From Rhodocyclales bacterium (lineage in GTDB: Bacteria > Pseudomonadota > Gammaproteobacteria > Burkholderiales > Rhodocyclaceae), in assembly GCA_016235165.1 (NCBI GenBank), contig JACRLX010000030.1, forward strand, positions 83,766-138,292: a DNA stretch of 54,527 bases, read 5' to 3'. The notes beneath the pieces are model-generated. The model was given only the letters and a program-made list of their open reading frames with translations. It ran no database searches and had not been told where the DNA came from. Of the stretch, positions 1 to 54,527 are shown one piece after another. The stretch's first letter is position 1. Every line of letters starts with the position of its first letter. A program made the position numbers and the translations under genes.

Positions 1-1
1 G

Positions 2-754
2 CGCATGCTGAAGCCGGTCAAGCGGGTGATGATCGCCGGCGGCGGCAACATCGGCGCCCGCGTCGCCGCGACGCTGGAAGCCGACCACCAGGTCAAGGTG
101 GTGGAGCGCAACGCGGCGCGCGCCGAAACCGTCGCCGCGCGCCTGCAAAAAAGCCTGGTGCTGCATGGCGAGGCCACCGACGAGAACGTGCTGGCGCAGG
201 AGAACATCGACGAAATGGACATGTTCCTCGCCCTGACCAACGACGACGAGGACAACATCATGGCCGCCTCGCTGGCCAAGCGCCTTGGCTGCAAGCGTGT
301 GCTGGCGTTGATCAACCGCCGTGCCTATGCCGACATGGTGCAGGGCGGCCCGATCGACATCGGCCTCTCGCCGGCGCAGGTGTCGATCGGCTCGCTGCTG
401 ACCTTCTGCCGCCGCGGCGACGTGGCGCGGGTGCACAGCCTGCGTCGCGGCGCCGCCGAGGCGCTGGAACTGGTGGTGCATGGCGACCGCAACAGCAGCA
501 AGGTGGTCGGGCGGCGCATCGAGGAGCTGCCGGTGATCAAGGGTGCCCACATCGGCGCCATCGTGCGCGATACCGGGGATCTCGCCGTGGTCCAGCGCGA
601 GGGTTTCCTGATCGACGAAAGGCGAGCGCGGGTGATCATCCCGCACCATGACACGGTGATCGAGGAGAACGACCACGTGGTGGTGTTCTGCACCCGCAAG
701 CGCGAGGTAACCCAGGTCGAAAAGCTGTTCCAGGTCGGCTTCCAGTTTCTCTGA
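2..754 (+). CDS. trkA: Trk potassium uptake protein TrkA, C-terminal part
   Basis: Peripheral NAD(H)-binding regulatory subunit of the Trk K+ uptake system, acting on the cytoplasmic face of TrkH. The frame is open from the window edge, so the gene starts upstream; full TrkA proteins are about 458 residues and about 249 are visible. The visible part is the second TrkA_N/TrkA_C repeat: a Rossmann glycine motif (GGGNIG, residues 12-17 counted from the first visible ATG) followed by a C-terminal ligand-binding domain. The ATG at 5 is internal and not the true start. trkH follows after 7 bases, so the two are surely one operon. Confidence 0.93.
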   Translation, partial: RMLKPVKRVMIAGGGNIGARVAATLEADHQVKVVERNAARAETVAARLQKSLVLHGEATDENVLAQENIDEMDMFLALTNDDEDNIMAASLAKRLGCKRVLALINRRAYADMVQGGPIDIGLSPAQVSIGSLLTFCRRGDVARVHSLRRGAAEALELVVHGDRNSSKVVGRRIEELPVIKGAHIGAIVRDTGDLAVVQREGFLIDERRARVIIPHHDTVIEENDHVVVFCTRKREVTQVEKLFQVGFQFL

Positions 755-761
755 AGGCGCG

Positions 762-2216
762 ATGAAGCCCTACTACCCGGTAGTTCGGATTTTCGGCGTG
801 CTTTTGGCCGCCTTTGCCTTGACCATGGCTGTGCCTTGGGCATATTCCTACTTCATTCAGGACGGGGCGCAGTCGGCCTATGACGAAGCGTTTCTGGTGA
901 CTTTTCTCACCGGGCTCGGCCTGTGGTGGGCGGCGCGCCACGAAAAGCACGACCTCAAGGTGCGCGACGGCTTCCTGCTGGTGGTGATGGTCTGGTCGCT
1001 GCTGCCGGTGTTCGCCGGCCTGCCCTTGATCCTGCAACTGCATGTTTCCTTCACCGATGCCTATTTCGAGGCCATGTCGGGGCTGACCACCACCGGCGCC
1101 ACCGTGCTGTCCGGGCTTGACGGCCTGCCGCCGTCGATCAACCTCTGGCGCGGCATGCTGGTCTGGCTGGGCGGCATGGGCCTGATCGTGCTGGCGGTGG
1201 CGGTGCTGCCCCTGCTCGGCATCGGCGGCCGGCAGATGTTCAAGGCCGAAACGCCGGGACCGATGAAGGACTCCAGCCTGACGCCGCGCATGGCCGAAAC
1301 CGCCAAGGGCCTCTGGCTGGTCTACGGCGTGGTAACGGTGGCCTGCATCCTCTCGTTGCACTGGGCCGGCATGAGCTGGTTCGATGCCGTCATGCATTCC
1401 TTCACCACCATGGGACTCGGCGGCTTTTCCAGCCATGACGCGAGTTTCGGTCATTGGGACTCACCTCTGGTCGAAGGAGTGACGGTGGTATTCATGCTGA
1501 TTGCCGGGATGAACTTCGCCACCCTCTTCCTCGCCGTGCGCGGGCGCAGCCTGCGGCCTTACCTGTTCGATCCCGAGGCGCGCTATTTCCTCGGCGTGAC
1601 GCTGGCCAGCGTGTTCGGCATCGCGCTCTACCTGCACTGGCAGGAAACTTATCCCGCGTTCCTCACCGCTCTACGCCATTCCCTCTTTAATGTTGTCTCT
1701 ATCGCCACGACCACCGGTTTCGCCAGCGTCGATTACAACCTGTGGCCGATCTTCGCTCCGTTGTGGATGCTCTTCCTCTGCAGCTTCGCCACCAGCGCCG
1801 GATCGACGGGTGGCGGCATCAAGATGGTGCGTGCCATCATCCTCTACAAGCAGGTGTATCGCGAACTGCTGCGCGCCATGCACCCCAACGCGATCTGGCC
1901 GGTGCGGGTGGGCGGCGAGCCGGTGCCGCAGAACATCCTCACCGCCGTGCTCGCCTTCGGTTTTGCCTACATGTGCTTCCTGGTCGCGCTGACCCTGATA
2001 CTGACCTTTTCCGGCCTCGACATCCTGACCGCGTTCACCGCGGTCGTAGCCACGGTGAACAACACCGGCCCGGGGCTCAACCAGGTCGGGCCCTCGACCA
2101 CCTACGAAATCCTGAATGATTTCCAGACCTGGGTATGCAGCTTTGCCATGCTGCTCGGCCGCCTGGAGATCTTCACCTTGCTGGTGGTGCTGACGCCGGC
2201 CTTCTGGCGGCGCTGA
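762..2216 (+). CDS. trkH: Trk system potassium transporter TrkH
   Basis: Integral membrane K+ channel/transporter subunit of the Trk system. The 484-residue protein has the expected length and hydrophobic profile. All four selectivity-filter loops are recognisable: SGLTTTGAT, FTTMGLGGFSS, ATTTGFAS and NNTGPGLNQVG, each carrying the filter glycine. The start at 762 lies 7 bases after the trkA stop. Together with TrkA it forms the complete pair, so K+ uptake gated by NAD(H) or ATP binding is the likely role. Confidence 0.95.
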   Translation: MKPYYPVVRIFGVLLAAFALTMAVPWAYSYFIQDGAQSAYDEAFLVTFLTGLGLWWAARHEKHDLKVRDGFLLVVMVWSLLPVFAGLPLILQLHVSFTDAYFEAMSGLTTTGATVLSGLDGLPPSINLWRGMLVWLGGMGLIVLAVAVLPLLGIGGRQMFKAETPGPMKDSSLTPRMAETAKGLWLVYGVVTVACILSLHWAGMSWFDAVMHSFTTMGLGGFSSHDASFGHWDSPLVEGVTVVFMLIAGMNFATLFLAVRGRSLRPYLFDPEARYFLGVTLASVFGIALYLHWQETYPAFLTALRHSLFNVVSIATTTGFASVDYNLWPIFAPLWMLFLCSFATSAGSTGGGIKMVRAIILYKQVYRELLRAMHPNAIWPVRVGGEPVPQNILTAVLAFGFAYMCFLVALTLILTFSGLDILTAFTAVVATVNNTGPGLNQVGPSTTYEILNDFQTWVCSFAMLLGRLEIFTLLVVLTPAFWRR

Positions 2217-2263
2217 GCCGCTCTGAGCGATAATTGCGGCCTCATTCCGCAGGATCGCCCTTC

Positions 2264-3370
2264 ATGTCACCCACGGCCCGCCCCAAGAACGATACCTTCC
2301 TTCGCGCCCTGCTGCGCCAGTCCGTCGATTACACGCCGGTCTGGCTGATGCGCCAGGCCGGCCGCTACCTTCCGGAATACAACGAGACGCGGCGCCGCGC
2401 CGGCAGCTTCCTGCAACTGTGCAAGAACCCGCAACTGGCCTGCGAAGTGACCCTGCAACCGCTGTCGCGCTTCGAGCTGGATGCGGCCATCCTGTTTTCA
2501 GACATTCTCACCGTGCCCGACGCGATGGGCCTCGGCCTGTATTTCGCCGAAGGCGAGGGCCCCAGGTTCGAGCGCCCGCTGCGCGAGGAATGGGCGATCC
2601 GCGACCTCAGCGCGCCGGACCCCAATGTGCATCTGCGCTACGTGATGGATGCCGTGGCGGAAATCCGCCGCGCCCTGCACGGCTCGGTGCCGCTGATCGG
2701 TTTTTCCGGCAGCCCGTGGACCCTGGCCTGCTACATGGTCGAGGGCGGCTCGGGCTCGGCCACCGACTACCGCATGGTGAAGACCATGCTCTATGACCGG
2801 CCTGACTTGCTGCACCGCATCCTCGACGTGACCACCACAGCGGTGATCGACTACCTGAACGCCCAGATCGCCTCGGGTGCCCAGGCGGTGATGATTTTCG
2901 ACTCCTGGGGTGGCGTCATGTCGCATGCTGCCTACCGCGAGTTTTCGCTGGCCTACATGCAGCGCATTGTCGCCGGCCTGACCAAGGTCAGCGAGGGCGA
3001 ACGCGTGCCCAGCATCGTGTTCACCAAGGGCGGCGGGCAGTGGCTGGAAGCCATCGCCGACATCGGCTGCGACGCGGTGGGCCTGGACTGGACCACCGAT
3101 CTGGGCGAGGCCAGGCGGCGGGTCGGCGACCGTGTTGCGTTGCAGGGTAACTTTGATCCGATGGCGATGTTTGCCGCGCCCGACAAGGTGGCGGCCGAGG
3201 CAAGGCGGGTGCTGGACAGCTATGCCGCCGATCCGGCCGAGGCCAGAAAAGCCGGCGGCCACGTCTTCAATCTCGGGCACGGCATCTCGCAATTTACCCC
3301 CCCGGACAACGTCAAAATTCTGGTTGACACGGTGCACAGCCACAGCCGGCGGGCTTCCGCGGCGGGCTGA
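2264..3370 (+). CDS. hemE: Uroporphyrinogen decarboxylase
   Basis: Cytoplasmic haem-pathway enzyme that decarboxylates uroporphyrinogen III to coproporphyrinogen III. It is 368 residues from the ATG at 2264, close to the family norm. The N-terminal signature [15 protein letters not shown] and the later [17 protein letters not shown] block are intact. The frame extends upstream to a TTG at 2234, but the extra ten residues do not look like the family N-terminus. A GATAAT -10-like hexamer lies at 2229-2234, so hemE probably has its own promoter after trkH. Confidence 0.96.
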
Positions 3371-3755
3371 AACGCGAAGTCGCCGCGGGCTGCGGATTGC
3401 CGGCCCTTACCTCGCGTAGAAGGCCGTCCGGCAAGGGCTCGCAAGGGGGCAAAAAATGGCGTGCGGCAGTTGACTTATTCACAGAAATCGCTAGCCCCCC
3501 GTAGTTACCGCAAAAACCTTGACACTTGCTGAATGAAATTTGTAACTCATTGGTTTTGCACGATAATTTTTTGCTCAAATATTGCACAGAGATGAAAATT
3601 GCTAGGCCGGACGGTAACTTAGGCGTTCGCCGTGGCGCTTACCCACAAAGTTATCCACAGATTTTGTGGGTAAGCGTATTTGTCTTTTTTACCAATAGCT
3701 TGAGCGCTTTTGGCAAGGTAATATCGAAGATTCTCCGGCAAACGTTTGAGCCGGC
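3371..3755 (+). other. AT-rich intergenic region with DnaA boxes (candidate replication-origin-like or DnaA-regulated region)
   Basis: No gene is supported in these 385 bases. Roughly 3520-3730 is strikingly AT-rich compared with the flanks. It holds a perfect DnaA box TTATCCACA (3651-3659), a TTATTCACA box (3475-3483) and two one-mismatch boxes TTACCCACA in opposite orientation (3639-3647 on plus, 3666-3674 on minus). The layout of an AT-rich stretch beside clustered boxes resembles a bacterial oriC, but dnaA is not in the window. Control of the downstream priA by DnaA is the simpler alternative. Confidence 0.5.
3636..3676. repeat. 14-bp perfect inverted repeat enclosing a consensus DnaA box
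   Basis: The arms cgcttacccacaaa (3636-3649) and tttgtgggtaagcg (3663-3676) are exact reverse complements. The 13-base centre contains TTATCCACA. Each arm includes a near-consensus DnaA box, so three boxes sit within 36 bases in +, +, - orientation. The repeat ends 79 bases before the priA start. Confidence 0.75.
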
Positions 3756-5789
<2,034 letters not shown>

Positions 5790-5918
5790 CTTTCCTCTGC
5801 GTGGTCGGCAGGGGGCGCATTGGAAATTGCGTTGGCCTTAACAAAACGACAAGGGGGGCGGGTGTCTGAAAAGGGCTGATTTTCATGAAGCGGGGTGATG
5901 TTTCCCGCATCATGAAAG

Positions 5919-7109
5919 TCAGCGACGGCGGTCGGCGAGGTACCAGAGCCAGCTCGCCAGCTGCAGGGCGAGCAGGCCGCCGAAGCTGATCTGGAAGGCC
6001 TCGCGCGGGGCCTGCCCGGCGGCGCGCAACGCATCGACGGCGGCACCGAAGCCCCACTGGATGCCAAAGGCGCCGACGAACACCATCAGGTTGAGCGCGG
6101 TATTCACGCGGCCCGCCAGTTCCGGGCCGTAGTTCGATTGCAACAACGCGTAGGCCAGGTTGCCGACCGAGAACACCAGTCCCAGCGCCAGCCACAGCGG
6201 CTCGCTTGGGCCGACGCCGAGCACGATCAGCAGCGTGGCCAGCAGGCCGAGGCCCATGCCGCCCGTCAGCAGGCGCTCGGGGCCGAGGCCGAGTTTCGCC
6301 ACCCGATTGACGCCGAAGGCGATGCCGAGGAATCCCGCCAGCATGCCGCCGGCCATCAGCAGCAGGTGGTGGGCCGCGACCTCCCGCGTCTGGCCGGAAA
6401 AATTCATCAGCCAGGGCACGGCCCACAGCCCCTGCAAGGCCATGAAGCCGCCGATGATCAGGGTCGACTGCGGCGCATAACGCCAGAAGGCGCGGCTGGC
6501 CAGCACGCCGGCCAGGCCGGCGACCTGCTGCCGCAGCGGCGCCGCCGTCGCGCCGGCGGCCTTTTCCGGGGTACTGAAGATGCCGGCGGCGACGGCGACC
6601 CCGGCGATTGCCAGGCCGGCGAACACGGCGCGCCAGCCGAAGGCGGGGATGGCCCAGGACAGCGGCGTCGAAGCGGTGAGCGCGCCCAGCCCGCCGGCGG
6701 CCATGATGGCAGCATTGAGCGAGGCCTGGCGTGCCAAGCCGAACCACTGGCCGAAGGCCTTGAACGAGGCCATCAGGCAGGCCGACACGCCCAGCCCGAT
6801 CAGCGCCCGCGCCACCGCCAACTGGGTCAGCGAGCCGCCCATGGCGAACAGTGCGCAGCCGGCGGCGGCAATCAGCAGCAAGGCGCTTTCGACACGGCGC
6901 GCGCCCCAGCGGTCGAGCGCCAGGCCCAGCGGCAGCTGCACGGCGCCGAAGGCGAGCAGGTAGGCGCTGGTCAGCAGGCCCAGGTCGGCGGCGGAAACGC
7001 CTAGCTCGCGCGTGAGTTCCGGCGCGATCACGGCATTCACGTTACGCAGGAAATAGGAGAAGTAATAGCCCGCCGCAAACGGCAAAAAGACGCGCAGCCA
7101 GAGCTTCAC
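5919..7109 (-). CDS. MFS transporter
   Basis: Inner-membrane major facilitator superfamily protein of 396 residues from a GTG at 7109. That GTG overlaps the TGA of the upstream MOSC gene (GTGA), implying translational coupling; a longer reading frame to 7310 would run deep into the MOSC gene and is not credible. About 12 hydrophobic segments are visible, with the helix 2-3 loop type LALDRWGARRVESALLL. The N-terminus (FLPFAAGYYFSYFLRNVNAVIAPEL) resembles the nitrate/sugar-phosphate-like MFS group, but the substrate cannot be assigned. Confidence 0.85.
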   Translation of the reverse strand: MKLWLRVFLPFAAGYYFSYFLRNVNAVIAPELTRELGVSAADLGLLTSAYLLAFGAVQLPLGLALDRWGARRVESALLLIAAAGCALFAMGGSLTQLAVARALIGLGVSACLMASFKAFGQWFGLARQASLNAAIMAAGGLGALTASTPLSWAIPAFGWRAVFAGLAIAGVAVAAGIFSTPEKAAGATAAPLRQQVAGLAGVLASRAFWRYAPQSTLIIGGFMALQGLWAVPWLMNFSGQTREVAAHHLLLMAGGMLAGFLGIAFGVNRVAKLGLGPERLLTGGMGLGLLATLLIVLGVGPSEPLWLALGLVFSVGNLAYALLQSNYGPELAGRVNTALNLMVFVGAFGIQWGFGAAVDALRAAGQAPREAFQISFGGLLALQLASWLWYLADRRR

Positions 7110-7783
7110 ACGGCGTCCTTGTTGTTTTGCAGCCATTCGATGCGGCCGCGGATCTTGCGTACCCAGTCGGGCGTCAGACCCGGCGCCGAGGCCAGCAGGT
7201 CGAGCAACTGCAATGAGGGGCGGGCGGCGCGCAGGCTGCGGTTGAAGCGGGCCAGGCTGACCGCGCCGGGCAGGCGCTCGACATGGGTCAGGGCATCGCC
7301 CGCGCTGCATTGCCCTCCGGTGAGCACACGGAAATACCAGCCGGCGAGGCCGTGTTCGGCGACATGCGCGGCCACGCCCTCGACGCCGCAGCGGGCATCG
7401 ATCTTCCAGCAGGGTGTGCGTGGCTGGGCGATTTGCAGGCTGACGGTGCCGAGGGTGAAGATGTCGCCGATGCAGGCCGTGTCTTCGGTGATGCCACGCG
7501 TCGAAAGATTTTCTCCCAGGCCGCCGGGAACCAGATGGCGCGCCTCGGGAAAGGCCCGCGCCAGGGCTTCGTAATTTTCAAGCGGAAACAGATGCACGGC
7601 CTTTTCGGCGCCGCCGTGGACGCGCGGATCGGCGTGTTCGTCGCCTTCCAGCCCGTCGCGGCCGATGCGCGCCGGGCCGGCCAGCGGCTCCTTGGCGATG
7701 GCGCTGCCGCGGCTCTCGCCGGGTAGTCTGCCGATGCGGCCGGTGAAGATGCCGCTGACGATGACGGGGGCTATCAGTTCCAT
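7106..7783 (-). CDS. MOSC domain-containing protein (YiiM-like)
   Basis: 225 residues from the ATG at 7783. MOSC domains are found in molybdenum cofactor sulfurases and in YiiM/YcbX-type proteins that reduce N-hydroxylated bases with a Moco. Visible family motifs are GGLGENLSTRG and the conserved cysteine in QPRTPCWKIDARCG, the likely Moco ligand. The YiiM-type C-terminal region follows. The gene overlaps the ROK kinase stop by 10 bases and the MFS start by 4, so these three form one operon. A role in detoxifying N-hydroxylated compounds is family inference. Confidence 0.85.
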   Translation of the reverse strand: MELIAPVIVSGIFTGRIGRLPGESRGSAIAKEPLAGPARIGRDGLEGDEHADPRVHGGAEKAVHLFPLENYEALARAFPEARHLVPGGLGENLSTRGITEDTACIGDIFTLGTVSLQIAQPRTPCWKIDARCGVEGVAAHVAEHGLAGWYFRVLTGGQCSAGDALTHVERLPGAVSLARFNRSLRAARPSLQLLDLLASAPGLTPDWVRKIRGRIEWLQNNKDAV

Positions 7784-8670
7784 AGCCAGGCCGCGCCGCG
7801 CACGCCGGAAGAGTCGCCGTGGCGGTGCTTCAGCAGGCGCGTCGCCACGTGGTCGGAAAATACCTGCGCCCCCCACAGGCGCGGTACGTTCTCGTAAAGT
7901 CGGTCGATGTTGGACAGGCCACCGCCCAGCACGATGACATCGGGGTCGAGGATGTTGATGACCTGGGCCAGGGAGCGCGCCAGGCGGGCTTCGTAGCGGC
8001 AGAGGCTGGCTGCGCAAGCGGGCTCGCCATCGATCGCGCGCCGTGAAATTTCATCGGGCTGAAAGTCGGCGCCGGTGACACGGCGATGATCGGCCGCCAA
8101 ACCCGGGCCGGAGAGGTAGAGCTCGATGCAGTCCCGGCGTCCGCAGTAGCAGGCAAGCGCGAGATGTTCACCGGGCATCGCGCCGGGCATTGGATTGTGC
8201 CCCCATTCGCCGGCGATGGCATTGGCGCCGCCCAGGGGCTTGCCGTCGACCACGATGCCGCCGCCGACGCCGGTGCCGAGGATCACGCCGAACACCACGG
8301 CGGCGCCGGTGCCGGCGCCATCGACGGCTTCCGAAAGGGCGAAGCAGTTGGCGTCGTTGGCGAGGCGCACTTCGCGCTGCAATACCGCTTGCAGGTCGCG
8401 CTTCAACGGCTTGCCGATCAGACAGGTCGAATTGGCGTTCTTGATCAGGCCGGTCAGGCGCGACTCGGCGCCCGGAATGCCCACGCCCACCGTGCCACGG
8501 GCGCCGACTTCCTGTTCGGCGCGCTCGACCAAGGCGGCCACGGCCATCACCGTGCCCAGGTAATCGCCCTGCGGCGTGGGGATGCGTTCGCGCAGCACAA
8601 TGGAATCATCGTCGCCGAAGCAGGCGATTTCGATTTTGCTGCCGCCAAGGTCGATTCCGGTTCTGAGCAT
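7774..8670 (-). CDS. ROK family sugar kinase (fructokinase / N-acetylglucosamine kinase type)
   Basis: 298 residues from the ATG at 8670; an alternative ATG at 8697 adds nine residues without similarity. ATP motif GIDLGGSKIE is at the N-terminus, LANDANCFALSEA holds the catalytic Asp, GTGVGGGIV follows, and a ROK zinc motif appears as CYCGRRDCIE. This pattern fits Mak fructokinase or NagK-like enzymes, phosphorylating a hexose in the cytoplasm. The exact sugar is not readable from sequence. First gene of the three-gene operon. Confidence 0.88.
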   Translation of the reverse strand: MLRTGIDLGGSKIEIACFGDDDSIVLRERIPTPQGDYLGTVMAVAALVERAEQEVGARGTVGVGIPGAESRLTGLIKNANSTCLIGKPLKRDLQAVLQREVRLANDANCFALSEAVDGAGTGAAVVFGVILGTGVGGGIVVDGKPLGGANAIAGEWGHNPMPGAMPGEHLALACYCGRRDCIELYLSGPGLAADHRRVTGADFQPDEISRRAIDGEPACAASLCRYEARLARSLAQVINILDPDVIVLGGGLSNIDRLYENVPRLWGAQVFSDHVATRLLKHRHGDSSGVRGAAWLWN

Positions 8671-8721
8671 GGTGCGGGAGTTTGCAAGAGCCGGCATGTT
8701 AGCGCGGCCCGGACTGAAGGC

Positions 8722-10392
8722 CTACTTCCCGCCGGCTACGCGAACCTGGTTGCGCCCCCTGTTCTTGGCGACATACAGGGCCTCGTCCGCCAGTCCGACC
8801 AGGGCGGCGGCGGAGTCGGCCGGATGGCCGGGAAGCCCGGCGACGCCGATGCTGGCCGTGACCTGGAGCCCATCCACCACCAGGGCGGCGATGCGCTGCC
8901 GGATCGCTTCCGCGAAACTCACGGCGGCGTCCTCGGCGACGCCGGGCATGACCACGATCAGTTCCTCGCCACCATAGCGGCAGGGAATCTGCGCCGGGGC
9001 CGAGAGTTCCAGCAGCACCTGGCCGATGGCGCCGAGCACGTGGTCGCCGCAGTCGTGGCCATGGGTGTCGTTGAATTTCTTGAAATGATCGACGTCGATC
9101 ATCGCCACCGAGACCGGCTGGCCGTAGCGTTTCCAGCGCTTGAATTCGGTCTCGATGACCTCGTCGAAATGGCGCCGGTTGTAGATTCCGGTCAGCGCGT
9201 CGGTGATCGATTGTTGTTCCAGGCGCGCCTCCAGGCGCTTTTCCTCGGTGATGTCGCGGATCAGTGCCGCCGAGCCGATCACCTCGCCAGCGCGTATGGT
9301 GGAGGCATGCACCGAGAGGATGCGGCCCTGCCAGTGCAGGATGCCGGACGAGTCCTTGCCCGCGCCATTTTCCAGTCGCGCCCGCATCCATTCGGGGTCG
9401 TCGAACAGTTCGAGAAAGCCATGCTCCGTGATTTCGCCGGCATCGCGGCCGACGATGGCCTCGGCGGCGCGATTCACCAGCACGATGCGCAGCGCGCCAT
9501 CGGTGACGACAATGCCGGTGCTGGCGCTGTGGATCACGGTATTCAGCTTGTTGCGCTCGTCGCGCAATTGCTCCCAGGTTTGCAGCAGCTTCAGGTTCAT
9601 GTGGTTGAAGGCCCGCGCCATGTCGCCGATTTCGTCACGGCGCGCGGCGTTCAGGCGCAGGGCATTGTCGCCGGCGGCGACGGCGTCCATGGCCCGCAGG
9701 ACCTCGGTCAGCTTGACCACCACGATGCGGTGGGTAAACCAGTAGATCAGCGCCACGATGCCGACCAGCGCCGTGGCGATCACCAGCACCGCCAGACGCC
9801 AGGTCTGTGCCACGTTGCGGTCCACCTCCCGCATCGATACCGTGAAGCTGATCACGCCGCGCACTGCGTCGTCGCTGCCGTGGCACTTGTGGCAGGGGGT
9901 GGCGTTATTGACCGGGCTCATGACCGTGACCAGGCGCTCGCCGCCGGGCTGCACCCGGTACTGGAATACGCGCTGCCCATCGCGGCGCAGGCGTTCCAGT
10001 CCGGGATCGTCGGCGGCGACGATGCGCACCGGTTCGATGCTGCGCGGAATGAACTCGAATTCCGGATTGCGTTGCACGACGCGCTCGAAGGTCAGGTTGT
10101 CCACGAAGGCCTCGGTGCCGTCGGTGCGCAGGATCTTGCTGTCGATGATGCCGGGCACTTTTTCCAGGCGGCTCGCCAGGTCCGGCGCGACTTTCGAGTG
10201 CCCGCCCTGCATCAGGGCCGCCAGGCTCTCGGCGACGCTGTCGGCGACCGAGCCCAGCGCCGATTCGTTTTGCGCGATCGAGGCCGCCTCCTGGCGCATG
10301 GCGTAGGTCAGCGTAATGCCGAGGATGCCGAGGATGATGATGCCGCCGACCGACGCCAGCAGCCGATGGCCGATGTGGCGGAAGGCGATCAT
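8722..10392 (-). CDS. Membrane diguanylate cyclase with periplasmic haem-c sensor, HAMP and PAS domains
   Basis: 556 residues. Segment order: TM helix (about 8-30), periplasmic domain with a CxxCH haem-c motif (CHKCH, 167-171), second TM (about 200-220), HAMP, PAS (about 285-385) and GGDEF. The GGDEF signature reads GGEEL, so the last position departs from GG[DE]EF. No RxxD inhibitory site is seen just upstream. It likely makes c-di-GMP in response to periplasmic redox or ligand state at a covalently bound haem, as inferred from related haem-c sensor domains of chemoreceptors. The ATG overlaps the stop of the upstream paralogue (ATGA). Confidence 0.88.
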   Translation of the reverse strand: MIAFRHIGHRLLASVGGIIILGILGITLTYAMRQEAASIAQNESALGSVADSVAESLAALMQGGHSKVAPDLASRLEKVPGIIDSKILRTDGTEAFVDNLTFERVVQRNPEFEFIPRSIEPVRIVAADDPGLERLRRDGQRVFQYRVQPGGERLVTVMSPVNNATPCHKCHGSDDAVRGVISFTVSMREVDRNVAQTWRLAVLVIATALVGIVALIYWFTHRIVVVKLTEVLRAMDAVAAGDNALRLNAARRDEIGDMARAFNHMNLKLLQTWEQLRDERNKLNTVIHSASTGIVVTDGALRIVLVNRAAEAIVGRDAGEITEHGFLELFDDPEWMRARLENGAGKDSSGILHWQGRILSVHASTIRAGEVIGSAALIRDITEEKRLEARLEQQSITDALTGIYNRRHFDEVIETEFKRWKRYGQPVSVAMIDVDHFKKFNDTHGHDCGDHVLGAIGQVLLELSAPAQIPCRYGGEELIVVMPGVAEDAAVSFAEAIRQRIAALVVDGLQVTASIGVAGLPGHPADSAAALVGLADEALYVAKNRGRNQVRVAGGK

Positions 10393-12131
10393 GTCCCGCT
10401 CCCGGCAGCGACGACCCGGTTGCGGCCGCCGTGCTTGGCGGCATACAGCGCCGCGTCGGCCTGTTCGATCAGCTCATCCGGCCGCGTCGCACCGCTTTCG
10501 CGCAGGCCGGCGACGCCGATGCTGGTGGTCACCCTGAGGCCGTCGACGCGCATCCCCTCGATGCAGGCGCGAATGCGTTCCGCCAGCAGCGTCGCGCCCT
10601 CCCGCGGCGTGTCGCGGCAGATCAGGGTGAATTCCTCGCCGCCGTAGCGGCACAGGGTATCCAGGTCGGCGCGCACACAGGACAGGGCGGCCAGCGCGAA
10701 CTGCCTGAGCACGCGGTCGCCCTGCGCGTGGCCGTGTTTGTCGTTGAAATTCTTGAAGTGGTCGATATCGAGCATCAGCACCGCAAGATCGCGATCCTGC
10801 TCCAGGGCGAGGCCGCATTCCTGCTTCAGCGTTTCGTCGAGCGCGCGGCGGTTGGCCAGCCCGGTCAGGGCGTCGGTGTTGGACAGCTCGCGCAGGCTTT
10901 GTTCGAGGCGCTTCGCCTCGGTCATGTTGCGGATCAGCACGGCGTGCCCGAGCATGCCGCCGTCCTGGCGGCGCAGGGTCGAGGCATAGACGGCCAGGTG
11001 GCGGTGGCGATAGACGAAGATGTCCTTGGCGCCGACGAAGCCGGCGTTTTGCAGCGCGGATTCGATCCGCGCGGGAGCGTCGAACAGTTGCAGGAGGCCT
11101 TCCGCAACGATGCGGGGCGCCGGTTTGCCGAGCAGACTTTCGGCGGCCGGGTTGACCAGGACGATCCGGCCCGCGCCATCGGTGACGACGATGCCCTCGT
11201 CCGCGCCCATCAGGATGGTGGCGAGCTTGTTGTGTTCCGCCTTGAATCCGGCATGGCGTTGCTGCAACTCCTGCGCCAGCGTGTTGAAGGACTGCGCCAG
11301 GCGCGACAGTTCGTCCCGGCCGATGAGCGGAATCCGGTGCTCGAGGTCGCCCGAGGCGATCCGCGACATGGCATGGGAGACCTGCCTGATCGGGCGCACG
11401 ATGAAACGGCGCAGCACCGCCGCGGCGATCAGGATCACCGCGCTGACGGCGATGACCAGCACCAGCATCGATTGTCGCCAGGTCTGGCGCACCTGCTCGC
11501 GCACCGATTCGAGATCGGAGCGGACTTCGAGCACGCCCAACACTTCCTGGTCGCGCCCGTGGCAGCGCTTGCAGCGCGCCAGGTTCTTGATCGGCAGCAG
11601 AAAGGTCAGGTGCGGGTTGTCGTGCTGGGTGTCGTAGAAGAATGTCAATTGCCGGCTGCGGATGGCGTGCGTCAGGTTTTCGTCGTCGGTGGCGAAGATC
11701 CGATTCACCTCTTCGCGCGGCCGCGGCTTGAAATCCTCGGTGTCGCGATAGTCATTGACCTGGCGTATGGTCGAATTGTCGCGGAAGGCTTCCAGCCCGT
11801 TGGGTCGCAGGATGCGGATCTCGTCGATTTCCTCCACCCGCTTCAGGTTGTCGGCGAACAGCCGGACTGCATCGGCCGAGGCGGTGAGCATCACCGATTG
11901 CAGGCCCTGGTTGATGCTGCCAAGGACCTGGTTGATCGCCCTTTCGTTCTGCAACAGGATGTTCTTCTCCTGCTGCTGGGTATAGAAGACGACCATCCCG
12001 CCGAAGCCGAGGGCGATCACCAGGGAGATCGCCAGGGTCAGCCGGGTGCCTATCGACAGCAGATGCCGGGCCCGCGCTTCGGCCTGGAACTCCGGCAACT
12101 GCGCCGGAACCGGATCGGGGTTTGCGGCCAA
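10389..12131 (-). CDS. Membrane diguanylate cyclase with periplasmic haem-c sensor (paralogue)
   Basis: 580 residues with the same architecture as its downstream neighbour: TM (about 30-50), periplasmic domain with CKRCH (187-191), TM, HAMP, PAS and GGDEF. The signature is canonical here (GGEEF), so this copy is the safer active cyclase. No ATG suits the N-terminus: the start is a TTG at 12131 with AGGGG about seven bases upstream, and it is uncertain. The two genes overlap by 4 bases and clearly arose by tandem duplication, since PAS and GGDEF blocks align throughout while the periplasmic parts have diverged. Confidence 0.86.
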   Translation of the reverse strand: MAANPDPVPAQLPEFQAEARARHLLSIGTRLTLAISLVIALGFGGMVVFYTQQQEKNILLQNERAINQVLGSINQGLQSVMLTASADAVRLFADNLKRVEEIDEIRILRPNGLEAFRDNSTIRQVNDYRDTEDFKPRPREEVNRIFATDDENLTHAIRSRQLTFFYDTQHDNPHLTFLLPIKNLARCKRCHGRDQEVLGVLEVRSDLESVREQVRQTWRQSMLVLVIAVSAVILIAAAVLRRFIVRPIRQVSHAMSRIASGDLEHRIPLIGRDELSRLAQSFNTLAQELQQRHAGFKAEHNKLATILMGADEGIVVTDGAGRIVLVNPAAESLLGKPAPRIVAEGLLQLFDAPARIESALQNAGFVGAKDIFVYRHRHLAVYASTLRRQDGGMLGHAVLIRNMTEAKRLEQSLRELSNTDALTGLANRRALDETLKQECGLALEQDRDLAVLMLDIDHFKNFNDKHGHAQGDRVLRQFALAALSCVRADLDTLCRYGGEEFTLICRDTPREGATLLAERIRACIEGMRVDGLRVTTSIGVAGLRESGATRPDELIEQADAALYAAKHGGRNRVVAAGSGT

Positions 12132-12405
12132 GACTCAGCCCCTGGCCGACGACGACGCGGGCCGGCGCTGTCGGCATCCAGGGCGGGTCGCGACTGCTTT
12201 CACGCGGGTACTCCGTAGCTCGTCCGGGGTCTCCTGCCTGCGCCCGGACTGTTATTGACCAATTGCGGATCTCGCAATGCACGGGCCGCCGGCCGTCAGG
12301 ATTGCGGAGCTCCGGATGGTCTCAAAGCCGGGCGCTCCTGTTGATCCGTGGAAAGCGCGGAAAACTGCGGATTCTACTTAGGTGATAGATGAAAGCCGCG
12401 CCTGG

Positions 12406-14457
12406 TTATTTGCCGAACAGTCCCTTGAGCTTGTCCTTGACCTGGTCCTGGGCCTTGGCCTTGATCTCGGCGGACTTCTCCTCGACCTTGGCTTTCGCGG
12501 CTTCGCTGACCAGGCTGCCGAGTTCGAGCTTGTAGGCCAGGGCCTCGAAGGGGCCGCTGACCCGCAGCGGCACGGTCAGGCCCTTGAGGTGTTCGAGCCC
12601 CTGGCCGCCTTGCCCCGTGCTGTTGGCAACCACGCTGGCCCTGGCCAGGTAATTCATCTGTCCGCCGCCGATGTCGATGTCGCCGGCGCCGGTGAGGCGC
12701 AGGAAAGGTGATTTCATCGACAGGTCTTCGTTGTGCGCAACGCCGTTGGCGATCTTCAGCGAGGCGCCGAGTTCGGAAAAATCGGTTTTCTCGCCGGCCT
12801 TGGCCTGCTGCGTCGAATCCTGCTTCGACCCCAGCTTGCCCTTGATGTCGCGCAGCGACTGCGCCAGGTTGATGCCCTTGATGGCGCCATCCTTGAGGCT
12901 CAGCGAGGCCGTGCCGGCGAGCGCTTTCTTCATCGCCGCGACGCTGTCGCCGCGGCTGGCGAGATCGAGCGCGAGATTGCCGCGGCCTTCGAGCAGGTCC
13001 TTGCCGGCCAGGTCCTTCAGCAGCGGATTGATGCTGATGCCGGAGAGGTTCTGTTTCAGCGCCAACTGGTTGCCGTTGGCATTGAGCATGAGGCTGCCGG
13101 CGGTGGTGCCCTCGTAGAGATTGAGGTTGATCGGCGCCAGGTCGAGGCGGCCGGCGGCCAGCTTCAGCGTGGCGTTCAGCTTGCTGAATTTCAGTTTCGA
13201 GGCCTGCAGCGCGCCGATGCGGATGCCACCATGCACCTCGTGGCCTTTCAGCGCCGAGAAGTCGAGCTTGTCGTCGCCGGGCGCCTTCTGCGCCGGCTTG
13301 TTGGCCGACGGCGGCAGGTAGTTGTCGACATTCAGCTGGTCGATGTCGAGCTCGAAGCCCAGCGCCAGCGGTGCGAACTTCGCGACATTGAGCTTGAGCG
13401 CGATCTTCGAGTCGTCGAAGCGGGTGCCAAGTTCCAGCGCGGCGCTTTGCCGGGCCAGGTCGCTGCGCAGCTTGCCGCTGATCGGCAGGGAAAGCTGCTT
13501 CATCGGCATTTGCGGGCTGACGACGTCGATCTTGCCGGCCAGGTTCTCCAGCGCCAGTGTCTGCGCCGCGAGATCGGCTGCCACCGGCGATTCGAGGCGG
13601 CCCTTGACCGTCGCCTCGCCGGCCTTGGCGTCGAGTTCGAGCGCGAGCTTGCCGATCTTCAGTGCCTGGGTGCTGCCCTCGACGCCCGACAGCACCAGCT
13701 TGGCGGCGAGATTGCGGCCGCTGCCGGACAGCAGGGCCGACAGGCTCAGCGTTTCGCCGCCGGATTTCTCTGGCGAGAGCTGCAGGCGCGGCGCTTCCAG
13801 TTTCAGCTCGAAGTTGTCGGCGCCGGTCTTGCCCGTGGCGGAAACCGCCAGCGCATCGATGGCCAGGCTGCGTTGCGCGCCGTCGGCGCGAATCCGGCCG
13901 CTGCCGATGTCCAGCCGCGACAGGGCGGTGGTGCTGCCGGCCTTTTCGTCACGCCAGGTCAGCTGTGCGTTCGACAGTTTGATGCCGGCAATGTCGAGCT
14001 GAACGGGCGTGCTCGCCGTATCACCGGCGCCGACTTTTGGGGCGGGTTTGGCGGTGCCGTTGTCGCCGATCAGGTCGGCGATGTTCAGCGTGCCGTCCTT
14101 GTGCTTCACCAGCGTGGCCTGGAGCCCGGCGACTTCGATGCGCTGCACCTGTACCTGCTTCGACAACAATGGCAGCACTGCCACCGCCACCCGCGCCGAA
14201 TCGAGCGCGGCGAATTCCTGTTTGCCGCCCGGTTCCGAAAGGCTGACGCGGCCGAGGGTCAAGGCCGCCTCCGGCCACAGCGAGAGTTCCACCTTGCCGG
14301 CGATGTCGAGCTTGCGCTGCTTCTGTTCCAGCACCACGCGACTCAGTTCCGACTTCAGTTTCTCGCCGTCGAACAGGGCGAGCAGCAGCCCGATGCCGAT
14401 GGCGAGCAGCGCGCCGAGGACGCCGAGAGCGATGCCGAGGATGCGCAATGCCTTCAT
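12406..14457 (-). CDS. AsmA family protein
   Basis: 683 residues from the ATG at 14457; the open frame extends to 14769 but that part is antisense to the divergent gene. One N-terminal TM helix (MKALRILGIALGVLGALL) anchors a long periplasmic region with the AsmA N-terminal block (KLKSELSRVVLEQKQRKLDIAGKVELSLWPEAALTLGRVSLSE) and AsmA_2-type repeats. The C-terminus has a charged low-complexity tail rich in Lys, Ala and Glu. AsmA-like proteins are implicated in lipid transport to, and assembly of, the outer membrane. Transcribed divergently from 14522, with 64 bases between. Confidence 0.85.
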   Translation of the reverse strand: MKALRILGIALGVLGALLAIGIGLLLALFDGEKLKSELSRVVLEQKQRKLDIAGKVELSLWPEAALTLGRVSLSEPGGKQEFAALDSARVAVAVLPLLSKQVQVQRIEVAGLQATLVKHKDGTLNIADLIGDNGTAKPAPKVGAGDTASTPVQLDIAGIKLSNAQLTWRDEKAGSTTALSRLDIGSGRIRADGAQRSLAIDALAVSATGKTGADNFELKLEAPRLQLSPEKSGGETLSLSALLSGSGRNLAAKLVLSGVEGSTQALKIGKLALELDAKAGEATVKGRLESPVAADLAAQTLALENLAGKIDVVSPQMPMKQLSLPISGKLRSDLARQSAALELGTRFDDSKIALKLNVAKFAPLALGFELDIDQLNVDNYLPPSANKPAQKAPGDDKLDFSALKGHEVHGGIRIGALQASKLKFSKLNATLKLAAGRLDLAPINLNLYEGTTAGSLMLNANGNQLALKQNLSGISINPLLKDLAGKDLLEGRGNLALDLASRGDSVAAMKKALAGTASLSLKDGAIKGINLAQSLRDIKGKLGSKQDSTQQAKAGEKTDFSELGASLKIANGVAHNEDLSMKSPFLRLTGAGDIDIGGGQMNYLARASVVANSTGQGGQGLEHLKGLTVPLRVSGPFEALAYKLELGSLVSEAAKAKVEEKSAEIKAKAQDQVKDKLKGLFGK

Positions 14458-14521
14458 GCCGATTTCCCGATTCAAAAAATTGCGATAAATTGCAGAGGTT
14501 ATCAGACCAAGGAGGCTTGCC

Positions 14522-15085
14522 ATGAGGTTCCAGTTGAGTTTGCTGCTCGGCTTCGTATCGACGCTGGCGTTTGCACAGCAGGGCGGCATCGGCGCGGTGA
14601 AGGTCGAGCCGAATCCGGCCAAGGCCGGCCAGGAGGTGAAGATCACGATTGCTGCCGAGGGCGAAGCCCCCGCCTTTTGCGGCATGGTGGTGCACTTTGA
14701 CGACGGCAGCGAATCGCGCCAGGTCAAGATCGACGGCAAGGAAGGCAAGTTCCCCGTCACCATCGCCAAGACCTACGCCAAGGCCGGCAGTTACAGCATC
14801 AAGGCCGAAGGCAGGAAGATCACCACCCACTTTCCCTGCGTCGGTAGCGCGACGGCCAAGCTGACGGTCGAAGGCGCGGCGGCGCCGGCCAAGGCGGCGG
14901 CCCCGGCCTGCCCCGAGGGCTACAAGATGAACGGCAAGGCGGGCAAGGCGGGCGACTTCAGCTGCAAGGGTGGCAAGGACGCCAAGGCGCCGGCGCAGTC
15001 GCTGGCCTGCGGCGAGGGCTTGGAATACTTCAGCAACGACAAGTCGAAGCAGCTTGGCTGCCGCAAGGCGAAGGCCAGGAAGTAA
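14522..15085 (+). CDS. Exported hypothetical protein with PKD/Ig-like fold
   Basis: 187 residues with a clear signal peptide (cleavage near AFA-QQ, residue 18) and a strong Shine-Dalgarno (AAGGAGG, 6 bases before ATG). Residues about 22-120 look like a PKD/Ig-like beta-sandwich (VEPNPAKAGQEVKITI ... KTYAKAGSYSIKAEG). The tail is Ala/Lys-rich with two short Cys-containing segments (ACPEGYKM ... FSCKGG; LACGEGLEYF ... LGC), possibly disulfide-bonded or ligand-binding. No function can be named. The divergent AsmA gene may share regulation. Confidence 0.75.
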   Translation: MRFQLSLLLGFVSTLAFAQQGGIGAVKVEPNPAKAGQEVKITIAAEGEAPAFCGMVVHFDDGSESRQVKIDGKEGKFPVTIAKTYAKAGSYSIKAEGRKITTHFPCVGSATAKLTVEGAAAPAKAAAPACPEGYKMNGKAGKAGDFSCKGGKDAKAPAQSLACGEGLEYFSNDKSKQLGCRKAKARK

Positions 15086-15273
15086 GAAACAGCGTGGCAT
15101 GCCGGCGCCGCCGGGCGCCGGTGCCCTTCAGCGGAGCCAGAACATGAGCAGCGCGTTTACGCCGACACCGGCGCGCTCGCCCTGCGTCAAGCTATGCGGC
15201 CTGGATCCGGCCAACGGCCTCTGATTTGTTGCAAGTGTCCAGCTGATTCATCAACGACGACTGGGTGAAAGCT

Positions 15274-15501
15274 TCACCGGGCGCGTCGCGGCCCACGCAC
15301 CGGGCAAGCCTCCGATGCGCGCAGCGGAATCGGCAGGCAACGACCGAGTTGCAGGCTGTGCAGCGCATCGCTGTAGAGGATGCGGATGCCGGAACGAATC
15401 GCTTCGTCCAGACGCTTGCCGCTGTGTTCGAGGACATATTGCGTTGCCTGCGAAAGATCGCCGCTATAGACGAGGTCGGTGTGGTCGAGGACGTGGAACA
15501 T
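15274..15501 (-). CDS. Small hypothetical protein, 75 residues
   Basis: Start chosen at 15501 because AAGGAG lies 7 bases upstream of that ATG; a longer frame to 15597 lacks such a site. The sequence MFHVLDHTDLVYSGDLSQATQYVLEH reads like a compact alpha/beta protein, followed by a helical DEAIRSGIRILYSDAL stretch. There is no signal peptide or TM segment, and I do not recognise the family. The last 25 residues are Arg/Pro-rich and may be poorly folded. It stands alone between the PKD-like gene and the tRNA-Met island. Confidence 0.5.
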   Translation of the reverse strand: MFHVLDHTDLVYSGDLSQATQYVLEHSGKRLDEAIRSGIRILYSDALHSLQLGRCLPIPLRASEACPVRGPRRAR

Positions 15502-15889
15502 GGTGGTCTCCTTGCATTCCCGGATCCGGCTGAGGCGGGTTCCTTGATCGCAATGACGCATCAGGCGTGCCAAGGAACATGAGGACAGGCAAGCCATTGA
15601 TTCCGCGCCTCCGGACTACGGGCAGTGCGATCCGGTATGCCAGCATTAACGGAAGCGGCGGCAAAAAATGCAGCGCGGCGGCAAACTTCGCGGCCGAATC
15701 CGGAATGAAAAACGGCCCCCATCGCTGGAGGCCGCATAAATACTGGCGGTGCAGAGTTTACTAACGAACTACTCGCTATTGGGGCCAATGAGCACTGGTG
15801 CGGTTTTCTGCGGGCCATCGTCAATCAAGAATCAACCGCCGAGAGACGATGCGTAGGCCGGCCTCCGCATCCACCAGCTACTGTCATCT
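15502..15889. other. Intergenic, no supported gene; left edge of the tRNA-Met island
   Basis: 388 bases with only short antisense frames. It contains the terminator-like element at 15708-15735 and the sequence flanking the 3' end of the rhuM-like gene. I see no copy of the tRNA-Met 3' end that would mark an attachment site. Confidence 0.5.
15708..15735 (-). terminator. Rho-independent terminator for the rhuM-like gene
   Basis: Read on minus, a GC hairpin (CGGCC...GGCCG with one internal mismatch, loop AGCGAT) is followed by TTTTT. It is about 155 bases past the rhuM stop. The flanking bases (taaatactggcgg...agttta) match an element at 50678-50728. Confidence 0.65.
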
Positions 15890-16963
15890 CTATAACCCTT
15901 CGCCGTTGCCAGGTTCGTCCTTGGCCTCGATCTCCTTGATCACCTTGTCGAAATCGCTCTCAAATAACCTGTCCTGTACGACGCGGTATTTCTCGAACTC
16001 GCTTTCGGCGTGGGCCTTGGCGATTTCTGCCGTAACCTTGCCGGCATCCTGCAAAATCTTCCGGTCGGTCGCCTCGATGAAACGGTTGAGGCGCCCTTCC
16101 CAATCCTGCATTGTCATCGGGATCTGCCGCAGCGCCATATCCTCGGCCAGATCCAAATATGCCGACACCAACCGCTGCAACTGTGCCATTTCGGCTTCGG
16201 TCAGATAGTTCTTGGCGACAATGACATCGAATTTCTGGATCTTGCCGCTGGGCGCATCCTTCCAGGTGGTCAGCCCCATATTCTCCTTGCCGGCATCGGC
16301 GCGCTGGAAGATGACCTCGGCGGCAGTCTGTCCGTGAATGGCCCAATGCAACTTGTTCTGGACGGTGGCAAAGAAACGCTTGGTGGCCTGTGCGGTGACG
16401 TCGTAGTCGATGGCGGTGGCGTAGATGTCGGTGATCTTCTGATAGAACTTGCGCTCCGAGAGGCGAATCTCCCGGATACGCTGCAGTTGCTCCTCGAAAT
16501 ACTGCTTGGTGAGCACCGAACCGTCATTCTTCAGGCGCTCGTCGTCCATCGCGAAGCCCTTGATGGTGAAGGACTCGATAACGGAGGTAGCCCATTTTCG
16601 GAACTGCACAGCGCGCTCGGAGTTAACCTTGTAGCCGACCGCGATGATAGCGGCGAGGTTGTAGTGTTTGGTGTTGTAGCTCTTGCCGTCAGCGGCAGTT
16701 ATTCGAAAATTTCGAATAACTGAATCCTCCTCCAGCTCACTGTCGGAAAACACCTTTTTCAGGTGATAGTTGATGGTGTGGGTTTCCACGTCATAGAGCT
16801 GCCCCATCATCTTCTGGGTGAGCCAGACATTCTCATCGGCATACACTGCCTCCACACCACCCTGTCCACCGGCCGCGACAAAGGTCAGGTACTCTGCCGC
16901 TGACGAGCGAACGATGGACACCCCATGTTTCTTGGCAACCCGTCGTGGTTTGTTTGTCTTCAT
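15890..16963 (-). CDS. rhuM: RhuM family protein
   Basis: 357 residues of the RhuM family, named from a Salmonella pathogenicity-island gene and often found inside type I restriction loci. Visible features are the N-terminal block (EAVYADENVWLTQKMMGQLYDVETHTINYHLKKVF), the conserved YNLAAIIAVGYKVNSERAVQFRKWA segment and a charged helical C-terminus. Molecular function is unknown. The ATG overlaps the TGA of the truncated hsdR (ATGA), but that junction looks like a deletion product rather than an original operon boundary. Ends about 155 bases before a terminator. Confidence 0.85.
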   Translation of the reverse strand: MKTNKPRRVAKKHGVSIVRSSAAEYLTFVAAGGQGGVEAVYADENVWLTQKMMGQLYDVETHTINYHLKKVFSDSELEEDSVIRNFRITAADGKSYNTKHYNLAAIIAVGYKVNSERAVQFRKWATSVIESFTIKGFAMDDERLKNDGSVLTKQYFEEQLQRIREIRLSERKFYQKITDIYATAIDYDVTAQATKRFFATVQNKLHWAIHGQTAAEVIFQRADAGKENMGLTTWKDAPSGKIQKFDVIVAKNYLTEAEMAQLQRLVSAYLDLAEDMALRQIPMTMQDWEGRLNRFIEATDRKILQDAGKVTAEIAKAHAESEFEKYRVVQDRLFESDFDKVIKEIEAKDEPGNGEGL

Positions 16964-17229
16964 ACCCGCCTCTCGCGGCCTATGGCTGCATCTCGGCTGG
17001 ACTTCTTGGCTTCAATGACCGCCAGTGGTTTGCGGTCCTTGCCCAGCAAGACGTAATCGCTGAACTGATGGCCTTCGTAGGGGGTTCGTGGTTCGGCCAC
17101 GCCTTCGGGCAGGCCGGTCAGGATGTCGAATTCCTCGACGACCTGCGTGGGATCCTTGACGTTCCAGCCGGATACGGCGAGCTGCTGATCAATCAGCTCA
17201 GAACGGGTTTGGGCTTCTGACTTCGTCAT
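16960..17229 (-). pseudogene. hsdR: Truncated type I restriction enzyme R subunit, N-terminal 89 residues
   Basis: Starts MTKSEAQTRSELIDQQLAVSGW, as HsdR proteins do, and reaches the nuclease-domain signature EFDI ... FSDYVLLGKDRKPLAVIEAKK, the PD-(D/E)xK core. After DAAIGRE, where HsdR would continue for several hundred residues, it reads RRV and stops in the bases that serve as the ribosome-binding region of rhuM. The helicase domain is gone, and no hsdM or hsdS is present. A residual nuclease-only peptide is possible, but loss of function is far likelier. Confidence 0.8.
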
Positions 17230-17266
17230 GCCCAACCCATCCAGATGCGAAAGCGAGTCGCCGGAA

Positions 17267-17470
17267 TCATCTTGAGGCTCCCGTTTTCTCAGACGCATTG
17301 TCCGCGCCACCAGCGCGTACCCAATCATCAACTTCGGAAATCTTAAATTTCCATAGACGACCCACGCGATGCGCAGGCAGCCCTTTACGGTCTATCCACC
17401 GGTAGATCGAGTCGCGCGTTACCCCGAGGTGCTCGGCAACCTGCTCGACTGACACCCAAGGCTCAGCCAT
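17267..17470 (-). CDS. Excisionase-family helix-turn-helix protein
   Basis: 67 residues starting at the ATG at 17470 (MAEPWVSVEQVAEHLGVTRD). It has the compact winged-HTH of excisionase/AlpA-like proteins: VEQVAEHLGVTRDSIYRWIDRKGLPAHRVGRLWKFKISEVDDWV covers helix-turn-helix and wing. Genes of this type commonly precede type I restriction-modification operons as regulators, which agrees with the hsdR fragment 37 bases downstream. The reading frame is open much further upstream (to 17938), but that part belongs to a DUF3489 remnant. Confidence 0.78.
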   Translation of the reverse strand: MAEPWVSVEQVAEHLGVTRDSIYRWIDRKGLPAHRVGRLWKFKISEVDDWVRAGGADNASEKTGASR

Positions 17471-17559
17471 GACGGTGCTCAATAAACGGTTGATGGGGTC
17501 GCATAGAGTCGGTTTCAGTGGCAAAGTTTGCAATCTATCAGGTCTGGCTTGCCCCGGGG

Positions 17560-17782
17560 TGGAGTTTGATGCGAATTGCATCATGAATAGCTTGGTGCCG
17601 GGGCGGATGGTGACCTCCAGCTTCTGGAGAGCATCGGTGGCCTCGCGTTTCGTGAGGGCCTCGGGGGTGTCCATTTTCTGGATACCCTTCGGGACGGTAC
17701 GACGTTTTCCGACGGCAGCGTAGCCGGCATCGGTGAGTAGGATGTGGCCGTCGGCATCAGCGGCGAGCCCTCGGGCGAGCAG
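17560..17782 (-). pseudogene. DUF3489 gene remnant, N-terminal/central part (inverted)
   Basis: On minus the translation ALLARGLAADADGHILLTDAGYAAVGKRR ... MDTPEALTKREATDALQKLEVTIRPGTKL matches my memory of the DUF3489 central region, then degenerates. The expected continuation (ATGWQAHTVRGAISG...) is absent here but present on the opposite strand starting at 17783. No usable start exists for this part. Confidence 0.55.
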
Positions 17783-17890
17783 GGCTGGCAAGCCCAAACC
17801 GTTCGCGGCGCGATCTCCGGCATGGTCAGAAAGCGCCTCGGCTACGAGGTCGTCACCGAGAAGGGAGCAGACGCCAGCCGCAGCTTCCCT
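17783..17890 (+). pseudogene. DUF3489 gene remnant, C-terminal part
   Basis: On plus, GWQAQTVRGAISGMVRKRLG followed by YEVVTEKGAD is the conserved C-terminal HTH-like segment of DUF3489 proteins. The residues before GWQ are unrelated to the family, so the frame is broken exactly there. It lies head to head with the minus-strand half. Confidence 0.6.
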
Positions 17891-18061
17891 TCCGTCTCCA
17901 TGGGGCACCCCAAAAAGACAGAAAACTACACAAATCAAACCCCTGTGAACAGTCCCTTCGCAATCCCTTGATCGTGAACGACTATTTCAAGCGTCAACGA
18001 CGTTGGCATTCATGCGATTGCCCTGCCACTGGAAGCCCCGCCAGTGCTGGCGCGCTGGCAA

Positions 18062-18093
18062 GAAAAAACCCAACCGGTTAGGGTTGGGTTTAA
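18062..18093 (-). terminator. Rho-independent terminator of tRNA-Met
   Basis: Inverted repeat aaacccaacc / ggttgggttt with a short loop, followed on minus by TTTTTT. It lies 5 bases past the tRNA CCA end. Confidence 0.85.
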
Positions 18094-18097
18094 GAAT

Positions 18098-18174
18098 TGG
18101 TGGTGATGGGGGGACTTGAACCCTCGACCTACGGATTATGAATCCGTCGCTCTAACCAGCTGAGCTACATCACC
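18098..18174 (-). tRNA. tRNA-Met (CAU), elongator type
   Basis: 77 bases with encoded CCA. The acceptor stem GGTGATG/CATCACC is perfect, the anticodon loop TTCATAA gives CAU, and the T-loop GGTTCAAGTCC is canonical. The T-arm and the G-start without an initiator C1-A72 mismatch exclude tRNA-fMet. A tRNA-Ile2 (lysidine-modified CAU) is less likely by overall similarity to elongator Met tRNAs. Its 3' end faces the degraded island at 15708-18060, a common insertion arrangement. Confidence 0.93.
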
Positions 18175-18248
18175 ATGCAAAGGGGCAAGATTATCCTCGC
18201 CGGGCACTTGCCTTGTCAAGGCGGGCGCCCTTGGGCGAAAATGACAGG

Positions 18249-19409
18249 ATGAACTTCGATATCGTGATTGTGGGCGGCGGCCTGGCCGGCCTTTCGCTCG
18301 CCGCGGCCCTGCGCCGCTCTTCCTTGTCGGTGGCCCTGGTCGAAGGCCAGGCACCGGCGGTTCCCGCCGGCTGGGATGCGCGGGTGTATGCGATTAGCCC
18401 GGCCAATGCGCGCTTTCTGGACGAACTGGGTGCCTGGCGCCACCTCGACGCCGCCCGCATGCAGGCCGTGGCGCAGATGGAGGTGCATGGCGATTCGGGC
18501 GGGCGCCTCGATTTCAGCGCTTACGGGGTCGGCGCCTCCGAACTGGCCTGGATACTCGAATCCTCGCTGATGGCGCGCGAGCTGTGGGAGACGGTCAAGC
18601 GCCAGGGCAATCTGACCCTGCTGTGCCCGGCCCGCCCCAGGGATTTGATGCTGGCGCCGGATGCCGCCGTGCTGACGCTTGACGACGGCCGCCAGCTTTC
18701 GTCGCGGCTGGTGGTCGGTGCCGACGGCGCGGAATCCTGGACGCGCTCGGCGGCCGGCATCGAGGTGCGCTTCGATCCCTACGATCAACTCGGCGTGGTT
18801 GCCAACTTCGAAACCGGGTTACCGCACCGTGGCACGGCCTACCAGTGGTTTCGCTGCGACGAAGGCGTGCTGGCTTGGCTGCCGCTGCCGGGCGAGCGCA
18901 TGTCCATGGTCTGGTCGGCACCGGAATACCTCGGGCGCGAACTGATGGCGCTCGACGCCGAGGCGCTGGCGGACCGGGTTGCCGCTGCCGGCGGGCGCAA
19001 GCTTGGCGCGCTGCGGCTGCTGACGCCGCAGGCCGCATTCCCGCTGCGGCTGATGCGTGCGCCGCGCTGCGTGGCGCCGCGCCTGGCACTGATCGGCGAC
19101 GCCGCCCACACCATCCATCCATTGTCGGGCCACGGCATCAACCTGGGCTTCCAGGATGCCCGCATGCTGGCGGGAGTCTTGTGCGACAAGCCGGAGCACA
19201 TCGATTGCGGCGACTTCTCGCTGTTGCGCCGTTACGAGCGGGCGCGCAAGGAGGCAGTGGTCACTTTGCAGACGATGACCGACACCCTCCACGACCTGTT
19301 CGGTCCCTCCGCCGATTCCCTCAAGCGCCTGCGCAATTTTGGATTGAACCTAACCAATCGCGTGCCGGTCGTAAAGGACTTGCTGGTCCGTTACGCCCTG
19401 TCAACCTGA
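18249..19409 (+). CDS. UbiH/UbiF/COQ6-family FAD-dependent hydroxylase
   Basis: 386 residues from the ATG at 18249. N-terminal FAD Rossmann motif (DIVIVGGGLAGLSLA), the central GADGAESW (DG motif), and the C-terminal GDAAHTIHPLSGHGINLGFQDA (GD motif) define a class A flavoprotein monooxygenase of ubiquinone biosynthesis. Which ring position it hydroxylates (UbiH, UbiF, UbiI or UbiM type) cannot be decided here. The upstream GTG at 18213 is less likely as start. The DsbC-like gene follows after 17 bases, probably in the same transcript. Confidence 0.88.
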   Translation: MNFDIVIVGGGLAGLSLAAALRRSSLSVALVEGQAPAVPAGWDARVYAISPANARFLDELGAWRHLDAARMQAVAQMEVHGDSGGRLDFSAYGVGASELAWILESSLMARELWETVKRQGNLTLLCPARPRDLMLAPDAAVLTLDDGRQLSSRLVVGADGAESWTRSAAGIEVRFDPYDQLGVVANFETGLPHRGTAYQWFRCDEGVLAWLPLPGERMSMVWSAPEYLGRELMALDAEALADRVAAAGGRKLGALRLLTPQAAFPLRLMRAPRCVAPRLALIGDAAHTIHPLSGHGINLGFQDARMLAGVLCDKPEHIDCGDFSLLRRYERARKEAVVTLQTMTDTLHDLFGPSADSLKRLRNFGLNLTNRVPVVKDLLVRYALST

Positions 19410-19426
19410 TTTCCACCGGAGAAAAC

Positions 19427-20107
19427 ATGAAACTGCCCCTGCTTGCGGCCGCCCTGGCCTGCTTTTCCATGGCCGCCCTGGCCGACGAGGCCGATGTGCG
19501 CAAGGCGGCCGAGGCCAAGCTGGGCAAGGTCGAGAAAATCCTCAAGGCGCCGATGCCCGGAGTGTGGGAAGTCTGGATCGAGGGACAGATCTTCTACATC
19601 GACGACAAGGCGACCCACGTGCTCTACGGCAACCTGCTGGACATGAAGACGGGCAAGAACATCACCGCCGAACGTCAGTTCAACGCGCTACCGCTGGAAC
19701 TTGCGCTGAAGCAGGTGCGCGGTTCGGGCAAGAACGTGATGGTCACTTTCGAGGATCCGAATTGCGGTTACTGCAAGAAGCTGGCGAAGGACGTGCTCAC
19801 GCTCAAGGATGTCACGGTCTATACCTTCCTGCTGCCGGTGCTGGGCGACGATTCCTACGAGAAATCCAAGGCCATCTGGTGTGCCCCCGACCGCTCCAAG
19901 GCCTGGGTTGACTGGATGACGGCCGGCAAGGCGCCGCCCGCCGCCCCTGCCAAGTGCGACGTCGCCGGGCTCAACAAATCGGCCCAACTGGGGGGGCGGC
20001 TGCGCATCAATGGCACGCCGGCCATCTTCTTTGCCGGCGGCGAGCGAGTCGGCGGCTACATCCCGGCGACGGAGATCGAAAAGCGCTTTTCCGGCGCCGG
20101 CGGTTGA
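19427..20107 (+). CDS. DsbC-type periplasmic thiol:disulfide interchange protein
   Basis: 226 residues with a signal peptide (cleavage after ALA, near residue 19), a short N-terminal dimerisation-like domain (to about 85) and a thioredoxin domain with active site CGYC (113-116) in FEDPNCGYCKKL. The cis-proline loop is GTPAIFF. The CGYC motif is the DsbC/DsbG type, so disulfide isomerisation or c-type cytochrome maturation support in the periplasm is likely. GGAG precedes the ATG. It ends 3 bases before the convergent kinase stop. Confidence 0.9.
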   Translation: MKLPLLAAALACFSMAALADEADVRKAAEAKLGKVEKILKAPMPGVWEVWIEGQIFYIDDKATHVLYGNLLDMKTGKNITAERQFNALPLELALKQVRGSGKNVMVTFEDPNCGYCKKLAKDVLTLKDVTVYTFLLPVLGDDSYEKSKAIWCAPDRSKAWVDWMTAGKAPPAAPAKCDVAGLNKSAQLGGRLRINGTPAIFFAGGERVGGYIPATEIEKRFSGAGG

Positions 20108-20110
20108 GGT

Positions 20111-22216
20111 CTAGGTTGCCGTCGGCTCGTTGGGCAGCCAGACGGTAAACACGGAACCGCCATCCGGCAGGCAGCTGCTTTGCATGCCGGGGATTCCGCT
20201 TCGCGGGCTGGCAACGTCGATGCGCCCGCCATAGCGCTGCACCAGTCCCAGACTGACCCATAGGCCGAGTCCCGTTCCGTCGCTCGTCTTGGTGGTGAAG
20301 AATGGGTCGAACAGGCGCTCGCGATCGGCCGGCGCAATGCCTGGTCCGCTGTCGCCCACGGCGACATAGCCGCCGGCAATCCCGTTTTCATCGCGGTCTC
20401 CGCATTCCAGTCGCAGCGTGCCGCCCTCGGGCATGGCCTGCAATGCATTCACCATCAGGTTTATCAGCACCTGCTGCAACTCGTTGCGATTCACGCTCAC
20501 CGGCCGTGTCGCGCGCAGGTCCTGCACCACCGCGACATTGGTCTTCTTCATCTGGTGCGCGACCAGCACCAGGCTGTCCTGCACCACCTGGTCGAGGCGG
20601 ATCGGCTCCAGGTAACCGGCATACTCGGCGGGACGGGCGAATTGCAGCAGCTTGGTGACGATCAGGCGGATGCGGAACACCTGGTCCTGGATCAGCCGGA
20701 TCTCGGCCATCACCGGCTCGGCTTTGTTGCCCAGGGTTTCGCGCAGCACGTCGAGGTTGCCCTGGATCACCGCCACCGGATTGTTCACCTCGTGCGCCAC
20801 GCCGGCGGCAAGCTGGCCTATTGCGGCAAGCTTTTCCGACATCACCAGGCGGCGTTGCGCCGAGCGCAGGGTTTCGTTGGCCTGCGCCAGTTCCTGGGTG
20901 CGCGCCGCCACCTTGCTGTCGAGTTCACGGCCCCAGCGCTGCAGGGCATCGGTCTGCTCCGCCAGGCGGTCGAGCAGGCGGTCGAAGTGGGCGGCGAGTT
21001 CGGCCAGCTCGTCTTCGCCGGCCAGGTCGGCGACCCGGGCGCCGACCCGGGCATCGACCTCGCCGGCCTCGATCGCGCTCATGGTGCCGTGCATGCGTTC
21101 CACCGGCTGCGAGACATGGCGCGCCAGGCGCAGGGACACCAGCGCCGCGACTGCCACCGTCGTGGCGAACAGCATCGCCACGGCGGCCAGGGCGAACCAG
21201 CGCGCGCGCTGGAAGGGCTCTTCGAGATAGCCGACATACAGCATGCCGACGCGCTTGCCCTGGCTGTCGGCGATCGGTTCGTAAGCCGAGACATACCAGT
21301 CGTTCACCACGAAGGCGCGGTCCAGCCAGGTGCGGCCGAGGTCGAGCGCGGTGTGGCGCACGGCGGCCGAGACGCGCGTGCCGATGGCGCGCACGCCCTC
21401 GAACAGGCGCACGTTGGTGGCGATGCGCACATCATCGAGGAACAGGGTCGCGGTGCCGACGCTGCCCAGTGGCAGCGAGCCTTCCGGATAGACGATCTCG
21501 TTGATGCGGTCGACGATGTCGAGGTTCTTGTTCAGCAGCAGGCCGCCGACCAGTACGCCGGCGCTGGCGCCGCCCTCGCGCGCTGCCGAGGCCAGCGGCG
21601 CGGCGGCGTGCATCAGCATGCCGCGGGTCTCTTCGCTGCGCTGCGTCGGCTGTGCATTGCGCGTCGGGATCAGCGGCGTGCGTGCGCGGTCCGCCAGTTG
21701 CGGGTCGATCGCCGCCAGCTGACCGGCGTCGAGGATGTCGACTTCGATTTCGGCGTGGCCGGAGAGGGCGCGTCGCGCCACTTCCCAGCTTGCATAGCCG
21801 GTGCCGATCGCGGGTCCGCCGCTGGCGGCTTTGACGCGGCCGTCGTGGTCGAGCAGGATCAGGAAGTCGAGGTTCAGCTGCTGGCGCATCTCGCGCAGGC
21901 GTTCGGCCAGCGCCGGTGCTCCGGGCCGCTCGCGCAGGGTGCGCGCCAGGCGCTCCGAACCGGCCAGGGTCTCGACCCGGCGCCCGACGCCCTGCTTGAC
22001 CTGGTCGAAGTAGCCATGGGCCACGGCGAGATCGCTTTGCACCTTGGTGATCAGCAGGCGGTCGTAGTACACCGCGCCCCAGGTGACGAGGATGCCGACC
22101 AGGATCGGCACCGCCAGCAGCAGCGGTCCCAGCGCCAGCGCCAGCAGCTTGAAGCGCAGCGAGCCGCGAAAGCGCGCGGCGAGGCCTGCCGGCGCTAGAC
22201 GCCCCAGGCCGCGCAC
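20111..22216 (-). CDS. Sensor histidine kinase with periplasmic Cache domain and HAMP
   Basis: 701 residues: TM1 (about 20-50), large periplasmic Cache-type sensor (about 55-330), TM2, HAMP, coiled coil, HisKA (GVAHEVNNPVAVIQGNL) and HATPase (NALQAMPEGG, DSGPGIAPADRERLFDPFF, GTGLGLWVS). All catalytic boxes are intact. The start overlaps the sigma-54 regulator by 22 bases, so the two are coupled and form a cognate pair. Position next to the formate dehydrogenase operon suggests the signal relates to formate or another small carboxylate, but the ligand is unknown. Confidence 0.9.
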   Translation of the reverse strand: MRGLGRLAPAGLAARFRGSLRFKLLALALGPLLLAVPILVGILVTWGAVYYDRLLITKVQSDLAVAHGYFDQVKQGVGRRVETLAGSERLARTLRERPGAPALAERLREMRQQLNLDFLILLDHDGRVKAASGGPAIGTGYASWEVARRALSGHAEIEVDILDAGQLAAIDPQLADRARTPLIPTRNAQPTQRSEETRGMLMHAAAPLASAAREGGASAGVLVGGLLLNKNLDIVDRINEIVYPEGSLPLGSVGTATLFLDDVRIATNVRLFEGVRAIGTRVSAAVRHTALDLGRTWLDRAFVVNDWYVSAYEPIADSQGKRVGMLYVGYLEEPFQRARWFALAAVAMLFATTVAVAALVSLRLARHVSQPVERMHGTMSAIEAGEVDARVGARVADLAGEDELAELAAHFDRLLDRLAEQTDALQRWGRELDSKVAARTQELAQANETLRSAQRRLVMSEKLAAIGQLAAGVAHEVNNPVAVIQGNLDVLRETLGNKAEPVMAEIRLIQDQVFRIRLIVTKLLQFARPAEYAGYLEPIRLDQVVQDSLVLVAHQMKKTNVAVVQDLRATRPVSVNRNELQQVLINLMVNALQAMPEGGTLRLECGDRDENGIAGGYVAVGDSGPGIAPADRERLFDPFFTTKTSDGTGLGLWVSLGLVQRYGGRIDVASPRSGIPGMQSSCLPDGGSVFTVWLPNEPTAT

Positions 22217-23655
22217 TTGCGCTCCAGGGTCTTGCGTGAAACGCCGAGCCGGCGCGCCGCCTCGGATTTGTTGCCCTTGCAGGCGTCGAGCACGCCGAGG
22301 ATGTGGCGGCGCTCGATGGCCGCCAGCGTATCCTCGCCGTTCCCGGCGGCGTTTGCCGTTACGGCGGCGTCGAAAGTCGGCGCTGGCGCGGCGGCGATTT
22401 CCTCCTCGTCGAGCGAAAAATCGTCGGCGTAGTAACCGAGGATCAGCGAGCGCTCGACCAGGTTCTTCAGTTCGCGCACGTTGCCCGGCCAGCGGTAGCG
22501 CGCCAGGCGGGCCAGCGCCGCTTCGTCGCGCCGCAGCTCGGGCAGGCCCAGGCGCGCGGCGAGCTGGCCGATGAAATACTCCACCAGGTCGGGCAGGTCT
22601 TCCAGGCGTTCGCGCAGCGGCGGCATGCGCACCTCGACCACTTGCAGGCGATAGTAAAGGTCGCTGCGGAAGCGTCCGGCATTGACTTCGGCAACCAGGT
22701 CGCGGTTGGTGGCCGCCACCACGCGCACGTCCACCGGCACTTCCTGTTCCGAGCCCACCGGCCGCACCCGGCGTTCCTCCAGCACGCGCAGCAGCTTGGC
22801 CTGTACCGGCAGCGGCAGTTCGGAGATTTCGTCGAGGAACAGGGTGCCGCCGCGGGCGTAGTAGAACAGGCCCTCGCGGCCCGCCGCGGCGCCGGTAAAG
22901 GCGCCCTTGACGTGGCCGAAGAGTTCCGACTCGATGATCTCCTCGGCGATCGCGGCGCAGTTGATCGGCACGAAAGGCCCGGCGTCGCGGCCTTCGCCGC
23001 GCGGACTCATGCGGTGCAGGGCACGTGCGGCGAGTTCCTTGCCGGTACCGGATTCGCCGTGGATCAACACCGTCGACGGCGTCGGCGCGATGCGCTTGAT
23101 GCGGGCGCAGACCTCGCGGATGACCATGGAATCGCCGACCATGCCTTCGACGCTGTCATCACGCTGGTCGAGCTCGCGGCGCAGGACGAAGTTTTCGCGC
23201 CGCAGCGAGGAGCGCTCGAAGCAGCGCTTCACGGCGTTGAGCATTTGCGCCACCGAGAAGGGCTTGAGCAGGAAATCGGCGGCGCCGGCGCGCAGGGCGT
23301 CGATCGCGGTTTCGAGGTCGGCATAGGCCGTCATCAGCACTACGTCGCCGGCAAAACCCTGATCGCGCAGCTGGTGCAGCCACTCGACACCGGAACGGCC
23401 GGGCAGGGCGATGTCGAGCACGATCAGGTCGAAGTGGCGCCGCCCCAGCAGCTCGGCGGCCTGCTCGACGCTGCCGGCGGTGGCCACCCAGCCACAACGT
23501 GGCGTCAGCGAACGTTGCAGGAAACTGACCATGCCCGGTTCGTCATCGACCACCAGCACCGACTGGTGGCGCCAGGGCGAAAGTTCGCCGGCCGCGACGG
23601 CGGGCAGGGATGTCAAAGGCTTCTCCTCGCTGCTGTTCTTGTGTGCCGGCATCAT
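22195..23655 (-). CDS. NtrC-family sigma-54-dependent response regulator
   Basis: 486 residues from MMPAHKN (start within 23652-23655); the frame runs to 23772 but that part covers the palindromes. Receiver domain with phosphoacceptor Asp in [15 protein letters not shown] and Lys in FLLKPF; AAA+ domain with Walker [16 protein letters not shown], the sigma-54 contact loop GAFTGA, and R-fingers; C-terminal Fis-type HTH ([19 protein letters not shown]). It therefore activates sigma-54 promoters. The nearest such promoter is the GG-N10-GC element upstream of fdnG, with two palindromes between. Confidence 0.92.
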
Positions 23656-23695
23656 CGTCAATTCGCGCGGCCTTGGCAATCCGGAAATTTGGCCT

Positions 23696-23742
23696 GGGAC
23701 AAATTGTCCCACCCGGACAGAACGGCGCAGGACATTTTGTCC
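23696..23742. promoter_or_regulatory. Two palindromic activator sites (candidate UAS) in the divergent regulator-fdn region
   Basis: Palindromes gggacaaattgtccc (about 23696-23710) and ggacattttgtcc (23730-23742) share GGACA-N3-TGTCC. Their centres are about 33 bases apart, roughly three helical turns, so both sites face the same side. They lie about 60-100 bases upstream of the -24/-12 element, the normal distance for NtrC-type enhancer sites. Confidence 0.65.
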
Positions 23743-23796
23743 ATCGATGCATGTTGCATTGCGGTAAGTCATTGTTGCCGCAGCGCAGCGTGCTTT

Positions 23797-23810
23797 GGCG
23801 TGGAACGTGC
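23797..23810 (+). promoter_or_regulatory. Sigma-54 (-24/-12) promoter of the formate dehydrogenase operon
   Basis: tGGcgtggaacgtGCa: GG at 23797-23798 and GC at 23809-23810 with exactly 10 bases between, matching the invariant sigma-54 spacing. Transcription would start near 23822, leaving a leader of about 55 bases with the Shine-Dalgarno GAGGAGG ahead of the ATG at 23877. Confidence 0.7.
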
Positions 23811-23876
23811 ACTATGGTGAAACTGGCCTGCGTCGTTCTGCACAGGCCGGCTTTTCACAACGAGGAGGCGACAACA

Positions 23877-26800
23877 ATGCAAGTCTCACGGCGGCAGTTC
23901 TTCAAGATCTGCGGCGCCGGTCTCTCCGGGTCATCCATCGCCCTGATGGGTTACTCGCCGACATCGGCCCTGGCCGAGGTGCGCAGCTACAAGCTGGCCC
24001 ACGCCACGGAAACCCGCAACATGTGCCCCTACTGCTCGGTCAGTTGCGGGGTCCTGATCTACACCACGGGCGACAAGTCCAAGAACGCAAAAGCGGACAT
24101 CATCCACATCGAGGGCGATCCGGACAATCCCGTGAATCGCGGCACGCTGTGCCCCAAGGGCGCCGGCCTGCTCGACATGGTCAAGAGCCCCAACCGGCTC
24201 AAGTTCCCCGAAGTGCGCGAGCCCGGCAGCAACGAGTGGAAGCGCATCTCCTGGGATGACGCCCTGACGCGCATCGCCAAGCACATGAAGGCCGACCGCG
24301 ACGCCAACTTCATCGAGAAAAACGCCGCCGGCGTCACGGTGAACCGCTGGCCCACTTTCGGCTTCCTCGCTTCCTCCGCCGCCAACAACGAAACGGGATA
24401 TCTCAGCCACAAGGTACTGCGCAGCCTCGGCGCCGTTGCCTTCGATACGCAAGCACGCATCTGACACGCCCCCACGGTATCCAGTCTGGGTCCGACATTT
24501 GGGCGTGGCGCAATGACCAATCACTGGGTCGACATCAAGAATGCCGACCTCGTGCTGATCATGGGTGGCAATGCCGCCGAAGCGCATCCCTGCGGCTTTA
24601 AATGGGTCATCGAAGCGAAGAAGGACCGCAAAGCCAAGCTGGTCACGGTCGATCCGCGCTTCACGCGTTCCGCCGCCGTTTCCGATTTCTATGCGCCGGT
24701 GCGTGCGGGTTCCGACATCGCCTTCCTCGGCGGCGTCGTTAACTACCTGCTCGAGAAGGACAAGATCCACCACGACTACGTCAAGAACTACACCAACGCC
24801 GGTTTCCTGATCAATCCCGACTACAAGTTCGAGGACGGCCTCTTCTCCGGCTACAACCCGGAAAAGCGCAACTATGCCAAGGCCACCTGGGGTTACCAGA
24901 TGACCGAGGCGGACAAGAAGACCGGCGAGTCCTGGGTCAAGGTGGATCCGACCCTGCAGGACCCGAACTGCGCCTTCCAGTTGCTGAAGAAGCACTACAG
25001 CCGCTACACGCCGGACATGGTGAGCAAGGTCACCGGCACGCCCAAGGAAGCCTTCCTCAAGGTCTGCGAAATGATCGCGGAGACCGCGGCGGCCGACAAG
25101 ACCATGACCATCCTGTATGCGCTGGGGTGGACGCAGCACTCGGTCGGTTCGCAGAACATCCGCACCATGGCCATCATCCAGACCCTGCTCGGCAACATGG
25201 GCATGGCCGGTGGCGGCATCAATGCGCTGCGCGGGCACGCCAACGTGCAGGGCATCACCGACATGTGCCTGTTCGGCGCCAACCTGCCGGGTTACATCGC
25301 TTCGCCGACCGAAGCCGACGTCGACCGCAAGACCTATGTCGAGAAGCGCACGCCGAAGGCCCTGCGTCCGGGCCAGATGAACTTCGCGCAGAACTTCCCG
25401 AAATGGTTCACCAGCCTGCAGAAGGCCTGGTACGGCAATGCGGCGACCGACAAGAACGACTTCGCCTACGAGTGGCTGCCCAAGATCGACGGTGCCTACG
25501 ATACTTTGGCCATCTTCGAGAAGATGCACCAGGGCAAGATCAACGGCTTCGTCTGCCAGGGCTTCAACCCGCTGGCCTCGGTGTCGAACAAGAAGAAGGT
25601 GGGCGACGCGCTGGCCAAGCTGAAGTACCTGGTTGTCATCGATCCGCTGGCGACCGACACCTCCGAGTTCTGGAAGAACCACGGCGAGTTCAACGAAGTC
25701 GATGCCTCGAAGATCGCGACAGAGGTGTTCCGCCTGCCGGCCGACTGCTTTGCCGAGGACACGGGCTCGTTCACCAACTCCGGCCGCGTCATCCAGTGGC
25801 ACTGGAAGGCCGCCGACGGTCCCGGCGAATCCAAGGGCGACATCGAGATCATCGCCACGCTGTTCCAGAAACTCAAGGCCATGTACGCCAAGGACGGCGG
25901 CAAGCTGCCCGATCCCATCATGAACCTGACCTGGGCGCATCGCATCCCGACCAAGCCCTCGTCGGCGGAACTGCTGATGGAAATCTCGGGCAAGGCGCTG
26001 GGCGACGTCTTCGATCCCAAGGACAAGACCAAGGTCATCGCCAAGGCCGGCGAGCAACTGGCCGGCTTCGCGCAACTGCGCGACGATGGTTCCACCTCCT
26101 GCGGCAACTGGATCTACGGCGGCTGCTGGTCGCAGGCCGGCAACCTCACGGCGCGGCGCGACAACGCCGATCCGTCCGGCCTCGGCCAGACGCTGCTGTG
26201 GGGCTTCGCCTGGCCGGCCAACCGGCGCATCATCTACAACCGTGCGTCGTGCGACCTGGCCGGCAAGCCCTGGGACCCGAAGCGCACGGTGATCCGCTGG
26301 ACCGGTACCGCCTGGGCGGGCAATGACATTCCCGACATGCGCCCCGACGCGGCGCCGGACGAGAACGTCATGCCTTTCATCATGACCCCGGAAGGCGTGG
26401 CGCGGCTGTTTGCGCCAGGTATGGCCGAAGGCCCCTTCCCCGAGCACTACGAACCCTTCGAGACGCCGCTGGACAAGAATCCCTTCCACCCAGGCAACCC
26501 GAAGGCGCTCAACAATCCGGCCGCCCGCGTATACAAGGGCGACATGGAGGTGTTCGGCAAGGCCAAGGACTTCCCCTACGTCTGCACCACGTATCGCCTC
26601 GTCGAACACTTCCACTTCTGGACCAAGCACGCAAAGATCAATGCCGTGCTTCAGCCGGAACAGTTCGTGGAAATCGGCGAAGAGCTGGCCAGGGAAAAGG
26701 GCATCGCCAACGGCGACCGGGTCAAGGTGCGCAGCAACCGCGGCTTCATCAAGGCCGTGGCGGTGGTCACCAAGCGCATCCCGACCCTGATGATCGACGG

Positions 26801-26957
26801 CAAGAAGACCCACACGGTCGGCATCCCGATCCACTGGGGCTTCAAGGGGCTCACCAAGCCGGGCTTCATCACCAACACGCTGACGCCTTACGTGGGTGAC
26901 GCCAATTCGCAGACGCCGGAGTTCAAGGCGTTCCTGGTCAACATCGAGAAGGCATAA
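23877..26957 (+). CDS. fdnG: Selenocysteine-containing formate dehydrogenase, catalytic alpha subunit
   Basis: Periplasmic molybdo-bis-MGD subunit oxidising formate to CO2. Reading UGA 24462-24464 as Sec gives one 1026-residue protein with Sec at residue 196 in TQARI-U-HAPTV, the same position as in E. coli FdnG. Without readthrough it appears as two fragments. The N-terminus has a Tat signal (SRRQFFKICGAG), then the [4Fe-4S] cysteines CPYCSVSC ... LCPKG, then the Mo-bisMGD and C-terminal cofactor-binding domains. Sec is followed by the catalytic His. The start at 23877 has the ideal SD GAGGAGG. Leads the fdnGHI-fdhE operon under the sigma-54 promoter. Confidence 0.96.
24465..24507 (+). promoter_or_regulatory. 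SECIS-like hairpin for FdnG Sec196
   Basis: Immediately after UGA, CACGCCC (24465-24471) pairs perfectly with GGGCGTG (24501-24507). An upper CGG/CCG and UCC/GGG stem closes a small loop AGUCU, close to the GGUCU apical motif of E. coli SECIS elements. It is thus the SelB binding site expected for a bacterial Sec codon. Confidence 0.8.
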
Positions 26958-26969
26958 GGGAGAGACGAC

Positions 26970-27857
26970 ATGGCTTTACAAAGTCTGGACATCGCCCGCC
27001 GCTCGGCGACGACCACACCGGCGCCCGGCGTGAGGCAAACCACGGAAGTGGCCAAGCTGATCGATGTGTCCACCTGCATCGGCTGCAAGGCCTGCCAGGT
27101 AGCCTGCATGGAATGGAACGACGTTCGCGACGACGTCGGCAGCTGCACGGGCATTTACGACAATCCGGTCGACCTGACGGCCAAGTCATGGACCGTGATG
27201 CGCTACGCCGAAGTGGAAGAGAAAGGCCGGCTGGAGTGGCTGATCCGCAAGGACGGCTGCATGCATTGCGCCGACCCGGGCTGCCTCAAGGCCTGCCCGG
27301 CCCCCGGCGCCATCATCCAGTACGCCAACGGCATCGTCGATTTCCACCAGGAAAACTGCATCGGCTGCGGCTACTGCATCACCGGCTGTCCGTTCAATGT
27401 CCCGCGCATCTCGAAGGAGGACAGCAAGGCCTACAAGTGCACGCTGTGCTCCGACCGGGTGGCCGTCGGCCAGGCTCCGGCCTGCGCCAAGGCCTGCCCG
27501 ACCGGGGCGATCCAGTTCGGCTCCAAGGAGCAGATGAAGGATTACGCCGCCAAGCGCGTGGTGGACCTGAAGATGCGCGGCTACGACAAGGTGGGGCTTT
27601 ACGATCCGCAAGGGGTGGGCGGCACGCACGTGATGTATGTGCTGCACCACGCCGACCGGCCCGAGCTGTACAAGGGGCTGGCCGCAGACCCCGGCATCAG
27701 TCCGCTGGTGTCGTTGTGGAAGGGCATCGCCAAGCCCGTCGCCACCGTGGCCATGGCCGCCGTCGCACTCGGCAGCCTGTTCCACTACGTGATGAAGGGG
27801 CCGAACGAAGTGTCCAAGGAGCTGGAAGACGAGATGGAGAAGGAGGACGCGAAATGA
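26970..27857 (+). CDS. fdnH: Formate dehydrogenase iron-sulfur (beta) subunit
   Basis: Electron-transfer subunit of 295 residues, matching E. coli FdnH in length. Four [4Fe-4S] motifs are intact: [35 protein letters not shown] and CTLC ... ACAKAC. A single C-terminal TM helix ([20 protein letters not shown]) anchors it to the membrane, so it passes electrons from the periplasmic alpha subunit to the cytochrome b subunit. Starts 12 bases after fdnG; its stop overlaps the fdnI start (ATGA). Confidence 0.96.
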
Positions 27858-28477
27858 TCAGGAACCCGAAAGACCTGCAACGCTACGATGCGCAGGAGCG
27901 GGCCAACCACTGGCTGGTCGGCATCTGTTTCATCCTGCTTGCGCTGTCCGGCCTGGCCTTCTTTCATCCGGCCTTCTATCCGCTGACCCAGCTGTTCGGT
28001 GGCGGAGTCTGGGCGCGCATCCTGCACCCCATCATCGGCGCCCTGATGATGATCGCCTTCGTCGTCATGTTCTTCCGCTTCCGGGCGCTGAACCAGATGA
28101 CGGCGGCGGACAAGGAATGGCTGTCGCGGGTGGGGGAGATGATCGACGGCAACGACCACAACATGCCGGAACAGGGCAAGTACAACGGCGGCCAGAAGGC
28201 GATGTTCTGGGCCATGGCGCTGTGCATGCTGCTGCTGTTCGTCTCCGGCATCACCCTCTGGCGCGCCTACTTCAGCTTCCCGGTGGATCTGGTGCGCCTC
28301 GGTGCCGTGGTGCATGCCGCGATCGCCGCGATCATGATCGCGATGATCTTCGTCCATGTCTATGCGGCGCTGTGGGTGCGTGGTACGGTGCGCGCCATGG
28401 TCTATGGCACGGTAACCCGCGCCTGGGCCAAGCAGCACCATCGCGCCTGGTACCGTCAGGTCACGGGCAAGTCATAG
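27854..28477 (+). CDS. fdnI: Formate dehydrogenase cytochrome b556 (gamma) subunit
   Basis: 207 residues from the ATG overlapping the fdnH stop; the reading frame runs upstream inside fdnH but that is a shadow. Four hydrophobic helices with the haem-ligand histidines typical of FdnI (ERANHWLVG in helix 1, ILHPIIG in helix 2, [22 protein letters not shown] in helix 4). It oxidises FDH-derived electrons to the quinone pool, so the complex is a respiratory, quinone-linked FDH-N/FDH-O type enzyme. Confidence 0.94.
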
Positions 28478-28501
28478 GCACTTGACCTCGGCATCAAATC
28501 A

Positions 28502-28527
28502 GACCCGCGGGCTTCGGCCCGCGGGTC
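28502..28527. terminator. Stable GC hairpin between fdnI and fdhE
   Basis: Perfect 11-bp stem gacccgcgggc/gcccgcgggtc closed by a TTCG tetraloop, with only a short T run (gttt) after it. It may attenuate read-through into fdhE or stabilise the fdnGHI 3' end rather than stop transcription completely. Confidence 0.6.
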
Positions 28528-28561
28528 GTTTGCAGCTCCCCAATCGACTAGACTCTCCGCC

Positions 28562-29485
28562 ATGAGTGCCACTACCCAATCCCCCATCATCCCGATCAAG
28601 TCGAGCAGTGAACCGCCCCACGTCATCGCGCCCGATGCCGCCACCATTTTCAGCCGCCGTGCGGCACGCTTCGACCAGCTGGCCGAAGGGCACAGCCTCG
28701 GTGACTGGCTACGCTTTCTCGGCGCCATCAGCCGTGCCCAGCACACGGCGCTGCAAGCCTTGCCCGAGCTCGACCTGCCCGGCGCGGCGCAGATGGCTCT
28801 GGCCCGCGAGCACCGCATGCCGCCGCTGCCGGCCCAGTCCTGGCCGCGTCCCGCCGTCTGGCGCGATGTCCTGCGCGACATTGCCGCCGCAATTGAAGGC
28901 ACCGCCGCCGAGGTGGCGCGCAAGGATCTGGCAAGGCTCAAGGCGCTCGATGCCGATGCGCTCGAAGCGCTGGCCGAGCGCGTACTGCACACCGAACTTT
29001 ACGGCGAGGACGCCGCCCTGCTGCCCTATGTCGCCGCCGCCTTGCAGGTGCTGTGGACCGGCGCCGCCTCGCGGCTGGGCATCAGCGAAATCGCCGCCCT
29101 CGACGTGCCCGGCGTCTGCCCCTGCTGCGGCTTCCTGCCTGTCGCCAGCGTCATTCGCACGGTGGGCGAAGTCTCCAACCTGCGCTACCTGCATTGCGCG
29201 CTGTGCAACACCGAATGGAACCTGGTGCGCCTCAAGTGCAGCGCCTGCGACGTCACCGACGGCGTCAGCTACCGCGCCCTGCAAGACGGGCAAGGCAAGG
29301 AAAGCGAGGCGATCCGCGCCGAAACCTGCGAGAGCTGCAAGAGCTACCTGAAGATCGCCTATGCCGAAAAGGCGGCCGTCGACCCGGTGGCCGACGACCT
29401 CGCCACCCTCGCGCTCGACATCCTGGTCGACGAGGCGGGCTACGCGCGCAGCGGGCCGAACCTGCTGCTGGTGCCGGGCGGGTAG
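28562..29485 (+). CDS. fdhE: Formate dehydrogenase accessory protein FdhE
   Basis: Cytoplasmic maturation protein required for active FDH-N/FDH-O, thought to interact with the catalytic subunit before export. 307 residues, the normal length. It has the paired rubredoxin-like iron-binding CxxC motifs: CPCC (CPCCGFLP), CALCNTEW, CSACD and CESC. It starts 84 bases after fdnI past a strong hairpin; a TAGACT -10-like element just upstream could add local transcription. Confidence 0.94.
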   Translation: MSATTQSPIIPIKSSSEPPHVIAPDAATIFSRRAARFDQLAEGHSLGDWLRFLGAISRAQHTALQALPELDLPGAAQMALAREHRMPPLPAQSWPRPAVWRDVLRDIAAAIEGTAAEVARKDLARLKALDADALEALAERVLHTELYGEDAALLPYVAAALQVLWTGAASRLGISEIAALDVPGVCPCCGFLPVASVIRTVGEVSNLRYLHCALCNTEWNLVRLKCSACDVTDGVSYRALQDGQGKESEAIRAETCESCKSYLKIAYAEKAAVDPVADDLATLALDILVDEAGYARSGPNLLLVPGG

Positions 29486-29886
29486 ATTTGCTTTTGCCGG
29501 CGACTAAGCCGGCGGGGCGGAGAATTGCCCAACGCGTATTCTCTGACGTCATGACAAGGCTATCCGGCGTTGTGCCGGTACGCCAGGTTCAAGGACCGGG
29601 CCGCATTGTTTCGTGAGCTGCAGGGGTATGCCTTCGCCGTACTGACTGACATGCATTTCGAATGCAGGGGCCTCATGGACGGAATACGTTGAACATCGAG
29701 ATCAACTCAAACGTGCGCTGGGGGTCACATAACTCATGTGCCGTTGGCCCAACCCATCATTCCATCGGACCTTACGCATAAAGCTGCGCAGCGTCGGTCA
29801 CCTGCATGTTCGGCCCCTTTAGCCCGCTCCTAATCGCATCTACAGTTTGCCTTGACTTCCGACCATATTGCATCTACGATTTGACA
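29486..29886. other. Intergenic region between fdhE and brnT; no gene seen
   Basis: About 400 bases with no convincing frame. A weak hairpin (gccggc/gccggc, 29495-29512) follows fdhE. From about 29620 the base composition becomes less GC-rich than the fdn operon, marking entry into the acquired segment. The brnT promoter sits at its right end. Confidence 0.5.
29836..29884 (+). promoter_or_regulatory. brnTA promoter with direct-repeat operator
   Basis: -35 TTGACT (29852-29857) and -10 TACGAT (29875-29880) with 17-base spacing. The repeat gcatctacagtttg / gcatctacgatttg (29836-29849 and 29870-29883) overlaps both elements, as expected for autoregulation by the BrnA antitoxin. Confidence 0.6.
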
Positions 29887-30159
29887 GTGATCACCTTCGA
29901 CGAAGCCAAACGCCAAACGAACATTGCCAAGCACGGCATCGATTTGGCGGCGCTGTCCGGCTTCTTTGACGGTGACTTGCTGACCCGCGAAGATGCCCGC
30001 GAAGCCTATGGCGAGTCGCGCTTTCAGAGCGTTGGCTGGCACGCGGGAGAAATGCTGTTCGTTGTCTGGACGCCGGGCGACAACGAATGGCCTCACATTA
30101 TTTCGGCGCGAAAGGCGGAAAAACATGAGCGCGAAGCGTGGACACGTTTCTGTAAATGA
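29887..30159 (+). CDS. brnT: BrnT family ribonuclease toxin
   Basis: 90 residues from a GTG at 29887. BrnT toxins are small RNases of the RelE-like fold. Visible family pattern: FDEAKRQTNIAKHGIDL near the N-terminus, GESRFQSVGWHAGEMLFVVWTP, and IISARKAEKHEREAW at the end. The -10 hexamer ends only 6 bases before this GTG, so the mRNA may be leaderless; an ATG at 29806 exists but lies upstream of the promoter. Overlaps brnA by 35 bases, toxin first, as usual for brnTA. Confidence 0.85.
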   Translation: MITFDEAKRQTNIAKHGIDLAALSGFFDGDLLTREDAREAYGESRFQSVGWHAGEMLFVVWTPGDNEWPHIISARKAEKHEREAWTRFCK

Positions 30160-30400
30160 TGCTCCGGCTACCAAACCGGACGATTGGAATAATGCATTTG
30201 TCACCCACTCGGCTGACGAGCTTCGCAAAGTAGTTGCTGCGCGTCGTACTCGCGGGCCAAACAAACACCCGACGAAGGAGCAAGTCGCGGTGCGATACAG
30301 CCCGGAAGTACTCGCCTATTTCCGCGCTACCGGAGCAGGCTGGCAAACTCGCATGGATGAAGCATTGCGCGAGTATGTGTCTCGACACAAGGCCGCGTAG
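30125..30400 (+). CDS. brnA: BrnA family antitoxin
   Basis: 91 residues starting at the ATG at 30125. The C-terminal half (KEQVAVRYSPEVLAYFRATGAGWQTRMDEALREYV) is the ribbon-helix-helix DNA-binding domain of BrnA; the N-terminal half binds and neutralises BrnT. The direct repeats upstream of brnT are its probable operator. The pair forms an independent type II toxin-antitoxin module inserted between fdhE and lysE. Confidence 0.87.
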   Translation: MSAKRGHVSVNDAPATKPDDWNNAFVTHSADELRKVVAARRTRGPNKHPTKEQVAVRYSPEVLAYFRATGAGWQTRMDEALREYVSRHKAA

Positions 30401-30523
30401 TTTTCCCATCAGGGGCCGAACCCGGCGTTCCATAGGACGCGCCGCGATGAAGCCGCGTCGCGCCTCTGAACTTGAACGTGTGCGTCACAAATCCATCCAC
30501 CAATCCGACCGGAGCTATGCCAA

Positions 30524-31138
30524 ATGATCAGCCTTGAATTCCTTGTTACGTCGCTCATTGTGGTGCTCATCCCGGGCACGGGCGTCGTCTATACCGTGTC
30601 GACAGGTCTCGTTCAAGGCCGCAAAGCGAGCGTCTTCGCCACGCTTGGGTGTACGGCCGGAATCATCCCTCACCTCCTCGCTACGGTTCTTGGCCTGGCT
30701 GCTCTCATGCACACAAGTGCCGTCGCATTTCAAATGCTCAAATACGCTGGCGTTGCCTACCTGCTCTATATCGCCTACGCGACTTGGCGCGACGAATCCG
30801 CCTTCGCAGTTGATGAAAGCTTGTCCACAAGCTCAGCTTCAGGCTTGGTCGTCAAGGCGTTTCTGCTGAACATCCTTAACCCGAAATTGACAATTTTCTT
30901 CCTCGCTTTCCTGCCCCAGTTCATTCCGCCCGATGCAGATCAACCGCTCTTGCAGCTTCTGCTATTGAGCGTCATTTTTATGGCCATGACGTTATTCGTA
31001 TTCGTCATCTACGGCCTTCTTGCGCACCTATTTCGCAAGACCGTCATTGAGTCGCAGAGGGTGCAATCCTGGCTTCGCCGTGGATTTGCGGCCACATTTG
31101 CGGGTCTTGGGACAAACCTCGCATTTACGGAAAAGTGA
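30524..31138 (+). CDS. LysE/RhtB family amino-acid exporter
   Basis: 204 residues, six hydrophobic segments, N-terminal signature FLVTSLIVVLIPGTGVVYTVSTGLVQG and the conserved LNILNPKLTIFFLAFLPQF. It exports amino acids or related metabolites across the inner membrane; the substrate is unknown. GGAG lies 10 bases upstream of the ATG. Codon usage is visibly less GC-biased than the fdn and sel genes, like the adjacent brnTA, which suggests both came in together. Confidence 0.88.
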   Translation: MISLEFLVTSLIVVLIPGTGVVYTVSTGLVQGRKASVFATLGCTAGIIPHLLATVLGLAALMHTSAVAFQMLKYAGVAYLLYIAYATWRDESAFAVDESLSTSSASGLVVKAFLLNILNPKLTIFFLAFLPQFIPPDADQPLLQLLLLSVIFMAMTLFVFVIYGLLAHLFRKTVIESQRVQSWLRRGFAATFAGLGTNLAFTEK

Positions 31139-31196
31139 GTCTCCCCCGGTCTGCCTTATGCTTTACCATTCCAACCAGAACAAAGGAGCCCTCCCC

Positions 31197-31700
31197 ATGA
31201 GACGCCTGCTTTCCCTGTTCGCCCTCCTGCTGGCGGCGGCTTTCAGCCTGCCGGCATTGGCCGATCACCTCGACGGCGTGCTGCCGCTGCACAAGGACGA
31301 CCTCGCCGCCGTGGCGGCGGCGAAGAAACAGCCCGACCGCCATGTCATGCTGTACTTCGGCGACCACCTGAACTGAGGAGCTTGTCGCTACACCGTGAGT
31401 GTGCTCAAGAAACCCGAAGTCAGCGCAAAATTTACGCAGCATTTCCTCGGCGCCCATGCCGATTTCGGCGAGCTGGACCTGGACGACAGGGACCCGCGGC
31501 ACGAGATGGTCAAGCGCCACAATCCGCGCAAGCTGCGGCCGGTGCTGGTCTTCCTCGATGGTTCCGGCAAGGAGGTGGCGCGCCTGACGGGCGGCCTCAA
31601 GACCGTCGAGGATGCGCTGCTGCTCGACCGCTACGTGGCCGAGAAGGCCTACCTCAAGGGCGGCGATTTCGCCTCCTTCAGGAAGGCGCAGAAGGGCTGA
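31197..31700 (+). CDS. Exported thioredoxin-like protein with predicted selenocysteine (UGAC redox motif)
   Basis: Start at 31197 has AAAGGAG 8 bases upstream. The frame meets TGA at 31374-31376 and continues in the same frame, coding-like, to 31700. Reading TGA as Sec gives 167 residues: signal peptide (cleavage after ALA, about residue 22), strand HVMLYFGD, then Sec60-G-A-C63 at the thioredoxin CxxC position, then VLVFLDGSGKEVARLTGG, the cis-Pro/beta-strand side of the fold. A SECIS-like hairpin follows the UGA. selA, selB and tRNA-Sec lie within 7 kb. Likely a periplasmic thiol/selenol oxidoreductase. The alternative is a Cys-to-stop pseudogene. The 3' end overlaps the convergent HPP gene by 23 bases. 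Confidence 0.75.
31378..31409 (+). promoter_or_regulatory. Candidate SECIS hairpin for the thioredoxin-like selenoprotein
   Basis: ACAC (31390-31393) pairs with GTGT (31399-31402) around loop CGTGA; a lower helix is CTTG/CAAG (31381-31384 with 31406-31409) or GAGC/GCTC (31378-31381 with 31403-31406). The loop starts 17 bases after the UGA and has G at its second position, within the range described for bacterial SECIS elements. The pairing is weaker than that of fdnG. Confidence 0.5.
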
Positions 31701-32433
31701 TTCCGGCTGTCGCGGCCTGGGCTGCCAGGTTGCGCTGCCTTCCCGTCGCCAGCGCGTAGATTCGCAGCAGGTCGTCTTCCGAGACATCGATGAAGGAATC
31801 CATCTGCGATAGCGCGTAGACGAAGTCTTCGTGCGAAATCGCGCCATAGGCGGCGGACGCCGCAAGCGGCGCTTCGTTTGCCTTGACCAGCGCCGCCGGA
31901 TAGCGCCGCCACGGAAACAGCGCATTGAAGGCGATCGCCACCGCCAGCATGATCAGTACGTTGAGCATCAGCGGCGAGAGGACGAAGCCGAAGCCCATGG
32001 CCTTCACCGTTTCGTTGCCCAGCGCGGCGGCCAGTGCCGTGGCGCCGGCCGGCGGGTGGATGCAGCGCAGGTAGTGCATCGCGCCCAGTGCGAGGCCCGT
32101 GGCGAGGGCGGCTGCCAGCATCGGCTGGGGAACCCACAGCAGGCAGGCGATGCCGATCACGCCCGAGACGAAATGGCCGCCCAGCAGCGGCCAGGGCTGC
32201 GAGAGTGTGCCGTGCGGCACGGCGAACAGCATCGCGGCGGTGGAGCCCATCGACAGCACCAGGATGGGCGAGGCCGCCGGGCCCAGGATGGCCTGGCTGG
32301 TCCAGAATACGGCGAGGATGGCGATGCAGCCACCGAGCGCCGAGACGAGCCGCTCGCGGTGGCTGACCGGGCTGAGTTCGATGCCGAGCAGCCGCAGCCA
32401 GCGCCCGCGCGCGGCGATGGGGTGTGGGGTCAT
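31678..32433 (-). CDS. HPP family membrane protein
   Basis: 251 residues from the ATG at 32433, which has a perfect AAGGAGG upstream; the longer frame to 32493 lacks one. Several TM helices and the family signature CIHPPAGATALAAALG are present, with a short soluble C-terminal tail (ISHEDFVYALSQMDSFIDVSEDDLLRIYALA). HPP proteins have been linked to nitrite transport in chloroplasts and cyanobacteria; the bacterial substrate is unknown. Divergent from selA, convergent with the selenoprotein. Confidence 0.88.
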   Translation of the reverse strand: MTPHPIAARGRWLRLLGIELSPVSHRERLVSALGGCIAILAVFWTSQAILGPAASPILVLSMGSTAAMLFAVPHGTLSQPWPLLGGHFVSGVIGIACLLWVPQPMLAAALATGLALGAMHYLRCIHPPAGATALAAALGNETVKAMGFGFVLSPLMLNVLIMLAVAIAFNALFPWRRYPAALVKANEAPLAASAAYGAISHEDFVYALSQMDSFIDVSEDDLLRIYALATGRQRNLAAQAATAGISPSAPS

Positions 32434-32666
32434 GCGTCCTCCTTGTGCTCTCCGGCGCGTGGTCGATAGCGGCATTTGGCCTGCACTCGCCACGGCGCAC
32501 CATGATTCCCGTCAACGCCGGCGGCTGTTGCGAGGTTCCCGCCGCCGAACTTGTGCGCGAACTCGCCGAGGGATTCCGCCGCTGACTGCTGCGCTGCGGC
32601 GTGATCGCGGCGCCGCCTGCCGCTAGAATCGCGCCATCGTCGTTTCTGCCCGGTCCGGGTGAAATC

Positions 32667-34070
32667 ATGAATCCTCTCTCCCAGCTTCCGTCGGTCGACC
32701 GCCTGCTCGCCAGCGCGGCGCTGCTTCCCCTCATATCAAGCCACGGCCGCGCCGTCGTCACCGAGGCGACGCGCGCAGCCCTGGCGGCCGCGCGCGAGGC
32801 CGTGAAGCAGGGCGCGCCGCTGCCCGGCGAGGCGATGCTGATTGCAAGAGTCGGCGCTGGCGTCACGGCGAAAATGGCGCCCAGGCTGCGCCCGGTGTTC
32901 AACCTCACCGGCACCGTGCTGCACACCAACCTCGGCCGCGCGCCGCTGCCTGAAGAGGCGGTGCAGGCGCTTGTCATGGCCGCGCGCAATCCCTGCGCCC
33001 TGGAATACGACATCGACTCCGGCGGGCGCGGCGACCGCGATGACATCGTCAATGAATTGCTGTGTGAACTGACCGGCGCCGAGGCGGCGACGGTGGTGAA
33101 CAACAACGCGGCGGCGGTGTTCCTGCTGCTCAACACCCTGGCACCGAAGAAGCAGGTGATCGTCTCGCGCGGCGAGCTGATCGAGATCGGCGGCGCCTTC
33201 CGCGTGCCCGACATCATGAGCCGCGCCGGGGCCAGGCTGGTCGAGGTCGGCACCACCAACCGCACCCATCTCAGGGATTTCGCCGAAGCCATCAACCCGC
33301 GCACGGCGATGCTGATGAAGGTGCACGCCAGCAACTATGCCATCCACGGCTTTACCCATGCCGTGCCCGAGGCCGAGCTGGCGGCGCTGGCGCATGACAG
33401 GGGCCTGCCCTTCGTCATTGACCTCGGCAGCGGTACGCTGACCGATCTCGCCGCTTACGGTCTGCCGCACGAACCGACGCCGCGCGAGGCCATTGTCGCC
33501 GGCGCCGACCTGGTCACGTTTTCCGGCGACAAGCTGCTGGGCGGGCCGCAGGCCGGCCTGCTGGTGGGTCGCAAGGAGCTGATCGCGAAGATCAAGAAGA
33601 ATCCGCTCAAGCGTGCCCTGCGCGTCGGCAAGCTGACGCTGGCTGCGCTGGAAGCCGTGCTGGCGCTCTACCGCGACCCCGAGCGCCTGCATTTGCGGCT
33701 CACCGCCGTGCGCCAACTGAGGCGGCCCGAGGCCGAAATCGCGGCGCAGGCGGCGCGCCTGTTGCCGGCTTTGCTGTCGGCGCTGGGGGAACTTCCGGTC
33801 ACGGCGCAGATCATTGCCTTGAAGTCCCAGATCGGTTCCGGCTCGCTGCCGGTCGATCGCCTGCCCTCGGCCGGTTTCGCGATTCGCCCGGTGGGGAAGA
33901 AGAGCGGTGTGCTGAATCGCATCGAGGCTGCACTGCGCGGCGTGACGCCACCCTTGCGCCCGGTGATCGGCCGCATCGAGGATGGCGCGCTGCTGCTCGA
34001 TCTGCGTTGCCTCGATGCGAAGGACGAACAGGATTTCCTCGACACGCTCGCGGGTTTGCGGGCGGGTTGA
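32667..34070 (+). CDS. selA: L-seryl-tRNA(Sec) selenium transferase
   Basis: PLP enzyme that converts seryl-tRNA-Sec to selenocysteyl-tRNA-Sec using selenophosphate. 467 residues from the ATG at 32667, close to the E. coli length (463). The PLP lysine lies in [13 protein letters not shown], and [17 protein letters not shown] and the tRNA-binding N-terminal region are recognisable. The GTG at 32601 in the same frame is a less likely start. A TAGAAT -10-like element (32624-32629) precedes it. First of selA, tlpA-like, transglutaminase, selB, selC in one direction. Confidence 0.96.
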
Positions 34071-34140
34071 GAAATACGGCGAACCCGGCGGTCTGCGTAC
34101 CGCCTGCCGTCAGCCGCTTCCGCGCGCGGAAGCATCGTAA

Positions 34141-34165
34141 GCCCGGGCGCCTTCCACGCCCGGGC
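34141..34165. terminator. GC hairpin between selA and the TlpA-like gene
   Basis: gcccgggcg/cgcccgggc with a 7-base loop, no T-tract. It probably modulates transcription or mRNA stability between selA and the downstream genes. Confidence 0.4.
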
Positions 34166-34185
34166 GGTTGCAGGAAAGGGGAAGC

Positions 34186-34719
34186 ATGATGTTCCATCGA
34201 CGTTTGATAGCCTGGGCAGCGGCACCGCCCCTGATCTGCGGTTTGATGCCATCGCCCACGCTGGCGGCCGGCGCGGCCTGGGCCGAACTCAAGCCGGTGA
34301 CCGCGCAGGCCGTGCCTGGCGGCGCCGACAAGCGCCTGGCGGAAATGCTCAAGGCGCACCGCGGCAAGCCCGTGCTGGTGAATTTCTGGGCCACCTGGTG
34401 CGAGCCCTGCCGCGAGGAAATGCCTTCACTCGGGCGCCTTGCCGCGCGCTGGCAGGCCAAGGGCCTGGTGGTGCTGACCGTGGCCGTCGCCGACAACGAC
34501 AGGCGCGCCGAGGATTTTCTCTGGGAAGTCCTGCCCGAAGGACAGAAACTGCCCCTGCTGCACGACCGCGAACAGGCGCTCGGCCGCGCCTGGGGTGCGC
34601 GCATGCTTCCCGCAACCGTAGTTCTCGACCGCCGCCACCGCGTCGTCGCCAAGGGAATGGGTGCCATCGACTGGGATGCGCCCGCCACCGACAAGCAACT
34701 GCACACGCTGCTCAACTGA
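34186..34719 (+). CDS. TlpA/ResA-type thioredoxin-like protein
   Basis: 177 residues with an N-terminal signal (cleavage near residue 28, TLAAG) and a TlpA-type thioredoxin domain: LVNFWATWCEPCREEMPSL carries CEPC at 72-75, and MLPATVV holds the cis-proline. Such proteins reduce specific periplasmic disulfides, for example in cytochrome c maturation. It lies between selA and selB, so it may keep a selenoenzyme partner reduced; that is inference. Two in-frame ATGs (34186, 34189) are both possible. Confidence 0.88.
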   Translation: MMFHRRLIAWAAAPPLICGLMPSPTLAAGAAWAELKPVTAQAVPGGADKRLAEMLKAHRGKPVLVNFWATWCEPCREEMPSLGRLAARWQAKGLVVLTVAVADNDRRAEDFLWEVLPEGQKLPLLHDREQALGRAWGARMLPATVVLDRRHRVVAKGMGAIDWDAPATDKQLHTLLN

Positions 34720-34732
34720 ACAGGAGAACACC

Positions 34733-35848
34733 ATGGATCGTCGCCACTTCATCAAGACCGCCACCGCATCTGCCAGCTTCGCCGCCGCCGCCCTGGCCGT
34801 GCCGCGCTTCGGCATCGCCGCCGCGGGTGCCGGCTTCAACCCCAACCCGGCGAATGGCTGGCGCGTGTTCGAGGTCACCAGCCGCATCGAGGTCTCGGCC
34901 GCCAGCGGCGCGCCAAAAATCTGGCTGCCGCTGCCCTCGGTCGAGGATGCCGGCTGGATCAAACCGATGGGCAACCTGTGGCAGGGCAATGCCATCGCCG
35001 TGCAGGAGGCGCGCGACCCGGTGTATGGCGCACGCATGTTGGCGGCGCAGTGGGATGCCGGCGAACCGGCGCCGTTGCTGGAGGTGGTCAGCCGCTTCGC
35101 CACGCGCGACCGCGCCGTCGACCTGTCCAAACCGGGCAAGGTCGCCGCGCTGGACAAGGCCAGCCGTGCGCTCTACACGCGGGCCACGGAACTGCTGCCG
35201 ACCGACGGCATCGTCAGGAAGACCGCGCTCGACATCACCAAAGGTGCCAGGAGCGACGTGGACAAGGCGCGCGCGCTCTATGAATGGGTGGTGGATAACA
35301 CCGAGCGCAATCCCAAGACGCGCGGCTGCGGTACCGGCGATATTCGCGGCATGCTCGAATCGGGCAACCTCGGTGGCAAATGTGCCGACCTCAACGCGCT
35401 CTACGTCGGCCTGGCGCGTGCCGTCGGGCTGCCGGCGCGCGACCTGTATGGCGTGCGCGTGGCCGATTCGAAATTCGGCTACAAGAGCCTGGGCAAGAGC
35501 GGCGACATCAGCAAGGCGCAGCATTGCCGCGCCGAAGTCTGGCTGGCGGATTTCGGCTGGCTGCCGGTGGACCCGGCCGACGTGCGCAAGGTGGTGCTGG
35601 AAGAAAAGCCCGGCCTGACGCTGAAGGATGAGGTCGTGGTCGCCGCGCGGCAGAAGCTCTTCGGCGCCTGGGAAATGAACTGGCTGGCCTACAACGTGGC
35701 GCACGACCTGGCGCTGCCCGGCGCGAGGGGGGCGAAGCTTCCCTTCTTCATGTACCCGCAGGGCGAGAACGCAGCGGGTCGCCTCGACAGCCTCGACCCG
35801 GCGAGCTTCGTTTACAAGCTTGCGGCGAAGGAGATTACGGCGGCATGA
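34733..35848 (+). CDS. Tat-exported transglutaminase-like protein
   Basis: 371 residues. The N-terminus [20 protein letters not shown] is a Tat signal (RRHFIK). The transglutaminase-like core shows the triad Cys217 ([23 protein letters not shown]), His264 (HCRAEVW) and Asp280 (LPVDPAD). Probable periplasmic protease or acyltransferase; the substrate is unknown. CAGGAG precedes the ATG and its stop overlaps the selB start (ATGA), so it is translationally coupled to selB, which is unusual for an exported enzyme. Confidence 0.88.
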
Positions 35849-37791
35849 TCGTCGGCACTGCGGGGCACATCGACCACGGCAAGACCACGCTGGTCAAGGC
35901 GCTGACCGGCGTCGATGCCGATCGCCTGCCGGAGGAGAAGGCGCGCGGCATCACGCTCGACCTCGGCTACGCCTATGCGCCGCTGGCCGATGGTTCGGTA
36001 CTCGGCTTCGTCGATGTGCCGGGACACGAAAAGCTGGTCCGCACCATGCTGGCCGGCGCCACCGGCATCGATTTCGTGCTGCTGGTGATCGCCGCCGACG
36101 ACGGCCCGATGCCGCAGACGCGTGAGCACCTGGAACTGCTCGATCTGCTCGGCATTACGCGCGGTGCCGTGGCGCTCAACAAGGTCGACGCGGTGAGCCC
36201 GCAACGCTTCGCCGAGGCGCAGGCCGAGGTCGAGGCGCTGCTGACCGGTACGGCGCTTGCGGGCTGTCCGCTGTTTCCGCTGTCGGCGAAGAGCGGCGAG
36301 GGCGTGGCCGCACTGCTCGCCCATCTCGCTGCGGAAGCGGCGCGGACGGAGGCGCGAGAGGCGGCGCAGGGGCGCTTTCGGCTCGCCATCGACCGCTGCT
36401 TCAGCCTCGCCGGCGCCGGCACGGTGGTTACCGGCACGGCTCACGCCGGGAAAGTCGGCGCTGGCGACACGGTGACCATCGCGCCATCGGCGCGGGGCGG
36501 GCCGCTGCGGGCACGGGTGCGCAGCCTGCACGTGCAGGACCGCCCGGCGCCGCAGGGCGCGGCCGGCGAGCGCATCGCCCTGGCCCTGAGCGGCAACTTC
36601 GCAAAGGGCGAAATCGCGCGCGGCATGTGGGTCGTCGATCCGGCACTGGCCGTGCCGCTGCTGCGCTTTCACGGCGAGCTGCGCGTGCCGGCCGGGCAGG
36701 CGCCGCTGAGGCATTTGCAGAACGTGCATGTGCACCTCGGCACCGAGGACATCATGGGCCGCGTCGCGCTGCTGGACTGCGCCGAGACGGGGCCTGGGGC
36801 GACGGCGCTGGTCGAGATCCTGCTCGAACGCGAAACCCTGGCCCTGCGCGGCGACCGTTTCGTGTTGCGCGATGCCGGCGCGCAGCGCACGGTGGCGGGC
36901 GGGCGCGTGCTCGACATCTTTCCCCCGGCGCGGCACAAGCGCAGCGCCGAGCGCCTCGCCCTGCTCGGCGCCCTGCGCGCGGACGATCTGCTCGCGGCGC
37001 TGGAGCTCATGACGCGGCAGGGGCTGGCCGGCGTGGACCTGGAACGCCTTGCCGTGGCCTGGAACCTCGCGCCAGCGCAAGCCGATGCCCTGTGGCTGCG
37101 TGCCGGCCTGCGTCAGGTACGTGTCGGCGAGGCGCGGCTGGGTTTTGCCGCCGTGAGCTGGGCGGCGCTGGAGACACGCCTGCTCGATGCCCTGGCGCGC
37201 GAACACGAGCGCGCGCCCGACCTGGCCGGCGTCGAGCGCGAGCGCCTGCGGCGCATGACCGCGGCCAACCTGCCGCGCGCCGCCTTCGACGTGCTGGTCG
37301 GCGAGTTGCTCGCCGCCGCAAGCCTGGCGCAAACCCGCGCCTGGCTGCATCTGCCCAGCCATGCCGTCAGTGTCTCGGCCGCCGATCGCGATCTGTTCGC
37401 GGTGCTGAAGCCCCTGCTCGACGCGCAGCCCTTCAACCCGCCCCGGGTGCGCGACGTGTTCCGCGCCAGCGGCACGCCGGAAGACACGGTGCGCCAGTTG
37501 TACCGACGCATGGCGCGCGGCGGCGAGCTGTATCCGGTGGCGCACGATCATTTCTTCACGGCGGCGGCGGTGGCCGATCTCGCCGCCATCGTCGCCCGCC
37601 TGAGCGCCGAAAAGGGCGCGGCGCGGGCTGCCGACCTGCGCAATCTCATTTATGCCGATGGCAGCGGCGGGCGCAAGGTGGCGATCCAGATCCTCGAATT
37701 CTTCGACCGCATCGGCTACACTCGCCGTGTGCGTGACGAACATGTGGTGCGCGCCAACGGCGCGGGTCAGGCATGGATGGACAATAACTAA
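35845..37791 (+). CDS. selB: Selenocysteine-specific elongation factor SelB
   Basis: GTPase that brings Sec-tRNA to UGA codons at ribosomes bound to a SECIS hairpin. 648 residues (E. coli 614). G1 [11 protein letters not shown]3 DVPGHEKLV and G4 NKVD are intact, followed by EF-Tu-like domains 2-3 and C-terminal winged helices that bind SECIS RNA ([12 protein letters not shown] ... REVFRASG type). ATG at 35845 overlaps the transglutaminase stop. tRNA-Sec begins 8 bases after its stop. Confidence 0.96.
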
Positions 37792-37799
37792 AGTACTAC

Positions 37800-37895
37800 G
37801 GAAGAGAACGTTCCCCGGTGGGGCGGCCGGTCTTCAAAATCGGCAGGGGTCGCCACGCGGTCCCTGGTGGGTTCGACTCCCTCTCTCTTCCGCCA
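37800..37895 (+). tRNA. selC: tRNA-Sec (UCA)
   Basis: 96 bases including CCA, with the 8-bp acceptor stem GGAAGAGA/TCTCTTCC that distinguishes tRNA-Sec, a long variable arm, T-loop GTTCGACTCC, and anticodon TCA at 37834-37836 in CTTCAAA. E. coli SelC is 95 bases. It lies 8 bases after selB and 21 bases before sodC, so it must be processed from a longer transcript or have a promoter inside selB. Confidence 0.97.
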
Positions 37896-37916
37896 ACCCA
37901 CCCCAAGGAGAGAAAC

Positions 37917-38465
37917 ATGCACCAGACATCAAGAACTTCCCTGCTCTCGGCCGCGGCCGCGCTGCTGCTCGTCGCCTGTGCGTCGCAAACCAGCATGCCG
38001 CCCGCCGACCGGATTGCCAGCGCCACGCTCGAAGCACGCTCGGGCAGCGGCGTGACCGGCGTGGCGACATTCACCACGCGCGGCGACCGGCTCTTCGTCG
38101 ATGCCCGTGTCAGCGGCCTGACACCGGGCGAGCATGGCTTCCATGTGCACGAGGTGGGCGATTGCAGCGCCGCCGACGCCACCAGCGCCAAGGGTCATTT
38201 CAATCCCGGCGGCAAGCCCCACGGCCATCATGGCGGCACCGAGCGTCATGCCGGTGACATGCCTAACCTGGTGGCCGACAAGTCGGGCAGCGCCAATCTT
38301 GCCATTGAGCTGTCGCAGCTCACGCTCGGCAACGACGCCAACAGCATTGCCGGGCGCAGCGTGGTGATCCATGCCGACGCCGACGATTACAAGTCGCAAC
38401 CGGCCGGCAACTCGGGCAAGCGCGTGGCCTGCGGCGTGATACGCGTGGCGCCCCCGAGGTATTGA
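37917..38465 (+). CDS. sodC: Cu/Zn superoxide dismutase, lipoprotein
   Basis: 182 residues. The signal peptide ends in lipobox LLVAC (Cys21), so it is likely a lipid-anchored periplasmic enzyme. Metal ligands are in GFHVHEVGDCS, KGHFNPGGKPHGHHG and the later IHADADD region; the disulfide cysteines are in GDCS and KRVACGVIRV. It disproportionates superoxide outside the cytoplasm, which could protect oxygen-sensitive exported selenoproteins; that link is inference. AAGGAG precedes the ATG. Confidence 0.94.
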   Translation: MHQTSRTSLLSAAAALLLVACASQTSMPPADRIASATLEARSGSGVTGVATFTTRGDRLFVDARVSGLTPGEHGFHVHEVGDCSAADATSAKGHFNPGGKPHGHHGGTERHAGDMPNLVADKSGSANLAIELSQLTLGNDANSIAGRSVVIHADADDYKSQPAGNSGKRVACGVIRVAPPRY

Positions 38466-38471
38466 GCGACC

Positions 38472-38903
38472 ATGGCCCGGTTACCTTTCCGCGGCGCGAT
38501 ACCCGATGGCCTGCTCTACCATGCCGAGCACGACATGTGGGTGCGGCGGCAAGGCGACGAGGCGCTGATCGGCGCCACCGCGTTCGGCATTCATCGCGCC
38601 GGCGAGATCATCGGCTTCACCGCCAAGCCGAAGGGCGCGGAAGTGGAAGCGGGGCGCGGCATGGGCACCGTGGAATGCGCCAAGACCGTACTGGCGCTGC
38701 GCGCGCCGCTGTCCTTCGTGCTGGTCGAGGCGAATGAGGATGCCGAGGAACACCCCGGCATCCTCAACCGCGATCCCTACCGGGCTGGCTGGATGGTGCG
38801 TGCCCGGCCGACGGCGTGGGAATCCGAACACGCGGGTTTGCTCGATGCCGCCGCGTATCGCGAACATCTGGCGCGAATCGAGCCGGGAGCGGAGTTCGAG
38901 TGA
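38472..38903 (+). CDS. GcvH-like lipoyl-carrier protein
   Basis: 143 residues of the GcvH/lipoyl type. The loop GTVECAKTVLALRAPLS retains the lipoylatable lysine (Lys71; classical GcvH has VESVKA), and NRDPYRAGWMVRARPT matches the C-terminal GcvH block. No glycine cleavage genes (gcvT, gcvP) are nearby. Non-canonical GcvH-like proteins serve sulfur-oxidation sHdr systems as lipoate-binding proteins. Its stop overlaps the DsrE-like start (GTGA), suggesting a shared role. Confidence 0.8.
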   Translation: MARLPFRGAIPDGLLYHAEHDMWVRRQGDEALIGATAFGIHRAGEIIGFTAKPKGAEVEAGRGMGTVECAKTVLALRAPLSFVLVEANEDAEEHPGILNRDPYRAGWMVRARPTAWESEHAGLLDAAAYREHLARIEPGAEFE

Positions 38904-39286
38904 GCGGCCAGCGCCAGAAACTTGCCATCCTGCTCTGGTCGGCGACCGCGGACCGCCCCGAGCTGTGCGCCACGCCCTTTGTCCATGCCGCCGCCGCCGC
39001 CGCCTTCGATTGCGAGGTGGAAATCCACTTCGCCGGGCCGACAGTGCGCCTGCTGGTCGCCGGCGTCGCCGAAGCCCTGCGTCCCTGGCCCGGTGTCAAC
39101 ACCTCGATTTACCAGATGATGCGCCAGGCGACCAATCTCGGCGCCAGCCTGAATGCCTGCGCCATGGCCATGGGCGCGCTGGTCGCCAAGGATGAGAGGC
39201 TGGTTCCCGAGTACGCCGGCACCATCGCCGCCAGCGCCTTCGTCGCCCGCGCTCTCGATCCGGAATGGGCAACGCTGGTGTATTGA
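38900..39286 (+). CDS. DsrE/DsrF-like protein
   Basis: 128 residues from a GTG at 38900. Compact alpha/beta fold with the pattern of DsrE-family proteins; the conserved Cys87 in LNACAMAMGAL is the position that carries persulfide in relatives. Cys23 and Cys38 are also present. Known family members relay sulfur (DsrE, TusD). Together with the coupled GcvH-like gene it could move sulfur or selenium between partners. mobA follows after 3 bases, which suggests Moco or FDH maturation, but this is untested. Confidence 0.75.
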   Translation: MSGQRQKLAILLWSATADRPELCATPFVHAAAAAAFDCEVEIHFAGPTVRLLVAGVAEALRPWPGVNTSIYQMMRQATNLGASLNACAMAMGALVAKDERLVPEYAGTIAASAFVARALDPEWATLVY

Positions 39287-39289
39287 GAA

Positions 39290-39909
39290 ATGCAGGACAA
39301 CGCCAGTCATTCCCCTGCCGCAATCACCGGCGTGATCCTCGCCGGTGGCGAGGGGCGCCGCATGGGTGGGGCCGACAAGGGTTTGCTCTTGCTCGATGGC
39401 CGGCCGCTGGTGCAACGGGTGCTGGAACGCCTGCTGCCGCAGGTCGACGCGGTGCTGATCAGCGCCAACCGCAATCTGGAACACTACGCCGGTTTCGGGT
39501 GCCGCGTGGTGACCGACATCACGCCCGGCTTTGCCGGTCCGCTGGCGGGCTTGCAGGCGGCCATGGCGCGCGCTGACACGCCGCTGCTGCTCAGCGCCCC
39601 CTGCGATTCGCCGCTGCTTCCGGCCGACCTTGCCGCACGCATGCGCGCGGCCTTGATCGACGCCGGTGCCGAGCTTGCCGTGCCGCGCGCCGGCGGTCGT
39701 GTGCATCGTGCCTTCTGCCTGGTGCGGCGCGACCTGTTGCCGCGCCTGGATGCCTTCCTCGCCGGGGGCGATCGCCGACTGGGCCTCTGGCATGAAACCC
39801 TGCATGTCGTCGAGGTCGATTTCGAGGATCGGGCCGCCGCCTTCGCCAATCTCAATTCGATGGACGAGCTTGATTGCGTGGCCGCGGGCCGCCGGGTGGC
39901 GGGGCTGGC

Positions 39910-39913
<4 letters not shown>
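39290..39913 (+). CDS. mobA: Molybdenum cofactor guanylyltransferase
   Basis: 207 residues; converts Mo-molybdopterin to the bis-MGD form that FdnG needs. The nucleotide-binding motif ILAGGEGRRMGGADKGLLLL and the PCDSPLLPADLAARM block are typical of MobA. It is translationally linked to its neighbours: 3 bases after the DsrE-like gene and overlapping the hybrid kinase start (ATGA). Its presence supports a functional cluster for the formate dehydrogenase. Confidence 0.94.
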
Positions 39914-42596
<2,683 letters not shown>

Positions 42597-42597
<1 letters not shown>

Positions 42598-43382
42598 TGG
42601 CTTGTCGTGGCGGCGGCCGCATCCTGCTGCTCGTGTTCGCCTGCGTCGCCGGCCGGGCCGCGGCGCAAGCCGTCGACGCCGGCGATGCCGCCGAGCGCCT
42701 GGGCGATGCGCGTGCCGCCGTCGTGGCGCTGGAACAACGCCATGCCGAACTGGAAAGCACCAATCGCGAGCTGACGGAAAAATTGCGCGTGCTGGAAAAA
42801 AGCCACAAGGAACTCGGCGACAACCTGGCGCGCCAGAAGCAGGCCCTGGCGGCGAATCAGGCGGCAACGCGCAAGTTTTCCGCCGGTCTGGCGCGGCGCC
42901 TGTATCGCAATGCCTCGCGCCACGTGAATGGCATGGCGGCGGTGGCGATCCCGTATGTCGGCGCCGGCGTCACGGCGGCCATGACCGCGCTCGATATCCG
43001 CGAGAGCTGCGAAGCCTTGCGCGAGCTGAACGAGATGCATCGCGCGATGCAGCTGGAAGCGGAAAACGAGGCCCCGGTCTGCGCCATGCAGGTCGGCTCG
43101 CGCGAGCAGATCATCAACCAGGTGCTGGCCAACTGGCGCAGTGCCTACGCCGTGGCCGCGGCATGGACCAATCAGCACGAGATCTGGCTGGCGCCGGAGC
43201 CGGTGCCGGTCGAACCGGCGCGGGCGATCGAGCTCTGGGCGGCGGTGTTCGGTACCCTGCCCAATCCCTCGGCCCGTGGCGCGGGCGGGTTCGCCGCGCC
43301 GCGCGGGCCGTTGCCGCCCGTTGGACCATTGGCGCCCTTGTCGCCGCAGCTGCCGACCCTGCCTGCCTATCCGGCGCGCTGA
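42597..43382 (+). CDS. Exported coiled-coil hypothetical protein
   Basis: 261 residues. A signal peptide (cleavage about AAA-QA) is followed by a long coiled coil (about 30-100: ALEQRHAELESTNRELTEKLRVLEKSHKELG), a small hydrophobic segment and a proline-rich C-terminus. I do not recognise a family. Its ATG overlaps the kinase stop (TGATG), so it may act with that kinase, for example as a periplasmic partner. It ends 10 bases before the convergent rng stop. Confidence 0.75.
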
Positions 43383-43392
43383 AGGCGCCGGC

Positions 43393-44865
43393 TCACATCA
43401 GGACGATGTCGTACTGCTCCTGGGTGTAGCCGCTTTCGGCATGCAGCGAGATCGGCATGCCGATGAATTCGGAGAGCATGGCGACCGCCTGCGATTCCTC
43501 TTCGAGGAACAGGTCGATCACCGCCGGCGCGGCCAGCACGCGCATTTCGCGCGCCGTGAATTGCCTTGCCTCGCGCAACAGCTCGCGCAGCACTTCGTAA
43601 CACACCGTCTGCGCCGTCTTCACTTCGCCGCGCCCGCCGCAGGTTGGGCAGGGTTCGCACAGCACGTGGGCGAGGCTTTCGCGGGTGCGCTTGCGGGTCA
43701 TCTCGACCAGGCCGAGCTGGGTAAAGCCGGATACAGTGATGCGGGTGTGGTCCCTGGCCAGGGCCTTGTTGAACTCGGCCAGCACGGCTTCCCTGTGCTG
43801 CTCGTCTTCCATGTCGATGAAGTCGGCGATGATGATGCCGCCGAGGTTGCGCAGGCGCAGCTGGCGGGCGATGGCCTGCGCCGCTTCGAGGTTGGTCTTG
43901 AAGATGGTGTCGTCGAAATTGCGCGAGCCGACATAGCCGCCGGTATTGACGTCCACCGTGGTCATCGCCTCGGTCTGGTCGAAGATCAGGTAGCCGCCGG
44001 ACTTGAGGTCGACCCGGCGCGCCAGCGCCTTCTGGATTTCGTCTTCGACGCCGTGCAGATCGAACAGCGGCCGCTCGCCGGTGTAATGCACCAGCCGGTC
44101 GCCAACCTGCGGCACGTATTCCCGCGCGAACAGCCGCAGCTTCTGGAAGTTTTCGCGCGAGTCGACCATTACCGCGCTGGTTTCCGAGGTCACCAGGTCG
44201 CGCAGCACGCGCTGGCCCAGGGTCAGGTCCTCATGCAGCACCATCGGCGGCAGGGCGCCCACCGCGCGGCCCCGGATCTCGGCCCAGATGCGGCGCAGGT
44301 AGGCGATGTCGGCGGCGAGTTCCTCGTCGCTGGCGCCGGCGGCGACGGTGCGCAGGATATAGCCGCCGGGCTGCTCGGCGGGCAGCAGCGAGACGATGCG
44401 GGTGCGCAGCGCGTCGCGCTCGGCTTCTTCTGCGATGCGCTGCGAAATTCCGATGTGGTTGTCCTGCGGCAGGTGTACCAGCAGGCGTCCGGCGATCGAA
44501 ATCTGCGTCGTCAGGCGCGCGCCCTTGGTACCTATCGGATCCTTCTGCACCTGCACCATGATCGACTGCCCTTCGCTCAGGATGCGTTCGATGGGGCGGC
44601 TTTCGTGAGAGGTGTGACCATTGCCGGCCGGGCGTTCGCTCCAGATGTCGGCGACGTGGAGGAAGGCGGTGCGTTCGAGGCCGATTTCGACGAAGGCCGA
44701 CTGCATGCCCGGCAGCACGCGCACCACGCGGCCGAGATAGACGTTGCCGACGATACCGCGACCATTGGTACGCTCGATGTGCAGTTCCTGCACCACGCCC
44801 TGTTGCAGCAGGGCGACGCGGGTTTCCTGCGGCGTGAAGTTGATCAGGAATTGCTCATTCATCAT
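43393..44865 (-). CDS. rng: Ribonuclease G
   Basis: 490-residue cytoplasmic endoribonuclease maturing 16S rRNA 5' ends and degrading mRNA. The N-terminal S1-like domain (GIVGNVYLGRVVRVLPGMQSAFVEIG), the catalytic Asp region (VDVNTGGYVG ... IIIADFIDM) and the Zn-link cysteines (CEPCPTCGGRG) are intact. Two Met codons (44865, 44862) are possible starts. Last gene of the tcdA-to-rng minus-strand series, 15 bases after maf. Confidence 0.95.
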   Translation of the reverse strand: MMNEQFLINFTPQETRVALLQQGVVQELHIERTNGRGIVGNVYLGRVVRVLPGMQSAFVEIGLERTAFLHVADIWSERPAGNGHTSHESRPIERILSEGQSIMVQVQKDPIGTKGARLTTQISIAGRLLVHLPQDNHIGISQRIAEEAERDALRTRIVSLLPAEQPGGYILRTVAAGASDEELAADIAYLRRIWAEIRGRAVGALPPMVLHEDLTLGQRVLRDLVTSETSAVMVDSRENFQKLRLFAREYVPQVGDRLVHYTGERPLFDLHGVEDEIQKALARRVDLKSGGYLIFDQTEAMTTVDVNTGGYVGSRNFDDTIFKTNLEAAQAIARQLRLRNLGGIIIADFIDMEDEQHREAVLAEFNKALARDHTRITVSGFTQLGLVEMTRKRTRESLAHVLCEPCPTCGGRGEVKTAQTVCYEVLRELLREARQFTAREMRVLAAPAVIDLFLEEESQAVAMLSEFIGMPISLHAESGYTQEQYDIVLM

Positions 44866-44880
44866 TTGGACGCGGCCGGT

Positions 44881-45492
44881 TCAAAGCGGGTAGCCGAATT
44901 CTCGCAGCAAGAGCGCGGTTTCGCACAGCGGCAGGCCGACGATGCCGGAATGCGAGCCGTTGATCGATTCGACGAAGATCGCGGCGCGGCCCTGGATGCC
45001 GTAGGCACCGGCCTTGTCCATCGGTTCGCCGCTTTGCACGTAGCGGCGGATTTCCTCGGCGGTCAGCGCGCGAAAGCGCACCTCGCTGACCGACAGCCGG
45101 CATTCGATGCGCTCGCCGCGCGCCATGGCGATGGCCGTCAGTACGCGATGGCCGCGTCCCGAGAGGCGCGCCAGGATGGCCTCGGCGTCCGCCGCGTCGC
45201 GTGGCTTGGCGATGATCTCGCCGTCGACGTCGAGCGTGGTGTCGGCGGCCAGCACCGGATGCGGCACCAGCGGCCGGCGCTTGAGCAGATCGGCGCCGAA
45301 GCGCGCCTTGGCCCGCGCGACGCGCAGCACGTAGGCATCCGGCGTTTCGCCGGCCAGGCAGTCCTCATTGACTTCCGCGTCCTCGCGCGGGTTGCCGCGA
45401 AACAGCAGCAGGTCGAAGCGCACGCCGATCTGGGTCAGCAGCTCGCGGCGGCGCGGGCTGCGCGAGGCGAGGTAGATGCGCGGTTCCATCAT
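44881..45492 (-). CDS. maf: Maf-family nucleoside triphosphate pyrophosphatase
   Basis: 203 residues; hydrolyses non-canonical or dTTP/UTP nucleotides. Signature LASRSPRRRELL at the N-terminus, ADTTLDVDGEI and KAGAYGIQGRAA motifs. The DAETAV-like second motif favours the YhdE dTTP/UTP pyrophosphatase subgroup, though this is not certain. Start at the first of two Met codons. Next to rlmH and rng in the classic arrangement. Confidence 0.92.
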   Translation of the reverse strand: MMEPRIYLASRSPRRRELLTQIGVRFDLLLFRGNPREDAEVNEDCLAGETPDAYVLRVARAKARFGADLLKRRPLVPHPVLAADTTLDVDGEIIAKPRDAADAEAILARLSGRGHRVLTAIAMARGERIECRLSVSEVRFRALTAEEIRRYVQSGEPMDKAGAYGIQGRAAIFVESINGSHSGIVGLPLCETALLLREFGYPL

Positions 45493-45531
45493 GTCGTTCG
45501 TGGGTGGTTGAGGGGGCAGCGGAGCATAGCC

Positions 45532-46002
45532 TCAGTCGCGGTGGTAGGGGTGGCCCTTTGTCACGCTGTGGGCGCGATACAGGGCCTCGGCAAGCACCAC
45601 GCGAACCAGCGCGTGCGGCAGGGTCAGGCTCGACAGGCGCAGGGTTTCGTGGGCCGTGTCCTTGATCCGCGGATCAAGTCCGTCGGGGCCGCCAATGATG
45701 AACGCGACATCGGTGCCGCCGGCCATCCATTTGCCCAGGCGTTCGGCCAGCTGGCGTGTGGTGGGCGCCTCGCCGCGTTCGTCGAGGGCGATGCGGCGGC
45801 AGCCGGCGGGGAGGCGCGCATCGATGCGCGCGGCCTCAAGCGCCATCATGGCTTCCGGCGTCTTGCCCGTGGTGCGCGGTTCCGGCTTGATCTCCAGCAG
45901 TTCCAGCGGCAACTCGCGCGGCATGCGTTTGGCGTAGTCGTTCCAGCCGGCTACCACCCAGTCGGGAGGGCGGGTGGCGACGGCGGCGACGATCAGCCTC
46001 AT
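45532..46002 (-). CDS. rlmH: 23S rRNA pseudouridine1915 N3-methyltransferase
   Basis: 156 residues, the usual length for RlmH. SPOUT fold with [11 protein letters not shown] and the invariant C-terminal [12 protein letters not shown]. The ATG at 46002 overlaps the rsfS stop (ATGA); the longer frame to 46140 runs inside rsfS. Modifies helix 69 of 23S rRNA. Confidence 0.96.
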
Positions 46003-46367
46003 TCGCCGTCGCTGTCGCCGGCGGCCTTCTTGCGCGTGCGCTTGGGCACGAGCTTCCAGAGTTCTTCGAGGTTGTAGTAGCTGCGGATCGCCGGTTGCAT
46101 GACATGGACCACGATGTCGCCGAGGTCGACCAGCACCCACTCGCCGGCATCCTCGCCCTCGATGCCGATTATCGTGCCGCCGGCCTCCTTGACCTTGTCA
46201 TGCACGCTCTTCGCCAGCGCCTTGACCTGGCGGTTGGAGTCGCCGGTGGCGATGATGACACGGTCGAACATCGCCGACAGCTTGCTGGTGTTGATCACCT
46301 CGATGTCCTTGGCCTTGATGTCTTCCAGGGCGGCGACGGCGAGCTTTTGCAGTTTTCTAATGTCCAT
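45999..46367 (-). CDS. rsfS: Ribosomal silencing factor RsfS
   Basis: 122 residues starting [24 protein letters not shown]. RsfS binds uL14 and prevents subunit joining in stationary phase. The family core [21 protein letters not shown] and [16 protein letters not shown] is intact, with a basic C-terminal tail. Overlaps nadD by 11 bases and rlmH by 4; this trio is a widely conserved operon. Confidence 0.95.
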
Positions 46368-47076
46368 GCGGAATCCGGTAGAGCTGGTGCGAGTCAATAT
46401 AGTCGAGAACGGCATCGGGAACCAAGTGGCGCACGCTGGCGCCGCGCGCCAGGCGCTCGCGGATGGCCGTGGCCGAAATTTCCAGCGCGGTGATGGCAAA
46501 GCAGACGATGCGGCCGGCGGGCGCCGTCGCCAGGTCGGCCGCCGTGCCCCGCCGGGCGCGGAATTCGGCGTCGAGCGCCGTGGCCTGGCCGCGGAGCGGC
46601 GTCCCAGACACGCAGAGCGCGCCAGCGCCCTGCGTCCCTGAGGGAACTTCTGCGCCGTGTCCCGCCCGCGTCGCCACCGCGATGTGGGCCAGAGCGAACA
46701 GCTCGCGCCAGCGCTGCCAGGCTTCCAGGCGCGAAAAGGCGTCGGCGCCCAGCAACAGCACCAGCGGACGCCGCGGACCATGCAGCCGGCGTTGCCGGGT
46801 CAAGGTGTCGATGGTGTAGCTGGGGGCTGTCGCGGCGTCGATTTCGGCGCGGTCGACGCTGAAGCCCGGCAGGTCGGCCACGGCGCGCTCGACCATCGCC
46901 AGGCGCTGCTCCGCGGGGCAGTGCGGCGCGGCGCGCAGTGGCGGATTGCCGGCCGGAATCAGGCGGACTTCGGCCAGGCCGAGGGCCTCGCGCGCCTCGA
47001 TCGCCAGGCGCAGGTGGCCGACGTGCACGGGGTCGAAAGTGCCGCCGAAGAGGCCGAGCGCACCCGCCTCACTCAT
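46357..47076 (-). CDS. nadD: Nicotinate-nucleotide adenylyltransferase
   Basis: 239 residues, NAD biosynthesis. Nucleotidyltransferase motifs GGTFDPVHVGHLRLA (HxGH) and the ISxTxIR-type motif ISATAIRERLARG are present. Its start overlaps the stop of the membrane protein gene upstream by 8 bases. Confidence 0.95.
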   Translation of the reverse strand: MSEAGALGLFGGTFDPVHVGHLRLAIEAREALGLAEVRLIPAGNPPLRAAPHCPAEQRLAMVERAVADLPGFSVDRAEIDAATAPSYTIDTLTRQRRLHGPRRPLVLLLGADAFSRLEAWQRWRELFALAHIAVATRAGHGAEVPSGTQGAGALCVSGTPLRGQATALDAEFRARRGTAADLATAPAGRIVCFAITALEISATAIRERLARGASVRHLVPDAVLDYIDSHQLYRIPHGH

Positions 47077-47827
47077 CGGCTTGTACGGGCGCGGCGAAGA
47101 CGTCGCGATAGGACAGATACACGCTGGCCACCATGGTCGGCGCCAGGACGAAGATCAACAGCATGCGCAGGGCGGTGTTGAGGATGGTCAGCAGGGACTG
47201 CGAGATCTGACCGGCAATGATCAGGATCAGCCCGGGCAGCACCGCGCCGACCAGCACGATGGCAATGCCATACATTGAAAAGGCCTTCCAGTTGCGCCAA
47301 CTGGCGACGAAGCTGAAGAACAGCGACTTGGCGGCGCCGACGCCATCCCAGGCGGTGAGTAGCGGGGCGAACCAGAAGGCCATCAGCAGCGGCGAGGCGA
47401 GCACCAGCAGTATGGCCAGGTCGCCGGCGAGGGCGACCAGTTCCTCCGGGCTGATGCCGTCGTTGAGGTTTACCGGGTCGCCGAGAAAGGACGCGCCAAG
47501 GACCAGCAGGCTGGAGCCGAGCAGATGCAGGCCGCCGAGGCGCAGCAGGCCGACGCGCTGGGCGCCGATGCCGCGCCCCAGCATTTCGCTGCTGAAGCTG
47601 CCCCCCTGCTCGATGGCGCGACAACCGTTGGCCAGCATCACCGTCAGCGTCGGCAACAGCAGGGGCAGGATGAAGGGGCCGACTTTCGGAATCAGGTTCA
47701 CCACGATCACGGTCAGCAGGTAGCCGAAGGTCAGCGCCGTCATCAATGGCGGATGGCGGCGAAACAGGGCGAAGCCGGCCAGCAGCCAGAGCACGCCATG
47801 GCGGGCGGGAAGGCGTCGTGCGTCCAT
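47069..47827 (-). CDS. BPSS1780-type membrane protein
   Basis: 252 residues from the ATG at 47827, which shares its first base with the ttcA stop codon. Six or so TM segments and no soluble domain. The sequence resembles the betaproteobacterial family named after Burkholderia BPSS1780, whose function is unknown. A longer frame to 48037 is antisense-free but overlaps ttcA heavily and lacks support. Confidence 0.75.
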   Translation of the reverse strand: MDARRLPARHGVLWLLAGFALFRRHPPLMTALTFGYLLTVIVVNLIPKVGPFILPLLLPTLTVMLANGCRAIEQGGSFSSEMLGRGIGAQRVGLLRLGGLHLLGSSLLVLGASFLGDPVNLNDGISPEELVALAGDLAILLVLASPLLMAFWFAPLLTAWDGVGAAKSLFFSFVASWRNWKAFSMYGIAIVLVGAVLPGLILIIAGQISQSLLTILNTALRMLLIFVLAPTMVASVYLSYRDVFAAPVQADE

Positions 47828-48744
47828 CAGTCGTCCTGCTCCATGAAATCCACCACTTGCGGGCTGCCGGAGGGCAGGGCCTGCGGATCGAAGGCGACGT
47901 CGCCCTCCGGGTCGGGCCGGCCGGTCGCCTCCAGGCCGGAAAAATCGAACAGGCGCGCATCGAGCAGGTGCGATGGCACTACATTGGCGAGGCTGCGGAA
48001 CATGGTCTCGATGCGGCCGGGGAAGCACCTCTCCCATTCATTCAGCATTTGCTTCACCTGTTGCCGCTGGAGGTTCGGCTGCGAACCGCAGAGGTTGCAG
48101 GGAATGATGGGGAATTCGCGCAGCGCCGCCCATTTTTCCAGGTCGCGCTCGCGGCAGTAGGCCAGCGGACGGATCACGATGTGCCGGCCGTCGTCCGACA
48201 CCAGCTTGGGCGGCATGGATTTGAGCTTGCCGCCGAAGAACATGTTGAGGAACAGCGTCTGCAGGATGTCGTCGCGATGGTGGCCGAGCGCGATGCGCGT
48301 CGCCCCCAGTTCGCCGGCAACGCGGTAGAGCACGCCACGGCGCAGGCGCGAACACAGCGAGCAGGTGGTCTTGCCTGCCGGGATCACGCGCTTGACGATG
48401 GAATAGGTGTCCTCGTTCTCGATGTGGAAGGGCACGTCGATGGAACGCAGATAATCCGGCAGCACCTCGGCCGGGAAGCCTGGCTGCTTCTGGTCGAGGT
48501 TGACCGCGACGATGTCGAAAGCCACCGGCGCGTGCTCGCGCAGGAAGAGCAGGATGTCGAGCAGGGCGAAGGAATCCTTGCCGCCGGAAAGGCAGACCAT
48601 CACCTTGTCGCCGGCACCGACCATGTTGAAGTCGGCGATCGCCTGGCCGACCTCGCGGCGCAGGCGCTTGGCCAGCTTGTTGGACTCGAAGGCGGCTTTC
48701 TGCGCCTGGCGGGCAGTGGGTGCGGGGCTTAAAACAGCGTTCAT
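47827..48744 (-). CDS. ttcA: tRNA 2-thiocytidine(32) synthetase TtcA
   Basis: 305 residues; an ATP-dependent PP-loop enzyme with a [4Fe-4S] cluster that thiolates C32 of tRNA. PP-loop [12 protein letters not shown], cluster motif [12 protein letters not shown] and the distal CNLCGSQ Cys are intact. Start at 48744 overlaps the SDR stop (ATGA); the longer frame to 49023 is a shadow. Confidence 0.95.
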
Positions 48745-49493
48745 AGATGGGCGGTACGGCCGCCGTCGACATTGATCACCTGGCCGGTGACGTAAGGCGC
48801 ATCGAAGATCAGGAACTTCACCGCGCGCGCGATGTCGGCCGGCGTGCCGACCCGTTTCAGCAGGCTGTGTTCGACGATCGCGGCGCGTTCCGCCGGCGGG
48901 AAATCGTCGGTGCCCTGCGGCCATTCGATGGCGCCGGGGGCCACGGCGTTGACCCGCACGCGGGGACCAAGTTCCTGGGCCAGTGCACGGGTCAGGCCGA
49001 GCAGGCCGGCCTTGGCCGCGCAATACACGGCATAGCCCCGCAGCGGGCGTTCAGCGTGGATGTCGGTGATATTCACGATGCAACCGCCGCTGGCGTCGAG
49101 TTGCGGTGCGGCGGCCTGGGCCAGGAAGAAGGGTGCCTTGAGGTTGGAGCCGACCAGGTCGTCCCAGATCGCCGTGTCGACAGCGCCGACTTTCGTGGCA
49201 TGGAACGAGGAGGCGTTGTTCACCAGGGCGTCGAGCCGGCCGAAGCGGTCGACCACGGCGGCGATCAGCGTCGGCGGCGTGGCGCCATCGAGCAGGTCGG
49301 CGGCGAACACGGCGGCGCTGTCCGGGCGCGCGCCGTTGAACCGGGTGGCGAGGTCTTCGGCCTCGGCGCGCGAGTGGCGGCAATGGATCGCGAGCCGGGC
49401 CCCGGCGGCATGCAGCGTGCGCGCGATCTCGGCGCCGACGCGGCGCGCGGCACCGGTGACGAGGACAACGGGAACAGGCGGGGCGGCCATCAT
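48741..49493 (-). CDS. folM: Pteridine reductase / FolM-like short-chain dehydrogenase
   Basis: 250 residues. The N-terminal cofactor motif [19 protein letters not shown] has the RR of pteridine reductases, the active site is [10 protein letters not shown] (YxxxK) and the C-terminus is short. Likely reduces dihydropteridines such as dihydromonapterin or dihydrofolate; general SDR activity cannot be excluded. Two in-frame ATGs (49493, 49490). Coupled to tcdA (ATGA overlap) and ttcA. Confidence 0.83.
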
Positions 49494-50263
49494 GGCTTGA
49501 GTATAGCGGCCAGCACCCGCGCTGCCGCGGCAAACCCGAAACTGGCGGTGACCGCGACCGACGAACCGTAGCCCGCGCAGTTGAGTCCGGCGCCGGCATC
49601 GAAGTCCGCCGCCGGAAGGGCGCAGGAGGCATCGCCGCGCGGCGCCTGTTCCGGCGAATACACGCAGTCGACACCGAATTTCTGCTTCGGGTCGCGGCTG
49701 AAACCGTACTCCTTGCGCAGCCGGGCGCGGACCTTGGAGGCCAGCGCGTCTTGCGTGGTGCGTGACAGATCGGCGATTTCGATCCGCGTCGGGTCGCGGC
49801 GGCCGCCGGCGCCGCCGGTGGTGACGACACGTATCCCGGCGCGCCGGCAATGCGCGATCAGCGCGGCCTTGGCGCGCACCTGGTCGATGGCATCGATCAC
49901 CGCATCGCAGGCGGGCAGGAGCCTGGCGACATTGCTTTCGTCGACGAATTCCTCGATGCAATCCACTTCGCAATCGGGGTTGATCGCCAGGATGCGTTCG
50001 CGCATGGCGGCCACCTTGGCGGCCCCCAGCGTGGCATTCAGCGCCTGCGCCTGGCGGTTGATATTGGATTCGGCGACATGGTCGAGGTCGATCAACCTCA
50101 GGCGGCCGATACCGGAACGGGCCAGTGCCTCCACCGCCCAGGAACCGACGCCACCGATGCCGATCACCGTGACGTGCGCCGCCGTGGCGCGAACCAGCGA
50201 ACCGCTACCGTACAGGCGCTCGATGCCGCCGAAGCGGCGCTGGGTATCGACAGCAATGTTCAC
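49490..50263 (-). CDS. tcdA: tRNA t6A37 cyclase TcdA (CsdL)
   Basis: 257 residues, E1-like fold. ATP-binding GIGGVGSWAVEALARSGIGRLRLIDLDHV, and the TGGAGGRRDPTRIEIADLSRTTQD block are characteristic. It cyclises t6A at position 37 of ANN-decoding tRNAs. First gene of the housekeeping run. Confidence 0.93.
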   Translation of the reverse strand: MNIAVDTQRRFGGIERLYGSGSLVRATAAHVTVIGIGGVGSWAVEALARSGIGRLRLIDLDHVAESNINRQAQALNATLGAAKVAAMRERILAINPDCEVDCIEEFVDESNVARLLPACDAVIDAIDQVRAKAALIAHCRRAGIRVVTTGGAGGRRDPTRIEIADLSRTTQDALASKVRARLRKEYGFSRDPKQKFGVDCVYSPEQAPRGDASCALPAADFDAGAGLNCAGYGSSVAVTASFGFAAAARVLAAILKP

Positions 50264-50341
50264 GAGGCGATTTTAATTTGCCGAATGTTGACCTGGGAAA
50301 CAGGCGGCGCGATTTGCCGCAGGGGAGAGTGCTCACAGGAA

Positions 50342-50396
50342 ACCAGCCTGTCGCCAGGCTGGTACGGAACATCGGTGTCCGAAGCGCGATTCGGAC
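50342..50396. repeat. Two adjacent hairpins between tcdA and the accessory region
   Basis: accagcctg/caggctggt (50342-50350, 50355-50363, loop TCGC) and gtccgaa/ttcggac (50377-50383, 50390-50396, loop gcgcga). No T-tract follows. They lie exactly where the conserved chromosomal genes give way to accessory genes, so they could mark a recombination end, but no direct repeat was found. Confidence 0.45.
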
Positions 50397-50449
50397 CTGA
50401 ACAACTGATCTCCTGCGTCCGAAGGCGTGGCATGCCTTGGTGAAATTCG

Positions 50450-50641
50450 CTACAGATCGATCCCTACCGCGTCATCGGCTTCGAACTCGTCGGGCACCGA
50501 GCCGTCGCCAATGCCCGTCACCATCGCCGCCAGGACTTCGTCCTGTTTGACGAAGTATTCGGCACTGATGGGGTCGTAGAAGCGTTGCCCGACGGCGACA
50601 TCGCGAAACAGGATACGGCGGCGGGCAGGCGGCTGGGTCAT
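50450..50641 (-). CDS. Small hypothetical protein of accessory-element type
   Basis: 63 residues from the ATG at 50641 (MTQPPARRRILFRDVAVGQRFYDPISAEYFVKQDEVLA...). The pattern RILFRDVAVGQRFYDPISAEYFVK ... EFEADDAVGID recalls short proteins of integrative elements, but I cannot assign a function. No TM or signal. An SD is not obvious. Confidence 0.5.
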   Translation of the reverse strand: MTQPPARRRILFRDVAVGQRFYDPISAEYFVKQDEVLAAMVTGIGDGSVPDEFEADDAVGIDL

Positions 50642-50957
50642 GGCGTTTCCATCGGTGTAGTGGGTGCGCTGGTCAAAGAAAAACGGCCCTCCGAAGGAGA
50701 GCCGCTGTAATACTGGTGGAGTTTAACAAGAAACGAAACCCGCGTCTCCGCTGACCCTCAGACCCGGTCGGAAGGCCCGCCATATGCGCGCGATTCCGGG
50801 GAAGGATTCCGCGCCCCCGCACATGCCCACGGCCGGAAGTGCAGAGAGGTCGATTGGCACTCGCAGCCGTCGCCTGTGCCGGGCACTTCCGGGCCTGCAA
50901 CTTGGCTTTCGTAGCGTTCGCCGCCGTAATGCCGGCACGAACGACGAAAGGAGCGCC
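50642..50957. other. Intergenic, 316 bases, with a terminator-like hairpin and a loose inverted repeat
   Basis: No gene supported. Contains the terminator-like element at 50678-50704 and an imperfectly phased inverted repeat cggaagtgc (50834-50842) / gcacttccg (50883-50891). The following HTH gene has AAAGGAG just upstream. Confidence 0.45.
50678..50704 (-). terminator. Rho-independent-type terminator, same type as at 15708
   Basis: On minus, CGGCTCTCC ttc GGAGGGCCG with one mismatch is followed by TTTTT. The flank taatactggtggagttta (right of the hairpin) resembles taaatactggcggtgcagagttta beside the hairpin at 15708-15735. Confidence 0.55.
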
Positions 50958-51320
50958 ATGTTGACCGAACCCGCCTTCACCGAAACCGAACTCGCGCTGC
51001 GCTGGAACATCAGCCCCAAGACCCTGCAACGCTGGCGCTGCGAAGGTGTCGGCCCACCGTACATCAAACTCTCCAAGGCCGTCCGCTATCCGGTGGACGA
51101 CATCGTCGCCTACGAACAGGCGAATCGTCTGGGGATGCCCAACGATGCAGCCTTGCCGCCATTGACCGCCGCGCTGCCCATCGTCCAACCGCCACCGCCA
51201 TCTGCGCCGGAGCCGAAGCGGTACTACCTGAACGAGGCCTTCGCGCTCATCGCGCAGTATGGCAGCCTTGCGGCGGCCGAGGCCGCCCTGACGGAGGCGC
51301 ATGATGAAACCCAAGGCTGA
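50958..51320 (+). CDS. AlpA-like helix-turn-helix protein
   Basis: 120 residues from the ATG at 50958 with SD AAAGGAG. Compact DNA-binding domain: FTETELALRWNISPKTLQRWRCEGVGPPYIKLSKAVRYPVDDIVAYEQ (excisionase/AlpA type), followed by a Pro-rich linker and a short C-terminal helix. Probably regulates an accessory element. Overlaps the next HTH gene by 20 bases. Confidence 0.78.
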   Translation: MLTEPAFTETELALRWNISPKTLQRWRCEGVGPPYIKLSKAVRYPVDDIVAYEQANRLGMPNDAALPPLTAALPIVQPPPPSAPEPKRYYLNEAFALIAQYGSLAAAEAALTEAHDETQG

Positions 51321-51867
51321 CGCCACTACCCGTCGCGCCGTCAACGGCCGGGATGAGCCGCCCATCAAGTATCCGGTTCTCAACGAAACGCAACTGTGCT
51401 CGAGGTGGAATCTCTCGCCCAAAACGCTGCAACGCTGGCGCTCGGAGGGCATCGGCCCGCCCGCATGGCACATCGGCAAGTCTGTCCGCTACCTCCTGAT
51501 GGAGGTCGAGGCCTTCGAGCGCAAGGCGCAGGTGACGTGGAGATCCAGCGCGGGGCGCGCCTTGTCCGAATCCTCGCCCACGGCGCGTGAAGACGCCATC
51601 GAGCAGATGATGCAGCAGCGGCCCGGTCGGCGCGACCAGATTTTCTACTCCGGCAAGGAAACGGCCGTCATCACCGGGCTGCCCACCTCCTGGCTTCAAC
51701 AGAATCAGGAACGCCAGCGGCTCGGCATTCCTTTCTACAAACTGGTCAACGGTGACGTCATCCGTTTCAGCATCGAAGAAGTCTTCCGCTGGGAGGTGCA
51801 TCACCTGCGCCCGTGCCGCATCGGTGCGGGCACGCCCGTCGATGCACTTCAATCCGCCAGCTCGTAG
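51301..51867 (+). CDS. AlpA-like helix-turn-helix protein, longer paralogue
   Basis: 188 residues. Residues about 30-80 (LNETQLCSRWNLSPKTLQRWRSEGIGPPAWHIGKSVRYLLMEVEAFE) align closely with the upstream gene's HTH (identical SPKTLQRWR). A second HTH-like segment (ETAVITGLPTSWLQQNQER ... VIRFSIEEVFRWE) follows. The two proteins probably act together or compete for operators. Its tail overlaps the convergent fic gene by 19 bases. Confidence 0.78.
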   Translation: MMKPKADATTRRAVNGRDEPPIKYPVLNETQLCSRWNLSPKTLQRWRSEGIGPPAWHIGKSVRYLLMEVEAFERKAQVTWRSSAGRALSESSPTAREDAIEQMMQQRPGRRDQIFYSGKETAVITGLPTSWLQQNQERQRLGIPFYKLVNGDVIRFSIEEVFRWEVHHLRPCRIGAGTPVDALQSASS

Positions 51868-52979
51868 CCGGTGCTGCGCCCGCCGCCGGGCGACTTCTTC
51901 AGCACACCGAGTTCCAGCAATTGCGTGATGTCGCGCAGCGCGGTGTCGGGCGAGCACTTGGCGATGGCGGCCCACTTGCTGCTCGTGAGCTTGCCCTCGA
52001 AACCGTCGAGCAGCCGGTTGAGCAGTTTCACCTGCCGCTCGTTCAGCGGCGTGCCTGCCCAGCGTTGCCAGAGACGTGCCTTGACGAGCACGGCATCCAG
52101 CGTGGTCTGCGCGCTGGTGACGGCGCGTCCGAGCGTACCGAGGAACCACGACAGCCAGCCGGTGACATCCAGCGTGCCCTTCTGCGTGCGCTCCAGCACG
52201 TCATAGTAGTCCTTGCGCTCGCGCTGGATCTGGGCCGACAGGCTGTAGAAGCGTTGCGGGCTGCCATCGGCGCGGGCGAGGAACAGGTCGCCCACGGCGC
52301 GGGCGATGCGCCCGTTGCCGTCGTCGAACGGATGCAGCGTCACGAACCACAGGTGTGCCAGCCCGGCCTTGATGAGCATGGGCTCGCCGGTTTCCGCATT
52401 CGCCCACGCCAGAAAGCGCGCCGTCTCGCCGGCCAACACCTCGGCGGGCGGTGCCTGGAAATGAACCCTGCGCCGCCCCACCGGGCCGGAAATGACCTGC
52501 ATCGGCCCGGCGGCATCGTCGCGCCACTGGCCCACGGCGACCTTGTTCATGCCCGAGTACCCGGTCGGGAACAAGGCCGCGTGCCAGCCGAACAGGCGCT
52601 CGGCGGTCAGTGGTTCGGCGCTGTGGGATGTGGCGTCGAGCACCATCTCGACCACGCCCTCGACGTGCCGATCCACCGGAGCCACCGCGCCGATATCCAC
52701 ACCCAGACGTCGGGCGATGGACGAGCGCACTGATTCCACGTTCAGCACTTCGCCTTCGATCTCGCTGGTCTTGACCACGTCCTCGGTCAAGGCGGCGAGG
52801 CTGGCCTGATCGCGCAGCGCCAGCCCGACGTCGGCCAGTCGGCCCAGCAGCACGCCTTGGGCGCGGCTGACCTCGGTCAACGGCCACGTCAGCGCGGACA
52901 GGTCGTAGCGCCAGGCAGGCCAATCGTCGGCTTGCCAGATGTAGAGCTTTTCTCCGCTATCCATGCGGAGATTAAACAC
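51849..52979 (-). CDS. fic: Fic family protein (AMP transferase), class II
   Basis: 376 residues. The active motif HPFDDGNGRIAR matches HPFx[DE]GNGRxxR exactly. The N-terminal inhibitory motif TSEIEGE ([ST]xxxE[GN]) marks a class II, self-inhibited Fic protein. It would transfer AMP to a protein target. A winged-HTH-like C-terminus (SSKWAAIAKCSPDTALRDITQLLELGVLKK) resembles Fic/DOC-HTH regulators. Start is 52979 (or 52964). Repeats TTCGCCGC near 52983-53010 may be its operator. Confidence 0.88.
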   Translation of the reverse strand: MFNLRMDSGEKLYIWQADDWPAWRYDLSALTWPLTEVSRAQGVLLGRLADVGLALRDQASLAALTEDVVKTSEIEGEVLNVESVRSSIARRLGVDIGAVAPVDRHVEGVVEMVLDATSHSAEPLTAERLFGWHAALFPTGYSGMNKVAVGQWRDDAAGPMQVISGPVGRRRVHFQAPPAEVLAGETARFLAWANAETGEPMLIKAGLAHLWFVTLHPFDDGNGRIARAVGDLFLARADGSPQRFYSLSAQIQRERKDYYDVLERTQKGTLDVTGWLSWFLGTLGRAVTSAQTTLDAVLVKARLWQRWAGTPLNERQVKLLNRLLDGFEGKLTSSKWAAIAKCSPDTALRDITQLLELGVLKKSPGGGRSTGYELAD

Positions 52980-53117
52980 CCAATTCGCCGCAAGAGCAAG
53001 TCATTCGCCGCGTCTTGTACGGTGAATGACCTCGCTAATCGCCGCATCGAGTGGCCAAGAATGGGCGGGAATGGGTGTCGGAATGGCGCATGCCAGCCGT
53101 CGCGTGGCCGGTCAGCC

Positions 53118-53170
53118 ATGTTCCGTTTCCTCCGCAAAATATTGCATTGAACGAAGAAACGGAACATACT
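53118..53170 (+). promoter_or_regulatory. Promoter and inverted-repeat operator of the AbiE system
   Basis: Perfect 12-bp inverted repeat atgttccgtttc (53118-53129) / gaaacggaacat (53156-53167). It straddles -35 TTGCAT (53142-53147) and reaches the -10 CATACT (53165-53170); the spacer is 17 bases. Placement fits autorepression by AbiEi. Confidence 0.7.
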
Positions 53171-53176
53171 CCCACC

Positions 53177-53782
53177 ATGCTCGCCGACACCCACACTCAG
53201 CGCGTCCTCGATCTGGCCAGCCAGAAGGGGCTGCTGCGCGCCAGCGATCTGGGCGCCATCGATGCGCCCCGGGTCGTCCTGACGCGCCTGACCGCCGCTG
53301 GCCTGCTGGACAGAGTCGGGCGCGGTCTGTACCGCCTGCCCAGCCATCCGGGCTCGGAGGACGAAGGCCTCGCGGCCGTCGCCACCAAGGTGCCGCAGGC
53401 CGTGTTCTGCCTGCTGACCGCGCTGCAATTCCATGAGCTGACCACTCACCTGCCGCGCCAGATCTGGATCGCCATGCCGCGCGGCAGTCACGTGCCCCGG
53501 ATCGACTGGCCGCCGGTCAAGATGGTTCAGATGACCGGCGAGGTCTACACGGCGGGCATCGAAGAGCACCTGCGCGACGGCGTGAAGCTGCGGGTCTACG
53601 GCGCGGCCAAGACGGTCGTGGACTGCTTCAAGCACCGCAACAAGATCGGCCTGGACGTGGCACTGGAGGCGCTGAAGGACGTGCGCGCCAAGCGCAAGGC
53701 CACGGCGGACGACCTGTGGCGCATTGCTACGATCTGCCGCGTGGCCAACGTGATGCGCCCCTATCTGGAGGCCACCGAATGA
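53177..53782 (+). CDS. abiEi: AbiEi-type antitoxin / transcriptional regulator
   Basis: 201 residues from the ATG at 53177; the frame extends to 53051 across the operator. N-terminal winged-helix (THTQRVLDLASQKGLLRASDL, LTRLTAAGLLDRVGRGLYRL) and AbiEi C-terminal domain (VYGAAKTVVDCFKHRNKIGLDVALEALK). Represses its own operon and neutralises AbiEii. The -10 element ends 6 bases before the ATG, so the mRNA may be leaderless. Stop overlaps the toxin start (ATGA). Confidence 0.88.
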   Translation: MLADTHTQRVLDLASQKGLLRASDLGAIDAPRVVLTRLTAAGLLDRVGRGLYRLPSHPGSEDEGLAAVATKVPQAVFCLLTALQFHELTTHLPRQIWIAMPRGSHVPRIDWPPVKMVQMTGEVYTAGIEEHLRDGVKLRVYGAAKTVVDCFKHRNKIGLDVALEALKDVRAKRKATADDLWRIATICRVANVMRPYLEATE

Positions 53783-54527
53783 ACGACATCGCGGCCTCCG
53801 TGCGCGCCCGTCTGCTCAACGTCGCCAAGGCGCAGGGGGTGGATTTCAATCAGGTGCTGGTCCGTTTCGCGCTGGAGCGCATCCTCTACCGCCTGAGCCA
53901 GTCCGGGCATGCGGATCGTTTTCTGCTCAAGGGCGCACTGCTGTTCGCGCTCTGGTATGACATGCCGCACCGGGCCACGCGCGACGCCGACCTGCTCGGC
54001 TTCGGCGCGAGCGATCTGGAATCCGTGGCCCAGGCCTTCCGCGACATCGCCAGCGTCGCGGTGAACGACGGCATCGTGTTCGACCCGGCCTCGGTCGTCG
54101 GCGAAGAGATCCGCAAGGATGCCGGGTATGCCGGCGCGCGCATCCTCATCAGCGGCGAGCTGGCCAAGGCCCGGTGCAAGACGCAGATCGACATCGGCTT
54201 CGGCGATGCCGTGACCCCCGGCCCCGTCGATGCGACCTACCCGGTGCTGCTGGACGACCTGCCGGCGCCGCGTCTGCGAACCTACCCCGTTTACACCGTC
54301 GTCGCGGAGAAGCTCCATGCCATCGCGCTGCTGGGCATGACCAACAGCCGGGTGAAGGATTACCTCGACCTGTCGGTGCTGCTGGAGCGCGAACCCCTGG
54401 ACACCGATTTGCTGGCTCAAGCAATCAAGGCCACCTTCGAGCGGCGCGGCATGGCGGTGCCTGCCGATTTGCCGGTCGGACTGACGGACGAGTTCGCGCA
54501 CGATCATTCGCGGCAGGCGCTGTGGCA
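53779..54527 (+). CDS. abiEii: AbiEii nucleotidyltransferase toxin, 3' end outside the window
   Basis: 249 codons are visible and the frame is open at the window end. The nucleotidyltransferase motif (LKGALLFALW ... TRDADLLG, GA/S then DxD) and the Lys/Glu-containing VVAEKLHAIALLGMTNSRVKDYLDL block identify the AbiEii/MenT-type toxin, which modifies tRNA or other targets in type IV toxin-antitoxin phage defence. Starts in the antitoxin stop. Full relatives are about 280-310 residues. Confidence 0.9.
   Translation, partial: MNDIAASVRARLLNVAKAQGVDFNQVLVRFALERILYRLSQSGHADRFLLKGALLFALWYDMPHRATRDADLLGFGASDLESVAQAFRDIASVAVNDGIVFDPASVVGEEIRKDAGYAGARILISGELAKARCKTQIDIGFGDAVTPGPVDATYPVLLDDLPAPRLRTYPVYTVVAEKLHAIALLGMTNSRVKDYLDLSVLLEREPLDTDLLAQAIKATFERRGMAVPADLPVGLTDEFAHDHSRQALW

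Follow-up and report, generated by a model that had tools for sequence, protein, structure and literature searches.

A predicted exported thioredoxin-fold selenoprotein encoded beside selA and selB in a Rhodocyclales bacterium

A short distance upstream of the selenocysteine (Sec) synthesis genes of this Rhodocyclales bacterium lies a thioredoxin-like reading frame interrupted by a TGA, and the question raised by the locus is whether this triplet is a stop or is read as Sec. The stretch of DNA analyzed, here called the window, comprises 54,527 nucleotides. A mechanical listing of ORFs cuts the frame in two (31020–31376, and 31395–31700 from an internal GTG start). The first-pass annotation had taken these two ORFs for one frame split by a TGA, and this is confirmed: a single frame occupies 31197–31700, with one internal TGA (31374–31376) and a terminal TGA (31698–31700). 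Its translation reads MRRLL...HVMLYFGDHLN-U-GACRYTV...KAQKG, the internal TGA providing the first position of a thioredoxin-type U-G-A-C directly after the strand HVMLYFGD. The good Shine-Dalgarno sequence noted earlier was found again, and a comparable string precedes 33 of the 34 copies described below. Standard stop-codon rules split such a gene, so that annotation would overlook it or label it a pseudogene. The features to which we refer, all on the plus strand, are as follows.

31183–31188, +, ribosome-binding site AAGGAG, 8 nt upstream of the ATG, read from the sequence
31197–31700, +, predicted coding frame of the thioredoxin-fold selenoprotein, 167 residues including U60 (translation, copies, pN/pS)
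31197–31262, +, probable signal peptide, residues 1–22, as judged by eye
31374–31376, +, putative Sec-UGA codon, residue 60 (TGA in 34/34 copies)
31383–31385, +, presumptive resolving Cys63 of U-G-A-C (Cys in 34/34 copies)
31387–31404, +, SECIS-type hairpin, loop at 31394–31398 with GU at 31395–31396 (conservation, RNAalifold, motif scan)
24462–24464, +, Sec-UGA of fdnG, positive control in the same window (Rfam SECIS_3 at 24459–24517)
32601–34070, +, selA (TIGR00474, 575 bits against a cut-off of 268); the true start may be slightly downstream of the mechanical ORF start
35845–37791, +, selB (TIGR00475, 428.5 bits against a cut-off of 242)
37800–37895, +, tRNA-Sec (ARAGORN; Rfam RF01852 at 37800–37891)

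Homologues were sought in 121 related genomes, in the genus (31 genomes) and in a draw of 395 genomes from the family. Close copies numbered 34, distributed over 33 genomes; they were found in 26 of the 31 members of the genus, which is probably Sulfuritalea, and in seven more genomes that belong to three further genera of this family. Two copies occur in G025, a genome with 10% contamination. Every copy has the aligned TGA and a Cys three residues further on, and apart from the TGA every frame is open to its terminal stop and free of frameshifts. Since all copies come from one family these counts are not independent. Neither a sense codon at this position among the 34 copies nor a close Cys version of the gene in the genomes searched was encountered. 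The active site itself varies (UGAC, USAC, UGTC and UPFC) about a constant U and C. Outside the family no TGA form turned up in draws from the class (369 genomes, E up to 1e-12), order (300 genomes, E up to 1e-25) and phylum (359 genomes, E up to 1e-10); these draws overlap, the window's own genome is among them, and only part of their first-look candidates was scored. A plasmid collection contained no match to the protein.

The expectation that the TGA replaces the first Cys of a CxxC motif, the resolving Cys being kept, stood up in the more distant relatives. Sixteen aligned homologues from related bacteria, picked by searches and in part by a text filter for CxxC, are Cys thioredoxins of the same length class with CPFC or CPYC, and in all 16 the first Cys aligns with the Sec codon; at 25–31% identity they lie far outside the 60–89% which the Sec copies share. 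In an alignment of 36 proteins, with C written for U, columns 60 and 63 do not vary. The sequence beyond the TGA had been described as coding-like, and indeed pN/pS over 28 sequences was 0.37 after the TGA versus 0.385 before it (signal peptide left out); selection as strong on the far side as on the near side fits translation of the post-stop part.

A SECIS-like hairpin with a G in its loop had also been claimed. It is present, and can be refined to an element with a bulged U and a five-base loop that contains GU. With bases numbered from the U of UGA, the pairs are G14-C31, C15-G30, A17-U29, C18-G28, A19-U27 and C20-G26, with U16 (31389) bulged and a loop of C-G-U-G-N. RNAalifold applied to the 34 copies returns this hairpin, and bases 13–32 after the UGA are identical in all of them, loop base 25 excepted. 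Codons +4 to +9 (CGC TAC ACC GTG AGT GTG) show zero synonymous differences among 28 sequences, against a mean of 0.306 over 154 scored columns, and the genetic code offers four or six codons for five of the six residues; at codon +8 two of the 28 sequences have Gly instead of Ser. A value as low as that for +4 to +11 arose in 65 of 200,000 column permutations, which carry no correction for descent.

The nearest standard of comparison is fdnG, which as anticipated is split by a Sec TGA followed by an Rfam-recognized SECIS. That element is built on the same plan, one base farther from its UGA, the bulged base being U17 and the loop again having five bases with GU among them. In E. coli fdhF the bases contacted by SelB are U17, G23 and U24. 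When the window was scanned on both strands and in all frames for the plan (two pairs, a bulged U, four pairs and a five-base loop with GU, starting 13 or 14 bases after a TGA), it followed two of 1,255 TGA triplets, those of this gene and of fdnG; because the plan was drawn from these two elements, the informative control lies in the other 1,253, none of which is followed by it. In 17 longer loci it followed 24 of 6,627 TGAs, 17 of them at this gene and seven with fdnG sequence, while the terminal TGAs of 34 genes gave it in 0 of 27 cases. Genome-wide, this gene is the single site of the 20-base hairpin pattern, and viral contigs had no match to the pattern together with a TGA.

Published limits for bacterial SECIS elements are a loop of 3–9 nt, at least 4 bp, a G as first or second base of the loop, a spacing of 16–37 nt and a minimum free energy of at most −7.5 (as set out in PMC13188914). 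All 34 copies lie within them: the loop is 5 nt with G second, the stem 4 bp plus 2 bp below the bulge, the spacing 17 nt and the energy at or below −7.5 throughout. An Rfam search of the site at E up to 10 returned no SECIS family, just folP and sR32 at chance level. In the window copy the hairpin is less stable than an alternative fold, its pairing probability being 0.21; across the 34 copies it belongs to the minimum-energy fold in 19. Support for the lower stem is weak (mean z −0.78, negative in 19 of 25), the apical pairs are invariant and so offer no variation for covariation, and 2,246 of 75,000 synonymous recodings (3%) reproduce the apical plan from the amino acids alone. The copy with the most diverged active site, U-P-F-C (L057:8079-8564), has changes at bases 4–8 after the UGA and a different predicted lower stem, bases 13–32 being the same.

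The genome holds a full set of genes for the use of Sec: SelA, SelB, tRNA-Sec and SelD. The first three had been placed within 7 kb of the gene; all lie within about 6.2 kb downstream, the distance from the end of the gene to tRNA-Sec being about 6.1 kb. For selD, which is elsewhere in the genome, there are two matches above the curated cut-off (G000:C8:29449-30378 and G000:C1:53944-54867). A comparison of genomes with and without sel genes had been suggested. In the family draw selB is found in 115 of 395 genomes, namely in 25/25 of those bearing the gene versus 90/370 of those without it (hypergeometric 5e-15, not corrected for descent). In the genus selB was found in 25 of the 26 members that bear the gene, and overall in 32 of 33 such genomes. 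The exception, G019, is fragmented and 83% complete; no selB was found in it, and selA adjoins the gene. Among the five members of the genus without the gene, four are without selB and one, G016, has two (G016:C16:5338-7227 and G016:C7:120869-122767, the second being more diverged by score).

Three readings other than Sec insertion can be weighed against these results. A Cys thioredoxin broken by a stop would account for the single in-frame TGA, and would have to account also for the same stop in every copy, for frames that are otherwise open and for equal selection on either side; we consider such a pseudogene extremely improbable. The mechanical ORF from the GTG at 31395 allows the suggestion that there are two products, one ending at the TGA and another translated alone from this GTG. 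However, the pieces make up one thioredoxin domain, the break falling between the strand at residues 49–55 and the helix at 61–70, the GTG sits in the loop of the hairpin, no ribosome-binding string could be seen by eye before it, and a TGA so uniformly kept is unlike a chance stop, which makes separate products very improbable. The frame is evidently read through by some means, and a suppressor tRNA or other readthrough could in principle place a different amino acid at the UGA. Against this, to which we give equally little credence, stand the match of the hairpin to that at the fdnG Sec codon, the Cys found at this position in distant homologues and the co-occurrence of the gene with selB; within the window, to which the search for tRNA genes was confined, ARAGORN found two, for Met and Sec. 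We reject all three readings. The sequence supports a UGA at codon 60 kept as a sense codon and followed by a SelB-type hairpin, and the gene almost certainly encodes a selenoprotein.

The protein is confidently predicted to adopt a thioredoxin fold: the redox pair opens the first long helix, and a core strand is preceded by a conserved Pro. Its nearest matches, among the highest-ranked Foldseek chains to which the structure comparison was confined, are a Helicobacter pylori thioredoxin-fold protein, DsbH and DsbD-gamma. The H. pylori protein (PDB 4fyb, 4fyc), which we take to be the Cys protein HP0377, gave the highest Z, 14.6 (rmsd 2.9, 134 aligned residues, 18% identity), and also the best profile match (E 1.2e-10). 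DsbH (NF043050; PDB 2ju5) is the best NCBIfam match of the window protein, at 14.6 bits versus a cut-off of 190; for this reason, and since DsbH carries Cys, we do not file the protein there. A scan of 28 copies gave weak matches only and no fitting NCBIfam model. With Pfam, PF13899 scored 14.7 versus a gathering score of 27; PF13098 returned no row for the window protein and matched 11 of the 28 copies at E up to 1 (best 3e-6), the L057 copy reaching its gathering score (27.6 vs 27). TsoB (NF045694, cut-off 805 bits) was likewise matched weakly by 11 of the 28 (best E 2.3e-6); it is a fusion of rhodanese and DsbD-like parts with two Sec in UxxxxU (PMC13188914).

Taken together, we put at roughly two in three the probability that the gene encodes an exported thioredoxin-fold selenoprotein which acts as a periplasmic thiol-disulfide reductase. 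SelB with Sec-tRNA-Sec would bind the hairpin and insert Sec at the UGA, and the protein would be exported to the periplasm. There Sec60 would attack a disulfide or a similarly oxidized substrate, Cys63 would resolve the mixed selenenyl-sulfide, and the pair would presumably be re-reduced via a donor in the membrane, for instance the DsbD for which the genome has a gene. That the selenoprotein is instead a disulfide isomerase, a peroxidase or a handler of selenium compounds is possible, though on the unlikely side. Thioredoxin folds serve all of these ends, disulphide isomerase and DsbC are among the names of the nearest solved sequences, and the position of the gene beside selA-selB in most copies would suit the handling of selenium. 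For the reductase, linkage to fdn-fdhE and to selA-selB hints, as a guess from position, at involvement with periplasmic formate dehydrogenase or with the supply of selenium. More speculatively, and in our opinion doubtful, it might be a Sec-dependent periplasmic redox partner which co-evolved with the formate-dehydrogenase and Sec-synthesis genes and serves exported FdnG or selenium in the periplasm; a close Cys version would then be missing because Cys is unequal to the task.

Thioredoxin-fold UxxC selenoproteins are already known as a kind. In a 2026 inventory of 119 selenoprotein families the nearest heading is the PF13098 UxxC "thiol:disulfide interchange protein", WP_011366075.1 (PMC13188914, Table 1), a predicted selenoprotein which, compared by its description in that table only, has the fold and the UxxC in common with ours; with this reservation the family appears to be absent from the inventories searched here. 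A search of the text of the deep-Sep paper (PMC12013277) for the relevant terms gave no match, and our literature search found no paper combining Sulfuritalea with selenocysteine. Deng et al. (2026), as cited in PMC13188914, predicted selenoproteins from groundwater genomes, and the gene may be among their candidates. It would add a strongly supported selenoprotein to a lineage for which existing models recognize, in the window, just formate dehydrogenase. The searched genomes yielded no close version with Cys, so that the family can serve as a natural test of what keeps Sec in a periplasmic thioredoxin, and its hairpin, on the fdnG SECIS plan but one base nearer the UGA, is a useful natural variant for the same SelB.

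Of the 33 copies outside the window, annotation of the surroundings covered 32, all except that of G021. As in the window, selA lies less than 2 kb downstream on the same strand in 27 of the 32; it was not seen within that distance in L024, L041, L047, L051 and L056, the view of L024 being limited to 1.5 kb. A common order is fdnG-fdnH-fdnI-fdhE, the selenoprotein gene, selA and selB, where fdnG, selA, selB and HPP are labels from profile matches and fdnH, fdnI and fdhE are names that we presume. An opposed HPP gene often precedes selA. In the window it is the convergent minus-strand ORF 31678–32493, specifying an HPP transmembrane protein (PF04982), which the 3′ end of the selenoprotein gene overlaps by 23 bp (31678–31700), and such a gene stands beside the selenoprotein gene again in many relatives. 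On the other side ORFs of the BrnT toxin family (PF04365) and the LysE family (29806–31138) lie between the fdhE-like ORF and the gene, a gap which in many relatives is approximately 100–250 bp. Between selA and selB (34168–35848) are found a TlpA-like thioredoxin with a TTG start and a transglutaminase-like protein; this pair is present in some relatives and absent in others, like a removable cassette.
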